Shown: one piece after another, positions 1-64,000 of the stretch
Layout: every line of letters starts with the position of its first letter
How positions within the stretch are numbered: the stretch's first letter is position 1
NCBI GenBank assembly: GCA_030427905.1
Contig: JAUICL010000001.1
Location: forward strand, 496,001 to 560,000
From: Bacteroidia bacterium
Lineage (GTDB): Bacteria > Bacteroidota > Bacteroidia > Flavobacteriales_D > Cryomorphaceae
Direction of reading: 5' to 3'
Length of the DNA: 64,000 nt
Made by a program: the position numbers and the translations under genes
The notes under the pieces: model-generated
The model's database searches: none
Seen by the model: only the letters and a program-made list of their open reading frames with translations
What the model was told of the DNA's origin: nothing

Positions 1-1
1 G

Positions 2-232
2 CCGGGCTTCATTGCTACCATCACCATTTACGATTCGCGCGGGCGGGTGGTGAAGGACTTGAAGCAAAACTTTTTGCTCGGAACGGAAGGCACCATCACC
101 TGGGATGGAGTGAGCAACAAAGGAACCAAAGCGCGAATAGGCCCGCACATTGTGTTCATCGATATTTTTGACCAAAATGGCAATACGGACACTTTCAAAA
201 TCCCCTGTGTGGTGGCCGGAAAACTAAATTGA
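2..232 (+). CDS. C-terminal end of an exported protein (FlgD/T9SS-like tail), partial
   Basis: The reading frame is open from base 2 to the TGA at 230-232, so only the last 76 residues of a gene that starts outside the window are seen. The residues ITIYDSRGRVVKDL, then GTITWDGVSNKGTKA and a final strand-rich segment, resemble the FlgD-like Ig fold found at the end of many secreted Bacteroidota proteins, where it often accompanies lamin-tail domains. An internal GTG at 47 is probably not a start because the coding similarity continues upstream of it. The function of the whole protein cannot be told from this piece. The next gene starts 2 nt after the stop. Confidence 0.7.
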   Translation, partial: PGFIATITIYDSRGRVVKDLKQNFLLGTEGTITWDGVSNKGTKARIGPHIVFIDIFDQNGNTDTFKIPCVVAGKLN

Positions 233-234
233 TT

Positions 235-1380
235 ATGACCAAAATCTGTTCGAAGCTACCTGAGACGGGCACGACAATATTCTCAGTAATGAGCCAGCTT
301 GCGGCAGAGCACAAGGCGCTTAATTTATCGCAAGGCTTCCCCGATTTTCCAGTCGATCCACAACTCATTGAGCTGATCTACCGTGCCATGAAAGATGGAT
401 ACAATCAGTACGCACCCATGCCAGGGCTGCCGGCACTGCGAGAGGCGATTGCTCAAAAAAATGAGAAGACCTACGGCCGATCTTACGATGCCAATACGGA
501 GATCACGATCACTGCAGGAGCTACACAAGGATTGCACGCGGCGATTTCTGCCCTTGTTCACCCTGGCGATGAAGTCATCATCTTCGTTCCGGCTTACGAC
601 TCTTACAAACCTGCCGTGGAGTTGAACGGCGGGAAAGTCGTGGAGATTCCCCTCGAAGCACCCGACTTCGAACCCGATTGGGATCGTGTTCGGGCAGCTA
701 TTTCCGAGAAAACGCGAATGATTCTGATCAATACGCCACACAACCCTACGGGAACCATCTGGAGTAAATCGGATATGCACGAGCTGGAGAAAGTAACAAG
801 CGACACCGATATCATCGTTCTCAGCGATGAAGTGTACGAACACATTGTTTTTGATGGGAATGAACATTGGAGTGCGGCTCGGTTTGATGGCTTGGCGGAG
901 CGTTCCATCACCGTTTCGAGTTTCGGAAAGACCTTTCACGCCACGGGTTGGAAGGTAGGCTACCTTTGTGCTCCGGCACACTTGATGACAGAAATCCGAA
1001 AAGTGCATCAGTACGTCGTTTTCTCGGTGAATACTTCCGTGCAGATGGCCTTGAGCCAATACCTCCAAAAAGATTCTAACTGGACTAATCTTCCCGATTT
1101 TTACCAGAAGAAACGGGATGCCTTTCGGGGTAGCTTAACCGAGTCAAAATTCAAGCCATTGGCCTGCTCGGGCACCTATTTCCAACTCTGCGATTATTCG
1201 CAAATATCCGATGAGTCCGAGCTGGAATTCGCTAAGCGATTAACCGCTGAGCATGGAATTGCAGCCATCCCGATTTCCGTTTTTTATCCAGAGATCAAGA
1301 ATCAGAATCTCCTTCGGTTTTGCTTCGCAAAAAATGATCGAACTTTAGAAGAAGCAGCAATTGCATTGAATAAGATCTAA
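235..1380 (+). CDS. ybdL: Methionine/glutamine aminotransferase (YbdL/kynurenine aminotransferase-like)
   Basis: A class I/II PLP-dependent aminotransferase of 381 residues, a normal family length. Visible marks are NTPHNPTGT, the LSDEVYEH segment and the PLP-lysine motif SFGKTFHATGWK, with the Schiff-base lysine at about residue 232. The family (E. coli YbdL, mammalian glutamine transaminase K) transaminates methionine, glutamine and aromatic amino acids, with keto acids such as 4-methylthio-2-oxobutyrate as partners. I chose ATG 235; a TTG six bases earlier is also open. The stop overlaps the start of the omega-amidase gene by one base (TAATG). This coupling supports a glutamine-transaminase/omega-amidase pathway in methionine salvage. 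The family is clear; substrate preference is inferred. Confidence 0.9.
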   Translation: MTKICSKLPETGTTIFSVMSQLAAEHKALNLSQGFPDFPVDPQLIELIYRAMKDGYNQYAPMPGLPALREAIAQKNEKTYGRSYDANTEITITAGATQGLHAAISALVHPGDEVIIFVPAYDSYKPAVELNGGKVVEIPLEAPDFEPDWDRVRAAISEKTRMILINTPHNPTGTIWSKSDMHELEKVTSDTDIIVLSDEVYEHIVFDGNEHWSAARFDGLAERSITVSSFGKTFHATGWKVGYLCAPAHLMTEIRKVHQYVVFSVNTSVQMALSQYLQKDSNWTNLPDFYQKKRDAFRGSLTESKFKPLACSGTYFQLCDYSQISDESELEFAKRLTAEHGIAAIPISVFYPEIKNQNLLRFCFAKNDRTLEEAAIALNKI

Positions 1381-2156
1381 TGGAGAACCCAATCAACATA
1401 GCACTACTGCAGACCGAACTAGTCTGGCATAATGCAGCAAAAAATCGAGAGCAGATTGACCAAAAGCTCGCTCAACTTCGAGATGGAGTAGACCTCGTAG
1501 TGCTTCCCGAAATGTTTACTTCGGGGTTTACCATGGAAGCTGAAGCTGTCGCCGAATCGATGGATGGCCCCACGATGAACTGGCTCCTTGCGAAATCTAA
1601 GGATATGGGTATTGCCATTTGCGGAAGCTTGGTGATCGAAGTGGATGGCACATTTCGAAATCGGTTTGTGTTTGCGGACCAAGGCGAGATTCTAGCAGTC
1701 TACGATAAGCGTCACCTTTTCCGGATGGCCGATGAGCACCTGACTTTTACCGCGGGAAAGGAGCAGAGCCTTTTCGAGTGGAAGGGAATCACGGTGATGC
1801 CACGGGTTTGTTATGATCTCCGTTTTCCAGTTTGGAGCCGAAGCAGCGTAGCCGAGCTACAAATCTACGTAGCCAATTGGCCAAGTCCACGCATTGCGGC
1901 TTGGGACAAACTGCTTATGGCTAGAGCCATCGAGAATCAGTGTTTTGTTGTCGGGGTGAATCGCGTTGGGAATGACGAGAAGGGTCTTTTGTACACGGGT
2001 CATTCAGCTGTAGTAGATGGAAAAGGAGATGTCATAGCCACAGGGTCGGCCGGAAAGGACGAATGGATTTTCGCTTCTCTGGACGTTTCTGAACTTCGAA
2101 GATTCCGGGAGAAATTCCCTGTCCATATGGACGCAGACTCCTTTGAAATCAGCTAG
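1380..2156 (+). CDS. yafV: Omega-amidase, nitrilase superfamily (YafV/Nit2-like)
   Basis: 258 residues with the full carbon-nitrogen hydrolase triad: Glu44 in VVLPEMF, Lys110 in VYDKRHLF and Cys144 in RVCYDLRFP. YafV/Nit2 enzymes hydrolyse 2-oxoglutaramate, and also 2-oxosuccinamate, to the dicarboxylic keto acid and ammonia. This pulls the reversible glutamine transaminase reaction forward. The ATG overlaps the stop of the upstream transaminase, so the two are almost certainly co-translated. There is no signal peptide, so it is cytosolic. It ends four bases inside the convergent lipoprotein gene. Other nitrilase branches such as carbamoylputrescine amidase are less likely given the partner gene. 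Confidence 0.9.
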   Translation: MENPINIALLQTELVWHNAAKNREQIDQKLAQLRDGVDLVVLPEMFTSGFTMEAEAVAESMDGPTMNWLLAKSKDMGIAICGSLVIEVDGTFRNRFVFADQGEILAVYDKRHLFRMADEHLTFTAGKEQSLFEWKGITVMPRVCYDLRFPVWSRSSVAELQIYVANWPSPRIAAWDKLLMARAIENQCFVVGVNRVGNDEKGLLYTGHSAVVDGKGDVIATGSAGKDEWIFASLDVSELRRFREKFPVHMDADSFEIS

Positions 2157-3799
2157 TAGGGCGTGGTAGGCTCCCACTCTAGCTCCATATCCCAGTTAGA
2201 TCTGATTTGAATCTCTTCGGGATAAAAACTGAGTCGCTCAGGTTGTGTGCCTTGCAGATACTCTCCAGCGGTCCATTCACCGTCGTTGTTGGAGTCGTAG
2301 ATCACTTTGAGCTTATAAATACCTGGTGATAGCTGCTCAAAGCTATGGTTGAGCTTATTTTCCCGAAAGATCACTTCTGACACCACGCGGTTGTCCTGGC
2401 TCAAGAGCTGTAGAATTCTGTTCTCAGAAAACGACTGGTGTTGTTCTGACAGGCTAAGTGCCAGCTCCATCCGACCGTAAAAATCGGCGTCTTGAAGACT
2501 GAAGGCGATCTTGATACTGTCGCTATACGATTCAAAGACATCTTTGAAAGCCCCGGCTTCGGCCTGAAACACGTAGTTTGACTCCGACTTGAAGGGATAG
2601 TGCACCATAAACTTTCGGTTGAGCTCCCCGCGTTCAAACTGATTTGGAAACACTTCCACACTATCCTCAAAAAAGTGGATGAGCGATGTGTCTGCTTCTA
2701 CTAAAGGGTTGTTGGCTCGCAGCGTAAAGACATGAGTCAAATTAAGCTTGTTTCGATTTGTGTTAGAAGAGAGCTTGAGCGCTGCCTTTTCGCGGAAGTC
2801 TGGATCAGTTTCGATGTACCACGCCGATGTGTCGGGCTCGAGCTTGTCATCGCTCACAATGACTTCCACTTCGTCAAAATCGCGGAATGGCGGAAGCGTT
2901 ACCCAGCTTATCAGGGTATCGCGCGTGGCGTTTAGGTAACCTATAGATTTTAGGGATTCTCCGTTTGTAGGATCTCGAAAGACCACGTTGGGATTTTCAG
3001 TTGGGATATTGAAAACGATGGTGTATTTACCATAATCTTTCCCGAAAGATGAAGAGATGTACTGGCTAGTATCTCGCTCTATAAAGGCAGAAAGCCAGAT
3101 ACCCGCGGTGGTATCGTTAAAGGTGCTTTCAACCGTTTCACCCAAATAGGCAATCTTTTCTGGTGGGCCATCGTAAATGAAGTTGTTGTTCTCTTCCTTC
3201 AAGGCGAAGAGCTTGAAATGGCCAGTAGGAAGGTAATCTATTGAAAACCGCCCGGACTCATCAGTCACGGCAAAGTAGTCGGGAGGGCTGGTCATAGGCA
3301 TGGTGTCTGCATCGGTTTTATAGAGCATCACCACGGCTTCGGGAACGGTGGAATTGTCGGTGGCATCTATCAGGGTTCCGTACACAAAAAGTGAGTCGAT
3401 ATAACTCCCCGTTGAGAAAACATAGCGCAGGCCATTTGCGATGTTTCCTTCGTTCAAATCCACGACGCTTTTCCCGAAGTTAAATTGATACGTGGAGTTG
3501 GCTTGCAGTGTATCTTCCCATTCTAAAGTCAGCGATTTCCCTCTGAGTGAATACTCTGGATTTTTCTCCAGTGGTGGAGAAATAATGAGCTGAGACGATA
3601 AATCCATCACTTGAATGTATTCATCAAAGGTGATGGTAAATTCATTTTCGTCGAAATGGAGCTGGAAATTATTGGGTTCGTATTGAACCACGACGGGTGG
3701 AATTGTGTCCTTGTCGCCACCGGTTGGTGAAGACTGTTGAGCACACCCCCAGACGAGAGCCAGAATCAAGATATACCAAAACCTATTCATCAACCGCAT
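2153..3799 (-). CDS. Ig-like domain lipoprotein (Big_5/SbsA-type), Bacteroidota-specific
   Basis: 548 residues. The N-terminus has a hydrophobic stretch and a lipobox ending WGC at about residues 18-20, followed by AQQSSPTGGDKD, so it is probably lipidated. Residues 30-130 (PPVVVQYEPNN, then FDEYIQV) resemble the Big_5/SbsA Ig-like domain. This is followed by a carboxypeptidase-regulatory-like fold (DATDNSTVPEAVVMLY) and further beta-rich segments. The C-terminus holds an EF-hand-like YDSNNDGEWTAGEY, a common end of this family. Its start lies 17 nt inside the end of the upstream msrC-like gene, so the two form a leftward pair. The molecular role of the family is unknown to me. Confidence 0.8.
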   Translation of the reverse strand: MRLMNRFWYILILALVWGCAQQSSPTGGDKDTIPPVVVQYEPNNFQLHFDENEFTITFDEYIQVMDLSSQLIISPPLEKNPEYSLRGKSLTLEWEDTLQANSTYQFNFGKSVVDLNEGNIANGLRYVFSTGSYIDSLFVYGTLIDATDNSTVPEAVVMLYKTDADTMPMTSPPDYFAVTDESGRFSIDYLPTGHFKLFALKEENNNFIYDGPPEKIAYLGETVESTFNDTTAGIWLSAFIERDTSQYISSSFGKDYGKYTIVFNIPTENPNVVFRDPTNGESLKSIGYLNATRDTLISWVTLPPFRDFDEVEVIVSDDKLEPDTSAWYIETDPDFREKAALKLSSNTNRNKLNLTHVFTLRANNPLVEADTSLIHFFEDSVEVFPNQFERGELNRKFMVHYPFKSESNYVFQAEAGAFKDVFESYSDSIKIAFSLQDADFYGRMELALSLSEQHQSFSENRILQLLSQDNRVVSEVIFRENKLNHSFEQLSPGIYKLKVIYDSNNDGEWTAGEYLQGTQPERLSFYPEEIQIRSNWDMELEWEPTTPY

Positions 3800-4247
3800 T
3801 CAGGTGTTTTGATAGTATTGCGACGATATTTTCCAGAGCCTTCACATCGTTTTCATCAAAATCGTTCAAACGATCACTGTCCACATCTAAAACCATCTCT
3901 ACATCGTTCCCTTTGCCAAAAACGGGTATCACCACTTCTGATTTGGAAATGGGATTGCAGGCAATATGACCCGGAAATTGATCAACATCGGGTACGAGTT
4001 GAGACTGTTTTTCAGACCAAGCCGTTCCGCACACGCCTTTTCCGAAATTGATTCGCGTGCATGCTACAGGCCCTTGAAAGGGTCCCAATACCAATTGGTC
4101 ATTTTTTACAAGGTAAAAGCCTACCCAAAAAAAGCCTGGCAAGGTCTTTAAGATGGCGGCAGTATTGCTCAAATTGGCAATAAGATCCGGCTCTCCTTCC
4201 AGCACGCCGGCTATTTGTTTTGTAATGGTCTGGTAATCGCGATTCAC
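3783..4247 (-). CDS. msrC: Free-methionine-(R)-sulfoxide reductase (GAF-domain fRMsr)
   Basis: 154 residues forming a single GAF domain. The three cysteines that define fRMsr are present at 63, 73 and 97. Their spacing (10 and 24 residues) matches that of E. coli YebR/MsrC (84, 94, 118). The enzyme reduces free L-methionine-(R)-sulfoxide in the cytosol. The start is GTG at 4247, only four bases after a TAnnTTTG promoter element, so the mRNA may be leaderless. The gene sits 1.6 kb from the methionine transaminase pair, on the opposite strand; a shared role in methionine metabolism is only suggestive. It overlaps the following lipoprotein gene by 17 nt. Confidence 0.9.
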   Translation of the reverse strand: MNRDYQTITKQIAGVLEGEPDLIANLSNTAAILKTLPGFFWVGFYLVKNDQLVLGPFQGPVACTRINFGKGVCGTAWSEKQSQLVPDVDQFPGHIACNPISKSEVVIPVFGKGNDVEMVLDVDSDRLNDFDENDVKALENIVAILSKHLNAVDE

Positions 4248-4251
4248 GGGC

Positions 4252-4259
4252 CAAAGATA
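4252..4259 (-). promoter_or_regulatory. Bacteroidota -7 promoter element for msrC
   Basis: On the minus strand the sequence reads TATCTTTG, a perfect match to TAnnTTTG. It ends 4 nt before the GTG start of msrC. No TTG lies at the expected 19-20 nt upstream (one is 15 nt away), so only the -7 half is convincing. Confidence 0.45.
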
Positions 4260-4352
4260 TAGAAATCAGGTATGCAATAGTTATGCCTTTTGGGTCTTCA
4301 CGTCAAGCTAATCGCATTTGGGTAGGAGCTTGGCAAGAGGGGGATTGACGGC

Positions 4353-4973
4353 TTATTTGGTGACGAGAATTTTCCCGTTTACTCGGCTTTGCCCTTTTTC
4401 TGACTCTATTCTAAATACGTAGAGACCGGCTTCTAGCTTCGCGGAATTTATTTCAAAGAAATCGCTTCGGGTGATTGTTTCTTCTACTGCTTTGCCACTA
4501 ATGGTAAAAAGGGTTAGTATGTGGGCTTGACTTCGATCGTTTTGGAAATAGATACGCCCGCTCTCGGTGATGGGGTTGGGCCTTACTTGATAGCCCGTAT
4601 CATCAATATCTACGATATCTACTTTCACGGTTTGAGAAGGGCCTAAATTTCCGAGAACAAGCCGATAGAAGTTGGTTTTGTTCGGGACGGGAAACTCATC
4701 CGTAAAAGCATATCTCACCGTATCGGTTGGACTTCCACAAATCCCTTGAATATCTCCAATGACATCAAAGTTCAAACTATCGGTAGACCGCGTAATGTCA
4801 ATCCCATTGCAGGTTTGGCCGAAGTTCATGGTCCAATCCAAGAATACTCTACCATTGGCTTCCGTTGCTGTGAAGCGAAGGTTCACAATTCCATCCTGAC
4901 CAAAGGCAAGCGGTGAGAAAAATAGGGCTCCGACAAGGACAATCTGAAAACGAAAAGGCTCTTTCACAATCAT
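4353..4973 (-). CDS. T9SS type A sorting domain protein, small secreted
   Basis: 206 residues. An N-terminal hydrophobic signal sequence (FQIVLVGALFFSPLAFG) is followed by a beta-rich domain of about 100 residues containing two cysteines. From residue 130 comes a type A T9SS sorting domain: VRPNPITESG, then LYVFRIES and the final VNGKILVTK. The protein should cross the inner membrane by Sec and the outer membrane by T9SS. The middle region (FTATEANGRVFLDWTM) resembles the short domains seen in many Bacteroidota cargo proteins, but I cannot give it a function. It is monocistronic, with a strong promoter immediately upstream. Confidence 0.85.
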   Translation of the reverse strand: MIVKEPFRFQIVLVGALFFSPLAFGQDGIVNLRFTATEANGRVFLDWTMNFGQTCNGIDITRSTDSLNFDVIGDIQGICGSPTDTVRYAFTDEFPVPNKTNFYRLVLGNLGPSQTVKVDIVDIDDTGYQVRPNPITESGRIYFQNDRSQAHILTLFTISGKAVEETITRSDFFEINSAKLEAGLYVFRIESEKGQSRVNGKILVTK

Positions 4974-4979
4974 TCAACG

Positions 4980-5010
4980 CAAATTTACGCTGGAACTTAT
5001 GCCGAATCAA
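4980..5010 (-). promoter_or_regulatory. Bacteroidota-type promoter for the T9SS protein
   Basis: On the minus strand there is TTG (complement of 5008-5010), a 20-nt spacer, then TAAATTTG (complement of 4980-4987). Both boxes match the -33/-7 consensus. Only six bases separate the -7 box from the ATG at 4973, so transcription probably starts at or within a base or two of the start codon. Confidence 0.7.
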
Positions 5011-5078
5011 AGAAGAAATTTTCGAATCGGTTGAAATGTCCCTGAAACGTCAAACTTCGTAACAATGATTTACCGGTT

Positions 5079-5786
5079 TTAGGCAGACGCTATTGTGGCG
5101 ATGGTTATTTCTTTGGCGCCGGCTTCTAGCAAGGCTCTTCCGCAAGACTCTAGGGTAGAACCCGTTGTAACTACATCATCCACGAGCATCACATGTCTTC
5201 CTAAAATTTCCTCAGGTTTTGACACTTCAAAGATCCGCTCCACGTTTTCCCAGCGGTCAAATCGTGATTTTCGGGTTTGCGAAGGGTTGGCTACCACGCG
5301 CTCTACAACGTCTGTCATGTAGGGTCTTTTGATCACAACCGCAAGGCCATGTACGATGCTGTCGCATTGGTTGTAACCACGTATTCGCCGTTTGGACTCG
5401 TGCAAGGGCAGTGGAATGATCAGATCAGGCGCAGGTAGATTGTCAATAGAAAGAACACTGCCAAAGAGTTTACCTAAGCGCTCCCCGAGATCTTCGCGCT
5501 GTCGGTACTTAAGCTCGTGCATAAGGGTCTGAGCCATATTGCCCTTGGTGAAGCGCAAGAATGAGAAGCCAGACTTGATGGGCAGACGACCTTTAAACTT
5601 GTCGGAAACAGGATTGTCAGCTATGCGATGATAGTTTGAGCGCGGTAGTTTGTATTCGCATGAAATACAGAGCGATTTTTCGCGTTTATTTAACTCGAGC
5701 CCACAGTGAACACAGGTCTTTGGAAAGATGAGACCAACCAAATCTTCGAACCAGTCAAAATAGTACTTTTGTGAACTTAAAGGCAT
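5079..5786 (-). CDS. comF: ComF family phosphoribosyltransferase-like protein
   Basis: 235 residues from the ATG at 5786. Upstream in-frame residues exist, but a start there would overlap the divergent gene and adds nothing ComF-like. The N-terminal zinc-ribbon motif CVHCG...CISCE (about residues 26-45) is followed by a PRTase fold with the PRPP loop VMLVDDVVTTGSTL near the C-terminus. ComF proteins are needed for DNA uptake in naturally competent bacteria, probably in bringing single-stranded DNA into the cytosol, and are widely conserved beyond those species. No other competence gene lies nearby. It is divergent from the coiled-coil membrane protein gene. Confidence 0.88.
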   Translation of the reverse strand: MPLSSQKYYFDWFEDLVGLIFPKTCVHCGLELNKREKSLCISCEYKLPRSNYHRIADNPVSDKFKGRLPIKSGFSFLRFTKGNMAQTLMHELKYRQREDLGERLGKLFGSVLSIDNLPAPDLIIPLPLHESKRRIRGYNQCDSIVHGLAVVIKRPYMTDVVERVVANPSQTRKSRFDRWENVERIFEVSKPEEILGRHVMLVDDVVTTGSTLESCGRALLEAGAKEITIATIASA

Positions 5787-5849
5787 AGCAATGGGGTATC
5801 TAAAAATACAAGTACCCCGCGACATTACACACCCAGAAAAACACCCAAA

Positions 5850-6758
5850 ATGGCTGAACAACAAGACGCAAACAAAAAATACCGGATAGCGGTAATTGCA
5901 CTAGCAGTGGTTACTGTGATTCTCTTGATCATGCAGTTTACCAAGCATTCAGAGGTTGTGGAGAAGGATGCCACGATCGATAATCTGGAACTGGAACAGC
6001 TCCAATTGGAAAATGATCTTCAAGATATGTTGATCCAGTACGACACGGTGACGGTTCAAAACGAGCGCTTGAATGCCGAGATTATCGGTCAGCAAGAGCA
6101 AATTAAAGAGATGCTCAAGCAGATGGAGAAGCACAAAGACGATGCCTATATCATTCACAAGCTTAAAAAGGAAGCGTCTACACTTCGCGATATCATGAAA
6201 GGCTATTTGGTCACAATAGATTCTTTGAATACGCTAAACCAAGATTTGAAAAAGGACAATGCGTTCTTAGTAGAAGAGCTATCCGAAGCACAAGTTAGAG
6301 CTCAAAATCTCGAGTCTTCAAAGAAGGATTTGGAAGAAATCGTAGCAACGGGATCTGTTCTTCAGGCCGACAATATGGTGGCAGAAGGTCTAAAAGTGCG
6401 AAACAACGGGAAACAAGTAGTCGTAACTCGCGCTAATAAGACGGAGAGCATTCGTACGTGTACTCGTATTGGTGAAAACCGTATTGCGCCAGTTGGGAAA
6501 AAGACAATTTATCTCCGAATCATTTCACCAGACGGTGTAGTGCTAGAAAATCCGGATGCTGAGGAAAACCGCTTTAACTTTGAAGGTGTGAGCGGAAAGT
6601 ACACCATCAAACGCGTTATAGATTACAACAACGAAGCCATGGACCTTTGCGTATTTTTCAATATTGCTGAAGGCTATGAGATGGCGACTGGAAAGTACAT
6701 TGTAGACATGTACGAAGGTGGGATGAAAATCGGATCGGCAAACTTCGACTTGAAGTAA
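5850..6758 (+). CDS. Membrane-anchored coiled-coil protein, Bacteroidota conserved hypothetical
   Basis: 302 residues. One transmembrane helix near the N-terminus (IAVIALAVVTVILLIMQF) is followed by a long, strongly heptad-patterned coiled coil from about residue 35 to 175. A beta-rich C-terminal domain (residues 180-302, with RTCTRIGENRIAPVGKKTIY and YKVDMYEGG-like strands) follows. The topology suggests an inner-membrane anchor with the coiled coil and globular domain in the periplasm. I recognise the arrangement as a recurrent Bacteroidota protein without an assigned role. It is alone on its strand, facing the large outer-membrane protein gene with an 8-nt gap. Confidence 0.75.
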   Translation: MAEQQDANKKYRIAVIALAVVTVILLIMQFTKHSEVVEKDATIDNLELEQLQLENDLQDMLIQYDTVTVQNERLNAEIIGQQEQIKEMLKQMEKHKDDAYIIHKLKKEASTLRDIMKGYLVTIDSLNTLNQDLKKDNAFLVEELSEAQVRAQNLESSKKDLEEIVATGSVLQADNMVAEGLKVRNNGKQVVVTRANKTESIRTCTRIGENRIAPVGKKTIYLRIISPDGVVLENPDAEENRFNFEGVSGKYTIKRVIDYNNEAMDLCVFFNIAEGYEMATGKYIVDMYEGGMKIGSANFDLK

Positions 6759-6765
6759 TTGGCGC

Positions 6766-9700
6766 TTAGAAAAAGGCCCTTACCTGAACACTTCCTGTGT
6801 GAATGGCCTTAATTTCTTCTGATTTCCGACCGTTGTAGCTTAGACTTAGCTGGAGATTTCGGCCGATGTTTCGCTGTACCCCTGCACCCCAGGTGATGTT
6901 TTCGCCATTTTGCAATCCGTCGAGCATCTCGTAGGTCAGGCTGTTGTTTGCAGCACCGTCATAAGATATAGAGATGTAGTTGATTTGGGCAAACATGGTC
7001 CCGGCTTCTACCTTGCTAAATCGGGTTTCAAGTCCGAAATCGTACAACTCAGCCGTTTCGCCACCAAACTGTTCGGTGTTCTGCTTGTTGGTATATGTTC
7101 CCGAAAGACTAAGCCTAAAGGCAGTATTGGGTTGGTAGGAGAAAGTCGGTTTTGTCTGGATGATATCCAAAAAGTAATTCCGCCCCGATATCACATCCGA
7201 TAGACTTTCGCGGGTACCCAATTCCTGTTCGAAAACGAGTCCGTACTTGGCTGTGAAATTGTATCGAACCCGGAAAAGGTGGCTACGGTTCTTTCGCTCT
7301 TCAAAACCCGTTGTGAGCGGGCTTTTAGAAAACTGGTTGCTGTACGTGAAGTCGAGTCCAAATTTGCTGCTGCTCCTGTTGAAGAACACCGTATTTCTGA
7401 TGCTCGACGATTGGGAGATCAAGATTGAATCTCCTACCGATTCGATAAATGGATTGAATCGATTTGCGCCATCTTCTTGTCGGGTTTTGCGTTGAACTCT
7501 GAATGCGGTCTGATTGCTAAACCTGGCCAGAAGGCGTTTGATTCCTTCTTCACGCGACCAAAGCACACCAGGGTTGATTTGAATACTCTGTGAAAACTGG
7601 TTGGAGTATGCTCGCTCGTATGTATTGGTGGGGGTGAATACGCGAATGTAGCGATCACCATCTTCAGGACGAGCTAACTCAAATTCGTTGAGATCTTTGA
7701 TTCCATCATCGTTGTAGTCAATCCACGTGTAGGAACCTTGGCCTGTTGGGTCTGAGATGTACACATATTCCTGACGGCGTTCTAGCCCAGACCCAATTTC
7801 GTAGTAGATATTGGATGTGATACTGTTCTTGGCCAATCTCATCACGTGATCGAGCCTACCCAGCAAGGTACTCTCTGGCGCCTGATCCGTGAGTTCGTCA
7901 TTCACGATTCGGAGTTCCCGATTCGAAATGTTGGCGGTAATTTGATTTCGCGGGTTTTGAGTGAATCGTATTTCGGCCCCGTAGTGCTTTGCTGCCGTAG
8001 ACTCGCTGTATCCATTCAGTTCCGACCCGTAGTCAACGCGTTCACGGTAGAAGATTTCGTAGCCAATCTTTGCCGAGTCTTTGTTGGTCAAATAAGCTTT
8101 CCAGTCGTAAAACTTGTAGGCGTTGATGGAAAGGCTATCGGTGTCAGTGTCGTACCTTCTATTGGTCTCTTGCTCATCTTCGAAACCAAATTTCGTAATC
8201 CACAGAGTTTTCTCGATCTTCATTTTATGCCGCGAAAAGCGCGTTTTACTGACTCCATCAGTCTCGGTGATGCTTCCAATAAACTGAGCGTCAAAGCCAC
8301 GGAGATTTACATTACCAGAGAGTGAGTTTCGCGTACCCGTGTAGAAGTCGCTGATGTCGTACCGGTCGAAAAGGTAGTTCACCCTATATTTTGCTTTGTT
8401 GCTGAGGCTAAGTCCTCCCGTGAAAATATTCTGCGCTTTAAAATTCAAGGAGTCGTCGATGTTCCAGTTACGGTTGAACTCCACTGAGCGGTAGGGCTCG
8501 ATGGGTTGAAAGTTGTCGCCAATCGACTCGATGGCACCGGTGAGTCCTAGTTCGGGTGCATTCTCGCCTTTGCCCAGTGGTTGTCTGTGTTCGAGGTCTG
8601 CTCGTAGGGCGTGACTCAAGTTGTCATCGTTTCCTTTGGACGAAAAGGTGTTTACATCCTGATTGCTGAAGCCCGCTTCGAGCGATGCCTGCGTGCGCTC
8701 CGAAAACTTATAGGTTCCACCCGCCATAAGGACCTGATTTCGCTTAGGCGACACCAATCTTCTGATGGGAGCGTAGTCTCCATTTCGAACAATCACATTG
8801 TTGACGGTGTCGGGAGCCACCCAAACAAAAATGCGCCCAGTGGCATCAAACCCTTCCTGAATGTAGTCGCCCTGACCTTGGCCCACTTCGCTAAAATTGA
8901 CCGTGTACATGGTTTCGGTAGGTTCGGTTATTCTGACAAATACGCTGTCGTATCCCAGGGTATCAGTCAAAGCGTAGAGAATAATGTCGTTGCTGTACTC
9001 TTCTTCCACCGAAAAACTCGGCGCCACAGCCAGTTCAATATTGTCGCCCACGGCATCTAGAATCCGCTTGTCATCATCGCTCAAGTCCTGCTGAAGCGGT
9101 TGATTCTTGGCGTCTTGCTCCGAGTAGAAATTGATGTACGCTGAAAACTTTTCTGACTCAATTCCCGTGCTTGTCTGAGCGAGGGTGCGCACGTAGTTTG
9201 CATCCGAGTATTGAAACTCCACCCCGATTCGCTTATCCTTATTGATCAGTTGTTTGGCTGTAAAAGTGATCTCTGCGGTGTTGTAGTCAATGACGTAGTC
9301 GTTTTCTTGCCCGCGTTTGAGTTCTCGGCCATCGATAAAAACGCGCTCCGTACCAGCCAGGATAACGATAAAGAACTCGTCTTCATTCCCGGTAAGTCTA
9401 TATGGCCCTTGATTACCCTCCTGCCCCTGAATGATGTTCCTAGCAAATTTTCCCTTCGAGACGGCAGCACTTGTTTCAGTGAAAAAAGTCAATTGGTTTT
9501 CTTTTCCCATGGGCAGCTGGGTTTGAAAAGAAGCCCCCTGCGCCCGTTTGAAGTAATTGGTGAAATAGCCCCGGGGCTTTCGCAAGATAAAGTCTCCAGC
9601 GGTGAGCCGCGATTTGTCGTCGTAGAGCTGGATGTAAACCTGATCAAATTCCTGAAGCTGTGCCGTATTCCCTTCTGGCTGGATAGGGATATTGTCATCG

Positions 9701-10293
9701 GTGATCGAGGCCAGTATGTTCACCTTATCGGTAAGTTGTCCATTCATTTGAAGGCTCAAGGTGCTGTTTACCGTGAGGTCTTGATTATTTCCGAAGCCCA
9801 CCCCTCTCGAGATACTTCCCGTTTTATTTAACCTCGTCGATTCAAACATGATGGGCGAAACAGCGGTGCTTTGATAAGTAGTGGGAGCGATAAAGTACTC
9901 TTCTTCGGGTTGGATCATTTCCGTAGACCTAAGGCTCCGTTCTTCTGAAAAATCAATGGGAAACGTGCGGTACGAATAGGTGAGCGAATCGCTGAGAGCC
10001 GTGCCTCGCCAAACCAAAATACTCTTTACAGGGTCGAGGTGATAGAGGGAATCGGGAATGGCATCTCCATTGCGATCAGTTAGGGAAAACGATGTCTCCA
10101 CGATGCTAAGCGTATCAATCCGGGTCGAATCTTGGCTCAAAAAGATTTTTCCATTCCGCAGGTTGCTCAGTTCTTGGGCCTGTGAGTGGCTCCCAGAAAT
10201 CAGGAAAATCCCAATAAACAACCATACCGGCAAAAGGTGTTTCCACCCAATGGTTTCTGGTGTATGGTTTCTGTTAATTTTGGGATCGATCAA
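6766..10293 (-). CDS. Giant outer-membrane beta-barrel-like protein (SprA-related type)
   Basis: 1175 residues. A signal peptide ends near residue 40 (LFIGIFLISGSHSQAQ). The body is beta-rich with many aromatic and charged alternating strands. The segment around residues 260-350 (NIIQGQEGNQGPYRLTG, then VFIDGRELKRGQENDYVIDY) resembles modules also found in SprA and related Bacteroidota surface proteins. The chain ends in a strand terminating in FF, as expected for recognition by BamA. The only start that keeps the signal peptide is TTG 10293, divergent from exonuclease III with 40 bp between them. It is shorter than SprA (over 2000 residues) and should not be called SprA. A role in the cell envelope is likely, but the exact function is unknown. 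Confidence 0.75.
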   Translation of the reverse strand: MIDPKINRNHTPETIGWKHLLPVWLFIGIFLISGSHSQAQELSNLRNGKIFLSQDSTRIDTLSIVETSFSLTDRNGDAIPDSLYHLDPVKSILVWRGTALSDSLTYSYRTFPIDFSEERSLRSTEMIQPEEEYFIAPTTYQSTAVSPIMFESTRLNKTGSISRGVGFGNNQDLTVNSTLSLQMNGQLTDKVNILASITDDNIPIQPEGNTAQLQEFDQVYIQLYDDKSRLTAGDFILRKPRGYFTNYFKRAQGASFQTQLPMGKENQLTFFTETSAAVSKGKFARNIIQGQEGNQGPYRLTGNEDEFFIVILAGTERVFIDGRELKRGQENDYVIDYNTAEITFTAKQLINKDKRIGVEFQYSDANYVRTLAQTSTGIESEKFSAYINFYSEQDAKNQPLQQDLSDDDKRILDAVGDNIELAVAPSFSVEEEYSNDIILYALTDTLGYDSVFVRITEPTETMYTVNFSEVGQGQGDYIQEGFDATGRIFVWVAPDTVNNVIVRNGDYAPIRRLVSPKRNQVLMAGGTYKFSERTQASLEAGFSNQDVNTFSSKGNDDNLSHALRADLEHRQPLGKGENAPELGLTGAIESIGDNFQPIEPYRSVEFNRNWNIDDSLNFKAQNIFTGGLSLSNKAKYRVNYLFDRYDISDFYTGTRNSLSGNVNLRGFDAQFIGSITETDGVSKTRFSRHKMKIEKTLWITKFGFEDEQETNRRYDTDTDSLSINAYKFYDWKAYLTNKDSAKIGYEIFYRERVDYGSELNGYSESTAAKHYGAEIRFTQNPRNQITANISNRELRIVNDELTDQAPESTLLGRLDHVMRLAKNSITSNIYYEIGSGLERRQEYVYISDPTGQGSYTWIDYNDDGIKDLNEFELARPEDGDRYIRVFTPTNTYERAYSNQFSQSIQINPGVLWSREEGIKRLLARFSNQTAFRVQRKTRQEDGANRFNPFIESVGDSILISQSSSIRNTVFFNRSSSKFGLDFTYSNQFSKSPLTTGFEERKNRSHLFRVRYNFTAKYGLVFEQELGTRESLSDVISGRNYFLDIIQTKPTFSYQPNTAFRLSLSGTYTNKQNTEQFGGETAELYDFGLETRFSKVEAGTMFAQINYISISYDGAANNSLTYEMLDGLQNGENITWGAGVQRNIGRNLQLSLSYNGRKSEEIKAIHTGSVQVRAFF

Positions 10294-10333
10294 ATGAATA
10301 CAATTAACGGCGCAAGCTATAACTATACGTGTT

Positions 10334-11101
10334 TTGAAGCTAAAAATTATATCCTACAATTTGAATGGTATTAGAGCAGCAATGGGAAAAGGACTTCTCT
10401 CGTGGTTGCAAGAAGAAAATCCAGACGTGTTCTTGGTACAAGAAACCAAGGCACAACCCGACCAAATTGATGTGGAAGCGTTTGCTGAGCTTGGGTATAA
10501 GTCGTTCATTCACAGCGCTGAAAAGAAAGGGTATTCGGGTGTAGCCATTTTTACAAAGGTAGAGCCTGATCATGTGGAATACGGTTGTGGCATCGAAAAA
10601 TACGATCGCGAAGGACGGGTAATTCGCGCTGACTTTGGTGATCTTTCCATTATGAGCACTTATTTTCCTTCGGGAAGTTCTGGAGATGAAAGACAGGCCT
10701 TCAAAATGGAATTTCTCGCAGATTTTAAGGATTACATTGAAGGATTGTTGAAAATCCGCCCCAAACTGCTGATTTCTGGCGACTATAATATTTGCCATAA
10801 GGCCATCGACATTCACAACCCCGTTTCCAACAAGAACTCAAGCGGGTTCTTACCGGAAGAAAGAGCCTGGGTAGATGAATTTGTTGAAGCTGGATTTATC
10901 GACACCTATCGAAAATTCCACGATGAAGGAGGAAACTACACGTGGTGGACTTACCGATTTAGCGCTAGGAAGAAGAATCTGGGCTGGCGGATCGACTATC
11001 ACATGGCCTCGAAAGATTTGAACGATCAATTGTCGAATGCTGACATACTAGCAGAGGTAATCCATAGTGATCATTGCCCTATATTAGTCGAGTTGAATTG
11101 A
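10334..11101 (+). CDS. xth: Exodeoxyribonuclease III (AP endonuclease, EEP family)
   Basis: 255 residues of the exonuclease-endonuclease-phosphatase fold. Visible motifs are YNLNGIRAA at the start, QETKAQPDQI with the metal-binding Glu, SGDYNICHKAIDIHNP with the catalytic Asp-x-Asn, and SDHCPILVEL with the terminal Asp-His. The enzyme cleaves at abasic sites and removes 3' nucleotides or blocks in base-excision repair. Translation must begin at TTG 10334, because the next Met (residue 17) lies inside the conserved core. The gap to the following peptide-binding protein gene is 6 nt, so they are probably co-transcribed. Confidence 0.93.
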   Translation: MKLKIISYNLNGIRAAMGKGLLSWLQEENPDVFLVQETKAQPDQIDVEAFAELGYKSFIHSAEKKGYSGVAIFTKVEPDHVEYGCGIEKYDREGRVIRADFGDLSIMSTYFPSGSSGDERQAFKMEFLADFKDYIEGLLKIRPKLLISGDYNICHKAIDIHNPVSNKNSSGFLPEERAWVDEFVEAGFIDTYRKFHDEGGNYTWWTYRFSARKKNLGWRIDYHMASKDLNDQLSNADILAEVIHSDHCPILVELN

Positions 11102-11107
11102 GACTCT

Positions 11108-12838
11108 ATGACTAGTAACTCTTCCATTTTTGAGAATTTTTCGCGTGGCGCATTTCGCACCTTTTGCCTGGTAGCCATGGTGGTGTGGTATTCTTGTGGA
11201 GCACCAGAAAGTGCTCCGGAGCGTAGCTACCGAGAAGGTAAGGGAGGGGTAAACTTTGGTGGCGTTCTAAAAATGAACATCGGGCAAGAAGCGCGAAGCA
11301 TCTTTCCGCACAACATTATCGATGCGGCATCGAACGACTTGATGCGTCAAGTTTACGAAGGGTTGGTGTCTATTGACCCGGAAACTCAAGAAATCAAGAG
11401 TGTTTTAGCTGAGTCGTATGAAATCAGCGAAGATGGCCGCATTTACACTTTTAAGCTACGCAAGGGAGTCTACTTTCACAATGACCGGATCTTTCCAGAG
11501 AGCAAAGGCCGCGAAGTGAAGGCCGATGATGTGGTTTTTTGCTTTCAGAAGCTTTGTACACCATCAAAGTTCAATCAAAACTATGCCCTCCTTTTGGATG
11601 TGATCAAAGGCGGAAGTCAATACTATGAGAATGGTGGCGAAGGAAGTCTTGGAGTTAGAGCAGTTGACGACTATACCGTCGAGTTTGAACTTGAGCATAT
11701 CGCTCCAACTTTCATGTCTATTCTCACCCACCCGGCGTGTTGGATTTTTCCCCGCGAGATCTACCAGTATCAAGATGAGTTAGACTCTTGGTGCGTTGGT
11801 ACAGGGCCTTTCGTTCCGAGAACGATAAAAATGAACGAGGTAGTCATCTTTGAGCGAAACAAGAACTACTGGCGAAAGGATGAGCACGGCAATGCACTGC
11901 CTTATCTCGACGCGATCAGGTGTAATTTTGTGCAGAGCGAGATGCGCCAACTCGAACATTTTGAAGATGGCAATTTAGATTTGATCTTCTCCGTTCCTTA
12001 TAGCGAAGTATCGCGTTTGAAGGAAGATGCCATCCAGCAGGCTGCCGATTTTTCGATGATTTCCGTACCTGGGATGCGGGTTGAGTACTATGGATTTCAG
12101 CACAACGATGAGATCTTTGGTGATGTGCGTGCGCGCAAAGCTATTTATCAGGCTATAGACCGAAATTTTCTTGTGGATAGCATCTTGTTGGGTTACGGGA
12201 TTCCGGCCGACTATGGGTTTATTCCGCCATCAATGCCGGGGTACAATGCAGAGAATGTTCAAGCGCTGGAGTTTAACCCTGACACAGCACGGGCGCTTTT
12301 GGCTGAAGCGGGATTTGGCGAGGAGAATGAGTTTCCTGTTCTCACCCTTCAAGTAAACGATGGTGGCCAAACGATCAAGGTGGCCGAGGCGGTGCAACGC
12401 ATGCTGACCGAAAACCTGGGACTGACCGTGGAGTTGTCAGTATTGACCAAGGCATCGCATTACGAGAATGTGGAAATGGGGCAAGTCAGATTTTGGCGAG
12501 ATGGCTGGATTGGAGACTACCCCGATCCCGAAAACTTCCTCAAGCTCTTCCACGGTAAATTGGTGCCCGAAGGGAATGAGAAGGCATCCTATCTCAATAC
12601 CGTTCGATTCAACGACCCTACGTTTGATGAATTCTACGAAGCTTCACTCCGCGAGCCCAACGTACAAGCCCGAATGGAGCTTTTCCGCAAGGCAGACCAG
12701 ATTATCGTTGATCAGGCTGCGGTAGTGCCGCTCTACTACGAGCAGTGGGTGTGGCTCATCAAAAAACGCGTGACCAACCTAAATGTGGGAGGCCTTGGAG
12801 ATCTCGATTTGAGCACGGTTTACTTCAAGAAAGACTGA
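11108..12838 (+). CDS. ABC transporter substrate-binding lipoprotein, oligopeptide type (SBP_bac_5)
   Basis: 576 residues. A lipobox (WYSC, Cys at about residue 30) precedes a typical family 5 solute-binding protein: GGVLKMNIGQE near the start, the hallmark LAESYEISEDGRIYTFKLRK at about residues 95-115, VKADDVVFCFQ, and a C-terminal domain with KADQIIVDQAAVVPLYY. It should be anchored in an outer face of the envelope and bind peptides or a related solute for an ABC importer. No permease or ATPase genes are next to it, so it works with a transporter encoded elsewhere or has another role. It follows xth by 6 nt. Confidence 0.88.
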   Translation: MTSNSSIFENFSRGAFRTFCLVAMVVWYSCGAPESAPERSYREGKGGVNFGGVLKMNIGQEARSIFPHNIIDAASNDLMRQVYEGLVSIDPETQEIKSVLAESYEISEDGRIYTFKLRKGVYFHNDRIFPESKGREVKADDVVFCFQKLCTPSKFNQNYALLLDVIKGGSQYYENGGEGSLGVRAVDDYTVEFELEHIAPTFMSILTHPACWIFPREIYQYQDELDSWCVGTGPFVPRTIKMNEVVIFERNKNYWRKDEHGNALPYLDAIRCNFVQSEMRQLEHFEDGNLDLIFSVPYSEVSRLKEDAIQQAADFSMISVPGMRVEYYGFQHNDEIFGDVRARKAIYQAIDRNFLVDSILLGYGIPADYGFIPPSMPGYNAENVQALEFNPDTARALLAEAGFGEENEFPVLTLQVNDGGQTIKVAEAVQRMLTENLGLTVELSVLTKASHYENVEMGQVRFWRDGWIGDYPDPENFLKLFHGKLVPEGNEKASYLNTVRFNDPTFDEFYEASLREPNVQARMELFRKADQIIVDQAAVVPLYYEQWVWLIKKRVTNLNVGGLGDLDLSTVYFKKD

Positions 12839-12961
12839 TCGACCAAAACGGCTTTTCAGAGCATCCATGTGAACAAATTCTTAGCTCGAGCCTAGACCGC
12901 CTCTTAAAAGGTTTGATTTTTGTAAAAGGGTTTATTAGATATCGATTAGACCAAATAAACT

Positions 12962-13927
12962 ATGAGAAAATTCGCATTAATACTGGCCGTTGCGGCTATC
13001 GCTACTTCTTGTGTGCCACACAAGCGATTTACGGATGTTCAAGCTAAGCAGGCCGAGTGTGAGAAGGACAGAGAGCGCATGAAAAAGGAGATGATGGATC
13101 TCGAAACCCAAGTGAAGGAGTTCGACACCAAGTACGAAGTGGCAGAAAGGCGAATCAAAGCCTTGGAGAGCGATACGGCGGTACTCGGAACTTCCTTGCG
13201 CATTCTCAGAAACCAGTACGATAAAATCAATGCACTCAACGATGAATTGCTGAGCAAAACGACCAGTTTGCGCGAAGGAACAGAAGCTGAGAAGCAAACT
13301 TTGATGGCTGAGCTGGATGAAGTTCGCTTGACTCTTCAAGCGAAAGAAGATGCCCTCAATCAACTCGAAGAAGCATTGAATCAGAAAGAAGTCGAGTTGG
13401 AAGACCGAGAAGCTAAACTCGATGAGCTTCGCGCACTGATAAACCGCAAAGACTCAGTGATGGGAGCACTCCGTCAAAGTGTGGCTGATGCCTTGGTTGG
13501 ATTTGAAGGAAAAGGTCTCACCGTAGAGCAGCGTGGTGGTCGCGTTTATGTGAGTATGGAAGCTAAGCTTCTTTTCGCTACAGGTAGCACTACAGTTGAC
13601 AAAGAAGGTAAGCAGGCCATTATCAATTTGGCTCGGGCCATTGAGAATGAAGCCGATCTCAACATCATGGTAGAAGGCCACACCGACTCGGATGAATTCA
13701 ACAGCAAGTCGTACCCGAGAAATAACTGGGACTTGAGTGTTTTGAGAGCCACTTCAGTCGTGAATCTTATGCTAGACAATTCTGAATTGAACCCCGAAAT
13801 TCTGACAGCTGCAGGGAGAAGTCAGTACGTACCGGTAGATCCGAGCGATAAGGCAAAGAACAGAAGGATAGAGGTGATTTTAACACCAGATCTACAAGAG
13901 TTGATGCAGCTAATCGACGAGAACTAA
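12962..13927 (+). CDS. OmpA/Pal-like lipoprotein with coiled coil
   Basis: 321 residues. A signal with lipobox (AAIATSC, Cys17) is followed by a charged coiled coil from about residue 25 to 165, then an OmpA-like peptidoglycan-binding domain (about 185-305). That domain contains LLFATGSTTVDKEG, VEGHTDSDEF, NWDLSVLRA and NRRIEVIL. The Asp and Arg residues typical of diaminopimelate binding are present. The protein should tether the outer membrane to the cell wall; the long coiled coil would act as a spacer. It is monocistronic, and its stop faces radA with a 4-nt gap. I see no clear TAnnTTTG promoter in the 120 bp upstream. Confidence 0.9.
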   Translation: MRKFALILAVAAIATSCVPHKRFTDVQAKQAECEKDRERMKKEMMDLETQVKEFDTKYEVAERRIKALESDTAVLGTSLRILRNQYDKINALNDELLSKTTSLREGTEAEKQTLMAELDEVRLTLQAKEDALNQLEEALNQKEVELEDREAKLDELRALINRKDSVMGALRQSVADALVGFEGKGLTVEQRGGRVYVSMEAKLLFATGSTTVDKEGKQAIINLARAIENEADLNIMVEGHTDSDEFNSKSYPRNNWDLSVLRATSVVNLMLDNSELNPEILTAAGRSQYVPVDPSDKAKNRRIEVILTPDLQELMQLIDEN

Positions 13928-13931
13928 CCTT

Positions 13932-15290
13932 CTATCCGAACATGTTTCGAAGCATATCTTGGATTTTGCCAACGGCAATGACTTCGATGCCTTTGGGCTT
14001 TTGATTCAATCGCTGCTGCGACGAAACAAAGATTCGTTTAAAGCCGAGCTTTCCCGCTTCACTGATTCTTTGTTCGATATGAGCGATAGGCCTTATCTCA
14101 CCGGCCAAACCTATTTCGGCCGCAAAACAGGTGTCTGATGGAATCGTTAGGTCTTCGCTTGAAGAGAGAATCGCAGCAGCCACCGCTAAGTCAATAGATG
14201 GGTCGTTGATTTTCAATCCACCCGCGATATTCAGAAAGACATCCTTTGCACCGAGTCGGAAGCCACAGCGCTTTTCCAAAACGGCTAGCAGCATGTGCAA
14301 TCGGCGAACATCAAATCCGGTGGAGCTTCTCTGCGGGGTGCCGTATACTGCCGAGCTCACCAAGGCTTGCACTTCGATTATGAGTGGACGCATGCCTTCC
14401 AAAATGGCCGCCGCAGCAGAACCACTCAGGTCTTCAGTGTGGTTGTTGAACAAGAGCTCAGATGGGTTTTCTACGCCGTACAAGCCCGATTCTTCCATTC
14501 GGTATATGCCGAGTTCATGTGTCGATCCAAAACGGTTTTTGGTGCCCCTTAGGAGTCTGAACAGTTGCTGTTGATCGCCTTCAAAAACCAAGACGGTATC
14601 CACCATGTGCTCGAGAATTTTAGGGCCGGCTATGCTTCCCTCCTTGGTGATATGGCCAATGAGAAATACCGTAATTCCAGCAGACTTAGCGAAACGCATG
14701 AGCGATGCAGCACTTTCGCGAATCTGGCTGATTGACCCTGGAGCAGAATCGAGCCACTCAGCATCGAGGGTCTGCACAGAATCTATCACCACAAATTCTG
14801 GCTGGAGCTCCTTAGCTTCTTCCATTATTTGCTCCGGATTGGTAACCGTCATCAGGTAGCAATCAGTGTTGAGCGCACCCAATCGCTGTGCGCGTTGGGT
14901 AATCTGTTCACTACTCTCTTCACCCGAAACGTAGAGAATCTTGCCCCCTTTGTGACGCATAGCGGCTTGTAGCAGCAGTGTGGACTTTCCAATACCCGGT
15001 TCTCCAGCTAGAAGCACGAGCGAACCTGGAACCATTCCACCTCCAAGAACGCGGTTTAATTCGTTGTCTTGAAGTGATATACGGGGTTGGGTCGCGGTAT
15101 CAATTTCAGAAATTCGCACGGGCTTAGGTGTCGCCGCTTGAACTTTTGGGGACGAATTGTCGGCTTTCGACTTGGTAAACTTCTCTTCTACCAAGGTGTT
15201 CCACTCCCCACAGCCATCGCATTTTCCCTGCCAACGGGCGTACTCGTTGCCACACTCCTTGCAGAAGAATACCGATTTAGTTTTCGCCAT
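13932..15290 (-). CDS. radA: DNA repair protein RadA
   Basis: 452 residues. An N-terminal zinc finger (Cys10, Cys13, Cys24, Cys27) is followed by a RecA-like ATPase with Walker A GEPGIGKS at 96-103, the KNRFG motif at 249-253, and a C-terminal Lon-protease-like domain. RadA helps process branched recombination intermediates. Its start overlaps the end of the nucleotidyltransferase gene by 14 nt, placing it last in a leftward group with panC, the flippase-like gene and the rfaE2-like gene. Nothing is missing. Confidence 0.96.
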   Translation of the reverse strand: MAKTKSVFFCKECGNEYARWQGKCDGCGEWNTLVEEKFTKSKADNSSPKVQAATPKPVRISEIDTATQPRISLQDNELNRVLGGGMVPGSLVLLAGEPGIGKSTLLLQAAMRHKGGKILYVSGEESSEQITQRAQRLGALNTDCYLMTVTNPEQIMEEAKELQPEFVVIDSVQTLDAEWLDSAPGSISQIRESAASLMRFAKSAGITVFLIGHITKEGSIAGPKILEHMVDTVLVFEGDQQQLFRLLRGTKNRFGSTHELGIYRMEESGLYGVENPSELLFNNHTEDLSGSAAAAILEGMRPLIIEVQALVSSAVYGTPQRSSTGFDVRRLHMLLAVLEKRCGFRLGAKDVFLNIAGGLKINDPSIDLAVAAAILSSSEDLTIPSDTCFAAEIGLAGEIRPIAHIEQRISEAGKLGFKRIFVSSQQRLNQKPKGIEVIAVGKIQDMLRNMFG

Positions 15291-15801
15291 GCTTCATCTT
15301 TTTTACCACCGATGTGGTAGAGTATCCATCTACGAGATTAATCGTAGCCGTTTCGGCATTTCTCGCCTTCTGCAAGTCACTTCCTACCACGTAGTCCTTC
15401 GCGTTCGGATCGGTTTGTTCGGGGTTGTAATCTCCACCTTTTACGAGCACATCTGGCTCAATGAGCTTGATGATTTCATAAGGAGTTGGTTCGCTAAATA
15501 TGACAATGGCATCAATTGATGAAAGTCCTGCGAGTACAAAGGCTCTATCGGATTCTGCGTTGATGGGTCTTTCTGGCCCTTTGCCCAGAGTTCGTACCGA
15601 TACATCGGCATTCAACCCAAGAATAAGCTTGTCGCCTAGTTCTTTCGCTTCAGCCAAAAGCGTCACATGTCCCTTGTGAAGGATGTCGAAAACGCCATTG
15701 GTAAAAACGACCTTCTGACACTTGAGTTTCCATTTCGCAATAAGAGAGGGGATAGACTCTTGGCTATGAATTTTCGACTGTAGATAGTTCAAGTGACTCA
15801 T
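15277..15801 (-). CDS. rfaE2: D-glycero-beta-D-manno-heptose 1-phosphate adenylyltransferase-like (RfaE2)
   Basis: 174 residues forming a single cytidylyltransferase-type nucleotidyltransferase domain. The HxGH motif is HKGH (His42 to His45) in NGVFDILHKGHVTLL, and VKGGDY occurs near residue 125. In RfaE/HldE the same domain transfers AMP to heptose-1-phosphate for ADP-heptose synthesis. Stand-alone versions are common in Bacteroidota. The kinase half (RfaE1) is not in the window, so another sugar-phosphate substrate is possible. It overlaps both neighbours: 38 nt with the upstream flippase-like gene and 14 nt with radA. Confidence 0.85.
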   Translation of the reverse strand: MSHLNYLQSKIHSQESIPSLIAKWKLKCQKVVFTNGVFDILHKGHVTLLAEAKELGDKLILGLNADVSVRTLGKGPERPINAESDRAFVLAGLSSIDAIVIFSEPTPYEIIKLIEPDVLVKGGDYNPEQTDPNAKDYVVGSDLQKARNAETATINLVDGYSTTSVVKKMKHGEN

Positions 15802-16789
15802 GTGGAAATTTTTTGTTGTAAATCGGCATGGCGAGCATGGCTAACCCACCGACTAGCACGACCATACTGGTTTGTGATACCCAGATAATCCATCCGAGTG
15901 CAAACCCGGTCTCTGCAGCTAGTCCGTAAAGTAGAAGAACTTGCATGATGCCCACTGGAAAGGCTCCTATTCCACCGGGAATCAGCACGATAGCGAAACT
16001 GCCAACGATAAACCCAGCAAAGATTGCCGCCGGCCCAAGGGTAGAACTTTCGGGAAGTGAGTAGAAACAAACCCAAAACATACCCACGTACAATGCCCAG
16101 ATGAGAACGGTTGCAATGATGTATTGTGGCCATTTCTTCATAGAGCCAATGCTCTTCAACCCTTCGGCTAGTCCACCGATAAAGCTGAGTAACTTATTGA
16201 CGAAAGCGAATCTATCTCGGTATTTGTAAGCCACAAACAGACCACAAAGCCCCAAAACTCCAAATACGATGAGTAGCCAGAATTTCCACGAACCAACAAA
16301 CCCAACCGCTGCAGCTTGAAACTCGGATGCATAATCTTCAAGAAGGCTGTACTGTAATACCAGGGTAATGGTGGTGATGATGAGAAGTAGGATGAAATCC
16401 AGCGCCCGCTCAGAAAGGATTGAGCCGAAACTCTTTTGGAAGGGAATGTGCTCAAATTTGCTGATAGACGCAGCTCGACTCAGCTCTCCAACGCGTGGCA
16501 GCGCCATATTGACGATGTACCCGATCATCACCGCCATAAAATTGTTAATGGGGCGCGAAGGGTATCCCATTGCATCGAGCTGATACTTCCACCTATACCC
16601 TCTGATAAAGTGGCTTAACAGCCCCATAAAGAAGGACACAACCACCCAGAAGTAATCGGCTTGGCGAAATGAATCAAATAGAGCTGTGCGCTGAGTGGCA
16701 TCTAAGTCGCCGTAAATCTTCACTACGAGGTAAATCCCCAGCGAAATGGGAACAACCACTTTCAATACCTTCAGAATACCGTTTTTCAC
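15764..16789 (-). CDS. Lysylphosphatidylglycerol synthase/flippase-like membrane protein (UPF0104)
   Basis: 341 residues with about eight hydrophobic segments and the family marks HFIRGYRWKYQLDAMG (residues 63-78), GELSRAASISKFE and IPGGIGAFPVGIMQ. It matches the membrane half of MprF (LPG synthase TM region), which in MprF flips aminoacylated lipids. The soluble aminoacyl-transfer domain is absent, so this is a stand-alone flippase-like protein whose lipid substrate is unknown. It lies between panC and the rfaE2-like gene on the same strand. Confidence 0.85.
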   Translation of the reverse strand: MKNGILKVLKVVVPISLGIYLVVKIYGDLDATQRTALFDSFRQADYFWVVVSFFMGLLSHFIRGYRWKYQLDAMGYPSRPINNFMAVMIGYIVNMALPRVGELSRAASISKFEHIPFQKSFGSILSERALDFILLLIITTITLVLQYSLLEDYASEFQAAAVGFVGSWKFWLLIVFGVLGLCGLFVAYKYRDRFAFVNKLLSFIGGLAEGLKSIGSMKKWPQYIIATVLIWALYVGMFWVCFYSLPESSTLGPAAIFAGFIVGSFAIVLIPGGIGAFPVGIMQVLLLYGLAAETGFALGWIIWVSQTSMVVLVGGLAMLAMPIYNKKFPHESLELSTVENS

Positions 16790-16821
16790 TCGTGCGCTTT
16801 ATTTGGGCAACAAAAATGCGA

Positions 16822-17664
16822 CTATTTCTGCAAAATCATATTATCGATAAGCCGAACACCTTCCACCCGAGCCGCGATCAAGACCACCGGGGCATTGTGG
16901 CTTTTCTCATCGTATGGCGCCAGTGTTTTGGAATCTCTTACTTCGATATACTCCAGGTCAATTCCATTTTCGAGGCTGAGCATAAACGACCCTACTTTCT
17001 GGAGATCTTCGATTTCTACATCCTTCCACTGCTCATTCAGTGTTTGAAGCGTGCGAAAAATCTGCAAAGCTGTTTCTTTTCCTTGTTCAGACAGTAATTT
17101 GTTTCGTGAGCTCATGGCCAGCCCGCTTGGCTCGCGAACAGTAGGGCAAGTGATTATCTCTACGGGAAGATTGTAGTTCCTGACCAATTCTTTCACCACC
17201 AAGCATTGCTGAAAATCCTTTAAGCCGAAATAGGCGCGGTGCGGCAAGGTCAATTCAAAAAGTCGTTTTACCACAGAAGCCATTCCATTAAAATGACCTG
17301 GGCGCATTTCACCTTCCAGTACATTGGACACATCTCCCAAATTGTAAATCGTCTTATCGGGAGTGGGGTACACTTCATCAACCGAAGGACAGAACACCAC
17401 ATCGCAACTCACTTGCGTGAGTTCTTCGACATCTGCATCAAGTGTTCGTGGATACTTGTCAAAATCAGTTGACTCGTTAAATTGGGTGGGGTTCACAAAA
17501 ATGGAACAAATGGTGAGATGGGTTTCAGTCATCGACTGACGCACTAAGTCTAGGTGACCTTCATGGAGGGCCCCCATGGTAGGGACAAACCCGATAACTT
17601 TACCTTGTTTCCTTGATTCTTCGACGAAAGAAATGATTTCTCTGGCCGTCCTAATAATCTGCAT
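16822..17664 (-). CDS. panC: Pantothenate synthetase
   Basis: 280 residues, normal length. Visible motifs include FVPTMGALHEGHLDLV with the HxGH pair His34/His37, FVNPTQFNESTDFDKYPR, and a KMSKS-like SSRNKLLSEQ. It condenses pantoate and beta-alanine with ATP to give pantothenate for coenzyme A. It is divergent from the GT5 glycogen synthase-like gene, an arrangement repeated in many Bacteroidota. It is the first gene of the leftward group ending in radA. Confidence 0.96.
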   Translation of the reverse strand: MQIIRTAREIISFVEESRKQGKVIGFVPTMGALHEGHLDLVRQSMTETHLTICSIFVNPTQFNESTDFDKYPRTLDADVEELTQVSCDVVFCPSVDEVYPTPDKTIYNLGDVSNVLEGEMRPGHFNGMASVVKRLFELTLPHRAYFGLKDFQQCLVVKELVRNYNLPVEIITCPTVREPSGLAMSSRNKLLSEQGKETALQIFRTLQTLNEQWKDVEIEDLQKVGSFMLSLENGIDLEYIEVRDSKTLAPYDEKSHNAPVVLIAARVEGVRLIDNMILQK

Positions 17665-17734
17665 TTAAGTGAGATACGAAATTAGAGATAAGGAGAAAAT
17701 TTAGGGGCAAAGGCGCTAAAGCTAAGGCTTTCGG

Positions 17735-17765
17735 TTGAAATTAAGGGAAAAAATATGTATTTTTG
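17735..17765 (+). promoter_or_regulatory. Bacteroidota-type promoter for the GT5 protein
   Basis: TTG at 17735-17737, a 20-nt spacer, and TATTTTTG at 17758-17765. Both boxes match the consensus. The predicted transcript starts about 25 nt before the ATG at 17795. Confidence 0.75.
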
Positions 17766-17794
17766 CAACGTATTTAAACAATTCCCTATACTTT

Positions 17795-18622
17795 ATGAAG
17801 AAAACGAGAGTTTTGTACGTGTCGCAGGAAATTACGCCCTTTCTGCCTAAGAGTGAAGTGTCGGAAGTATCGAGGAACCTACCACAGGGTATCCATGAGA
17901 AAGGCAAAGAGATAAGGGTGTTTATGCCAAAGTATGGTTCTATAAACGAGAGACGGCATCAATTACACGAGGTTATTCGCCTATCAGGGATGAACCTAGT
18001 GGTCAATGATACAGATCACCCGCTTATTATCAAAGTAGCTTCTATTCCAACAGCGCGAATGCAAGTTTACTTCATCGATAATGAAGATTACTTCCAGAGA
18101 AAAGCCGTTTTGCAAGACAAAGACGGAAAGTACTTTAAAGACAACGACGAAAGATCGATGTTCTTCTGCCGTGGCGTACTCGAAACAGTGCGTAAACTTG
18201 GCTGGGCTCCAGATGTGATTCACTGTCACGGATGGTTTACATCGCTTATGCCATTGTACATCAAGAAGTACTACAACGACGATCCACACTTTGCGGATGC
18301 GAAAGTTGTATACTCTGCCTACAACAGTGAGTTTGACGGGAGCTACGATAAGAAGCTTGTTGAGAAACTTAAGATGGACGGCTTTGACGAAGGAGATATC
18401 GCTGAATTGAAAGATCCAAGCCTACTTAACCTCCACAAAATGGCTATGAAGTATAGCGATGGTGTGGTAGAAGGAAGCGAAGATTTGCCAGAAGGATTGG
18501 CCGAAGCTGTTAAAACTTCAGAAAAAGCGACGCTCGAATACTGCGAGCCGGCAACTTGCGTTAAGGCATACAGTGATTTTTATGATGAAATTCTTGAGGA
18601 AAACACAGTCCTCGCCGAATAA
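17795..18622 (+). CDS. Glycogen/starch synthase-like protein, GT5 N-terminal domain only
   Basis: 275 residues from ATG 17795; an in-frame TTG start at 17735 would fall inside the promoter. The fold matches the N-terminal half of GT5 glycogen synthase: RVLYVSQEITPFLPKSE (the usual K-x-G-G-L loop is replaced by KSEVSE), DVIHCHGWFTSLMPLYIKK and VYSAYNSEF. Full GlgA is about 480 residues and has a second Rossmann domain with the ADP-glucose-binding residues; that half is absent. A short form of this kind next to panC and DUF4270-glmS is known in Bacteroidota. Catalysis by this chain alone is doubtful, and its role is not established. Confidence 0.82.
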   Translation: MKKTRVLYVSQEITPFLPKSEVSEVSRNLPQGIHEKGKEIRVFMPKYGSINERRHQLHEVIRLSGMNLVVNDTDHPLIIKVASIPTARMQVYFIDNEDYFQRKAVLQDKDGKYFKDNDERSMFFCRGVLETVRKLGWAPDVIHCHGWFTSLMPLYIKKYYNDDPHFADAKVVYSAYNSEFDGSYDKKLVEKLKMDGFDEGDIAELKDPSLLNLHKMAMKYSDGVVEGSEDLPEGLAEAVKTSEKATLEYCEPATCVKAYSDFYDEILEENTVLAE

Positions 18623-18635
18623 GAACATTTACTAC

Positions 18636-20018
18636 ATGAATGTAAAGTTATTGCGGCCGTATTTTTCGGCCGCATTCCTTTTTTTGGGTCTTGCGTTTCT
18701 CACAGTGGGGTGCGAAAAACCAGAAGAAGAAATCGGAATCAATTTGCAGCCTGATGAAGACATTCTGAATGTAGCTGTTATCGACACATTCTCAATCCTT
18801 TCGTACACGCTCGAAGAAGATTCCCTCCGCTCCGATAAGTTGAATCCTGCCTTGGTTGGAGCGTACATTGATCCAGTTTTTGGACTGGCAGAAGCCAAAC
18901 ACGTTACCGAACTCCGACTTTCTACCAGTAGTCCCGATCTTCTTCCTAGCGGAAATGTGGATGATATTGTGGTGGACTCGATCATTTTAGCGCTCGACTA
19001 TCAGTACGGCCTAGATGACATTAACCACTATGATGGAACCGGAGCTCAGTACTTCCAGGTTTTTCAAGTCCTCGATAGTCTCTCTGTCGATTCGGCATAC
19101 TACGACGTAACCGAAGTGGAGCTGGATCCCGAAGACTTGGTGAAGGAAGGTATGAACCTGATAAAGCCAAATTTTCAAGACTCGGTTACTGTTGGTGAAG
19201 TTCGACTTGCACCACAACTGCGCATTCCCCTGAAAGAATCTTTTGCCAATCAAATTTTTGAAGCTGCGGTTGATGGGCCAATTACACCTGAAGAGTTTGT
19301 TTCTCTGGTAAAAGGGATTTCAATTCAAGTTGACCCTAATCAGCAAAACCTGAACAATTCTGGGATCATCTACTTCGATACCTTCAACGAAGGAAGCAGC
19401 CTCACGATGTACTACCGCGATTTGAGCGGTGGACCAGAAGATGTAGATACACTCGCTTACACCTTCGATATCCGATCGAATACCGGAAAGTACGGTCATT
19501 TTGAGCAGGAATACACTTTTGCAGAGCGCTCTCTTTTTTACCAGACAAGGGGCGAAAGAAGTTTTGGCCAAAAGGACTTATACGTACAAGCTATGGCGGG
19601 AACCAAGGTGAGAGTGGAGATTCCCCACCTTGAAAACTTGAAGGACTCCACCAATTTCGCCATAAACAAAGCTGAGCTTATTTTGCCAATTCGCTCCGGG
19701 ACTACGGGACGTCATGTACCCCCTGGCCGTATTTTTATCTTCGGTCTCGATGAAGAAGAAAGGATTTACATTATCGACGATCAGCTAGATAGCGGAGTAG
19801 ATGGATTTTACGACGATGAGAACCAGCAGTATCGGTTTTTAATAACAAGGCAGGTGCAACAAATCCTTCTGGGACAAAGAGACAATTATGGCTTTGAACT
19901 CGTAACTTGGAGGGCAGCAAACTCGGCGAACAGGGTTATTTTGAATGGTCCTGATTATCCAAGCGCGGAAAACCCGTCGAATAACCTTAGATTGACCTTA
20001 ACCTATACAAAATTTTAA
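18636..20018 (+). CDS. DUF4270 family lipoprotein
   Basis: 460 residues from ATG 18636; the longer open frame begins inside the previous gene. A lipobox (FLTVGC, Cys at about residue 26) is followed by KPEEEIGINLQP, the hallmark start of DUF4270. The rest is a long beta-rich region ending in NNLRLTLTYTKF. The family is Bacteroidota-specific, probably outer-membrane anchored, and of unknown function. It lies 4 nt before glmS, so the two are almost certainly co-transcribed, hinting at a link to amino-sugar or envelope synthesis. Confidence 0.88.
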   Translation: MNVKLLRPYFSAAFLFLGLAFLTVGCEKPEEEIGINLQPDEDILNVAVIDTFSILSYTLEEDSLRSDKLNPALVGAYIDPVFGLAEAKHVTELRLSTSSPDLLPSGNVDDIVVDSIILALDYQYGLDDINHYDGTGAQYFQVFQVLDSLSVDSAYYDVTEVELDPEDLVKEGMNLIKPNFQDSVTVGEVRLAPQLRIPLKESFANQIFEAAVDGPITPEEFVSLVKGISIQVDPNQQNLNNSGIIYFDTFNEGSSLTMYYRDLSGGPEDVDTLAYTFDIRSNTGKYGHFEQEYTFAERSLFYQTRGERSFGQKDLYVQAMAGTKVRVEIPHLENLKDSTNFAINKAELILPIRSGTTGRHVPPGRIFIFGLDEEERIYIIDDQLDSGVDGFYDDENQQYRFLITRQVQQILLGQRDNYGFELVTWRAANSANRVILNGPDYPSAENPSNNLRLTLTYTKF

Positions 20019-20022
20019 GCCG

Positions 20023-21870
20023 ATGTGTGGAATCGTAGGATACATTGGACATAGAAAAGCATATCCAATTCTAATTAATGGCCTCAAGAGACTGGAGTAT
20101 CGCGGATACGACAGCGCTGGGGTAGCTATTCTCGACAATGGAGAAATAGACCTGTACAAATGTCAGGGAAAAGTGGCCAATCTGGAAGCCTTGATCGGCG
20201 ACGATTCCAAGCTTTTGGGAACTGCCGGTATTGGACACACGCGCTGGGCTACTCACGGGCCGCCCAATGACGTAAATGCCCACCCGCATAGCTCTGGAGA
20301 TGGCAACATGGTGATGATTCACAATGGGATCATTGAGAACTATGGGCCAATCAGAAAAGAGCTCCAGAAACGGGGACACAAATTTGTCAGCGATACAGAT
20401 ACTGAAGTACTCGTCCAGCTTATCGAGAATATTCTCAAGAATGAGCAGGTAAGCCTCTTTGAAGCAGTGCGTATTGCACTGAGTGAAGTGGTGGGTGCTT
20501 ATGCCATCGTGGTGATGGATAAGAACAATCCTAATCAGTTGATTGCAGCTAAGAAAGGCTCGCCAATGGTTATTGGTATCGGAGAGGACAAAGAGTTTTT
20601 CATTGCATCAGATGCCACGCCAATCGTGGAATACACAAAAGAAGTGGTCTACCTCGACGACGAAGAGATAGCCATTATTGATCGCGAGAAGGGCTTTAAG
20701 CTCAAGAACATTCGCAATCAGGAAAAGACGCCTTACGTTCAGGAGCTCGAGGTTCAGCTTGAAGCGCTTGAGAAAGGTGGATACGAGCACTTTATGCTCA
20801 AAGAAATTTACGAGCAGCCGCGCTCTATCCGCGACAGTATGCGTGGGCGACTTCGTCCGCAAGACGGATTGGTAGAGCTTGGTGGAATCCGCGATTACAT
20901 TCAGAAGTTTGTTCACGCCAAGCGCATCATCATCATCGGATGTGGTACCAGCTGGCACGCGGGATTGGTTGGAGAATACCTTTTCGAAGATCTGGCCCGA
21001 ATACCTGTTGAGGTAGAATACGCTTCTGAGTTCCGATACCGAAACCCGGTTATTGACGAGTCGGATGTGGTAATCGCCATTTCGCAATCGGGTGAAACGG
21101 CCGATACACTGGCTGCCATCGAGCTGGCCAAGTCTAAAGGCGCAACCATCATTGGAATTTGTAACGTTATTGGTTCATCGATTCCAAGAGCTACACACGC
21201 GGGATCGTATACACACGCGGGTCCGGAGATCGGGGTGGCAAGTACCAAGGCCTTTACCGCCCAGGTGACGGTTTTGACGCTTATGGCGCTTTACGTGGCT
21301 CACCAGAAAGGATCGATTACCGATAGCCGCTACCGCAGCCTTTTGTTTGAGCTTGACGCCATTCCAGGCAAGGTGGAGCAGGTATTGGCACAGAACGATA
21401 AGATTAAGTACATCTCTGAGATATACAAGGACAAGCCTAACGCCCTTTATCTGGGCCGCGGATACAATTTCCCGGTCGCACTTGAGGGAGCTTTGAAATT
21501 GAAAGAGATTTCCTACATCCACGCAGAGGGTTACCCTGCTGCAGAGATGAAGCACGGACCAATTGCCCTGATCGATGAAGAGATGCCGGTCTTTGTGATT
21601 GCTCCAAGAGCGGGGTACTACGAGAAGATCGTAAGCAATATCCAGGAAGTGAAAGCGAGAAAAGGAAAGATTATCGCGATCATCACTGAAGGAGAAGAGC
21701 AAGTAAAAGAAATGGCCGAGCACTATATTGAGATCCCTGATGCGGACGAGTGTTTGATGCCGTTGATTACTTCTATTCCGCTGCAGTTGTTGAGTTACCA
21801 TATTGCTGTACTCAGAAATTGCAACGTAGACCAACCGCGTAATTTGGCGAAGTCGGTTACGGTGGAGTAG
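20023..21870 (+). CDS. glmS: Glutamine--fructose-6-phosphate aminotransferase (isomerising)
   Basis: 615 residues, full length. Cys2 of MCGIVGYIG is the glutaminase nucleophile after Met removal. Further marks are GIGHTRWATHG, GTSWHAG, the two SIS domains (SQSGETADTLAA; GPEIGVASTKAFTAQ), AEMKHGPIALI and the conserved end LAKSVTVE. It makes glucosamine-6-phosphate from fructose-6-phosphate and glutamine, the entry to UDP-GlcNAc for peptidoglycan and LPS. A strong terminator follows 24 nt after the stop. No glmS-type ribozyme is visible upstream; only 4 nt separate it from the DUF4270 gene. Confidence 0.97.
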   Translation: MCGIVGYIGHRKAYPILINGLKRLEYRGYDSAGVAILDNGEIDLYKCQGKVANLEALIGDDSKLLGTAGIGHTRWATHGPPNDVNAHPHSSGDGNMVMIHNGIIENYGPIRKELQKRGHKFVSDTDTEVLVQLIENILKNEQVSLFEAVRIALSEVVGAYAIVVMDKNNPNQLIAAKKGSPMVIGIGEDKEFFIASDATPIVEYTKEVVYLDDEEIAIIDREKGFKLKNIRNQEKTPYVQELEVQLEALEKGGYEHFMLKEIYEQPRSIRDSMRGRLRPQDGLVELGGIRDYIQKFVHAKRIIIIGCGTSWHAGLVGEYLFEDLARIPVEVEYASEFRYRNPVIDESDVVIAISQSGETADTLAAIELAKSKGATIIGICNVIGSSIPRATHAGSYTHAGPEIGVASTKAFTAQVTVLTLMALYVAHQKGSITDSRYRSLLFELDAIPGKVEQVLAQNDKIKYISEIYKDKPNALYLGRGYNFPVALEGALKLKEISYIHAEGYPAAEMKHGPIALIDEEMPVFVIAPRAGYYEKIVSNIQEVKARKGKIIAIITEGEEQVKEMAEHYIEIPDADECLMPLITSIPLQLLSYHIAVLRNCNVDQPRNLAKSVTVE

Positions 21871-21894
21871 AACGAAATAGATTGATTTAAAAAG

Positions 21895-21924
21895 CCCCCT
21901 GATAGGAATATCAGGGGGTTTTTT
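21895..21924 (+). terminator. Rho-independent terminator after glmS
   Basis: A perfect 10-bp stem CCCCCTGATA / TATCAGGGGG with a GGAA loop, followed by six T residues. Confidence 0.92.
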
Positions 21925-22032
21925 GGTCTAAATAGAATCTGCAGGACATAGGAATAAGCGCCAGTGCATCGATATAGGGATTTCAAACTGAGCTTTCTCG
22001 GATATTTTTTGTACACATCATTAGAATAATGC

Positions 22033-22046
22033 AACTAAATATAGTT
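22033..22046. promoter_or_regulatory. Possible operator of the hicAB operon
   Basis: An inverted repeat AACTA-AATA-TAGTT lies 10 nt before the hicA start. HicB-type antitoxins usually bind palindromes in the promoter of their own operon, so this is a candidate. Five-base arms are short and no -7 box was identified near it. Confidence 0.3.
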
Positions 22047-22056
22047 ACATTGCGTT

Positions 22057-22266
22057 TTGTCTAAGCGAGAGAAGCTCGAAGCGCGCTTTTTAACACTGCC
22101 CAAAGACTTTCACTTTGATGAGATGGTCAAGCTGTTGGGCTATTTTGGTTTTGTAGAGGTAAAGAAGGGCAAGACATCAGGGTCTCGTGTGAAATTCGTG
22201 AATGACGCTGGTTTGGTGATTTTACTACACAAGCCTCACCCAAGCGGAATCATGAAACGGTATTAA
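22057..22266 (+). CDS. hicA: HicA-type toxin, C-terminally truncated by an in-frame stop
   Basis: 69 residues starting at TTG 22057, the only usable start after the upstream in-frame TAG. The chain has the HicA double-stranded-RNA-binding-like fold: LPKDFHFDEMVKLLGYFGF, then KTSGSRVKFVN and LHKPHPSGIMKRY. HicA toxins cleave mRNA; in this Bacteroidota subgroup GSR replaces the GSH seen elsewhere. The TAA at 22264-22266 is odd. Continuing in frame gives LKQVKEILGL and a TGA at 22297-22299, which overlaps the hicB ATG (ATGA). That is the end expected for a normal HicA (…Y-x-x-KQV-x-E-x-L). The gene therefore looks like a recent nonsense mutant (for example CAA to TAA) missing its last helix. It may be inactive, or may be read through. 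Confidence 0.8.
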   Translation: MSKREKLEARFLTLPKDFHFDEMVKLLGYFGFVEVKKGKTSGSRVKFVNDAGLVILLHKPHPSGIMKRY

Positions 22267-22295
22267 TTAAAGCAAGTAAAAGAAATATTAGGGTT

Positions 22296-22643
22296 ATGAA
22301 GTATTTAGATTACAAGGGTTATACGGGCAGTATTGAGTACAGCCAAGACGATGATCTTTTGTATGGACGTGTGTTGGGTATCAAGAGCTTAATATCGTAT
22401 GAAGGGTTAACGGGAAAGGAGCTTTATACCGATTTTAAAAGCGCCATAGACGAATACATCGCTACATGCGAGGAAGAAGGACTGAAAGCAGAAAAGCCGT
22501 TTAAAGGGAGTTTTAATGTGAGGCTTTCTTCGAAACTCCACGAAAAGGCGGCTTTACTGGCTATGGAATCAAAAACATCCCTGAATGCCTATGTCGCCGA
22601 ATCAATCCGAATGCGGGTATCGAAGGAATTGAAAGATGCGTAA
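22296..22643 (+). CDS. hicB: HicB-type antitoxin
   Basis: 115 residues. The N-terminal half is the degenerate RNase-H-like HicB fold (YKGYTGSIEYSQDDDLLYGRVLG, then LYTDFKSAIDEYI). The C-terminal part is a ribbon-helix-helix DNA-binding domain (FNVRLSSKLHEKAALLAMES, then LNAYVAESIRMRV). Such proteins bind HicA directly and repress the operon. The start would overlap the stop of an intact hicA by four bases; in the present sequence there are 29 nt between them. The antitoxin itself looks intact, consistent with a toxin that has decayed first. Confidence 0.88.
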   Translation: MKYLDYKGYTGSIEYSQDDDLLYGRVLGIKSLISYEGLTGKELYTDFKSAIDEYIATCEEEGLKAEKPFKGSFNVRLSSKLHEKAALLAMESKTSLNAYVAESIRMRVSKELKDA

Positions 22644-22692
22644 TTTGGGGGTGAATTAGCAATCACCGCAGCATTTCAAATGCAGCGGAGCG
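22630..22692 (+). repeat. Direct repeat copy 1 with REP-like palindrome
   Basis: About 60 bp covering the last codons of hicB and the following spacer is repeated at 23524-23586 with few differences. Its core at 22666-22688 is a 23-bp near-palindrome, CCGCAGCATTT-C-AAATGCAGCGG, with one mismatched pair. Confidence 0.8.
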
Positions 22693-22711
22693 GGGGAAAC
22701 CTTAAACAAGC

Positions 22712-23191
22712 ATGGAAATGGTCAGAGATAATTCCCGCAAATCAATAATAGTTTTTACTGTATTGGCGGTAGCTTGTGCTATTATTAAACCGAAATATGG
22801 TTATGACTTTAACGAAACTCGAAGTACTATAGGGTTACCACAATTGCCAGAAGGTTGGGAGTTAAACAAGGTGACCCATGAAAGCACTGAGTGGATTAAT
22901 CCTACACGGAGTAATTCAAGTGCATTTTACAGAATGAAGACCGTTGTTTATAATAATGATACAATTCTGTGGGAGTCAAATGCTTTCAAAAGTCCTGGAT
23001 ATTACACAACATTGGATGGCCAATTCAGGGATGAGTTACTTATTACTTACCAATTTACGTCAGAAGATCGGGAACAGTTAGGGTGTGAGTTCACTCTGAA
23101 TACGAGCGAAACAATTCAGGATGGAATAAATCTCCGAATATCACAACATGAAGCTGATTCAGTTTTAAAGAGCTGGAGCATTGTGTATTGA
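22712..23191 (+). CDS. Small exported or membrane-anchored hypothetical protein
   Basis: 159 residues. A hydrophobic segment at about residues 12-26 (SIIVFTVLAVACAII) suggests a signal peptide or single anchor. The rest (GLPQLPEGWELNKVTHEST and later strands) is soluble and rich in Asn, Thr and Ser. I recognise no family. It lies in the accessory island between two copies of the REP-like repeat, and its codon use is AT-richer than that of the neighbouring housekeeping genes. It could be a cargo gene acquired with the hicAB pair; that is inference from position only. Confidence 0.55.
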   Translation: MEMVRDNSRKSIIVFTVLAVACAIIKPKYGYDFNETRSTIGLPQLPEGWELNKVTHESTEWINPTRSNSSAFYRMKTVVYNNDTILWESNAFKSPGYYTTLDGQFRDELLITYQFTSEDREQLGCEFTLNTSETIQDGINLRISQHEADSVLKSWSIVY

Positions 23192-23292
23192 TGTGTCAAA
23201 AAGAAGGACATGTTCCAAAAGAGTGATAGGTTCGTTTGATTTTTTTATGTGATTAACAATCAATATCTAAGATGATTTGCTGGTTCCGCGCT

Positions 23293-23315
23293 CCGCTGCA
23301 TTTTCAATGCTGCGG
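23293..23315 (-). repeat. REP-like palindrome, inverted copy
   Basis: CCGCTGCATTTTCAATGCTGCGG is the reverse complement of the 22666-22688 and 23560-23582 cores with one substitution. It is flanked by GCT on the same side as in the other copies. Confidence 0.75.
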
Positions 23316-23429
23316 AACTTTGAACCCGCGGAGTCTATTGGATTATTGACTGGGCGGTAGCCGAGGAGCTGTACTAAAGAATCGTTAGATTTGAGAGACT
23401 ACAGACTGTAGAAAGAAGGGAGTGATGCA

Positions 23430-23537
23430 ATGGGAGAACTTGAAGTCACAAAATGTGACCTCAAGTTGGGGCGGCCGAAGATCTTTGCCTTATGGGTTTC
23501 CAAAGCCAAAGAGCCAAAAGATTTGAAAGGTGCGTAA
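23430..23537 (+). CDS. Possible 35-residue protein or gene remnant
   Basis: ATG 23430 to TAA 23535-23537 encodes a short basic peptide (MGELEVTKCDLKLGRPKIFA…KDLKGA). The last residues, LKGA, mirror the end of hicB (LKDA) because this stretch belongs to the ~60-bp direct repeat. It may be a true small protein, or the tail of a decayed gene fused to repeat sequence. I do not recognise the peptide. Confidence 0.25.
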   Translation: MGELEVTKCDLKLGRPKIFALWVSKAKEPKDLKGA

Positions 23538-23586
23538 TTTAGAGTTGAATTAGCAATCACCGCAGCATTTCAAATGCAGCGGAGCA
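23524..23586 (+). repeat. Direct repeat copy 2 with REP-like palindrome
   Basis: Second copy of the ~60-bp repeat, with the shared words GTGCGTAATTT-like and GAATTAGCAATCACCGCAGC followed by the palindrome core at 23560-23582, identical to that of copy 1. Confidence 0.8.
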
Positions 23587-23621
23587 GAGCATTTCACGAA
23601 CAGCCACTAGTTATTTTATAA

Positions 23622-23948
23622 ATGAATAAGGGAAATAAAAGAGCTTTGATAGCATTCCTTTTAATAGTCGGGATAATTGCTCTTAGTAATCTTTGGCATT
23701 ACTACCGAAACCAGACGATTGAAAGTGGATACGTGGTCACTGCAAAAATCACATCTCACAGCAAATACGACCCAAGTGGAGGATATTGGGTAAGATATAA
23801 GTACAAGGTTGGAGATGAAGAGTATAGTTCGAGTTTTAGTTATCCAGAACCATTGCCTTGTTTTACGGAAAAGAATAGGTGTAGTGGTAGGAGTATTAAA
23901 ATAAAGGTCAGTAATCGGTTTCCATCCTTAAGTAAGCCATTGGAGTAA
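23622..23948 (+). CDS. Small single-pass membrane hypothetical protein
   Basis: 108 residues. One transmembrane helix at about residues 8-26 (ALIAFLLIVGIIALSNLWHY) is followed by a beta-rich domain with VVTAKITSHSKYDPSGGYWV, then YKYKVGDEEYSSSF and two cysteines. This resembles short DUF3592-like proteins in which a helix precedes a small beta domain, but I cannot confirm the family. It is the last gene of the accessory island and is followed 12 nt later by a good terminator. Confidence 0.55.
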   Translation: MNKGNKRALIAFLLIVGIIALSNLWHYYRNQTIESGYVVTAKITSHSKYDPSGGYWVRYKYKVGDEEYSSSFSYPEPLPCFTEKNRCSGRSIKIKVSNRFPSLSKPLE

Positions 23949-23960
23949 TACGACACGTTC

Positions 23961-23988
23961 AAGCCCAAGTTCACAGCTTGGGCTTTTT
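23961..23988 (+). terminator. Rho-independent terminator at the end of the accessory island
   Basis: Stem AAGCCCAAG / CTTGGGCTT with a 7-nt loop, followed by a short T run. It closes the transcript of the 108-residue membrane protein. Confidence 0.8.
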
Positions 23989-24014
23989 CATGCTCCAGAA
24001 CTTAAAAGTTACCC

Positions 24015-24074
24015 GCTCCCCTGCATTTACTTCCTCTGGTCGTGATATCGCTGCGCTAAGTTCTAATGCTGCGG
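24015..24074 (-). repeat. Interrupted copy of the REP-like palindrome
   Basis: The two halves of the inverted palindrome (GCTCCCCTGCATTT at 24015-24028 and AATGCTGCGG at 24065-24074) are present but separated by 36 bp. A stretch of eight C residues follows at 24094-24101. It may be a degraded or expanded repeat copy. Confidence 0.4.
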
Positions 24075-24130
24075 CCTTTATATACATTATCTACCCCCCC
24101 CAAACAAACCCCGCCCTGGGGATTTTCAAC

Positions 24131-25402
24131 TTAAATAATCATTCCAGCTCCTACGGTCTCGTTGGTAGCTTCGTCGATTAGGATCAAACTACCGGTAGTG
24201 CGGTTACGGCCGTATCGATCGAAGAACAAGGGCACGGTCGTTCTAAGGGAAATTCGGGCGATATCGTTCATCTTGATCTCCTTGTCGTCTTCCATGCGGT
24301 GGAGGGTATTGATGTCGACCTTGTACTTGATGTCCTTGACAATGCACCGTGCATCGCGGGTGGTGTGCTTTAAGGCGTACTTCCCGTTTGGAGTCAGCGG
24401 CTTTTCCGACATCCAACAAACCATCACTTCTACTTCCTGTTCGGCTTTGGGCTGGTTATTGGCGCGCACGATCATATCGCCGCGGCTCAGGTCTAAATCG
24501 TCTTCTAGACAAAGCGTAACGCTCATCGGCGCGAAGGCTTGCTCCAGCTCTCCGTCGAATGTTGTGATCGACTTGATTTTTGAGGTAAATCCAGATGGAA
24601 GCAGCATCACTTCGTCGCCCTTCTTGAACACCCCGCCAGCTACACGTCCGGCGTAGCCGCGGTAGTCGTGGTACTCATCGGTGTGGGGGCGCACGACGTA
24701 CTGCACCGGAAAACGGCAATCTACGTGGTTCTGATCTCCTGAAATGTGGATGGTTTCCAAGGTGTACATCAGGGTGCCACCTTCGTACCAATCCATGTTT
24801 TTTGACTTGTGCACCACATTATCGCCTTTCAAGGCTGAAATAGGAATAAAGCGCACGTCGTTTACTTCCAGTTTTGAGCAGAAAGCTTCGAGTTCCGCGC
24901 GAATTTCTTCGTATCGCTCTTCGCTATAGTCCACCAAGTCCATCTTATTGATGCAAAACACCAGATGTGGAATCCGGAGTAGCGATGCGATAAAGGCGTG
25001 ACGAGCCGTTTGCTCTACCAAGCCATTTCGGGCATCCACCAAAATGATGGCCAGGTTTGCCGTAGATGCTCCCGTCACCATATTTCGGGTGTACTGAATG
25101 TGACCCGGCGTATCGGCGATGATAAACTTGCGCTTGGGCGTAGCAAAATAGCGGTAGGCCACGTCGATGGTAATTCCTTGTTCACGCTCGGCGCGAAGTC
25201 CATCGGTGAGCAGGGCCAAATTGATCGATTCGTCGCCACCCATTTTTGAGCTGGCGCGCTCAATCGCTTCCATCTGATCTTGAAAGATGCTTTTGCTATC
25301 GTAGAGCAGGCGGCCAATTAAAGTCGATTTTCCATCGTCAACACTACCCGCCGTGGTGAACCGAAGTAGGTCCATGTCTGTATATGAATCTGTCTGGCTC
25401 AT
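24131..25402 (-). CDS. cysN: Sulfate adenylyltransferase subunit 1 (GTPase)
   Basis: 423 residues from ATG 25402, one base after the cysD stop; the longer open frame runs back into cysD. A translation-factor-type GTPase with P-loop GSVDDGKS (19-26), DTPGHIQYTRNM and NKMDLV, followed by beta-barrel domains. CysN couples GTP hydrolysis to formation of adenosine 5'-phosphosulfate by CysD. The fused kinase domain of NodQ/CysNC is absent, in agreement with the separate cysC upstream. It is last in the cysC-cysD-cysN operon. Confidence 0.96.
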   Translation of the reverse strand: MSQTDSYTDMDLLRFTTAGSVDDGKSTLIGRLLYDSKSIFQDQMEAIERASSKMGGDESINLALLTDGLRAEREQGITIDVAYRYFATPKRKFIIADTPGHIQYTRNMVTGASTANLAIILVDARNGLVEQTARHAFIASLLRIPHLVFCINKMDLVDYSEERYEEIRAELEAFCSKLEVNDVRFIPISALKGDNVVHKSKNMDWYEGGTLMYTLETIHISGDQNHVDCRFPVQYVVRPHTDEYHDYRGYAGRVAGGVFKKGDEVMLLPSGFTSKIKSITTFDGELEQAFAPMSVTLCLEDDLDLSRGDMIVRANNQPKAEQEVEVMVCWMSEKPLTPNGKYALKHTTRDARCIVKDIKYKVDINTLHRMEDDKEIKMNDIARISLRTTVPLFFDRYGRNRTTGSLILIDEATNETVGAGMII

Positions 25403-25403
25403 C

Positions 25404-26312
25404 TTAAAAGTATCCTTGTTTTTTGCGGTCTTCCATGGCGGCTTCACTACGCTTGTCGTCCGATCGCCCACCGCGCTCTGTAATTCTTGAAGAAGCTACT
25501 TCTTCGATAATTTTCTCTAATGTGTCGGCGTCTGATGCCGTGGCTCCCGTACAGGTCATATCGCCAATAGTTCTAAACCGCACGATCCGCTCTTCCACTA
25601 CTTCTTCGGGGCGCTTATTGATAAAATCAGAGTCGGCTAGAATGACTCCGTCGCGCTCAAATACGCGGCGCTTGTGGCTGAAGTAGAGCGATGGAATCTC
25701 AATTTTCTCGTGCATGATATATTGCCAGATATCCATCTCCGTCCAGTTTGATATCGGGAAAACGCGGAAGTGCTCGCCCATCTGCTTGCGACCATTAAAA
25801 AGGTTCCAGAGCTCCGGGCGTTGGTTTTTTGGATCCCACTGACCAAAGTCATCGCGGTGGCTAAAGAAGCGCTCCTTTGCACGGGCTTTCTCTTCATCGC
25901 GGCGACCACCACCCATGGCGGCATCGTACTTTCCTTTCTCAAGGGAGTCGAGAAGGGTCGTGGTTTGCAGGCCATTTCGGCTGGCGTTGAATCCTTTTTC
26001 TTCCACCACCTTTCCCTGATCAATGCTCTCCTGTACAGATCCCACAATCAGATTGACACCGGTTTTCTCGATCAATGCATCGCGGAAGGCGATGGTCTCA
26101 TCGAAGTTGTGACCCGTATCGACGTGGAGTAGGGGAAAAGGAACTTTGGCCGGAAAGAATGCTTTCCTGGCGAGGTGGAACATCACGATGGAATCTTTTC
26201 CACCCGAAAAGAGCATCACGGGATTTTCGAATTGGGCGGCTACTTCGCGCAAGACGTAAACCGACTCTGACTCTAACTCTTCAAGGTGTGTAAGGCTGTA
26301 TGACTGAATCAA
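25404..26312 (-). CDS. cysD: Sulfate adenylyltransferase subunit 2
   Basis: 302 residues of the PAPS-reductase-like ATP pyrophosphatase fold, with the PP-loop SGGKDS at 36-41, LLHVDTGHNFDE and the C-terminal GGRSDDKRSEAAMEDRKKQG. It makes adenosine 5'-phosphosulfate from sulfate and ATP together with CysN. The ATG overlaps the cysC stop by four bases and the stop lies one base before cysN, so the three are tightly co-translated. Confidence 0.97.
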   Translation of the reverse strand: MIQSYSLTHLEELESESVYVLREVAAQFENPVMLFSGGKDSIVMFHLARKAFFPAKVPFPLLHVDTGHNFDETIAFRDALIEKTGVNLIVGSVQESIDQGKVVEEKGFNASRNGLQTTTLLDSLEKGKYDAAMGGGRRDEEKARAKERFFSHRDDFGQWDPKNQRPELWNLFNGRKQMGEHFRVFPISNWTEMDIWQYIMHEKIEIPSLYFSHKRRVFERDGVILADSDFINKRPEEVVEERIVRFRTIGDMTCTGATASDADTLEKIIEEVASSRITERGGRSDDKRSEAAMEDRKKQGYF

Positions 26313-26917
26313 TTCAGTTTAATTTTAGGTAAGATGTAATCAACTAGGTTTTGGGCTGATTCTTCTGGAGAATCTTGACCGGCTAAGATCGTAAAATCAG
26401 CTGGTTCTGGGGCTTCAAATGGGGCACTTATGCCCGTAAAATTTGGAATTTGTCCCGCACGGGCCTTTTTGTAGAGCCCTTTTACATCGCGCGACTCACA
26501 GACTTCGAGTGGGGTATCGATATAGATCTCTTCAAAATGCGCTTCACCAACAATGGATTTAGCGAGTGCTCTAATCTCACGAGTTGGGCTTACAAAGGCG
26601 TTGATGGTTATCACACCGGCTTGGTTGAAGAGCTTGTTGACTTCGGCAATTCGCCTGATGTTTTCAAACCTGCCCTCGGGTGTGAACCCCAGCCCTTTGT
26701 TTAGTCCATCGCGCACGTTATCTCCATCCAAAAGCATGGTGGCAAATCCGAGATCGTGGAGTTTGCGCTCTACGAGTTTGGCGATAGTCGATTTTCCAGA
26801 CCCCGAAAGACCGGTCATCCAGATGCAAACAGACTTTTGATTGAGCAATTTTTCCTTTTCACTTCGCTGAAGGACATCCTGATGGAAAGTGAAAATGTTT
26901 CCGGGCTTTTCTTCCAT
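26309..26917 (-). CDS. cysC: Adenylylsulfate kinase
   Basis: 202 residues with Walker A GLSGSGKS (36-43), DGDNVRDGLNKGLGF, FVSPTREIR and VKGLYKKARAG. It phosphorylates adenosine 5'-phosphosulfate to PAPS. Placed first in the operon before cysD and cysN. No PAPS reductase (cysH) or sulfite reductase is nearby, so PAPS could feed assimilation by genes elsewhere or sulfotransferases. Divergent from cysQ, which removes the by-product PAP. Confidence 0.96.
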   Translation of the reverse strand: MEEKPGNIFTFHQDVLQRSEKEKLLNQKSVCIWMTGLSGSGKSTIAKLVERKLHDLGFATMLLDGDNVRDGLNKGLGFTPEGRFENIRRIAEVNKLFNQAGVITINAFVSPTREIRALAKSIVGEAHFEEIYIDTPLEVCESRDVKGLYKKARAGQIPNFTGISAPFEAPEPADFTILAGQDSPEESAQNLVDYILPKIKLN

Positions 26918-26929
26918 AATAAGTTATGC

Positions 26930-26937
26930 CAAATGTA
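26930..26937 (-). promoter_or_regulatory. -7 promoter element for cysCDN
   Basis: Minus strand TACATTTG, a full TAnnTTTG match, 12 nt before the cysC ATG. No TTG is found at the right distance upstream, so the -33 half is weak. Confidence 0.45.
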
Positions 26938-26989
26938 AGAATTGTCCCATTTTTAGCCCTTTAACTAAGGGTTAACCATTTTCGAGTAC

Positions 26990-27781
26990 ATGCAGAACGA
27001 AAGAGAACTGCTGGATCTGTCGATTGATGCAGCGATCAAAGCAAGTGAAGAGATTCTAAAAATATACGGTCAGTCGTTTGATGTGGAGCTAAAGGACGAT
27101 CGATCGCCGCTGACAGAAGCTGATAAGCAATCGCATATCAAGATCGTGGAGGGATTGAAGGCTTCGAATATTCCGATTTTGAGTGAAGAAGGAGCCAAGA
27201 TTCCGTTTGGAGAGCGCTCGGAGTGGGAGCGGTTCTGGATGGTTGATCCACTCGATGGTACCAAAGAGTTTATCAAGCGAAACGGGGAGTTTACGGTGAA
27301 TATCGCGCTCATTGAAAATGGTGTGCCGGTCATGGGAGTTATTGTCGTTCCCGTCACTGGAGTGATCTACGCAGGATCTTCACTCGGGGCGTTCAAAGGA
27401 AATAGCAAGGACTGGTCGGGAAGTTGGGATGATTGGACGCCGAGCGCATCATCACTGCCTATTCAGGAGCCAAGTCGCCCTTTTACCGTAGTGGCAAGCC
27501 GATCACATTTGAGTACAGAAACTCAAGCGTTCCTGGACGAATTGAAGAAGGAACACAATCCTATTCAACTCGTTTCGATGGGAAGCTCGCTTAAGATTTG
27601 TCTCGTTGCTGAAGGGGCCGCAGATATCTATCCGCGGTTTGCGCCTACCATGGAGTGGGATACAGCAGCCGGACACGGTATAGCACGCGCTGCGGGCAAA
27701 GACATCATCGACTTCGAATCGAAGGAGACCATGCCCTACAATAAGGAGAACTTGCTGAACAAGTGGTTTATCGTTTCCTAA
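26990..27781 (+). CDS. cysQ: 3'(2'),5'-bisphosphate nucleotidase
   Basis: 263 residues of the inositol-monophosphatase superfamily. Metal-binding marks are SEEG (66-68), DPLDGT (86-91) and EWDTAAGH near residue 222. CysQ hydrolyses PAP, the product of PAPS use, to AMP and phosphate, relieving inhibition of sulfotransferases and reductases. It is divergent from cysC with a 72-bp shared upstream region, which suits joint control of PAPS synthesis and PAP clearance. It ends four bases inside the convergent S41 protease gene. Confidence 0.94.
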   Translation: MQNERELLDLSIDAAIKASEEILKIYGQSFDVELKDDRSPLTEADKQSHIKIVEGLKASNIPILSEEGAKIPFGERSEWERFWMVDPLDGTKEFIKRNGEFTVNIALIENGVPVMGVIVVPVTGVIYAGSSLGAFKGNSKDWSGSWDDWTPSASSLPIQEPSRPFTVVASRSHLSTETQAFLDELKKEHNPIQLVSMGSSLKICLVAEGAADIYPRFAPTMEWDTAAGHGIARAAGKDIIDFESKETMPYNKENLLNKWFIVS

Positions 27782-29403
27782 AGGCTCGCCGTGGATGAAA
27801 CGGCTATTTGCGCTTCGCGGAGATCTTTATCATCATCAACCATAATGGAGTAATATCCATCGTTGCCCCAGATATTGCGGGCTATGTAGGCCTTGATGCG
27901 AAGTTTTAAGACTTCTTCAGACACTTTGATTCCGTACTTGTCTTTTTCCACGCCTTCTGATTCGGCGTAAGCCACGAAATCATTGAAGAGTTGGTCAGAG
28001 ATTTGGAATTCACGACGGAAATCGCGGTACGAGCCGTACTCTCCAAGCTCAGATCGGTGGTCGTCTGCATAGTCGAAACCAAACTGGTTTAGCAAACCTT
28101 TATAGCTCACCATACTCAGGTAGTGCGAAGCTCCCACGGTATCCATGCTCACAAAAATGTCGGGCATAATTCCACCACCGCCATACACAATGCGTCCACC
28201 AGGAGTAGTGTACTTCAGGCTGTCGGGGAAGTGAATGCTATCGGCGCTCATCATCTCGCCGTGTGCCATTCTGATGTCGTAGTCGGCACCGTAATCTACA
28301 TCGCCGCCGTAAGGCTTCTGGATGCTGCGCCCTGTAGGTGTGTAGTATCGCGCTACGGTGAGTCGCAAGGCTGATTCGTCTGGCAAGCTCAATTGCTCTT
28401 GGACAAGTCCTTTTCCGAAAGATCTTCTCCCGATGATCGTCCCGCGGTCGTTGTCCTGGATGGCACCGGCCACAATTTCGGAAGCACTGGCAGAGCCTTG
28501 GTTGATCAAGATAGCAAGAGGCATTTCGGCGTAGGTTCCGCGCTTCATGGCGTAGTAATCCTTTTTCGGACTCGACTTACCTTCGGTGTAGACGATCAAT
28601 TGGTTTTTCTGGAGAAACTCCTCGCTGATCTGCACCGCGGCGTTCAAGTACCCCCCACCATTTCCACGCAAATCGATGATGATTTCCTTCATCCCTTCAT
28701 TCGTGAGCTCGGCCATATGCTCGATAAACTCGTCGTAGGTGGTACGCGCAAAACGGCTAATCTTGATATATCCCGTTGTGCCGTCGAGCATTTGAGAAGT
28801 CACCACGCTATTGATTGGAATAGTACCTCGGGTTATTTCGAAAGGGATCACCTTCTTGTTCCGGAGAATATCGACTTCCACCTGAGTCCCGCCGGGTCCT
28901 TTGAGAAGTCCGATCACTTGATCGTTTGTAATTCCCGTTCCAGCGATTGATGAAGAATCTACCGCTACAATTTTATCACCAGCTCTGATGCCGAGCGCTT
29001 CACTAGGCCCACCTTCTATGGCTGAAACTACGTGTACCGTATCGTCTTGGATCAAAAACTCCACACCGATGCCTTCGAAATTCCCTTCGAGGGGTTCCGT
29101 GTAGGCCATCAATTCTTCAGCTGAGATGTAGTACGAGTGCGGATCAAGGTCTTCTAGAATGGCACCGATCGCCTTATCTATCAAGTTGTTCTTTGCTACC
29201 GTATCGACATATTCCCGATCGATGTAGTTGATGATCTGGGTAATCTTGTCGGCATTGGAGTTCGATCGGGTTGAGAATATCGTTGTCGGTTGACTCGCCC
29301 CGTTTGAGAAGTACGTTCCCAGGTAAATCCCCAGAACCAGCATACCCGCCAGAAAAATGGGGTAGTAGATAATGAGCTTACTTCTATCTTGATTGTGATT
29401 CAT
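27778..29403 (-). CDS. S41 family C-terminal processing peptidase, first copy
   Basis: 541 residues. An N-terminal hydrophobic segment (IIYYPIFLAGMLVLGIYLG) anchors or exports it. A PDZ domain follows at about residues 85-175 (GIGVEFLIQDD, then LGIRAGDKIVAVD), then the protease with RGNGGG, the catalytic Ser in GSASASE and Lys in SFGKG. CTP/Prc-like proteases trim C-termini of periplasmic proteins. The start lies 2 nt after the dCMP deaminase stop, so the two form an operon. A second S41 protease is encoded at 47.8 kb with the same domains. Confidence 0.93.
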   Translation of the reverse strand: MNHNQDRSKLIIYYPIFLAGMLVLGIYLGTYFSNGASQPTTIFSTRSNSNADKITQIINYIDREYVDTVAKNNLIDKAIGAILEDLDPHSYYISAEELMAYTEPLEGNFEGIGVEFLIQDDTVHVVSAIEGGPSEALGIRAGDKIVAVDSSSIAGTGITNDQVIGLLKGPGGTQVEVDILRNKKVIPFEITRGTIPINSVVTSQMLDGTTGYIKISRFARTTYDEFIEHMAELTNEGMKEIIIDLRGNGGGYLNAAVQISEEFLQKNQLIVYTEGKSSPKKDYYAMKRGTYAEMPLAILINQGSASASEIVAGAIQDNDRGTIIGRRSFGKGLVQEQLSLPDESALRLTVARYYTPTGRSIQKPYGGDVDYGADYDIRMAHGEMMSADSIHFPDSLKYTTPGGRIVYGGGGIMPDIFVSMDTVGASHYLSMVSYKGLLNQFGFDYADDHRSELGEYGSYRDFRREFQISDQLFNDFVAYAESEGVEKDKYGIKVSEEVLKLRIKAYIARNIWGNDGYYSIMVDDDKDLREAQIAVSSTASL

Positions 29404-29405
29404 AT

Positions 29406-29867
29406 TTAGCTTGCTTCTGTCAGGGGGATGTGTTCAACATTGATGCCAGCTTCTTCCAGCAGGGCTATTCCCGAACCATCTTTGTAGAGTTCGGCAAAAA
29501 CCACGCGCTTTATTCCCACCTGGAGTATCATTTTGCTGCAGTCTTTGCACGGCGAAAGCGTAAGATAGAGCGTTGCGTCTTGGGCGTTGTTGGTCGATCT
29601 CGCCACTTTCGAAATAGCATTGGCTTCGGCGTGCAGGACATACCACAGGGTAGTTCCATCATCGCCTTCGCAGCAGTTGTCAAATCCGGCCGGCGTACCG
29701 TTGTACCCATCGGATATGACCATCCCATTTTTAACGATAATGGCTCCAACTTGTTTTCTATGGCAGTGTGAAAGTTTGCTCCATTCCCTGGCCATTCGGA
29801 GATAGGCTTGGTCGTATCGGCTTTGTTTTTCCTTGTCTGAAAAGGTGAGTGTACCCTCTGCAATCAT
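29406..29867 (-). CDS. comEB: dCMP/cytidine deaminase family protein (ComEB-like)
   Basis: 153 residues with the zinc site HAE (His79, Glu81) and SPCKDC (Cys107, Cys110), plus NGTPAGFDNCCEG, characteristic of dCMP deaminase. It converts dCMP to dUMP for thymidylate synthesis. The ATG at 29867 lies four bases after a TAnnTTTG element. It is first in a two-gene operon with the S41 protease. The ComEB name is historic; a role in competence is not implied. Confidence 0.93.
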   Translation of the reverse strand: MIAEGTLTFSDKEKQSRYDQAYLRMAREWSKLSHCHRKQVGAIIVKNGMVISDGYNGTPAGFDNCCEGDDGTTLWYVLHAEANAISKVARSTNNAQDATLYLTLSPCKDCSKMILQVGIKRVVFAELYKDGSGIALLEEAGINVEHIPLTEAS

Positions 29868-29871
29868 GGTT

Positions 29872-29879
29872 CAAAAATA
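29872..29879 (-). promoter_or_regulatory. -7 promoter element for the dCMP deaminase operon
   Basis: Minus strand TATTTTTG, 4 nt before the ATG. No TTG is seen at the usual spacing. Transcription would begin on or next to the start codon. Confidence 0.5.
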
Positions 29880-29940
29880 CGACAGTTTGCGCAAAGGTGC
29901 TCGCTGGATGGGGTGTTAATTGATGTGAAGTTATTGCAGT

Positions 29941-30030
29941 GTGAGAGTGAGAGCGGGAGCGAGGGTCGGTGTGAGAACCAGATCGAGGTTGAGAGTGAGG
30001 GTCAGAGCGAGAAGCAGAGTGAGAGTGAGG
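29941..30030. repeat. Hexanucleotide microsatellite, 15 degenerate units
   Basis: Ninety bases divide cleanly into 6-mers: GTGAGA repeated with variants such as GCGAGG, GTGAGG, GTCAGA and GCGAGA. The plus strand is almost free of C-rich or T-rich units, giving a strong purine bias. It lies in the spacer between the dCMP deaminase operon and the end of the six-repeat T9SS gene. Open frames across it encode only simple dipeptide patterns and are not genes. Confidence 0.85.
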
Positions 30031-30063
30031 GAGTCCCTCTTGCTCATGCTCTTTCACTTCCTG

Positions 30064-32607
30064 CTAATAATTGGTGATCATAAGTGGTTTCGACGCTACA
30101 GCTGTCTCAATTCGAAATACCACTTGATACAGACCGCTGGCAAGTCCATCTAGCTCAATAGAAATGTTGTTGAAACCCTGGCTTAAAGTTTTGTTGAAGC
30201 TCTTTACTTCTCGGCCGTACACATCGATGACTTGAATAGTAGCATTTTCGCTCTTAATCATATCGACTTCGATCGTTGTTGACTCCGACGATGGATTTGG
30301 AAACAATGCCCATTGACCAGAAGCCAAGTACTCTTCTAGACCTGATACGCAGGCTGGATCGTTTTCAGTTAGAAATGTCACAAAAACAGGATTCTCCGAT
30401 TCTGAACAGATGGAAGCGGAGTTGTTTGGATCATCATATATGAACGATGTTATTGCAATGGTTCCCTCAAAAGGATCGAAACCTGCGTCTGTGAGCGCTC
30501 CATTTAGGTCATAATCGATTTCATAAGGATAAGTGGCCCCACCGTAAATAATGTTCACGTCATCTCCATTTGAAAATCTAACCCCGAGTCCTCCGCCTTC
30601 AGGTATCACGCTAGTATTAGGAATATCAATAGTCGTGGTTTCGTCCATGCAAATTTCACTTGGCCCTGTTAGAATAAAGTCTTCCACAGTACATTCTGGA
30701 TCACATGTGCTGTTGTCAGGAAACAGGAAGTTAATATCTGTTTGATCACCCAACATACATATGCTATTTTCTGGGTCGTTGGGGTCAGTATAGATAAAGG
30801 GTCTCACTATCAACCATCCTTCTACCGGATCCATACCATTCGCAGAAAGGTATCCGCCCAGATCGTTGTCAACTGTGTAAGGAAAACTCACATCGGAAAA
30901 GTAAATGGTGGTGAAGAGGTTAATTGGTTCGAAACGCAAACCAACTCCACCGCCTTCGGGTATGGTGATTTCATCAACGAAATCTAAATCAGTTGTTTCG
31001 TCAGGACATAGAAACTCAGGGCCAAGGATTTCCAGGGCTTGCACTTCGCAGGGAACACAAGAATCATCATTAGGAGAAAGGAAATTGACACTCATCGGCA
31101 GTTCAGATTCAGAGCAGATAGACCCTTCAATGTCATTTGGATCCGTGTAAATGATGCTCGCAAATGATGCTGTTCCAACGAGAGGATCTAAGCCATTTGA
31201 TGAAAGCAATCCGTTTAAGTCATTGTCCACATCGAAGGGAAAAGATACATCAGTGATAAACGTTTCCCCGCCTTCGCCATCGACACATCTTAAGCCGACA
31301 TGACCACCAGTAGGAACAGAAATTCCCCCTGTGAAGATCGTGGTCAACTCTCCAGGGCAGACCGAATTTGGGCCGCCATACATCCACTCGGTTTCACAAA
31401 CCATGCATTCGGCATTGTCGCCGGGTATGAATTCAATAGAAATAGTCAAAGTGGATTCAGAGCAGATGCTGTTTTGCGGGTCTTCAGGGTCGTTGTACAC
31501 CACCGAATACAACTGAATGGTCCCTTCGATTTGATCCATTCCATTCTCTGCCAAGTACCCATTGAGACTGCCGTTGAATACGAACGGAAAAGAAACTACG
31601 GGAAGTATGAAATCTATATCCAAGCCATTTGTAAACCTTATACCTTGTGCACTTCCTTCAGGTACGGTGTTTGGGAATTCGAGGTTTACTGATGTGTTAG
31701 ACATAGGGCATATCGAAGTGCCTGATGAAACGAGGTTTTGCGCATAACAGTCTTCCTGAATACAATCTGGGTGGTTAGATGGAAGAAATGTTATCGTAAA
31801 ATCGGCGAAAGATTGTGAGCAAATCGTGTTAAGCGGATCGTTGGCATCTGAGTAAACGAACGAACCGAGAGAATACGTGCCTTCTAAAGGGTCCAATCCA
31901 TTCCCGCTTAGGTAACCGTCCAGATCGTTATCAATATAATATGGGTAGGAAACATCTGGAATAAGAATGTCATCAGCACCTTGAATATAGATTTTCACTC
32001 CTTGTCCGCCTGCTGTAGGGACGGTATTGGGGTTATCGACAGCTATAGGTGTCTCATCATCAGGGCAAAGTTCTGACTCACCAAGTAGCACAAGTTCTTG
32101 CGCAAAGCAAGGGTCATCATTACAACCCATAAAATCTTCTGGGTAGAAGTAAAGGTTAACACCTGCAGTTGACTCATCGCAAATCGAACCAGTCACATTG
32201 CCTGCATTCGTGTAGGTCACGCTATACAAGGTTAAAGACCCTTCAAGCGGATCCATACCGTTTTGAGATAATACCCCATTAATGTCGTTGTCGAATGAAT
32301 ATGGGTAGTCCATACCAGAGATCACGAAATCGATATCGTCATAATTCGTGAACCGAATACCTTGTCCACCACCAGATGGAAAAGTGTTTTCGCCTTCAAT
32401 ATCCACGTAAGTGATTTCTCCAGGGCAGAGATCGCTTAGTCCTTCCAGTTCTAAATCCTGAGCATGACAGCTACCACCACCAATAGATGGAGCGCCTTGT
32501 GCATTCCAGATGTCAATTTGTATTGTTTGAGCTGATGTGAATTGAGGCGTAGCGAATATGCAAAGCACTACTACTAAACCTGTGATTGATACGTTAATTG
32601 ATTTCAT
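30064..32607 (-). CDS. T9SS type A sorting domain protein with six internal repeats
   Basis: 847 residues. A signal peptide (about 1-26, GLVVVLCIFATPQFTSAQ) precedes six repeats of roughly 105-130 residues. Each starts with a Cys and a LCPGE- or LCPDE-like motif, continues with NTxPxGGGxGVRF and YPYxxDNDLNGxLSxNGxDPxEG, and ends with YxDPNDxxxSICSES and a Cys. From residue 765 there is a type A T9SS sorting domain (LFPNPSSESTTIEV, then LYQVVFRIE). It should be exported and cell-surface attached or released. The conserved cysteines suggest disulphides in each module, and the Asp-rich loops suggest calcium binding, though this is inference. I do not recognise the repeat as a named domain. Confidence 0.85.
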   Translation of the reverse strand: MKSINVSITGLVVVLCIFATPQFTSAQTIQIDIWNAQGAPSIGGGSCHAQDLELEGLSDLCPGEITYVDIEGENTFPSGGGQGIRFTNYDDIDFVISGMDYPYSFDNDINGVLSQNGMDPLEGSLTLYSVTYTNAGNVTGSICDESTAGVNLYFYPEDFMGCNDDPCFAQELVLLGESELCPDDETPIAVDNPNTVPTAGGQGVKIYIQGADDILIPDVSYPYYIDNDLDGYLSGNGLDPLEGTYSLGSFVYSDANDPLNTICSQSFADFTITFLPSNHPDCIQEDCYAQNLVSSGTSICPMSNTSVNLEFPNTVPEGSAQGIRFTNGLDIDFILPVVSFPFVFNGSLNGYLAENGMDQIEGTIQLYSVVYNDPEDPQNSICSESTLTISIEFIPGDNAECMVCETEWMYGGPNSVCPGELTTIFTGGISVPTGGHVGLRCVDGEGGETFITDVSFPFDVDNDLNGLLSSNGLDPLVGTASFASIIYTDPNDIEGSICSESELPMSVNFLSPNDDSCVPCEVQALEILGPEFLCPDETTDLDFVDEITIPEGGGVGLRFEPINLFTTIYFSDVSFPYTVDNDLGGYLSANGMDPVEGWLIVRPFIYTDPNDPENSICMLGDQTDINFLFPDNSTCDPECTVEDFILTGPSEICMDETTTIDIPNTSVIPEGGGLGVRFSNGDDVNIIYGGATYPYEIDYDLNGALTDAGFDPFEGTIAITSFIYDDPNNSASICSESENPVFVTFLTENDPACVSGLEEYLASGQWALFPNPSSESTTIEVDMIKSENATIQVIDVYGREVKSFNKTLSQGFNNISIELDGLASGLYQVVFRIETAVASKPLMITNY

Positions 32608-32651
32608 TTTCCTGTTTCTTTCAAATCGGCTGGAAAGATAGCAATTGCGAG

Positions 32652-32659
32652 CAAAACTA
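32652..32659 (-). promoter_or_regulatory. -7 promoter element for the six-repeat T9SS gene
   Basis: Minus strand TAGTTTTG, a full TAnnTTTG match, 44 nt before the ATG. The -33 region has no exact TTG. Confidence 0.5.
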
Positions 32660-32803
32660 TCTGACTTTTGCTATATCGACACTGATGCTTTCGTCGCTAT
32701 CAACAACCCTTCGACGCTCATCCATGGACTCAGAAATTTCGTACGAAATTGAGTTAAAAAAGAAAATCAGTGTTCAAGCTGTTGCTCGCGCTTACTGACG
32801 AAT

Positions 32804-32881
32804 ACTGACGAACTCCTACGGCGTTGTCAGTACTTCAGCTTTCAGCTTCAGCACTGACGAACCACTTCGTACTTGTCAGTG
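32804..32881. repeat. Two tandem inverted repeats (ACTGAC…GTCAGT)
   Basis: Arms ACTGAC at 32804-32809 and GTCAGT at 32826-32831 form one hairpin. CACTGAC at 32852-32858 and GTCAGTG at 32875-32881 form a second. The word ACTGACGAA occurs three times in the region (also at 32794). Function unknown. Confidence 0.6.
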
Positions 32882-32942
32882 CGCCTTCGTCGCTCGCTCT
32901 TATTCTCACTTTAGTTTTTCAGTGAAATCAGAATGAAGTGTC

Positions 32943-32996
32943 CTAAAAAAACAAAGCGAGAATGTTCACTTTCGCTCTCATTCTCGCTCTGTTTTG
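32943..32996 (-). terminator. Rho-independent terminator of tRNA-Leu
   Basis: A 16-bp stem (32949-32964 with 32979-32994) and a 14-nt loop. On the minus-strand RNA all pairs form, with one G-U; on the plus strand the same position is an A-C mismatch. A U run follows, encoded by 32945-32948 and beyond. The arms contain GAGCGA/GAATGA hexamers like those of the microsatellite at 29941-30030. Confidence 0.8.
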
Positions 32997-33080
32997 TACC
33001 TAGGGTGGGAATCGAACCCACACGATATTGCTATCACTGGATTTTGAATCCAGCGCGTCTACCAATTCCGCCACCTAGGC
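32997..33080 (-). tRNA. tRNA-Leu (anticodon CAA)
   Basis: 84 nt. The acceptor stem GCCTAGG pairs with CCTAGGT, with a G-U first pair, and the discriminator is A. The anticodon stem-loop reads CTGGATTCAAAATCCAG with anticodon CAA. The variable arm is long (class II), and the T arm GTGGGTTCGATTCCCAC is perfect. The CCA end is not encoded. Confidence 0.95.
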
Positions 33081-33094
33081 AGGGAATGGGAGCG

Positions 33095-33124
33095 CAAAAT
33101 TAAGTAATAACCGGAGTTGTACAA
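33095..33124 (-). promoter_or_regulatory. Bacteroidota-type promoter for tRNA-Leu
   Basis: On the minus strand, TTG (complement of 33122-33124), a 19-nt spacer and TAATTTTG (complement of 33095-33102). A perfect match, ending 14 nt before the tRNA 5' end. Confidence 0.8.
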
Positions 33125-33163
33125 ATAAATTTTTCATTCCTTCGCGAATCGCTCTCTATAAAC

Positions 33164-33194
33164 TTGGTTTAACCGAGTGCATTACTTAGCTTTG
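33164..33194 (+). promoter_or_regulatory. Bacteroidota-type promoter for prs
   Basis: TTG at 33164-33166, a 20-nt spacer and TAGCTTTG at 33187-33194. A full match, 24 nt before the prs ATG. Confidence 0.78.
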
Positions 33195-33218
33195 CAGCCC
33201 TTTTAAGATGCCCTAAGA

Positions 33219-34154
33219 ATGAGCACTTCAGTGAAAATTTTTGCCGGTCAGGCTTCGCTAAATCTCGGAGAGAAAATCGCAGAGAACTTTGGTTCAAAGC
33301 TCGGAAACCTCACGTACTCGCGCTTTAGCGATGGTGAATTCCAAATTTCTTTCGAAGAGAGTATCCGTGGAAACGATGTGTTTCTCATCCAATCGACCAT
33401 GCCACCAGCAGATAATCTATTGGAGCTTCTCATCATGATCGACGCGGCAAAGCGTGCATCAGCTCGAAGAATTATCGCCGTGGTACCTTACTTTGGTTTT
33501 GCTCGTCAGGATCGTAAAGACAAGCCACGTGTCGCAATCGGAGCAAAGTTGGTAGCTAACTTGCTTACCGCTGCCGGTGTAGACCGCGTAATGACGATGG
33601 ATCTACACGCAGATCAAATCCAAGGATTTTTTGAAGTACCGGTTGATCACCTATTTGCATCTTCTATTTTCTTGCCTTACATCGAATCGCTCGACACGAG
33701 CAATTTGATTATGGCTGCTCCTGATACGGGGGGAACCAAGCGTGCAAACGCATACGCCAAGCACCTCAATGTAGATATGGCCATCTGCTACAAGCAGCGC
33801 AAAGTGGCCAACCAGATTGAGAACATGACCGTAATCGGTGATGTGGTTGGAAAAGACGTTCTACTTGTAGATGACATTATCGATACGGCGGGTACGCTTA
33901 CCAAAGCGGCCGATATGATGATGGACAAAGGAGCCAAAAGCGTACGCGCTATGTGTACACACGCCGTGCTTTCAGGTCCGGCTTACGAAAGACTTGAAAA
34001 ATCTCAAATTAAAGAACTGATCGTAACGGATACCATTCCGTTGAAGCAAGAGAGCTCTAAAATCAAGGTCTTGACCATTACTGATCTCTTTGCTGAAGTC
34101 ATCCATAGCGCTGTCAATTATCAGTCTATTAGCAAGCATTTTATCGTTTCATAA
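33219..34154 (+). CDS. prs: Ribose-phosphate pyrophosphokinase
   Basis: 311 residues, the usual length. Marks include FSDGEFQISFEES near the start, the DLHADQIQGFF signature and the PRPP-binding loop DVLLVDDIIDTAGT. It makes PRPP from ribose-5-phosphate and ATP for purine, pyrimidine, His, Trp and NAD synthesis. The order prs-rplY-pth is conserved across many bacteria and is intact here, with gaps of 16 and 9 nt. Confidence 0.97.
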   Translation: MSTSVKIFAGQASLNLGEKIAENFGSKLGNLTYSRFSDGEFQISFEESIRGNDVFLIQSTMPPADNLLELLIMIDAAKRASARRIIAVVPYFGFARQDRKDKPRVAIGAKLVANLLTAAGVDRVMTMDLHADQIQGFFEVPVDHLFASSIFLPYIESLDTSNLIMAAPDTGGTKRANAYAKHLNVDMAICYKQRKVANQIENMTVIGDVVGKDVLLVDDIIDTAGTLTKAADMMMDKGAKSVRAMCTHAVLSGPAYERLEKSQIKELIVTDTIPLKQESSKIKVLTITDLFAEVIHSAVNYQSISKHFIVS

Positions 34155-34170
34155 TTATATATAACACACC

Positions 34171-34800
34171 ATGAAAACAGTATCGTTGAGCGGTTCTCCA
34201 AGAGAGAACGTAGGGAAAAAAGATGCTAGTAAGGTAAGGTCTGAAGGCCGAGTTCCTTGTGTGGTTTACGGAGGTGAGTCTCAGATTCACTTTTCAGTAG
34301 ACCAGATAGCATTCTCAAAATTTGTATTCACTCCAGACGTATTCCGTTTCGAGTTGGAAATTGATGGGAAAAAAGTTGATGCTATCCTTAAGGATCTTCA
34401 GTTCGACCCAGTTACAGACCAGGTTATTCACGCTGATTTCTTGCAAATCATCGAAGGAAAATCAGTTAAAATGGAGCTTCCTGTGCGTATTACAGGAAAC
34501 GCCATCGGAGTTAGAAATGGGGGACGTTTGGCAACAAACTTCCGTCGTATCAAAGTGAGCGGAATGCCAGCTGACTTCCCAGAGGCGATCACTCTTGACA
34601 TCACTAAGTTGAGAATCGGTCACTCACTTCGTATTAAAGATATCGAATTGCCAGGAGTTTCAATTCTACACAACCCACAATCAGTAGTAGTAGCGGTTAA
34701 AAACGCTCGTGGTGCTGTTGATGAAGGTGAAGAAGAAGATGAAGAAGGCGAAGAAGGTGGTGCTGAAGAAGCTGCACCTGCCGCTGAGTCTGCTGAATAA
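34171..34800 (+). CDS. rplY: 50S ribosomal protein L25/general stress protein Ctc
   Basis: 209 residues. The L25 domain (1-95, with GKKDASKVRSEGRVPCVVYGG) is followed by the TL5-type C-terminal beta domain and a highly acidic tail from about residue 182 (runs of Glu and Asp, then Ala-rich). It binds 5S rRNA. The acidic tail is typical of long Bacteroidota forms. Confidence 0.95.
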   Translation: MKTVSLSGSPRENVGKKDASKVRSEGRVPCVVYGGESQIHFSVDQIAFSKFVFTPDVFRFELEIDGKKVDAILKDLQFDPVTDQVIHADFLQIIEGKSVKMELPVRITGNAIGVRNGGRLATNFRRIKVSGMPADFPEAITLDITKLRIGHSLRIKDIELPGVSILHNPQSVVVAVKNARGAVDEGEEEDEEGEEGGAEEAAPAAESAE

Positions 34801-34809
34801 TTTTCACAG

Positions 34810-35373
34810 ATGAAATATCTAATTGCCGGATTGGGAAATGTGGGCAGCGAGTACGCTGAGACAAGACACAATATCGGTTTTAAAATTGCAGACGCCCTCA
34901 CAAGGGCGTCTGCTGTTTCATTCGAGTCGGGCCGCTATGGCGACATTGCCAAAGTGAAATTCAAGGGACGTACCCTGATCGTACTCAAGCCCAATACCTA
35001 CATGAACTTGAGTGGTAAGGCAGTTAACTACTGGCTTCAGCAAGAGAAAATCCCGAAGGATAAACTCTTGGTGGTAACCGACGATATTGCTCTGCCGTTC
35101 GGAAAGCAACGCATGCGTCTCAAAGGCTCTGACGGTGGCCACAACGGGTTGAAAAACATCAACCAGGTATGTGGTGGTTCTGATTATGCCCGACTACGCG
35201 TTGGCGTTGGCGACGACTTTCAGAAAGGACGCCAGGTAGATTACGTGCTCGGTGAGTGGAGCGAAGAAGAAAGAGCTGACCTGGATAAGCGGATAGACAT
35301 CGCCGTAGAAACAATTCAGGCTTTTGCGACCCTTGGCGGCGCCAGGGCCATGAACCTATTCAACAACAAATAA
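34810..35373 (+). CDS. pth: Peptidyl-tRNA hydrolase
   Basis: 187 residues. Catalytic His20 lies in YAETRHNIG, Asn10 in GLGNVG, and further marks are TYMNLSGKAV, VTDDIALPFG and GGHNGLKNI. It releases tRNA from prematurely dropped peptidyl-tRNA. It is last in prs-rplY-pth and is followed directly by a terminator. Confidence 0.97.
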   Translation: MKYLIAGLGNVGSEYAETRHNIGFKIADALTRASAVSFESGRYGDIAKVKFKGRTLIVLKPNTYMNLSGKAVNYWLQQEKIPKDKLLVVTDDIALPFGKQRMRLKGSDGGHNGLKNINQVCGGSDYARLRVGVGDDFQKGRQVDYVLGEWSEEERADLDKRIDIAVETIQAFATLGGARAMNLFNNK

Positions 35374-35377
35374 AAAA

Positions 35378-35400
35378 GGGCTGTGATTACAGCCCTTTTT
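35378..35400. terminator. Bidirectional terminator between pth and glyS
   Basis: A 7-bp stem GGGCTGT/ACAGCCC with loop GATT, flanked by A runs on one side and T runs on the other, so it can end both convergent transcripts. Confidence 0.88.
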
Positions 35401-35418
35401 CTTTTTCAATATTTCTCT

Positions 35419-36960
35419 CTAAAGCTTCTGCAGCAACTGCGCCATCGAAACTTTTTGATTCATAATCGATGGTAGATCTTCGATCGCAACCCGCTCTTGC
35501 TTCATGGAATCGCGCTCTCTGATGGTAACCATATTATCTTCGAGGCTGTCGTGATCTACCGTGATGCAGTAAGGTGTTCCAATCGCATCCTGGCGGCGGT
35601 ACCGCTTTCCGATGCTGTCTTTTTCGTCGTACTGACAGTTAAAGTCAATTTTCAATCGGTCGATAATCTCGCGTGCCTTTTCTGGTAGTCCGTCTTTCTT
35701 AAGCAGTGGCATCACAGCGGCTTTCACTGGGGCCAAGGCGTGCGGGATGCGAAGCACCATACGTGTAGAGCCGTCTTCGAGCGTTTCATCAACAAAGGCT
35801 GCTGAAAGCGTAGCTAGGAATAGTCGATCCAAACCAATCGAAGTTTCCACGACGTAAGGCACGTAGTTTTCTTTGTCTTCGGGATCGAAGTACTGGAGTT
35901 TCTTACCGCTGAATTCTTCGTGACTCTTCAGGTCAAAATCGGTACGCGAGTGAATTCCCTCCAGCTCTTTGAAGCCCATTGGGAAATTGAATTCGATATC
36001 GCAGGCGGCATTGGCGTAGTGGGCCAGCTTTACGTGATCGTGAAAACGGTAGTTCTCCTCTCCAAGGCCTAATATTTCGTGCCATTTGATTCGCGCTGAC
36101 TTCCAGTGCTCGTACCATTCCAACTCAGTTCCCGGCTTTACAAAAAACTGCATCTCCATCTGTTCAAATTCGCGCATACGGAAAATGAACTGGCGGGCGA
36201 TTATCTCATTTCGGAAGGCTTTTCCCGTTTGAGCGATCCCGAATGGGATTTTCATGCGGCTGCTCTTTTGCACGTTCAGGAAGTTGACGAAAATCCCTTG
36301 TGCCGTTTCCGGACGAAGGTAAATGTCGCTCGAATCGCCTGCTACAGAGCCTAGCTCCGTTTTGAACATGAGATTAAATTGGCGTACATCGGTCCAGTTT
36401 TTAGAACCGGTTTCGGGATCGGCGATTCCCAAATCTTCGATCAGTTTCTTAACTCCTGCCAGATCTTCCGCTTCCATCAGAGACTTGAATTGCCCTTCTA
36501 TTTCGTCGATTTTAGCTTGATTTCGGAGTACGTTTGGATTGGTAGCTCGGAACTGAACTTCGTCAAAACTATCGCCAAAACGCTTGATTCCCTTTGCTAC
36601 ATCCTTCTCGATTTTCACTCGGTACTTCTCGATGTGATCTTCGATAAGCACGTCGGCACGGTAGCGCTTCTTGCTGTCTTTATTGTCGATAAGTGGATCG
36701 TTGAATGCATCGACGTGACCCGAAGCCTTCCAGGTTGTTGGGTGCATAAAGATAGCCGCGTCGAGACCCACAATGTTCTCATTGAGCTTCACCATGGCTT
36801 GCCACCAATAGTTCCGAAGATTGTTCTTCAATTCCACTCCATACGGGCCGTAATCGTAAGTGGCGCTCAGTCCGTCGTAAATTTCACTCGATGGAAATAC
36901 AAATCCATACTCCTTGGCGTGACCGATGATCCGTTTGAGTTTATCTTCTTGTGGTTTCAT
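35419..36960 (-). CDS. glyS: Glycine--tRNA ligase (dimeric, class II)
   Basis: 513 residues from ATG 36960. An upstream frame extension of 16 residues lacks similarity to the conserved start KRIIGHAKEYGFVFPSSEIY. The order of class II motifs is clear: GLSATYDYGPYGVELKNN, the SGH segment SGHVDAFNDPL, RPETAQGIFVNF, QTGKAFRNEI, FRMREFEQMEMQFF and the C-terminal anticodon-binding domain. This is the alpha2 type. The -7 box at 37006-37013 suggests a leader of about 40 nt. Confidence 0.97.
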   Translation of the reverse strand: MKPQEDKLKRIIGHAKEYGFVFPSSEIYDGLSATYDYGPYGVELKNNLRNYWWQAMVKLNENIVGLDAAIFMHPTTWKASGHVDAFNDPLIDNKDSKKRYRADVLIEDHIEKYRVKIEKDVAKGIKRFGDSFDEVQFRATNPNVLRNQAKIDEIEGQFKSLMEAEDLAGVKKLIEDLGIADPETGSKNWTDVRQFNLMFKTELGSVAGDSSDIYLRPETAQGIFVNFLNVQKSSRMKIPFGIAQTGKAFRNEIIARQFIFRMREFEQMEMQFFVKPGTELEWYEHWKSARIKWHEILGLGEENYRFHDHVKLAHYANAACDIEFNFPMGFKELEGIHSRTDFDLKSHEEFSGKKLQYFDPEDKENYVPYVVETSIGLDRLFLATLSAAFVDETLEDGSTRMVLRIPHALAPVKAAVMPLLKKDGLPEKAREIIDRLKIDFNCQYDEKDSIGKRYRRQDAIGTPYCITVDHDSLEDNMVTIRERDSMKQERVAIEDLPSIMNQKVSMAQLLQKL

Positions 36961-37005
36961 AAAACTAGTGGCTATAAGCTGGGTTACTCTCTTTTTTGAA
37001 TGCGC

Positions 37006-37013
37006 CAAAAGTA
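37006..37013 (-). promoter_or_regulatory. -7 promoter element for glyS
   Basis: Minus strand TACTTTTG, a full TAnnTTTG match 45 nt before the ATG. The -33 position holds TTT rather than TTG. Confidence 0.45.
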
Positions 37014-37070
37014 CGCGAAATGCCCTGATGGTAAAAATGATTCGACCGCAATTTGCCCGTATAACTTCCG

Positions 37071-37078
37071 TAAATTTG
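37071..37078 (+). promoter_or_regulatory. -7 promoter element for the DUF3109 gene
   Basis: TAAATTTG ends 4 nt before the ATG at 37083. The nearest TTG is only 15 nt upstream. Transcription is expected to start at or beside the A of the ATG, giving a leaderless mRNA. Confidence 0.5.
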
Positions 37079-37082
37079 CACC

Positions 37083-37661
37083 ATGGTAGAAATTGAAGAT
37101 AAGCTCATTGCCGACGATGTTTTCGAGAAGCGGTTTGTTTGTGATTTGACCCATTGCAAAGGGGCCTGCTGTGTAGAAGGGGAAAGTGGGGCGCCACTCG
37201 ATGCAGATGAAGTAGATATTCTCGAAGAAATTCTGGACGATGTAAAGCCTTACATGCGGAAGGAAGGGATAGAGCGCGTCGAAGAAGTGGGAGTGTTTAC
37301 CGTCGACTACGACGGTGAATATGTCACTCCTTTGGTCAATGATGCCGAATGCGCTTTTGTTCAGTTTGATGAAAACGGAATTACCAAATGCGCCATTGAG
37401 ATGGCTTTCCGCGATGGAAAAGTCGATTGGCCAAAGCCTATTTCATGCCATCTCTACCCTATTCGCTTGAAAGAGCTTAAGGATTTTACTGCGCTCAATT
37501 ACCACCACTGGCCCATCTGTGATGGGGCCCGTACCTGCGGGATGAATTTGGATGTGAAGGTGTTTAAGTTTCTCAAAGAGCCTTTGATCCGGAAGTTCGG
37601 GGAAAGTTTCTATGCCCAGCTAGAAGAAGTTGATAAATTCTTGGAAGACGAAAAGGCCTAA
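37083..37661 (+). CDS. DUF3109 family cysteine-rich protein
   Basis: 192 residues. The N-terminus has a cysteine cluster (Cys20, Cys25, Cys29, Cys30 in VCDLTHCKGACCVEG). Further cysteines lie in the NDAECAF, TKCAIEMAF, SCHLYPIR and ICDGARTCGM segments. The pattern is that of DUF3109, related to YkgJ-type zinc/iron-cluster proteins; metal binding is likely and function unknown. Monocistronic, facing away from glyS. Conserved in nearly all Bacteroidota. Confidence 0.88.
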   Translation: MVEIEDKLIADDVFEKRFVCDLTHCKGACCVEGESGAPLDADEVDILEEILDDVKPYMRKEGIERVEEVGVFTVDYDGEYVTPLVNDAECAFVQFDENGITKCAIEMAFRDGKVDWPKPISCHLYPIRLKELKDFTALNYHHWPICDGARTCGMNLDVKVFKFLKEPLIRKFGESFYAQLEEVDKFLEDEKA

Positions 37662-38090
37662 TCACTAGCCTTTTAGGTTTGGTCTTGCTACTGTCGCTGT
37701 GTTTTTTATCACGGCATAGGCGTGGTTTTCGAAATGCTATCTGTTCCTGATTCGCCGGAACGGAATATAAAATTGTGCCAAGTTTTTAACTGTTTTCTGA
37801 CCATCTATGTGTTTGTTCAACACTGTCTTTTATCGAAAGTCCTTGTAGAATCTTGGCTTGAGAAAATCGGCTATAGACCGTGTTGAAAACTTAAACTGAA
37901 TGTGAATAGAAACCTTTTGAAGGTCGGTCACATTTTTTGAATTTTTGTTCAGGCTGACACGTAAAAACTCCCTTGTTTCTCTTTGGGAATACTAGGTTTT
38001 CAGAAACGGCTTTCTCGCGTTAAAGAGCGCAAAACCAAATGTATAAGTCAGTATTTATAACTAATTTTAGATAAAGCAAGACCTATTATC
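37662..38090. other. Intergenic region upstream of nrdBA
   Basis: 429 bp without a convincing gene. It contains an inverted repeat TTCAACAC (37816-37823) / GTGTTGAA (37880-37887) with a 56-nt spacer, and a TAGGTTTG element at 37674-37681 lacking a -33 box. No NrdR-box pair was recognised. The length suggests a regulated long 5' leader for the ribonucleotide reductase operon, but no named riboswitch is visible. Confidence 0.5.
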
Positions 38091-39131
38091 ATGGATGAAG
38101 TGACCTCAAAAAAAGTAGACCTAGATCTCAACGAAGTACTACCCGAAAACACACCTATTGTGGAGCCAATACTTGCTGAAAACAAGGATAGATTTGTCCT
38201 ATTTCCGATCGTTCACAACGACATTTGGAAGTTTTACAAACATGCGGAAGCATCGTTTTGGACGGCTGAAGAAATCGACCTTGAACCAGACCTAGTTCAC
38301 TGGGATCAAAAACTAAACGATGATGAGCGTCACTTCATTAAACACGTCCTGGCATTTTTTGCGGCCAGCGATGGAATTGTCAATGAAAACCTAGCTGAAA
38401 ACTTCCTTTCTGAAGTGCAGTACACAGAGGCTAAATTCTTCTATGGTTTTCAGGTCATGATGGAAAACATTCACTCGGAGACGTATTCACTACTTATCGA
38501 TACATACATCAAGGACAATAAGGAGAAGAACCGTCTGTTTTCAGCAATCGAAACGCTCGATTGTGTGAAGAAGAAGGCCGAGTGGGCACTCGATTGGATC
38601 GACAATGGATCCTTTGCCGAGCGTTTGATCGCCTTTGCAGCAGTTGAAGGGATATTTTTCTCCGGCTCCTTCTGTTCGATCTTTTGGTTGAAAAAGCGCG
38701 GCTTAATGCCGGGTCTTAGTTTCTCGAACCAGTTGATCTCGAGAGATGAAGGGCTGCACTGCGATTTTGCTTGCCTGCTATACAACGATCACCTCCAGAA
38801 CAAGCTTCCGAAAGAGAAAGTCCAGAAAATCATCATGGATGCCGTGGAGATCGAAAAAGAGTTTGTGACGGATGCCTTGCCCGTGCGATTGATCGGGATG
38901 AACGCTGATTTGATGCAGCAGTACATTGAGTTTGTAGCTGACCGACTTCTCGTGGAGCTCGGCAATGAAAAAGTGTACAACGCCACAAATCCATTCGACT
39001 TTATGGAGATGATTGGGTTAGCTGGAAAAACGAATTTCTTTGAGCTCAAAGTGGCGGATTATCAGAAAGCTGGAGTTTCATCATTATCTTCTTCAGATGA
39101 CAAGAACTTCACTATGGATGCCGATTTCTAA
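38091..39131 (+). CDS. nrdB: Ribonucleoside-diphosphate reductase, small (R2) subunit
   Basis: 346 residues. All di-iron ligands are present: Asp63, Glu125, His128, Glu186, Glu220 and His223, with the radical tyrosine at Tyr132 in ENIHSETYS. This is the class Ia form resembling eukaryotic R2. It generates the tyrosyl radical used by NrdA. The final residues ([10 protein letters not shown]) fit the acidic C-terminal tail that docks to the large subunit. Followed by nrdA after 42 nt. Confidence 0.96.
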
Positions 39132-39173
39132 GTCAATCTAAAAAGTAACTACTCACCTTATCAAAATCCACAT

Positions 39174-41537
39174 ATGTCTTACGTACTCAAGCGCGATGGC
39201 CGGAAAGAGTCGGTAAAATTCGACAAGATTACCGCCCGGATTAAAAAACTCTGCTACGGATTGAATACAAGTGTCGATCCGATTGAAGTAGCCAAGAAAG
39301 TTATCAATGGTATCTACGAAGGGGTAACTACTTCCGAGCTAGATAACCTAGCGGCTGAAGTCGCTGCGACCAACACAGTAAAGCATCCAGACTATGCTTT
39401 ATTGGCTAGCCGTATAGCCGTGAGCAACCTCCACAAGAATACGGCAAAATCCTTTTCTGAAACGATGAAGCTGCTCTACGAGTACGTAGACCCGAAAACA
39501 AATGAGCCAGCTGCACTTTTGGCCGAAGATGTGTACCAGATTATCAGAGATAACTCCGAAGTACTAGACTCGACCATTATCTACGATCGCGATTTCAGTT
39601 ATGATTTCTTCGGATTTAAGACGCTGGAAAGGTCTTATCTATTGCGGATTAATGGTGAAGTCGCCGAGCGCCCACAGCACATGCTGATGCGCGTGGCTAT
39701 TGGAATCCATAAAGAAGACATTGACTCGGCAATCGAGACGTACAACAAGATGTCGGAAGGGTGGTTTACCCACGCTACACCTACTTTGTTTAATTCGGGT
39801 ACACCGAAACCGCAGATGTCATCTTGCTTCTTACTGACCATGAAGGAAGATAGCATTGGAGGTATTTACGACACGCTAAAACAGTGTGCGCAAATCTCTC
39901 AAAGTGCCGGTGGTATCGGACTTTCTATCCACGACATCAGAGCAAAGGGTTCGTACATACGCGGTACCAATGGTACATCAAATGGCATTGTTCCGATGCT
40001 TCGCGTATTCAACGATACAGCGCGCTACGTAGATCAAGGTGGGGGAAAGCGGAAAGGTTCTTTTGCTATTTACATGGAGCCTTGGCACGCCGATGTTTTC
40101 GACTTCCTCGAGATGAAGAAAAACCACGGGAAGGAAGAAATGAGAGCTCGCGATCTCTTCTACGCCATGTGGATTCCAGACTTGTTTATGAAGCGAGTGG
40201 AAGCCAATGGTGAGTGGACATTGATGTGCCCGAACGAATGTCCAGGCTTGTCTGATGCCTACGGTGCAGACTTCGAGAAGCTCTACGAGAAATACGAAAA
40301 AGAAGGAAAGGGTCGAAAGACCATCAAAGCCCAAGAGCTGTGGTTTAAAATTCTCGAATCTCAGATTGAGACTGGAACGCCTTACATGCTTTACAAGGAT
40401 GCGGCCAACGAGAAATCGAACCAGAAAAACTTAGGCACGATCAAGTCGTCAAACTTGTGTACAGAGATCATGGAGTACACTGCGCCTGACGAAACGGCTG
40501 TTTGTAATTTGGCTTCTGTGGCTCTGCCGAAATTCGTTCGCGAAGGGAAGTTCGATCACGACAAGCTATTCGATATCGCTTATCAGATGACGGTGAACCT
40601 CAACCGTATCATTGACAATAATTTTTACCCGACGCAGGAAGCGCGAAACAGCAATATGCGCCACCGGCCTATTGGTATCGGGGTTCAGGGATTAGCCGAT
40701 GCTTTTGTGTTGCTCCGCATGCCTTTTGAGAGCGATGAAGCACGCAAGTTGAACAAGGAGATTTTCGAGACGATATACTACGCGTCAATGACGGCGAGTA
40801 AGGATCTCGCCAAAGTAGATGGGCCTTACGAAACGTACAATGGCTCGCCAGTGAGCAAGGGAATATTCCAGTTTGATTTGTGGGGAGTAACGCCTTCTGA
40901 CCGATGGGAATGGGATGTGCTCAAAGAAGAAGTGAAGCAGCATGGGGTGAGAAACTCACTCTTATTAGCTCCAATGCCTACGGCGAGTACGGCGCAGATC
41001 CTTGGAAACAACGAGTGTTTTGAGCCTTACACGGCTAACATCTACACCAGGCGGGTCCTTTCGGGAGAGTTTGTGGTGGTGAACAAGCACTTGCTCCGCG
41101 ACTTGGTGAAGCTGGGTATTTGGAATGATGACCTCCGTCAGAAGCTTATGGCTTCAAACGGCTCGGTACAAAACATCAAGGAAATTCCAGAGAACCTGAA
41201 GGAGCTGTACAAAACAGCCTGGGAGATTAGCCAGAAGGCCATTATCGATATGGCAGCTGATCGCGGTGCGTACATCTGCCAGTCTCAGTCGCTCAATATC
41301 TTTATGGAGAACGCCAATTTCGCGAAGTTGACATCGATGCACTTCTATGGATGGAAGAAAGGACTGAAGACGGGGATGTACTACTTGAGAACCAAGGCAG
41401 CAGTTGAAGCCATCAAGTTTACAATCGACAAGAGCAAGCTGAGCTCTCCGGAAGAGCAGAAAGCAGCTGAGCTAGAAGCTGCAGCAGCCGCCTGTTCAAT
41501 TGAAAATGGTCCGGATTGCGAGATGTGTAGCGGTTAA
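39174..41537 (+). CDS. nrdA: Ribonucleoside-diphosphate reductase, large (R1) subunit
   Basis: 787 residues. An N-terminal ATP cone (about 1-95) is followed by the reductase barrel with [18 protein letters not shown], the NLCTEI active-site segment, ANIYTRRV and [12 protein letters not shown]. The tail ends CEMCSG, giving the redox cysteine pair that is recharged by thioredoxin or glutaredoxin. It reduces ribonucleoside diphosphates for DNA synthesis. An ATP cone implies allosteric inhibition by dATP. Followed by a strong terminator. Confidence 0.97.
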
Positions 41538-41563
41538 TCACATCCTGAGAAATGATTTAAGGT

Positions 41564-41590
41564 GCCCCGAGGAAACTCGGGGCGCTTTTA
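41564..41590 (+). terminator. Rho-independent terminator after nrdA
   Basis: 8-bp stem GCCCCGAG / CTCGGGGC with a GAAA tetraloop, followed by GCTTTTA. Confidence 0.85.
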
Positions 41591-41671
41591 TTTATAGCTT
41601 TTCTAAATAAGCTCCGATGACAATACCATGACAATACAAGTGGGGGAGAATGCGATTTTTGTACCTACTTA

Positions 41672-42919
41672 ATGAGCAGCTCTTCGTTGACATATATGCA
41701 GGGGATCACTTTTACCCACAAAGCCCTGCCACTAGACCTGATAGGTAAGTTTCACATTGATCCGGAGTTTCAAAAAGAGAAGCTCGGAACTGTGAAAGCT
41801 TCTCTCGGTCTCGACGAGCTTTTTTATCTCTCTACTTGTAACCGTGTCGAATTCCTGATTGTTGCCAAGACAGGTGTGTTACCAAGCCCTGCTCAGCTTA
41901 TTGCCGCCCTTGAGCTTGACATTAATCAAGCAGAAACCGAGCAATGCGAGAATGCAGCTCTTATCTACACTGGCGAAGATGCCGTTAGACACTTGTTTGA
42001 AGTGAGTGCATCACTCGACTCTATGGTTATCGGTGAAAGAGAGATCATCACTCAGGTGCGCAAAGCTCATGAAGAGTGCAGAGCGATGGGCCTTTCGGGA
42101 GACACCATTCGACTGGTGATCAGAAAAACTGTAGAAACGGCCAAGCAAATTTTTACCGAAACCGACATTTTTAAAAAGCCGGTTTCAGTTGTTTCACTCG
42201 GTTTTCACCGTTTGAAAGAGCACAACTTGCCAGATAGTAGCCGTGTCTTGATGATTGGTGCTGGAAAGACCAACCGAGCTATGGCGAAGTTCTTGATCAA
42301 GCATGGATACAAAAATCTTTTCATCTTCAACCGAAGCATTGAGCGTGCAGAAGAGCTAGCCAATGACGTTGGTGGAGAGCCACATAGCCTTAGCGAGCTC
42401 GAAAACTTCAAAGGTGGCTTCGACGTGATGATCACGTGTACGGCTTCAAGCGATCACATTGTCGATCAATCCACATACGAGAAGCTTACTCAGAACGCCA
42501 TCCACCCGAAGGTGATTATCGATCTGGCTATTCCTTCTGATATTTCTCCTGAAGTGATCAAGACTTTGCCTACAGATGTGCGATACATCGATATTGCCGA
42601 GCTAAAAACAGTGGCTGACAAAAACCTTTCAGAGCGCGCTCAGGAAATCGAAAAGTGTCAGGCGATAATCGCAGAGAGCATGGTCGAGTTTCACGCCATG
42701 TACAATCAACGCAAGATTGAGATTGCGATGAGCGATATTCCAAAGAAAGTCAAGGAGATTCGCGAAAATGCATTGACTTCGGTGTACGCCAAGGAAATAG
42801 ATGGTATGGACAAGGAGTCTCGCGAAGTTCTAGACAAGGTCATCGCCTACATGGAGAAAAAGTACATCTCTGTTCCCATGAAAATGGCGCGCGAAGTAAT
42901 ATTGAATCAATCGAAGTGA
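41672..42919 (+). CDS. hemA: Glutamyl-tRNA reductase
   Basis: 415 residues. The nucleophile is Cys56 in FYLSTCNRVE; further marks are SLDSMVIGEREI, the NADPH-binding MIGAGKTNRAMA and DLAIPSDISPEV. It reduces glutamyl-tRNA to glutamate-1-semialdehyde, the first committed step of haem synthesis by the C5 pathway. Its TGA overlaps the GTG start of hemC by four bases (GTGA), so the two are translationally coupled. A weak promoter-like GATTTTTG lies at 41654-41661. Confidence 0.96.
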   Translation: MSSSSLTYMQGITFTHKALPLDLIGKFHIDPEFQKEKLGTVKASLGLDELFYLSTCNRVEFLIVAKTGVLPSPAQLIAALELDINQAETEQCENAALIYTGEDAVRHLFEVSASLDSMVIGEREIITQVRKAHEECRAMGLSGDTIRLVIRKTVETAKQIFTETDIFKKPVSVVSLGFHRLKEHNLPDSSRVLMIGAGKTNRAMAKFLIKHGYKNLFIFNRSIERAEELANDVGGEPHSLSELENFKGGFDVMITCTASSDHIVDQSTYEKLTQNAIHPKVIIDLAIPSDISPEVIKTLPTDVRYIDIAELKTVADKNLSERAQEIEKCQAIIAESMVEFHAMYNQRKIEIAMSDIPKKVKEIRENALTSVYAKEIDGMDKESREVLDKVIAYMEKKYISVPMKMAREVILNQSK

Positions 42920-43821
42920 GTACAGGAAAAATTACCATCGGATCGCGAGGTAGTGACTTAGCCTTGTGGCAGGCGAATTTTGTTAGAAATGAGCTTGAGA
43001 ACCTAGGCCATGAGGTGGAAATCAAAATCATTAAGACTAAAGGTGATGCCATTCAGCACCTGAGCTTCGATAAAATGGAAGGCAAGGGGTTCTTTACCAA
43101 AGAGATTGAATCTGCCCTTCTAGCCAAAGAAATTGATCTGGCAGTGCACTCGTACAAAGATTTAGAGACGACTCAGCCTGAAGGGTTGAAAATCGGGGCT
43201 ACTTCCTACCGCGCCAATCCCGTTGACACAATTTTGATTCGAAAGTCGGAAGTGGATGAGAACAACAAATGGGCTGTAAAGAGGGGAAGAGTCATTGGTA
43301 CTTCGAGTGCTCGCAGAAAGCTGCAAGTCAAATTGCACCGATCAGACCTTCAGATCAAAGACATACGAGGAAATGTACCGACTCGTATTGAAAAGCTGCG
43401 CAGCGGTGATTTCGATGCCATCATTCTAGCCAAGGCTGGTATCGATCGGCTTGAGTTAGACCTGTCTGACCTACATGTATACGAGTGCGACCCACTCGAT
43501 TTTATCCCTGCTCCGGCACAAGGCGTTTTAGCGCTGCAGATAAGAGAAGGTCACGGTGATTTAGAGCATGCGCTCAAGCCGCTCAACAATGCCGAAGTGG
43601 CTGCTAGGGTGGGGGTTGAGCGTAAGGTCCTTAACTTATTTCAGGGTGGGTGTCAGTTGCCCCTGGGCGCATATTGTATCGGCTCTGAATCAGAAGGGTA
43701 CCGCATAGATGCCATTATGGCTCCAGACCTAGACAGTGTGGCTGCTAGGGTGAGTATTAGCAGCGAGAAAACAGAAGGTCTTGCCGAGCAGGTAGTGGCC
43801 GAGCTTAAAAAAAAAGCCTAA
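42916..43821 (+). CDS. hemC: Hydroxymethylbilane synthase
   Basis: 301 residues from GTG 42916, which overlaps the hemA stop. Visible are GSRGSDLALWQA at the start, AVHSYKDLETT, IRGNVPTRIEKL and the dipyrromethane-cofactor Cys246 in FQGGCQLPLG. It polymerises porphobilinogen to the linear tetrapyrrole. The gene ends in ELKKKA encoded across nine A residues (43807-43815), then TAA. The hemD frame enters from this A run in the -1 frame; see hemD. Confidence 0.95.
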   Translation: MSTGKITIGSRGSDLALWQANFVRNELENLGHEVEIKIIKTKGDAIQHLSFDKMEGKGFFTKEIESALLAKEIDLAVHSYKDLETTQPEGLKIGATSYRANPVDTILIRKSEVDENNKWAVKRGRVIGTSSARRKLQVKLHRSDLQIKDIRGNVPTRIEKLRSGDFDAIILAKAGIDRLELDLSDLHVYECDPLDFIPAPAQGVLALQIREGHGDLEHALKPLNNAEVAARVGVERKVLNLFQGGCQLPLGAYCIGSESEGYRIDAIMAPDLDSVAARVSISSEKTEGLAEQVVAELKKKA

Positions 43822-44489
43822 CCCGAAGCCGACTATTCTACAGCCGTAATCACATTGGGCCTGTTTTTCAAAATCTGTTAGATCGCGACTCGATTCAAAT
43901 AGAATTTCAATCTTGTATCGAGATTAAACCAGTGCATTCTGCCGTCCTTCCCGAAGGCGATTGGTTGTTTTTCTATTCTCCGGGAAGTGTAGACGCCTTT
44001 CAAAAGATATTTCAAAGTTTTCCGTCGAAGTACAACTACGGGAGCGTGGCTCCAGGTACCAATCGCGAGTTGGAGAAGTATGGGTTGAAACCAGCTTTTG
44101 TACCTGAGTCAATGGATATAGAAGAGAATGTGAGAGCTTTCGCAGCTAGAGTAGGAATGGGTGAAACAGTAATTACGCCAGTCGGTAACCGCAGCGGAAA
44201 CAGGCTGAAGTCAGTCTTGAGTGAAGATCAGCTCAAAACGGTAACAATCTACAATACGGTGCCAGCGAAAGAGATCCGCAAATCTTCGGCGACTTATCTC
44301 GTTTTCACATCCCCCACCAATGCCGAGTTTTACTTTGACAGGCATGGGATTGAAGAAGGACAATGCGTAGTAGCTATCGGCCAGACAACAAAAAAGGCCC
44401 TTGCGGGCCTTGGATTCGATCGGATCGTGGTCTCCGAGACACCTTCCGAAGAAGGTATCTGGCAGGCCATTCAAGCTGATGTTATTTAA
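43809..44489 (+). CDS. hemD: Uroporphyrinogen-III synthase (HemD), start codon not visible
   Basis: The frame is open from 43809, just after an in-frame TAA at 43806-43808, to the stop at 44489. HemD-like sequence begins at once: SLTRSRLFYSRNHIGP, then CIEIKPV and WLFFYSPGSVDAF; TNAEFYF and AIGQTTKKAL occur later. No ATG, GTG or TTG exists in this frame before GTG 43932, and a start there would remove about 40 conserved residues. The frame is reached from hemC by a -1 shift on its A9 run, which would give a HemC-HemD fusion. Alternatives are a rare start codon (for example ATT 43854), transcriptional slippage or a sequencing error in the A run. The product closes uroporphyrinogen III from hydroxymethylbilane. 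Confidence 0.8.
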   Translation, partial: KKSLTRSRLFYSRNHIGPVFQNLLDRDSIQIEFQSCIEIKPVHSAVLPEGDWLFFYSPGSVDAFQKIFQSFPSKYNYGSVAPGTNRELEKYGLKPAFVPESMDIEENVRAFAARVGMGETVITPVGNRSGNRLKSVLSEDQLKTVTIYNTVPAKEIRKSSATYLVFTSPTNAEFYFDRHGIEEGQCVVAIGQTTKKALAGLGFDRIVVSETPSEEGIWQAIQADVI

Positions 44490-45660
44490 AGGCGTTTTCG
44501 CCTGTGATATCTAGTCCTGTGATAAGTAGGTGGATGTCGTGCGTTCCTTCGTAAGTAACTACTGACTCCAAATTCATCATGTGACGCATGATTGGGTACT
44601 CATTCGTGATCCCCATTCCACCGTGCATCTGACGCGCATCACGACAAATCTTCATCGCCATATCTACGTTATTTCGCTTAGCCATAGAAATCTGTGCGCT
44701 TGTCGCTCTTCCTTCTTCTCTCAATTGACCGAGTCTCAGGGTGAGCAATTGGGCCTTGGTGATTTCAGTAATCATCTCAGCAAGCTTCTTTTGTTGAAGT
44801 TGGAATCCTGCGATTGGCTTACCAAACTGATGGCGCTCTTTTGAGTAGCGAAGAGCTGAGTCGTAGCAATCCAAAGCTGCTCCAATAGCTCCCCAAGCGA
44901 TACCGTAGCGGGCGCTATCCAAACACCCAAGCGGAGCCCCCAGTCCTGATTTTCCAGGAAGTAGGTTTTCTTTTGGAACTTTTACATTGTCGAAGACCAA
45001 TTCACCTGTGTTGCTTGCACGCAAACTCCACTTTCCGTGGGTTTCAGGCGTAGTAAATCCTTCCATACCACGCTCCACTACCAATCCGTGGATGCGACCC
45101 GTTTCATCTTTCGCCCAAACCACAGCGATGTCTGCAAAAGGGGCATTTGAAATCCACATTTTGGCTCCGTTCAGGAGGTAGTGATCTCCAGCGTCTTTGA
45201 AGTTGGTGATCATTCCACCCGGGTTTGAACCGTGATCAGGCTCAGTAAGTCCAAAGCAGCCGATAAATTCTCCCGAAGCCAATTTGGGTAGGTATTTTTG
45301 TCGCTGTTCTTCGTTACCGTATTTCCAAATAGGATACATGACCAAGGAACTCTGAACAGATGAGGTAGAACGAAGTCCGCTATCGCATCTTTCGAGCTCT
45401 TGCATGATCAATCCATAGGAGATTTGATCCAAACCGGCTCCACCGTATTCAACAGGGATGTATGGCCCAAAAGCCCCGATTTCTGCCATGCCGGGAATGA
45501 GTTGCTTTGGGAAAGTTCCCTTCTCGAAATATTCTTCAATTATCGGAGAAACTTCCTTTTTCACCCACGCTCTCGCGGCATCTCGTACAAGCTTGTGTTC
45601 TTCCGACAAAAGCTCGTCCATTTCATAATAATCGTGGCCTTGGTATTGATCTGTACGCAT
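44482..45660 (-). CDS. gcdH: Glutaryl-CoA dehydrogenase-like acyl-CoA dehydrogenase
   Basis: 392 residues with the acyl-CoA dehydrogenase fold. Features specific to the glutaryl-CoA group are GLRSTSSVQSSLVMYPI (with the carboxylate-binding Arg) and the catalytic base Glu371 in VTYEGTHDIH. Others are FGLTEPDHGS and RQMHGGMGI. It oxidises and decarboxylates glutaryl-CoA to crotonyl-CoA in lysine and tryptophan breakdown, with FAD and ETF. It ends 8 bases inside the convergent hemD gene. A TAnnTTTG box lies 19 nt before the ATG. Confidence 0.92.
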   Translation of the reverse strand: MRTDQYQGHDYYEMDELLSEEHKLVRDAARAWVKKEVSPIIEEYFEKGTFPKQLIPGMAEIGAFGPYIPVEYGGAGLDQISYGLIMQELERCDSGLRSTSSVQSSLVMYPIWKYGNEEQRQKYLPKLASGEFIGCFGLTEPDHGSNPGGMITNFKDAGDHYLLNGAKMWISNAPFADIAVVWAKDETGRIHGLVVERGMEGFTTPETHGKWSLRASNTGELVFDNVKVPKENLLPGKSGLGAPLGCLDSARYGIAWGAIGAALDCYDSALRYSKERHQFGKPIAGFQLQQKKLAEMITEITKAQLLTLRLGQLREEGRATSAQISMAKRNNVDMAMKICRDARQMHGGMGITNEYPIMRHMMNLESVVTYEGTHDIHLLITGLDITGENAFK

Positions 45661-45679
45661 GTTGTTTATTTTTCGCGCC

Positions 45680-45687
45680 CAAAGGTA
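45680..45687 (-). promoter_or_regulatory. -7 promoter element for gcdH
   Basis: Minus strand TACCTTTG, a full match, 19 nt before the ATG. The -33 site reads CTG instead of TTG at 19-nt spacing. Confidence 0.5.
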
Positions 45688-45739
45688 TAAATTAGGCCAA
45701 TAGAATCAGACTAGAAACAGGCTGAAATCTACCAGATAT

Positions 45740-46444
45740 ATGAGGTTTATCACGGCACAAATCGACATGACTCCCATTCTCAGGCCTACTCCTAATTTGT
45801 TCGAGGAGTGGATGATAGGCGTGGTGGTCTTTATTGTAGTAGTGCTGGCATACACCCGTATGGTCTATGCAAAGCGGTTGAGTAGGCTGTTCAATTCGAT
45901 GGTCCGCATTCAGATTTTAAGACAAGTCATGAGGGAAGAACTGGTGTTTTCGCATCGAGCTTCTGTGCTTCTCTTGATCAATTTTGTCTTGATCATGGCT
46001 CTAATTGTCTACTTAGGTGGAGTTTATTTCGAGTGGTCATTTTTGGATGAAGGAGGTTTGGCAAAATTCATGATCATTGCTGGAATCATAGCTGGTGTAT
46101 ACATCGGTAAGCTTTTGTTGTCGCGCATTATGCGTTGGCTACTTGGCGACAACGGCCTGATCAGAGAATATCTCTTTGAACTTTTTCTCATCAACAAGGC
46201 CACCGGCGTAGTGTTATTGCCTTTAGCCATTTGCCTGGTTTTCGTCAATATTGGTAAACTCAATTGGATCATTGGTTTCGTAACCTTCATTATCACTGGT
46301 TTTTTTGTGTTCAGAATAATCCAGGGATTAAGATTAACTACCTCCTACAGAGTTTCGTGGGTCTATATTATTTTGTACCTTTGCACCCTCGAAATTTTGC
46401 CTTTTTTATTCCTCTTCGGAGCGCTTGAAACGGGCAAGTTTTAA
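45740..46444 (+). CDS. DUF4271 domain membrane protein
   Basis: 234 residues with about seven hydrophobic helices (first at WMIGVVVFIVVVLAYTRMV). DUF4271 proteins are Bacteroidota-specific inner-membrane proteins, almost always upstream of a HemD-like gene, as here (28-nt gap). Function unknown. The C-terminal FLYLCTLEILPFLFLFG-like segment is typical of the family. Confidence 0.85.
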   Translation: MRFITAQIDMTPILRPTPNLFEEWMIGVVVFIVVVLAYTRMVYAKRLSRLFNSMVRIQILRQVMREELVFSHRASVLLLINFVLIMALIVYLGGVYFEWSFLDEGGLAKFMIIAGIIAGVYIGKLLLSRIMRWLLGDNGLIREYLFELFLINKATGVVLLPLAICLVFVNIGKLNWIIGFVTFIITGFFVFRIIQGLRLTTSYRVSWVYIILYLCTLEILPFLFLFGALETGKF

Positions 46445-46472
46445 CAGAAGCTAAACTCAAGGAGATATTTCT

Positions 46473-47222
46473 ATGGCGGAAAAAGTCAAATCCATTTTGA
46501 TTTCGCAACCAAAACCAAGCTCGGAGAAATCACCGTACTACGATCTAGCAGAGAAGTACAAGCTGAAAATTGATTTCAGACCATTCATTCATGTGGAAGG
46601 AGTTCCGGCTAAGGAATTTCGTCAAGATAGAGTGAATATTCTCGAGCACACGGCGGTTATTTTGACCAGTCGAAATGCCGTTGACCACTTCTTCAGAATG
46701 TGTGAAGAGATGCGTACACCTGTGCCAGAATCGATGAAGTACTTCTGTCTTTCAGAATCGACCGCGTATTACCTACAGAAATACGTCGTTTATCGAAAGC
46801 GCAAGATCTTTCACGGAAAGGTGAGCTTTAGAGACCTTTTGGAGGTAATCAAAAAGCACAAAAACGAAAAGTACTTGTTGCCTTGTTCGGACATCCACAA
46901 GCGCAATATCACTGACCTTTTGGACAGCATCAACATCAAGTACACCAAGTCTGTATTTTACAAAACCGTATGTAGCGACCTGTCGGATCTTGCCGACGTA
47001 AACTACGATATGCTGGTTTTCTTTAGTCCTTCGGGAATAGAGTCATTGTTTAAGAATTTCCCCGACTTCAAGCAGAACGGAACGCGCATCGCCGCTTTCG
47101 GTACCACTACTTCGGCTGCTGTAGAAAGTGCAGGGCTCAAAATTGATGTTCACGCTCCTAGCCCAGGACTGCCTTCTATGTCTATGGCAATCGAGAGTTA
47201 CATCAAAAAGACCAAGAAATAG
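46473..47222 (+). CDS. HemD-like protein (uroporphyrinogen-III synthase family, second copy)
   Basis: 249 residues. The start (SILISQPKPSSEKSPYYDLA), IDFRPFIHVEGVPAKEFR and LVFFSPSGIESLFKNFPDF match the Bacteroidota branch of the uroporphyrinogen-III synthase family that accompanies DUF4271. A different HemD lies next to hemA-hemC at 43.8-44.5 kb, so the genome has two members. Which one is the main enzyme cannot be told; this copy is strongly conserved and lies with DUF4271 and rnpA, which hints at an additional or different role. Confidence 0.85.
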   Translation: MAEKVKSILISQPKPSSEKSPYYDLAEKYKLKIDFRPFIHVEGVPAKEFRQDRVNILEHTAVILTSRNAVDHFFRMCEEMRTPVPESMKYFCLSESTAYYLQKYVVYRKRKIFHGKVSFRDLLEVIKKHKNEKYLLPCSDIHKRNITDLLDSINIKYTKSVFYKTVCSDLSDLADVNYDMLVFFSPSGIESLFKNFPDFKQNGTRIAAFGTTTSAAVESAGLKIDVHAPSPGLPSMSMAIESYIKKTKK

Positions 47223-47243
47223 ACATTTCAAAAACTGAAGGAA

Positions 47244-47267
47244 GGCAGCCCACAGGCTGCCTTTTTT
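47244..47267 (+). terminator. Rho-independent terminator before rnpA
   Basis: 7-bp stem GGCAGCC / GGCTGCC with loop CACA and six T residues. It lies 13 nt before the rnpA ATG, so rnpA may depend on read-through or a promoter overlapping the hairpin. Confidence 0.88.
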
Positions 47268-47279
47268 GTATCATTGAGT

Positions 47280-47669
47280 ATGGAATACAAATTCCCAAAG
47301 AAGGAAAAGATTACCTCCAAGTACGACATTGATGCCCTTTTTCAAAAGGGGCGCTTTGTGCGGGAGAGAAGTCTGTCCATTAAATACTTGGTTGTGGATC
47401 GATCAGAGGGAAGCCCATTGATAAAAGTCTTGGTAGTAGTTCCAAAAAGTCGGTTTAAAAAGGCTGTAGATAGAAATAGAATCAAGCGCCTGATCAGAGA
47501 AGTGTACCGACTTAACCCCGAACTTAGACCGGATAGTGACAGGCTGAATACCAAGGGACTCCATATGGCAGTGATGTACCAGGGCTCGCAAATGCCCAGT
47601 TTTGATGAAGTGCGCGGCTGTTACAAAGTGGCGATGCGCAAAATAAACGAGCGCTTAGCCCAACCTTAA
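47280..47669 (+). CDS. rnpA: Ribonuclease P protein component
   Basis: 129 residues from ATG 47280; a TTG six bases upstream is open but less likely. The RNR motif is KAVDRNRIKRLIREVYRLN. The small basic protein binds the RNase P RNA to process tRNA 5' ends. The usual neighbour yidD is absent here; the next gene is an S41 protease. A terminator lies directly upstream. Confidence 0.95.
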   Translation: MEYKFPKKEKITSKYDIDALFQKGRFVRERSLSIKYLVVDRSEGSPLIKVLVVVPKSRFKKAVDRNRIKRLIREVYRLNPELRPDSDRLNTKGLHMAVMYQGSQMPSFDEVRGCYKVAMRKINERLAQP

Positions 47670-47767
47670 CAAGAATTAACCGAGCAGCGCATTATTTTGG
47701 CAATTTAAGCCTTCCTTTGCCCTTCTTATAGTTGTACATTTAGTCTGTTAAGACAATTTTCATTGAT

Positions 47768-49417
47768 ATGAGTAAGAATTGGAAAAAGAGAATCGTAATT
47801 GGAGGATTGGCCCTTACAGGCTTGGTCGGAATTTACGGGACATCGAAGGATAACTATTTTGAGATCTCGAAGAACCTAGAAGTTTTTGCAACGCTTTACC
47901 GCGAGCTCAACGTGTTTTACGTTGACGATATTCAGCCTGGTGAAATGATGAAAACGGGTATCGATGCCATGTTAGAGTCTCTTGATCCTTACACCACTTA
48001 CATTACTGAGAGCAATATTGAAGACTACCGCTTTATGACCACCGGAGAGTACGGTGGTATTGGTAGCTTGATACGCACGGTTGATGGAGATGTCTACATT
48101 TCGGAGCCGTACAAAGATTTTCCTGCCTACAAATCGGGGCTGAAAGCCGGAGATAGAATTCTCAAAATTGATGGTAAAAGCATCGAAGGAAAAGATCAGG
48201 AAGAGATCAGCAAAATGCTCAAGGGCCAATCTGGTACCAAATTGACAATCGAATACGAGCGTGCAGGAGCCGTTTCAGAAACTGAGCTTGAAAGAGAACA
48301 AGTGAAGATTCCTGACGTGCCCTACTATGGTATGTTGGATGATAAGACTGGCTATATCAGCTTGTCGAGCTTCACCCGTACGGCGAGCCGAGAGGTGCGC
48401 GAAGCGTTTATGGATTTGCGAGATAATCACGGCATGGAAGCCCTTGTTTTTGATCTCCGCGGAAACGGTGGTGGGTTGCTAGGAGAAGCTGTAAACATCG
48501 TGAACATCTTCGTCCCCAAGGGTCAGGAAGTCGTGAGTACAAAGGGAAAAATTTCGGAATGGGATAAATCCTACTCTACCCTAGCTGCTCCGATGGATAC
48601 CCTGATGCCATTGGCTATTTTGGTCAACGGTGGAAGTGCATCGGCGTCTGAAATCGTGTCTGGATCTATCCAAGATTTGGATCGGGGAGTCATAATCGGA
48701 ACGCGGACTTTCGGTAAAGGACTCGTGCAGCAGACTAAGGACCTTCAATTCAACAACAAACTTAAGCTCACAGTTGCTAAATACTACATTCCGAGTGGCC
48801 GATGTATCCAAAAGCTCGACTATACGCACAAGAAGGATGGGGTAGCCGAAGAAGTTCCAGATTCGCTTTTGATGGTATTCAAAACTAGAAATGGAAGAGA
48901 TGTGATTGATGGACGCGGAATTGATCCGGACATTGAAATTGAGAAGTCGGAATTTCCGCACATTTTGGCGAGTTTGCTGAGCGAGAATTTGTTCTTCAAG
49001 TACGCGACGGAGTACCAGCGAACTCATGATGAAATCGCAGAACCTGAGAAGTTTGAACTATCAGATCAGGAGTACCAGGCTTTTATGGATTACCTCGCCG
49101 ACAAGAATTACAGCTACGAAACCGATACCGAAGCAGAGCTGGAGAAACTGAAGGAGATCGCTCAAAAAGAGAAGTATTGGGACAAGGCTTCTGATGAATT
49201 CAAAGCTTTGGAGTCGGCGCTACACTCGAAAAAAAATCAAGACCTTTTGATCTACAAAGACGATATAGTAGACATTCTCGAGAACGAAATTGTGTCGAGA
49301 TACTACTATCAGAGAGGGCGGGTACAGGCTCAACTATCAAGTGATGAGTCAATTGAAAAAGCGCTTCAAATTCTGAATGATGATAACGCCTATAATGGTA
49401 TCTTAGGTCCTTCATAG
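47768..49417 (+). CDS. S41 family C-terminal processing peptidase, second copy
   Basis: 549 residues. An N-terminal hydrophobic segment (IVIGGLALTGLVGIYG) is followed by a PDZ domain (IGSLIRTVDGDVYIS, then KSGLKAGDRILKIDG), the peptidase with RGNGGG, catalytic Ser in GSASASE and Lys in TFGKG, and a helical C-terminal extension. Role: trimming of envelope proteins. Paralogue of the protease at 27.8 kb; the C-terminal 150 residues differ strongly, which may set substrate choice. The next gene begins 10 nt after. Confidence 0.93.
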   Translation: MSKNWKKRIVIGGLALTGLVGIYGTSKDNYFEISKNLEVFATLYRELNVFYVDDIQPGEMMKTGIDAMLESLDPYTTYITESNIEDYRFMTTGEYGGIGSLIRTVDGDVYISEPYKDFPAYKSGLKAGDRILKIDGKSIEGKDQEEISKMLKGQSGTKLTIEYERAGAVSETELEREQVKIPDVPYYGMLDDKTGYISLSSFTRTASREVREAFMDLRDNHGMEALVFDLRGNGGGLLGEAVNIVNIFVPKGQEVVSTKGKISEWDKSYSTLAAPMDTLMPLAILVNGGSASASEIVSGSIQDLDRGVIIGTRTFGKGLVQQTKDLQFNNKLKLTVAKYYIPSGRCIQKLDYTHKKDGVAEEVPDSLLMVFKTRNGRDVIDGRGIDPDIEIEKSEFPHILASLLSENLFFKYATEYQRTHDEIAEPEKFELSDQEYQAFMDYLADKNYSYETDTEAELEKLKEIAQKEKYWDKASDEFKALESALHSKKNQDLLIYKDDIVDILENEIVSRYYYQRGRVQAQLSSDESIEKALQILNDDNAYNGILGPS

Positions 49418-49427
49418 ACTTGAGTTA

Positions 49428-51014
49428 TTGTCGCTGAAACCTATTCATCATCCTAAATTCCTGATTGGGTCCATACTCCTTGGGTTCATGGCCTTTGCCA
49501 TGCCCAATCTCAACGTTTTGATGAGTATAGGGAGTATTCTTTTACTCGGTTTTTGGTTTTTTTATCCTGGCGCCAAGCTGGGTTTAAGCAATTTGCGAAA
49601 GAATAAGCTGGCCATCGGCTTGATCGGCCTTTATCTCATTCACGTTGTTTGGCTCTTTAATACCGAAGACTTTGACTATGCGCTCAAAGACCTGCGGATA
49701 AAGCTACCCTTACTGGTGTTTGGGCTGGTCTTAGGTTCGATGCCCATTTCGAAGGTTCAGGGAAAAATTGTCTTTTTCGGCCTTTCTGTCGGAATTTGGG
49801 TGGCATGTATATCCACTTACATCAATTACTTCAGCCTTCCCCCCGACATAGGCACGCACCGCGATCTAGTCACCGGGATATCGCACATTCGGCTCAGCCT
49901 TCTTATGGTCTTGCAGTTGGCAGGATTCGTTTATTTCTGGCACCGCATTTCAAAACCTTGGAAAGTATATGTGCTCATTTCGGCCTTGAATGTCCCGATT
50001 TTTTTCAACTTGATCCAATCGCTCACTGGTCTCGTTGTCTTTATTCTTCTGGGTTGCTTTTCACTTCTCTACATGGTGTTTAGAAGAGGAAAGAAAGGTT
50101 TGGGTTGGTCAGTAATTGGCCTTTTTGTGGCGCTTCTAGTCTTAGGTGCCTTTCAAGGAAAATGGTACTACGAAAAGTATTTTACGGTACAATCTCCAGA
50201 AACGGAAGTGAAGTTGACTACAACGGCGCTTGGAAATCAGTATAACCACTACAACGAGAATCAGCTCGTTGAAAATGGTCACCTGATCTACATCAACCTG
50301 GCAGAAAGAGAGATGGCCGATGCTTGGAATAAGCGGAGCGATATCGTTGTGGATTACGATCAAGGTCTGGGTATAGATGTGGCCAATACATTGATACGGT
50401 ACCTTACTTCTAAGGGGCTGACCAAAGATGCCGAGGGAGTGGCATCTCTCAGCGATTCAGAAATTGAAGATATCGAAATGGGGGTGCCGAGCATTCTTTA
50501 CACCCGCTACACCGGGCTGCGACTCAGGTTGCACACCTTCTTTTTCGGTATTCACCTTTACTCTAAAACGAAGGATGCTTCTGGATTGTCGTTTTTCCAG
50601 AGGGTTGTTTATTGGAATGTAGGCGTTGAGCTGGTTAAGAAGAACTATTTGCTCGGCACGGGTACAGGCGATGTTAAAAACGACTTCATTGCTATGTACG
50701 ATGAACTCGACTCAAACCTTGATGAAAAGTATCGATTGCGAGCGCATAACCAGTTTCTCACCTTCTTCGCCAGCTTCGGGATTTTTGGCTTTGTATTCTT
50801 TATCGCCATGTTTTTATACGCTTTCAAGAAGCGCTCCATGAACTATCTGGCTACCTGTTTTTATCTTTTAGCCTTCTTATCTTGCCTGACGGAAGATACC
50901 TTAGAGACTCAAGCTGGTGTCACCTTTTTCGCGTTTTTCTTCGCCCTGTTTTCAAAGCCTTTCGTCGCTGAGAACAGAGAAAAACCTAGTTCACCACAAA
51001 CCTCCCAGAGCTAA
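49428..51014 (+). CDS. O-antigen ligase-like membrane protein (Wzy/WaaL family)
   Basis: 528 residues from TTG 49428, the only start before the first helix. About ten hydrophobic segments flank a long extracytoplasmic loop (about 245-400). The hallmark near the end is RAHNQFLTFFASFGIFG, the loop His region of O-antigen ligases and polymerases. It likely joins or extends surface polysaccharide in the inner membrane. Its substrate and the rest of the pathway are not in this window. It ends 29 nt inside the convergent subtilase gene. Confidence 0.8.
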   Translation: MSLKPIHHPKFLIGSILLGFMAFAMPNLNVLMSIGSILLLGFWFFYPGAKLGLSNLRKNKLAIGLIGLYLIHVVWLFNTEDFDYALKDLRIKLPLLVFGLVLGSMPISKVQGKIVFFGLSVGIWVACISTYINYFSLPPDIGTHRDLVTGISHIRLSLLMVLQLAGFVYFWHRISKPWKVYVLISALNVPIFFNLIQSLTGLVVFILLGCFSLLYMVFRRGKKGLGWSVIGLFVALLVLGAFQGKWYYEKYFTVQSPETEVKLTTTALGNQYNHYNENQLVENGHLIYINLAEREMADAWNKRSDIVVDYDQGLGIDVANTLIRYLTSKGLTKDAEGVASLSDSEIEDIEMGVPSILYTRYTGLRLRLHTFFFGIHLYSKTKDASGLSFFQRVVYWNVGVELVKKNYLLGTGTGDVKNDFIAMYDELDSNLDEKYRLRAHNQFLTFFASFGIFGFVFFIAMFLYAFKKRSMNYLATCFYLLAFLSCLTEDTLETQAGVTFFAFFFALFSKPFVAENREKPSSPQTSQS

Positions 51015-53640
51015 GCACTGCTTCTCGCGAAATGAGCTGGAAGGTGTAAAATCCACTCGGCAGTTCTACGTTGATTGCATTTAATCCCGCGGTTACTGTG
51101 TGAATACTCACAACTTTTCCGGTGATGTCCATAACCTTCATTGAAATTTTATTGTCCACTAGGTCTGCGGATTCATCCACAACCAGCTGGAAGCTACCGC
51201 TGTTGGGATTAGGAAAAAGCTCAAAGCCCATACTCTCGCTCAAGTCAGTAGTGTTGATCGTGTTGTCAACTATGGTTAAGCAATAGTCTTCTGTTTCGCC
51301 GTAGTCGTAGTTCAAGCAAGGATTTTGCGCACCCACTCCACCAAATCCGGAATACTCCATGATAACTCTCAACCTGGTGTTCCCAAGGACGGCATCATTG
51401 GGGATGGCGATACTACCCGAAAGGGGATCATCGCTCGCTTGCTCTGATTCCAGTACCAGTTCATTGGCATCGAAAAGGCCATTTTGATCAAAGTCGATCC
51501 ACACGCGGATGTATTCGGAATAAGCACCTTGTGCAAACCCTGGAGTGATGGTCGCCTCATATGATTCGTTGACCATAAGTTCCAGACCCGTGTTTTCGAA
51601 AAGAGCGTAGCCATTGTCATTTCCGCTGACGTTCACGTATTCGGCAATTTCCACTTCTTCGATATACTCTTCTTCGGCATTTTCTGGGTCTGAAGTACTG
51701 GCGCAAAATTCATGGTCGGTACAGTGACCACAGCCCATTGTTTGAATGTCGATGTACGTCGCCAAGCTAAAGTCGCCTGGAGCGCAACCCGGAACCACAG
51801 CTACTTGATAGGCTGTACATGGTTCGAGGCCTGAGAGGGTAAATTCTCCGATTTCAGAATTTCCTGCTACAGTCCACTCTTCCTCGCCTTCGGTCTGGTA
51901 GAACACATCGTAATAGTCGATTCCAAAGCCTGGCTCCCAGGTGAAGCTCGATTCCGTCTCTGTTGTATTGTCGGCTGTGAGCGATTCTGCCGCCACGCAA
52001 CATCCTTGTGAAGTGAATATGATCGTGTTTTCATATTCGAGCTCATCTACTGGAGCACCTTGGCAGTTGTTTGCAGCCTGTACTTCGTATGTCACGCAGG
52101 TTTCCAGGTTGTCAAAGACTAAGGGCTCTCCTTCTAAATTGGTGTAATATTCCCAATCTGTAGTCCCTTCAACCGCTAATCGAATCACCATGGAGTCAAC
52201 GCCAATGGTGTTGTAAGTGAATGTGTGAACAGTATCATCTTCAACGCTCAATTCGAATTGTGAAATAGGACAAAAGTCACTGTCGCCGCAATTTGAAAGC
52301 ATGAGGGAAATGCTGTTAAAAGCGTTGAGTCTTCCACCTGTCACCGTTTCGTTTTCGAGATTTTCTACTGGATCTACCCCTTCAAAAAGCATGGCGCGAA
52401 CATAGTCTGACCCAAATTGCGGGTTGTCACGCACTTGCTGAGCAAAATCTTCACAAGGCACGGAGTACATCAAAGCTATTACCCCTGCGGTAAGCGGCGA
52501 TGCAAAAGAAGTTCCCGATGTGCTGCCGTATCCAGCACCACCTTGGGTAGTGTAAATACTTTCGCCTGGCGCCCCAAGGTCAATGGTTTCAACGCCATAA
52601 CCCGAGAAAGTGCGAACGTCGTTGTTGTTTGTAGCTGTCACGCTGATCATGTAGTCGCTATCAGCCGCTGTCGGGATGTCTCCTACCACATCTACATTCA
52701 CATTGTTGTTGGCCGTAGCTCCGCAGTTCAATATTCCGCTTTGACCCAGAGTATCGTAGAATGCCGACCAAAGCGGCACTTCGTCTGGGTTTCCGTTGTC
52801 TATTCCCCAAGAGGCGTTAGTTGCAACTACGAAAGCACCAAACTCCCCATCTGTTTCGTCATAGAGTCTCCGTTGGATTAGCGGATAAGTGTATGCCTCG
52901 ATGACAGATGCTTCGTTGAAAATGTTCTCTCCAGCTACCGACATGATTTTGACGTTCCAGTTGGCTCCAGCTACGCCAAGATCATTATCGCCTTTGGCTC
53001 CAATCATTCCCATCACTTGAGTTCCGTGACCACCCTGATACACGCCTTCGTCGTTATTGCTCTGCACATTCCACCCTTGGAAATCGTCGATATAACCATT
53101 CCCATCGTCATCAATCCCGTTATTGGGGATTTCACCATAATTATACCAGGCATTGTCAATCAAATCGGGGTGTTGGAGATTCCCACCTTCAATCACACAA
53201 ACCACAATGCTATCGCCTAGAGCGGTTAGCCCTCCCGTGGTGATATCCCAGGCTAAATCGGAGTCTATGTCGGCGTCGTTGCCGTTTACGTGTTGCCACT
53301 GTTGGTTGAACTGTGGGTCGTTGGGCAGCGTTTCTCGCGGATACACGTAGTGGTTAAATTGAGCGTTTAGCACGGCCTTATCATTTCGTAGACGACGCAG
53401 AATGTATTCAGCATCAGCCGACTCAGAAATTTTTACCCGATAGATATTCATAGGCTCCGACAGGAGTTTATCCAGGTGAATATCAGTCGATTCACCTCGA
53501 ATCTCATCATAAGCTGATATTACGTAATTCGGGTTGGATTTTGGATCGAATTGAACGAGGATTTCTCCCGGTACAAAGTCCATTTGGGCAAAAGAAAGGG
53601 TACACGCGAGCAGCGTGAAGAAAGTAAAGACGTGCTTCAT
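50986..53640 (-). CDS. T9SS-exported S8 subtilisin-like peptidase with GEVED domain; catalytic Asp replaced by Glu
   Basis: 884 residues. A signal peptide (about 1-19) precedes a propeptide-like region (20-100), an S8 domain (about 145-455), fibronectin-III-like domains (about 460-640), a GEVED domain (about 650-800, containing IDFDQNGLFDANE) and a type A T9SS sorting domain (LFPNPNSGSFQLV). Catalytic His205 is in GGHGTQVMG and Ser378 in SGTSFASP. The position of the usual Asp (DTG/DGG) reads VIEGG, with Glu151. This may lower or abolish activity, or Glu may substitute. The protein should be secreted or bound at the cell surface. Confidence 0.9.
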   Translation of the reverse strand: MKHVFTFFTLLACTLSFAQMDFVPGEILVQFDPKSNPNYVISAYDEIRGESTDIHLDKLLSEPMNIYRVKISESADAEYILRRLRNDKAVLNAQFNHYVYPRETLPNDPQFNQQWQHVNGNDADIDSDLAWDITTGGLTALGDSIVVCVIEGGNLQHPDLIDNAWYNYGEIPNNGIDDDGNGYIDDFQGWNVQSNNDEGVYQGGHGTQVMGMIGAKGDNDLGVAGANWNVKIMSVAGENIFNEASVIEAYTYPLIQRRLYDETDGEFGAFVVATNASWGIDNGNPDEVPLWSAFYDTLGQSGILNCGATANNNVNVDVVGDIPTAADSDYMISVTATNNNDVRTFSGYGVETIDLGAPGESIYTTQGGAGYGSTSGTSFASPLTAGVIALMYSVPCEDFAQQVRDNPQFGSDYVRAMLFEGVDPVENLENETVTGGRLNAFNSISLMLSNCGDSDFCPISQFELSVEDDTVHTFTYNTIGVDSMVIRLAVEGTTDWEYYTNLEGEPLVFDNLETCVTYEVQAANNCQGAPVDELEYENTIIFTSQGCCVAAESLTADNTTETESSFTWEPGFGIDYYDVFYQTEGEEEWTVAGNSEIGEFTLSGLEPCTAYQVAVVPGCAPGDFSLATYIDIQTMGCGHCTDHEFCASTSDPENAEEEYIEEVEIAEYVNVSGNDNGYALFENTGLELMVNESYEATITPGFAQGAYSEYIRVWIDFDQNGLFDANELVLESEQASDDPLSGSIAIPNDAVLGNTRLRVIMEYSGFGGVGAQNPCLNYDYGETEDYCLTIVDNTINTTDLSESMGFELFPNPNSGSFQLVVDESADLVDNKISMKVMDITGKVVSIHTVTAGLNAINVELPSGFYTFQLISREAVLSSGRFVVN

Positions 53641-53748
53641 TGGTGGCAGGTTAAGCAGGGTTCAAATTTTTAATAGGCCATGAAGTAACATCAAAGCACT
53701 GATAATGACAATTCACAAGTGACTTCCTTCTGAAAAATAATTGGATTC

Positions 53749-56226
53749 CTATGATTGAATTGTGACCCGTTTTACCCTTTCTGATACGCGGGTCAAAACT
53801 TCGTAGGGAATGGTTTCGAGTTTTTCTGAGATCTCGTACAGGGAAATATGATCGCCGAATATTTCAACTTCATCGCCTTCCTGACAGGGAATCTCAGTCA
53901 CATCGATCATGCACATATCCATACAGATGTTTCCAACTGTTTTTGCGCGCTGACCGTTTACCCAAAACTCAGCCACACCGTTGCCGAGCTTGCGAGCAAG
54001 GCCATCGGCGTACCCAATCGAAAGGACGGCAATTGTCCTTTCAGCATCGAGGAGTGCCTTGGGGCTGTATCCTATGCCGCTTCCTTTTGGCACCTGACGA
54101 ATCTGAGAAATGGATGTTTTCAGCTTACTCACAGGGAGCAATTCCGAACGTGTGACTTGGTTGCCTGAGACACCGTAAAGCGCTATCCCCAATCTGACCA
54201 TATCGAATTGGTACTGCGGGAATCTCAAAATCCCATTCGAGTTGAGAATGTGCTTAATAACCGACTTCCCAAGGCACTGCTCGATGAAAGATGCAGCTGT
54301 CTCGAATTTGGCGACTTGATCTTCAGTGGTTTTATCAAAATCGGGTTCATCGCTTCCAGACAGGTGGGAGAAAACAGAAACGACATCGAAGATTTTCTCC
54401 GTCCGAAGGAGATCTCCAAGTTCTTCAATTTCATGCAAATCAAAGCCCAACCGATTCATACCGGTATTGATCTTAATATGCACGGGATAACTTCCTTCGT
54501 ACCCCCAGTCGGTTAGGGCCTTGTGGAAAAGTTTGAGTGTGCGAAAGCTGTAGATCTGCGGCTCTAAATTGTAGCGAATGATAGCGTCGTACGTAGAAGG
54601 CTCGGGATTGAGTACGAGTATCGGAATTTGAATACCATCGCCGCGCAGAGCCACCCCTTCATCGGCATAAGCCACTCCGAGATATGCCACCCCGCTGTAC
54701 TCCAATAGACGGGCCACATCATAGCTTCCATTTCCATAGGCGAATGCCTTCACCATGGCCATGATCTTGGTCTCGCGTTTTATTTTTTCCCTGATCAAGT
54801 TGAGGTTGTCACTCATCTTGTTCAGATCCAGTTCGAGCGTTGTTTCGTGCGTTTTTTCTTGCAAGCGATCGGCGATGCGTTCAAACTCGAAGGCCCGAGA
54901 TCCTTTGAGAAGAATGTTCTCATTCTCGAAACTGTCTTTTCTCAGGGTTTGAAGAAAGCTGTCTGTATCTGTGTAAAAAGCCGAGTCTATTCCAGTGAAT
55001 AGGTGTTTGTGGCGCTGCAAGTTAGGTCCAATCCCAATGAATCGCTCTATTCCTTTTGTTTTCAAGAGTTTGCTCAGCTCCATATACTTTTCCGTAGCAA
55101 CCTTGTTTGGAATCACAATGTCGCTGAGGATGGCTGTGCTCTTTGAGTTTTTGGGTTGAAGAAGGAGTTGCTCAAGGGCGATTCCTATGGCATTTAAGTC
55201 GCTGTTGTAAGCGTCGTTTACCAGTACGCAGCCATTTACGCCTACCAGTATCTCGAGTCGCATGGGGATGTCTGAAACGTCGTTGAATCGCTGGTTTATC
55301 ACTTTATCCGAATAGCCAAGTTCCAATAGGAGCAGCCATAAGTGACAAGCGTTTTCAATGGAAGCGTCGAGATTAAAGGGGAGTTTGAGATGTCGATCAA
55401 CACCGAGGTAGTTTCCCCGAAGATCGGCGGCCTTATTGCCTTTGGCCACATCGAGCAGCTGCAAGGTGCTACCAGCTCTCCACCCCCAGGTTTTGCATTT
55501 TTTCTCCCAGCTTAACGAAGCTACGGCATTGTGAACCAGATCGTGATCGGCACAATAAATCAGTTTTGGACAGTGGGTAAAAAGCTTGAGCTTTTCAAGT
55601 GCTTTGTCTTGGTCAGACCGGAATCCATCTTCGTGGGCAGCGCCAATATTGGTCAGAATGCCAATATTTGGTTTGATCATTTTTTCCAAACATTCCATTT
55701 CCCCTTCTTGGGAAATTCCCGCTTCGAATACACCCATGTCGTGGCTGTCATTCATCAACAGGATGGATAGCGCCACACCGAGTTTCGAGTTGTAGCTATT
55801 GGGGCTCCGTACGATGTGTTTATCCCGGTACAAGAGCTGGTAGAGCCATTCTTTGACAATGGTTTTTCCATTACTCCCCGTTACGCCTACCACGTCTATT
55901 TGATGCTCCCCGCGATGGAAAATTGCTAGACGTTGGAGGGCTTTCAGGCTATTATCCACCTTGATGATCGATGCTTCGGCAAAATGGTTGAGATCAACAT
56001 CTTCCGAAACGATAAAGGTTCGTACCCCTTTGGAATAGGCTTCCCAGAGAAACTGATGCCCATCGAAACGCGGGCCTACAATGGCTACAAATAGGCTGTG
56101 CGGCCTACCGTCGAGTACGCGTGTGTCGGTCTCGACATGCCGTACAAAGTCTTCTTTTCCCTCTTGAAGAAAAGTTCCGTTCAAGATTTGGCAAAGCGTA
56201 TTGATCGGATACCCTGTACTAAGCAT
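53749..56226 (-). CDS. murF-alr: Bifunctional UDP-MurNAc-tripeptide:D-Ala-D-Ala ligase / alanine racemase (MurF-Alr fusion)
   Basis: 825 residues. The N-terminal half (about 1-455) is MurF, with [14 protein letters not shown] as P-loop and VNDAYNSD. The C-terminal half (about 456-825) is alanine racemase, with the PLP lysine in [23 protein letters not shown] and SIGYADG. Alr makes D-alanine and MurF attaches D-Ala-D-Ala to the peptidoglycan precursor, so the fusion joins steps at two ends of a short branch. Fusions of this kind are usual in Bacteroidota. The start overlaps the tdk end by 8 bases. Confidence 0.94.
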
Positions 56227-56818
56227 TCGTCTTGCCTTTGGAATTCACCACTTCTAGAAAAGCCTTTCTGCTTAAGGGTTCGTAGTGGGCGCTTTCTCCC
56301 AGTTCGATGAGTTCGCTATTCTCGGTTATTCGGTGCGAGAAGTTGGCCAACTTTCCCGTTTTCACGCAGATGGCATGGACTTTAGTCACGTACTCGGCTA
56401 TGGCCATGAGATAGGGCATCGGCCCAAACGGTTTCCCTTTGAAATCCATATCCAACCCGGCTACAATCACACGGATTCCACGATTGGCGAGTTCGTTGCA
56501 GACATCGGGAAGTTCTTGGTCAAAAAACTGGGCTTCATCAATTCCTACTACATCCACATCTCCTGCTATCTCTAGAATATCAGTGGATTTGGCTACTGGG
56601 GTGCTCACTATTGCGCGCTTGTCGTGACTTACCACATCTTCTTCGTGGTATCGCACATCAACCATCGGCTTGAAAATCTTGATTTTCTGCTTGGCAATTC
56701 GCGCGCGATTAATCCGCCTGAGTAGCTCTTCTGTTTTACCTGAAAACATGGATCCGCATATCACTTCAATCCACCCTTCGCCACTTTGATTCTTTCTACT
56801 TGTTTGTTCTAAAAACAT
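56219..56818 (-). CDS. tdk: Thymidine kinase
   Basis: 199 residues from ATG 56818; the longer frame adds 13 residues without family similarity. P-loop [14 protein letters not shown] at about 21-34, [11 protein letters not shown] and [13 protein letters not shown] are clear. The two zinc-binding CxxC pairs of typical type II TK are absent: the first reads CVKTG and the second region [10 protein letters not shown]. This loss is common in flavobacterial TKs. It phosphorylates thymidine in salvage. Upstream of and overlapping murF-alr. Confidence 0.93.
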
Positions 56819-56952
56819 AAGATTTACTGGTCTCAGAATTCTGGTAAATACCCGCAAGGTACAATTCGTGCAGTGGCTAAATTAAGTATATTTCCAGCCT
56901 TGAAAATACGTTTTAACCGGTTTTGGCGTATTTGTATCAGAATTAAGAGGTC

Positions 56953-57531
56953 ATGACTTTTGAAGGACTTTTAGAAGAAGTAAATCAAATCTTGGCAGGA
57001 AGGGCATTTTCTGAACTTGATTTGCATGAAGTGGAGCGCGTTAGAATGGCGTTGTCGAGAATTTATGACCTCTCGGTAGAACGGAGGTATGCCTTGCTTC
57101 ACCCCCCGTCAGCAAACATAGGCAAGCCCGACCCGAAAGTGGATGAGCCAGTGGAAGAAACCGATCTGACGGAGATTTCTCCGAATCAAATATCCCTGAT
57201 CGATTCCATCGAGGAAATCAAACTCGAGCAGAGTATCAATGAGACTTTCTCAGAATACAAGAAGCCAACCCTATCTCAACAAATGGCGGGTAGAGGGTTT
57301 CAGGATTTGACATCAGTCATTTCAATCAATCAAAAGTTTAAGTTCATCTCGGAGTTATTTGGTGGAGATACGGATGCCTATCAGCAAACCATTGATCGCA
57401 TTAATCGCTTTTCGTCTTATCTGGAAGCCGACGATTACTTGCAAAACACCCTGAAAAATCAGCACGAATGGGAGATGCAAAACCCAATTGTGATCGAGTT
57501 TATAGAGCTGATAGAAAGGAGATTTCTATGA
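56953..57531 (+). CDS. Bacteroidota conserved hypothetical protein
   Basis: 192 residues, soluble, mostly helical. The N-terminal 50 residues (FEGLLEEVNQILAGRAFSEL, then RVRMALSRIYDLSVERR) form a helical domain. A Pro/Glu-rich linker (55-85) is followed by a C-terminal helical domain (LSQQMAGRGFQDLTSVISIN, then FKFISELFGGD and AYQQTIDRINRF). I know this domain order from other Bacteroidota but not its role. The stop overlaps the M28 peptidase ATG by four bases (ATGA), so the pair is co-translated. Confidence 0.8.
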   Translation: MTFEGLLEEVNQILAGRAFSELDLHEVERVRMALSRIYDLSVERRYALLHPPSANIGKPDPKVDEPVEETDLTEISPNQISLIDSIEEIKLEQSINETFSEYKKPTLSQQMAGRGFQDLTSVISINQKFKFISELFGGDTDAYQQTIDRINRFSSYLEADDYLQNTLKNQHEWEMQNPIVIEFIELIERRFL

Positions 57532-58781
57532 GAGTGATATTCGTCTTGTGCGCTCACCTCTTGATCTGGTTTTCTGCTTTTGGACAGGATTTGGAGTCTG
57601 TGAAAAGCATGGTCTCGGACCTTACCGATTCTACGATGGCGGGCCGTGGTTATGTCCAAAGCGGTGGAGACGTTGCGTCCACATATATTGCGGCGAAGTT
57701 TGATTCCTTGAGTGTGGAGACGATTCAAGGTAAGCGCTTTCAGCCATTTAGTTTTAATGTCAATACTTTTCCAACTTCCATCACCTGCATCACACAGACG
57801 GATACCCTTGTGCAAGGAAGAGATTTTATTGTGCAGGCTGGTTCGGGTACCACCAAAGGATATTACCGAGCCGTAAATCTCGATTCTACCCACTTCCAAA
57901 TGGCACTAGACACAGTGCTTGGTGGAAGGGATGTAGCAGTGATCAAAATGGAAGGCATAAACTCGGCTGATGAAGTAGCTCATCTCTTCGATTTTCAGAA
58001 TCACCAACTCCATATTCGGCCTGTGGTATTGGTTCAACCGGGAAAAACCACGTGGTCGGTAAGCCCACGAACTTCGCAATATGCCACCGTAGAGATCGAT
58101 GGACGAAGTCTCACAGATACCATCGCCGATATTCTCATCGACGTAGTAAGCGAAGAGATTACCTACGAAGCCAGAAATGTGCTTGGAAAAATTGCTGGAG
58201 AGTCTTCTGATAGCTGTTTTGTTTTTACCGCCCACTATGATCACTTGGGGATGATGGGCGATGCCATTTTTCCCGGTGCTAGCGATAATGCGAGCGGGGT
58301 AGCCACCATGCTCGACCTATCTGGGTACTACGCCAAAAACAAGCCTTGCTACGACATCTACTTTATAGCTTTTGCCGGTGAAGAAGCTGGACTTGTGGGT
58401 TCGAAGTACTTTGTGGATCATCCGCTAATCGAACTCTCTCAAGTTAGCTTTTTGATCAATGTCGATTTGATGGGCTCTGCAGCGAAGGGTATCACTTTGG
58501 TGAACGGAAAACTCTATCCCGATAGGATGAAACGGCTGGCTGAAATCAACGAAGAAATAGAAGGAGTACCCCGTATAAAACTTCGTGGAAAGGCGGCGAA
58601 CAGCGATCACTACTGGTTTTCGGAGCGCGGCGTGCCCAGCGTTTTTATCTATACCGAAGGAAATGCCAAAGCCTATCACGATGTAAATGATACTCCTGAT
58701 GGACTCGACTGGGCAAACTACGATGGGATGTTTACCTTAATAACCGAATTCATCAATACCTGGCCATCATGTCAAAACTGA
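57528..58781 (+). CDS. M28 family metallopeptidase (aminopeptidase), exported
   Basis: 417 residues from ATG 57528, which overlaps the upstream stop; the longer frame starts inside the previous gene. A signal peptide (VIFVLCAHLLIWFSAFGQ) is followed by a domain of about 190 residues and the di-zinc peptidase. Ligands and catalytic residues are in TAHYDHLG (His236), GASDNASG (Asp253), AFAGEEAG (Glu285/286), INVDLMG (Asp313) and a final AYHDVNDT. It should act in the periplasm or outside. It overlaps rsmI by 13 nt. Confidence 0.92.
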   Translation: MRVIFVLCAHLLIWFSAFGQDLESVKSMVSDLTDSTMAGRGYVQSGGDVASTYIAAKFDSLSVETIQGKRFQPFSFNVNTFPTSITCITQTDTLVQGRDFIVQAGSGTTKGYYRAVNLDSTHFQMALDTVLGGRDVAVIKMEGINSADEVAHLFDFQNHQLHIRPVVLVQPGKTTWSVSPRTSQYATVEIDGRSLTDTIADILIDVVSEEITYEARNVLGKIAGESSDSCFVFTAHYDHLGMMGDAIFPGASDNASGVATMLDLSGYYAKNKPCYDIYFIAFAGEEAGLVGSKYFVDHPLIELSQVSFLINVDLMGSAAKGITLVNGKLYPDRMKRLAEINEEIEGVPRIKLRGKAANSDHYWFSERGVPSVFIYTEGNAKAYHDVNDTPDGLDWANYDGMFTLITEFINTWPSCQN

Positions 58782-59440
58782 TTCTCGTTCCCACGCCTAT
58801 TGGAAACCTCGGAGATATGACTTTTCGAGCGGTAGAGGTATTGAAATCGGTTGATTTGATTCTGGCTGAAGACACGCGTAACACGGGAAAGCTACTCAAG
58901 CATTTCGAGATCGAATCGACCATGCAGTCTTTCCACGCTCACAATGAGCATCGCGCATTAGACCGGGTTGTGGAGCGATTGAAAAGTGGTGATACCATTG
59001 CTCTCGTTTCTGACGCGGGAAGTCCGGGTATTTCAGATCCGGGGTTTCTTCTTGTACGAGCCTGTGTGGAAGCGGATATTCTTGTAGAAGCTCTTCCCGG
59101 TCCCACCGCTATCGTTCCTGCATTAACCATATCGGGCTTCCCTACTGATCGGTTTGTATTTGAAGGATTTTTGCCACCAAAAAAGGGACGGCATAAGCGC
59201 GTAGAAGCACTCGTTGAAGAAACTCGCACTATGGTGTTTTACGAATCACCACATCGCATTCTCAAGACCTTGGCTTTGTTTGTGGAATACTTTGGCGAAG
59301 AGCGAAGTGTGGCTGTAGTGAGAGAAATCACGAAGATTCATGAAGAAGCCATTCGAGGAACGCTGGCAGAAGTCATAGCTCACTTTGAAGCGACCCCACC
59401 CAAAGGGGAAATTGTTGTGGTATTAAAAGGAAAAGAATGA
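58769..59440 (+). CDS. rsmI: 16S rRNA (cytidine(1402)-2'-O)-methyltransferase
   Basis: 223 residues. Marks are PTPIGNLGDMTFRAVE, AEDTRNTGKLLKHF, SDAGSPGISDPGF, ALPGPTAIVPALTISG and FYESPHRI. It methylates C1402 in the ribosomal P site using AdoMet. It overlaps the M28 peptidase gene by 13 nt and the following oxidoreductase by four bases (ATGA). Confidence 0.96.
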   Translation: MSKLILVPTPIGNLGDMTFRAVEVLKSVDLILAEDTRNTGKLLKHFEIESTMQSFHAHNEHRALDRVVERLKSGDTIALVSDAGSPGISDPGFLLVRACVEADILVEALPGPTAIVPALTISGFPTDRFVFEGFLPPKKGRHKRVEALVEETRTMVFYESPHRILKTLALFVEYFGEERSVAVVREITKIHEEAIRGTLAEVIAHFEATPPKGEIVVVLKGKE

Positions 59441-60456
59441 AAGCTGTTTACTTAAATAAGTTTGGCTCACCCGACGAAGCTTTCGAGATGAAGGAAGTGG
59501 AATCGCCAAAACCAAGCTCCAATCAAGTGTTGATCGAAGTAGAAGGATTTGGGCTCAATTTCGCTGATGTTTTGGCCAGAAAAGGACTCTATCCCGAAGT
59601 ACCAGATAGACCCTGCGTTCTCGGCTACGAGGTGGTAGGGAAGGTAAAAGAAGTAGGTAGCGAAGCCCCTGATCATTTGGTGGGAAAGCGCGTGGTTGGA
59701 CTAACGCGTTTCGGTGGCTACGCCCAAGAAGCGGTGACCGATTACCGCGCAGTTGGCGTGGTGCCAGAATCTATGGAGCTCGGCAGCGCTTTGGCTTTAG
59801 CTACGCAGTACACCACGGCTTACATCTCGGCTGTAGAGAGCTTAAATCTCTATGAAGGCGATCGAGTTTTAGTACACGCCGGCGCTGGTGGGGTGGGAAT
59901 TGCCCTTTGTCAAATTGCATTGAGCAAGGGCTGTGAAGTGTTTGCGACGGCGGGCTCTGATGAGAAATTGCACTTTCTCAAATCGCTTGGTGTTCAACAT
60001 CCCATTAATTATCGAAAAACGGACTACGCTCAGGCGGTTAAGTCCATACTAAAGGATAAGAGACTCGATGTGAGCTTCAATTCACTCGCGGGAAAATCGG
60101 TGAAGAAAGATCTCAAGCTTCTCGGCTCCGGTGGAAAGTTTGTGATTTACGGAGCTGCTTCAAGAGTAGGTAAGTCTGGTGGTTTTTTTGCCGGTCTGCG
60201 TCTTCTTTGGGACACGGGTTTTATCACACCGTTGGCGATGATCATGCGATCAAAATCCATTATTGGCATCAACGTACTCAAGCTCGGCGACTACAAACCA
60301 CAGCTCATCGCCAAATGCATGCAGGAAGTCATCACAATGGCCGATAGTGGAAAGCTAAGTCCTGTAGCCAAGGTTTATTCCATTGACGAGCTTAACAAAG
60401 CCCATGCAGAACTAGAAGGCCGCAGAACCATAGGAAAGCTCGGCATTCGCTGGTAG
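59437..60456 (+). CDS. NADPH:quinone reductase-like medium-chain dehydrogenase/reductase
   Basis: 339 residues with the zinc-free MDR fold: GLNFADVLARKGLYPEVPDR near residue 50, VLVHAGAGGVGIALCQIA as the dinucleotide-binding loop and a C-terminal KLGIRW. The nearest group is the VAT-1/quinone oxidoreductase branch; zinc-binding cysteines of alcohol dehydrogenases are lacking. It probably reduces quinones or enones with NADPH. Coupled to rsmI by an ATGA overlap and followed by a terminator. Confidence 0.88.
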   Translation: MKAVYLNKFGSPDEAFEMKEVESPKPSSNQVLIEVEGFGLNFADVLARKGLYPEVPDRPCVLGYEVVGKVKEVGSEAPDHLVGKRVVGLTRFGGYAQEAVTDYRAVGVVPESMELGSALALATQYTTAYISAVESLNLYEGDRVLVHAGAGGVGIALCQIALSKGCEVFATAGSDEKLHFLKSLGVQHPINYRKTDYAQAVKSILKDKRLDVSFNSLAGKSVKKDLKLLGSGGKFVIYGAASRVGKSGGFFAGLRLLWDTGFITPLAMIMRSKSIIGINVLKLGDYKPQLIAKCMQEVITMADSGKLSPVAKVYSIDELNKAHAELEGRRTIGKLGIRW

Positions 60457-60480
60457 AAACATCAAAACTTATTGAATAAA

Positions 60481-60510
60481 AAAGCCCCCCGAAAATCTTC
60501 GGGGGGCTTT
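60481..60510. terminator. Bidirectional terminator
   Basis: 13-bp stem (60481-60493 with 60498-60510, core CCCCCCGAA/TTCGGGGGG) and an AATC loop, with A residues before and T residues after. It serves the oxidoreductase operon and the convergent repeat lipoprotein. Confidence 0.93.
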
Positions 60511-60528
60511 TTCAATTTTCTAGTGTTA

Positions 60529-62268
60529 TTAATACTTAGGAATATTCGCTTTAAACGATACATCGTCGTATACACCAAATTCTGGTGTTCCAATTCCTCC
60601 GAATGGAGTGTATAGCAAATTACCATTAGTCGTTTCACCTTTCGCGTAGATGACAGGTGATGTTACAGCTCCAGGCTCTGAGTAGTAGTAGTTAAACTCA
60701 CCAGCAGGGGCCGTAAGGGCCTCAGTGAAGAAGCACTTGTCTGGTGGAATATTTGGTGTTGTCGCATTGATAATGCGCTCACGATATGTCAAGTAAGGAA
60801 TAATTGGTTGAATAATGTCACAACCAAATGGGTTTACTTGATCTACTAATTCAATAAGGTCAGAAGGGACATCGGCCTGATCGGTTGGCGGCATAGGAAC
60901 GGCAAGAGTCACAGTTCTAATCAGTATACCAACTCCTTGGATTTCGATACCCTGATTCCCCGTGATTTTCACATACGAAAGTCCACTAAAGACATCGGTA
61001 ATTTTTTCTGCCATGAATCCTACTATTCCGAATTGGTCTAGACCTAGCGTGTCAGTCATACCACTTGCTGCAAGAATTCTATTGTAAGAATATTGATCTC
61101 TAAATGGGTTTCCATTTCCAGAGCCAATTAGGAAGGCTACGAGCTCTTGTTCACAAGCTGGGCAATCGATTCCACCACAATCCACATCCAACTCAAACAC
61201 GTTATCATCTGGGTGGGTAATCGGTGTGTTTTGGATTAGGTCGTGACAAGAAGGGCAAATCTCACATGTTTCAAATCCTGGGATTGGGTAGTCGAGACAG
61301 TCAACATCAAACTCAGGGCCGTTCTTGATATCATCTGCACAGGTTGGACAAGGTGGGCAGTTTGGTCCACCACAGTCTATTCCTTCTTCAGCACCATCTT
61401 GGATGCCGTTGTTACAAGATTCTGTCAAGTCACAAAGCGTTATACAGTTTCCACCGCAGTCGATTCCCGTTTCAGCGCCGTTTTGAATGCCATCAAAACA
61501 AGTAGGAATCGGGCAATCAGGACACATGGTAAATGGGTTGTCGTCACAGTCAATTCCCGTTTCAATAACCACCAAGTAACCATCCACAAAATCATCGCTT
61601 ACTTCAATATGAATGTTCTGAATTCCATCAGTACAAGTTGGGTCTGGACATGGACCACAAACAGATGGCTCTGGAGAGTCACCACAATCAATTCCCGTTT
61701 CAGTTCCGTTTTGGATTCCATCCAAACAGTTGGCTGGTGGACAAGGGTCCGTACAAGATCCACCGCAGTCTACTCCTGTCTCATCTCCATTTTGGATACC
61801 GTCTTCACATGTTGGCAAACAAACTTGTGGACATGGAAAACCGCAGTCAATACCTGTTTCCATCACCAATGAGTACAAATTTCCTGCTAGATCCTGACCT
61901 ACTGTATCGTATTGAAGGTCTTCGGGTGTCAGGTTCAGATTGCGAACCCAGTGCGCATTTTGAACACCATCGTCACAAGTGGCACAAGGCTGCTCCGCCC
62001 CACATGCATCGCCACCACAGTCAATACCTATTACATTCTGGTTGGTAGCTGTAACTGGGCTTTGCTCTCCTTGGTTTTGAATTCGGTCGTCGCAACTTGG
62101 CGGACATTCCGGGCAGTTTGGCCCTCCGCAGTCTACTCTTAATTCGCCTTGATTCTTCGTTTCGTCGAAACAAGTTGGATTAATCTTATTGTCTTCGTTT
62201 CTACAAGCCGTGATAGCTAGTAATACGAAGAGGGCGAGCCCTAAATGTTTGAGGATATTATCTTTCAT
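60529..62268 (-). CDS. Lipoprotein with ten cysteine-rich repeats
   Basis: 579 residues. A lipobox (LLAITAC, Cys22) precedes ten repeats (about 32-375) of the type C-x-DGIQNG-x-ETGIDCGG-x-CPxC, each with about four cysteines. Repeats 2, 3, 6 and 10 carry extra insertions between the IQN and ETG parts. A repeat-free domain of about 200 residues follows (QELVAFLIGSGNGNPFRDQ onward). Such repeats are seen in Bacteroidota and myxobacterial surface proteins; the cysteines probably form disulphides. Function unknown. It has a perfect promoter at 62350-62379. Confidence 0.85.
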   Translation of the reverse strand: MKDNILKHLGLALFVLLAITACRNEDNKINPTCFDETKNQGELRVDCGGPNCPECPPSCDDRIQNQGEQSPVTATNQNVIGIDCGGDACGAEQPCATCDDGVQNAHWVRNLNLTPEDLQYDTVGQDLAGNLYSLVMETGIDCGFPCPQVCLPTCEDGIQNGDETGVDCGGSCTDPCPPANCLDGIQNGTETGIDCGDSPEPSVCGPCPDPTCTDGIQNIHIEVSDDFVDGYLVVIETGIDCDDNPFTMCPDCPIPTCFDGIQNGAETGIDCGGNCITLCDLTESCNNGIQDGAEEGIDCGGPNCPPCPTCADDIKNGPEFDVDCLDYPIPGFETCEICPSCHDLIQNTPITHPDDNVFELDVDCGGIDCPACEQELVAFLIGSGNGNPFRDQYSYNRILAASGMTDTLGLDQFGIVGFMAEKITDVFSGLSYVKITGNQGIEIQGVGILIRTVTLAVPMPPTDQADVPSDLIELVDQVNPFGCDIIQPIIPYLTYRERIINATTPNIPPDKCFFTEALTAPAGEFNYYYSEPGAVTSPVIYAKGETTNGNLLYTPFGGIGTPEFGVYDDVSFKANIPKY

Positions 62269-62349
62269 CCGTATCGATTATTTGCGCAATTCTTTCAAAA
62301 TAGGTCATCATTGACCTATACTCTTGGGCCAAGATACTATTCAGACGAC

Positions 62350-62379
62350 CAAAAATAACAAAAGTTGTTTGTGAGCCAA
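62350..62379 (-). promoter_or_regulatory. Bacteroidota-type promoter for the cysteine-repeat lipoprotein
   Basis: On the minus strand, TTG (complement of 62377-62379), a 19-nt spacer and TATTTTTG (complement of 62350-62357). A full match; leader about 75 nt. Confidence 0.78.
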
Positions 62380-62449
62380 GTTCTATTATCTGCCTATCTT
62401 GTGGTGCAAGAAGAAGATCAGGAGTGATTCTCAAGAATGTTGGTGTAAA

Positions 62450-64000
62450 ATGGAGTTGATACAAGACAATATAGATTGGCTTTTGCCCAATTTGAGTGGA
62501 GAGGAAAAGAGTAAAAGGCTGCTAGCCGAAGTGCCACAGCTTCATCCTGTTATAGCGGAAATTCTTTCGCGCCGGGGGATCTTAGATTATGATGGGATGC
62601 GCGATTTTTTCAATCCAGACCTTTCAACCATCGATGATTTTGGCAAAATGCTGAACATCGAGCGTGCCGCAGATCGGGTGGTAAAAGCCATCGAGTCGAA
62701 TGATCATATTCTACTCTACGGCGATTACGATGTGGATGGGACCTGTGCAGTTTCCATTTTCTACCAATTTCTAGAGTCGCTCAGCGCTGATGTTTCCTTC
62801 TACATTCCCGATCGCTACTCCGAAGGCTATGGTGTGAGTGAGCAAGGGGTAGAAGCTGCCATAGAACGCAAGGCTTCGCTAATGATCACCCTCGACTGCG
62901 GCATTACAGCCAACGACACGTTGAAGCTGGCACAAGATGCTGGAATCGATGTGATCATTTGCGATCACCACTTACCGGGCCCGGTTCTTCCGCCCGTTTT
63001 TGCCGTTTTGAATCCCCATCAGCACGACTGCGATTTTGATGGCTTGGAGCTCTGTGGATGCGGTGTGGGCTTGATGCTCATCAGAGAGATAAGTCAAAAA
63101 CTGGACATGCCCGATGCCTGGGAAGCCTATCTTTCTTTCACGGCCATTGCTACGGCTTGCGATATCGTTCCGATGAGAGGGATAAATCGAATTTTGGTGG
63201 CTCAGGGTATGAAACAACTCGTGGAGAGACCACCGAAAGGCGTGAGAGCGCTGGTTTGTCTGGAAGAAAACGATCCTTTTACCATTAAGTCCGTCAGTGA
63301 TGTAGTCTTTGGAATTGGCCCAAAAATTAACGCAGCAGGGAGATTGGAGCACGCTTCGCTCGCGGTCGATCTCTTCACCAAGTACGATGATGATGTGATT
63401 GCTGAGCTAGCAGCCAAGATCAATGAACTCAACACCAAGCGCAAGGATTTGGATGCTGGTGCCACCCAGGAAGCTCTCAGGCAGATTGAAGCCTGGCCCG
63501 ACGCCAAGATGAGAAATACCACCGTGGTATACGGTCAAAACTGGAACAAGGGAATAATCGGCATTGTGGCTTCGCGCTTGATTGAAGTCTACTACCGCCC
63601 CACCATTGTTTTCACCGAATCAAATGGTATGTTGACGGGTTCTGTACGCAGTGTGGATGGATTCGACGTGCACAAGTCGCTCCTATCTTGTAGCGCCTAC
63701 TTCGAAAAGTTTGGTGGGCACGCCGCGGCAGCTGGTATCACCATGAAAAAGGAGAAACTCGATGGGTTTGTCGAGGCTTTTGAACGGGTGGTTTCATCTG
63801 AATTGAAACTAGAACAGAAAAAGCCGACTATTTCGGTTGATGCCTTGGTCAATTTTAAGGATTGGAACAATGGCGACCTGAACAAATTCATGGCTCAGAT
63901 GAATCGGATGAGACCATTTGGACCGGGAAATCTGCCCATCGTTTTCGCCACTGATCACTGTCTGGCCAAAGACGTTCGAGTGCTAAAAGGTGAGCATTTG
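62450..64000 (+). CDS. recJ: Single-stranded-DNA-specific exonuclease RecJ, 3' end outside window
   Basis: The frame opens at ATG 62450 and runs off the end of the window (about 517 residues seen). Motifs are GDYDVDGTCAVS (DHH motif I), TLDCGITAND, ICDHHLPGP (the DHH signature), GIGPKINAAGRLEHAS and, in the DHHA1 part, KFGGHAAAAGITM. It is a 5'-3' single-strand exonuclease in recombination and mismatch repair. It is divergent from the cysteine-repeat lipoprotein with 181 bp between them. Confidence 0.94.
   Translation, partial: MELIQDNIDWLLPNLSGEEKSKRLLAEVPQLHPVIAEILSRRGILDYDGMRDFFNPDLSTIDDFGKMLNIERAADRVVKAIESNDHILLYGDYDVDGTCAVSIFYQFLESLSADVSFYIPDRYSEGYGVSEQGVEAAIERKASLMITLDCGITANDTLKLAQDAGIDVIICDHHLPGPVLPPVFAVLNPHQHDCDFDGLELCGCGVGLMLIREISQKLDMPDAWEAYLSFTAIATACDIVPMRGINRILVAQGMKQLVERPPKGVRALVCLEENDPFTIKSVSDVVFGIGPKINAAGRLEHASLAVDLFTKYDDDVIAELAAKINELNTKRKDLDAGATQEALRQIEAWPDAKMRNTTVVYGQNWNKGIIGIVASRLIEVYYRPTIVFTESNGMLTGSVRSVDGFDVHKSLLSCSAYFEKFGGHAAAAGITMKKEKLDGFVEAFERVVSSELKLEQKKPTISVDALVNFKDWNNGDLNKFMAQMNRMRPFGPGNLPIVFATDHCLAKDVRVLKGEHL

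Follow-up and report, generated by a model that had tools for sequence, protein, structure and literature searches.

An A-run junction between hemC and hemD as a candidate slip site for HemC and a HemC-HemD fusion in Bacteroidia

Slippage on runs of A residues has been described in several bacterial genes. In Thermus thermophilus dnaX, a run of nine A residues (A9) is accompanied by a shorter product (50%), for which slippage by RNA polymerase has been proposed (PMC1088944). In Citrobacter rodentium tssM1, transcriptional slippage on an A11 run has been described at about 20–25%, with both forms of the protein needed (PMC4256274). Within the tetrapyrrole pathway, magnesium chelatase genes of other lineages are treated as −1 frameshift genes in a large survey (PMC3711429). 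Here we describe a hemC-hemD junction from a member of the Cryomorphaceae at which hemD lies in the −1 frame relative to hemC, with an A9 run between them. We consider it very probable, on the pattern of sequence across related genomes, that this run is a functional slip site giving HemC plus a HemC-HemD fusion.

The hemC-hemD junction in the window

The window, as we call the whole 64 kb stretch of DNA that was analysed, carries a hemA-hemC-hemD row with the following features:

41672–42919, + strand: hemA, glutamyl-tRNA reductase (Pfam GlutR_N, Shikimate_DH and GlutR_dimer)
42916–43821, + strand: hemC, hydroxymethylbilane synthase, GTG start (TIGR00212, 270 bits; PF01379, 235.8 bits)
43807–43815, + strand: A9 candidate slippery run, AAA AAA AAA in the hemC frame, with A_AAA_AAA in phase
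43819–43821, + strand: hemC 0-frame stop (TAA), one sense codon past the A9 run
43809–44489, + strand: hemD, putative uroporphyrinogen-III synthase in the −1 frame (stop-to-stop ORF; HEM4, AlphaFold2 model, Foldseek)
43932–43934, + strand: first GTG of the hemD frame, residue 42 (ORF reading, AlphaFold2 model)
46473–47222, + strand: second HEM4 paralog, not linked to hemC (121.8 bits), flanked by a DUF4271 gene and rnpA

The 3' end of hemC reads CTT AAA AAA AAA GCC TAA in frame, and its protein ends in ELKKKA-stop. The −1 frame is closed by a TAA at 43806–43808 and is then open for 226 codons, from 43809 to 44489. We found no ATG, GTG or TTG in the hemD frame of the window upstream of the GTG at 43932. 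On re-reading the sequence, we thus arrived at the same junction as the preliminary description, which had placed the end of hemC across the A9 run, had the −1 frame shut by that TAA and open from 43809, and had named 43932 as the position before which the hemD frame offers none of these three start codons. A single continuous HemC-HemD frame is absent in the window, the two frames being separated by a −1 shift. The hemA stop overlaps the hemC start as GTGA, which makes the start-less junction the exception in the row. No other run of nine or more A or T residues occurs in the 64 kb window, where AAA accounts for 49% of Lys codons (31 ORFs). Across both strands of this 3.81 Mb genome there are 35 distinct runs of A9 or longer (42 overlapping hits, merged). 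An A8 run lies elsewhere in the window, at 49229–49236, within an S41 peptidase frame (47768–49417).

The −1 frame had been called HemD-like from its sequence, and profile and structure comparisons bear this out. The frame matched HEM4 (PF02602) with 89.7 bits over residues 22–218, and its AlphaFold2 model had a pLDDT of 94.4. When the model was compared with the PDB using Foldseek, the best 13 matches were all uroporphyrinogen-III synthases. The −1 frame is therefore HemD by its HEM4 domain and predicted fold, with a putative activity. The predicted N-terminus comprises β1 (residues 7–11), α1 (18–25), β2 (29–33) and β3 (37–41), all of which precede residue 42. Initiation at the GTG at 43932 would therefore remove 41 residues and, with them, all four of these elements.

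Recurrence of the junction among relatives

We searched for this junction in related genomes with three kinds of query: the hemD frame (matches in 37 of 60 genomes, the window's own counted), HemC (299 genomes of the order and 114 of family f9) and a HemD alignment (395 genomes of the class). Family searches covered 10 genomes of f24, 35 of f17 and one each of f5 and f6. An A-run junction, with A9 or A10, hemD in the −1 frame and no usable start, was present in 19 genomes from 12 genera and 6 families, a set enriched by extra searching in the families of the first sightings and not to be read as a class frequency. The comparison with relatives that the preliminary description had suggested as a check thus recovered the junction in 18 genomes besides the window's own. 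The run was A9 in 15 genomes and A10 in four (G011, G012, G684 and G695), and hemD was in the −1 frame in all 19. Up to the first VFISR-like motif of HemD, a canonical start in the hemD frame was absent in 18 of the 19, including the window; in G533, hemC itself contains a GTG in this frame, some 96 nt ahead of the run. G012 yielded no recognisable VFISR-like motif, and eight codons were checked there; its first canonical codon lies 16 codons past the run.

The fetched loci fell into three junction states: an in-frame HemC-HemD fusion, a separate hemD with a start codon, and the window type. Family f1, to which the window's genome belongs, had five readable junctions: two were of the A-run type (G000 and G004), and the other three had a hemD start codon at the same place (TTG twice, ATG once). 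The single genomes of f5 and f6 (G011 and G012) had A-run junctions, as did all three members of one genus found in the f9 search (G025, G037 and G045). Two genera of f24 were each uniform, with A-run junctions in 5/5 genomes of g116 (G507, G579, G353, G557 and G533) and in-frame fusions in 5/5 genomes of g76. Among the 27 genomes of f17 with a match, there were seven A-run junctions (G596, G616, G681, G684, G695, G696 and G697), 12 fusions, seven start codons and one junction that was not scored. Eighty named loci from the HemC alignment comprised 59 with a start and no long run, 15 fusions, one with a start and a run of at least A8, four showing no hemD, and one A-run junction (L122, from an uncultured Flavobacteriales MAG), an A10 junction the same as that of G011. 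In-frame HemC-HemD fusions are common in the class, in line with the earlier remark that such fusions exist in some bacteria: among the best 150 matches listed in the class search, 125 lay in open frames of fusion size (more than 480 aa).

We then reduced 263 loci to 216 by removing those whose HemC stretch was contained in another. These comprised 114 junctions with a start codon, 72 in-frame fusions, 21 start-less junctions and nine that were not scorable and were dropped, with no or weak hemD in reach. Runs of at least A9 were found at 19 of the 21 start-less junctions versus 1 of the 114 start-bearing ones (Fisher 6e-20), an association to be read as a link and not as a frequency, since the rows are related to one another and families with hits were searched more heavily. 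All 21 start-less hemD frames were in −1, and the 114 start-bearing ones were distributed over −1 (68), +1 (36) and 0 (10). A9 is not universal for start-less hemD, since one locus (L026, from G017 of f11) has a start-less hemD in −1 with only A5, its hemC stopping ten codons later. A second apparent case without an A run (L149) was rejected as an N-gap artefact, in which the HemD model begins at position 110 and which a looser scoring rule counts as start-bearing; both loci were kept among the 21. At the one start-bearing junction with a run of at least A9 (L135), the run comes after the hemD GTG. In this locus and in L173, that GTG overlaps the hemC stop, and A8–A9 follows immediately downstream of the start.

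The distance between the two domains was counted in nucleotides between a GGCQLPLG-like motif in HemC and the VFISR-like one in HemD; junctions in which a motif was not recognised were left out (two A-run, 12 fusion and 22 start-bearing junctions, out of 19, 72 and 114, respectively). The median was 180 nt in fusions (60/72 measurable) and 179 nt in A-run junctions (17/19), and each of the 17 A-run spacings was one short of a multiple of three. The window, at 188 nt, lies within the fusion range of 168–201. With the A-run median one nucleotide below that of fusions and within their range, one added A would restore the fusion spacing.

The 0-frame stop follows the run within 1.4 codons at 15 of the 19 A-run junctions. 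After collapsing these into lineages, 10 of 14 had a stop this close, compared with 12 of 72 when the fusions were read in the corresponding frame (Fisher 1e-4); in the fusions, the stop came after a median of 11 codons (Mann-Whitney against the A-run lineages, 9e-5). The type of hemC stop differs between relatives and its place is constant, with TAG or TGA in genus g20 and TAA or TAG in g116. If the junctions were errors or chance deletions in fusions, the HemC-frame stop would fall anywhere. The preliminary description had kept open a homopolymer sequencing error, by which the locus would be a simple fusion, here one with an extra A in the run, and the junction does equal a fusion minus one base. 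That alternative has become extremely improbable: an error accounts neither for 19 genomes in six families, including 5/5 species of one genus, nor for A9 and A10 runs that both leave hemD in −1, and it would not be expected to bring an early 0-frame stop. Moreover, a run of at least A9 occurs in only 1 of the 72 fusions (L014). Together with the normal hemD sequences, these features make dual expression the best reading of the junction.

Loss of function would be another way to explain a broken frame. hemD could be a pseudogene decaying after a one-base deletion, with the second HEM4 gene, 2 kb downstream of hemD in the window, doing its job, and each of the 14 A-run genomes tested (of the 19) did carry two HEM4 genes. 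However, the hemD match was free of internal stops in 19/19 genomes, and hemD is under purifying selection in the three close pairs for which dN/dS was computable (0.17 for G025/G037, 0.11 for G507/G579 and 0.17 for G353/G557), two more distant pairs being left out as saturated or nearly so. Over the first 43 codons of hemD, the values were 0.17 for G025/G037 and 0.12 for G507/G579, and 1.08, from few sites, for G353/G557. In addition, 12 tested genomes of the order without detectable hemC, as judged from one search with the window's HemC, had one HEM4 gene each, of the rnpA-side type in 12/12. Their products scored 427–452 bits with an rnpA-side profile versus 27–44 bits with the HemD profile; the rnpA-side profile had these very proteins as its source, and single-sequence comparisons, scoring 322–380, agree. 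The 12 genomes without detectable hemC keep only the rnpA-side HEM4, which marks the hemC-linked HemD as the copy associated with hemC and the pathway. The second HEM4 is thus unlikely to be the pathway enzyme, and we consider the pseudogene reading highly improbable.

The second HEM4 gene was found in all 26 genomes tested, including the 12 without detectable hemC. Its persistence in the latter weakened it as a candidate replacement for HemD, and the protein probably functions outside uroporphyrinogen-III synthesis. Separately, four loci of family f53 (L228–L231, from G524, G571, G441 and G470) have a hemD-like open frame of 226–255 aa beside a fusion-size frame. No hemC profile match was found in the fetched stretch upstream of these frames, which are apparent second copies.

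Proposed slippage and its agent

We propose that a single message gives two products, as the preliminary description had suggested; the recurrence of the junction, the early stop and the spacing all support this. Without a slip, hemC would terminate one codon past the run and yield HemC alone. With a slip, either the message would gain one A through the polymerase or the ribosome would move back one base on A_AAA_AAA, and translation would continue as ...ELKKK-SLTRSRLFYSRN..., giving a HemC-HemD fusion like the in-frame fusions of the class. An A added by the polymerase would produce an A10 message read as K K K S L T R S R, and a ribosomal −1 shift would give the same protein. HemD would then be produced solely as a fusion, and the ratio of HemC to HemC-HemD would be fixed by the efficiency of the slip. 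In the A-run genomes, slippage seems to be the only expression route of the hemC-linked HemD. We infer from the sequences the occurrence of the slip, its rate, the two products and the polymerase as main agent.

An independent start of HemD, whether on a codon other than AUG close to the run or through reinitiation once hemC has terminated, would make a slip unnecessary. As is usual for coupled gene pairs, the hemC stop lies near the hemD start, and relatives of the same family begin hemD on TTG or ATG at this spot. However, no near-cognate start was shared across the 19 A-run junctions: between run and motif, CTG, ATT, ATC and ATA were all lacking in 15 of them, including the window, and in three of those 15 there is no codon between run and motif at all. 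An independent start also gives no account of the link with A9–A10, and we judge it very improbable.

Alternatively, the run could be a contingency locus, in which replication slippage changes its length in the DNA and some cells carry the plain fusion. Runs of this length can slip during replication, which a survey of frameshifted genes names as a cause of phase variation (PMC3711429). If switching took place, many junctions with at least A9 would be in frame. The 21 junctions of this kind comprised 19 start-less ones in −1, one in-frame fusion and one with its own start, making phase variation a very improbable explanation.

We next considered whether the polymerase or the ribosome would slip. 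Transcriptional slippage calls for an A run of about nine whose position and frame are kept across species, and at the 19 junctions we found A9 in 15 and A10 in four, with hemD in −1 throughout six families. A length of about nine fits that near which Baranov et al. find slippage selected against in many genomes (PMC1088944). Programmed −1 ribosomal frameshifting on A_AAA_AAA or A_AAA_AAG would give the same two products. An in-phase heptamer (A_AAA_AAA, A_AAA_AAG or A_AAA_AAC) is present at 19/19 junctions, seven A-rich heptamers are among the consensus frameshift motifs of Antonov 2013 (PMC3711429), and the shift is always −1, while a polymerase might also drop bases.

However, neither a shared downstream structure nor an upstream SD was found as a stimulator in the 16 of 19 junctions examined, three near copies having been left out of the folding count. 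Downstream stem-loops were not consistent (z from −2.1 to +1.6 against mononucleotide shuffles), dinucleotide shuffles gave z values of +0.58 and +1.09 for the window and −1.01 for L246, and an SD-like sequence lay upstream of the run in only 3 of the 16. An Rfam scan of 41500–47800 gave no match reaching the cut-off. Furthermore, no start-less junction among the 216 deduplicated loci had a run of 6–8 A, although such a run would suffice for a ribosome, which six or seven would already serve. The missing 6–8 A class and the lack of a consistent structure or SD favour the polymerase. From these sequence patterns, the polymerase is the likelier main agent, and ribosomal frameshifting as the main route is possible but less likely.

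Evolution of the junction and comparison with known systems

A HemC tree of 124 rows implies 11 changes for the A-run state, of which well-supported branches force only two; the tree was built by a quick method and has weak deep forks, 33 open branches among its 121 inner ones and one long-branch warning. The A run may have originated repeatedly, or it may be an old state that several lineages have kept. On either view it is a plausible step between fusion and fission, and we tentatively suggest that the slippery A run may be a hinge on which genes pass between the fused and the split state in evolution. The fusion would repeatedly have passed through, or settled in, a state one A short that yields HemC plus the fusion; sister lineages would then have gained hemD start codons, as in the window's family, or kept the plain fusion. 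If this hinge exists, the balance between the enzyme that makes hydroxymethylbilane and the one that must catch it is set by how often the slip occurs.

Two in-frame fusions carry an A run in the linker: A9 in L014 (G038), where the other frame stops after three codons, and A8 in L008 (G032), where it stops at once. By analogy with dnaX, a slip at these loci would release HemC alone, the reverse of the window's arrangement.

To our knowledge, few housekeeping genes have slippage as their only expression route. In six families, heme synthesis seems to rely on it for one of its steps, and in-frame fusions and split genes nearby provide ready-made natural comparisons. The junction raises the questions of whether slippage sets enzyme ratios in a central pathway and whether it can carry a gene from fusion to fission. 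We expect automatic annotation to tend to label such a hemD as truncated or as a pseudogene. Our literature search for hemC, hemD or their enzymes together with frameshifting found no report. The main-text portions available of two large surveys (PMC3711429, PMC5009743) do not mention hemC or hemD, and these genes may be listed in the supplementary GeneTack data.

The A-run pair shares its domains, their order and the linker spacing with the in-frame HemC-HemD fusions of Bacteroidia, and differs from them in that the frame is broken by one base at the A run, with the hemC stop just after. Of the known slippage systems, Thermus dnaX and Citrobacter tssM1 come nearest. Thermus dnaX resembles hemC-hemD in its A9 run, its two product lengths and the polymerase proposed as agent. 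However, the unslipped product of dnaX is the long form, whereas that of hemC-hemD would be the short one, to which a slip would add a second complete enzyme. In tssM1, a premature stop likewise lies past the run and added A's lead to the long form (PMC4256274), but tssM1 encodes one protein, while hemC and hemD encode two consecutive pathway enzymes and the junction spans six families. The magnesium chelatase genes share the tetrapyrrole pathway and the occurrence of shifted pairs alongside natural fusions in other species (PMC3711429), but involve a different enzyme and different lineages. Slippage on A runs and HEM4 proteins are both known; what is unusual in the hemC-hemD junction is its spread and the joining of two consecutive enzymes.
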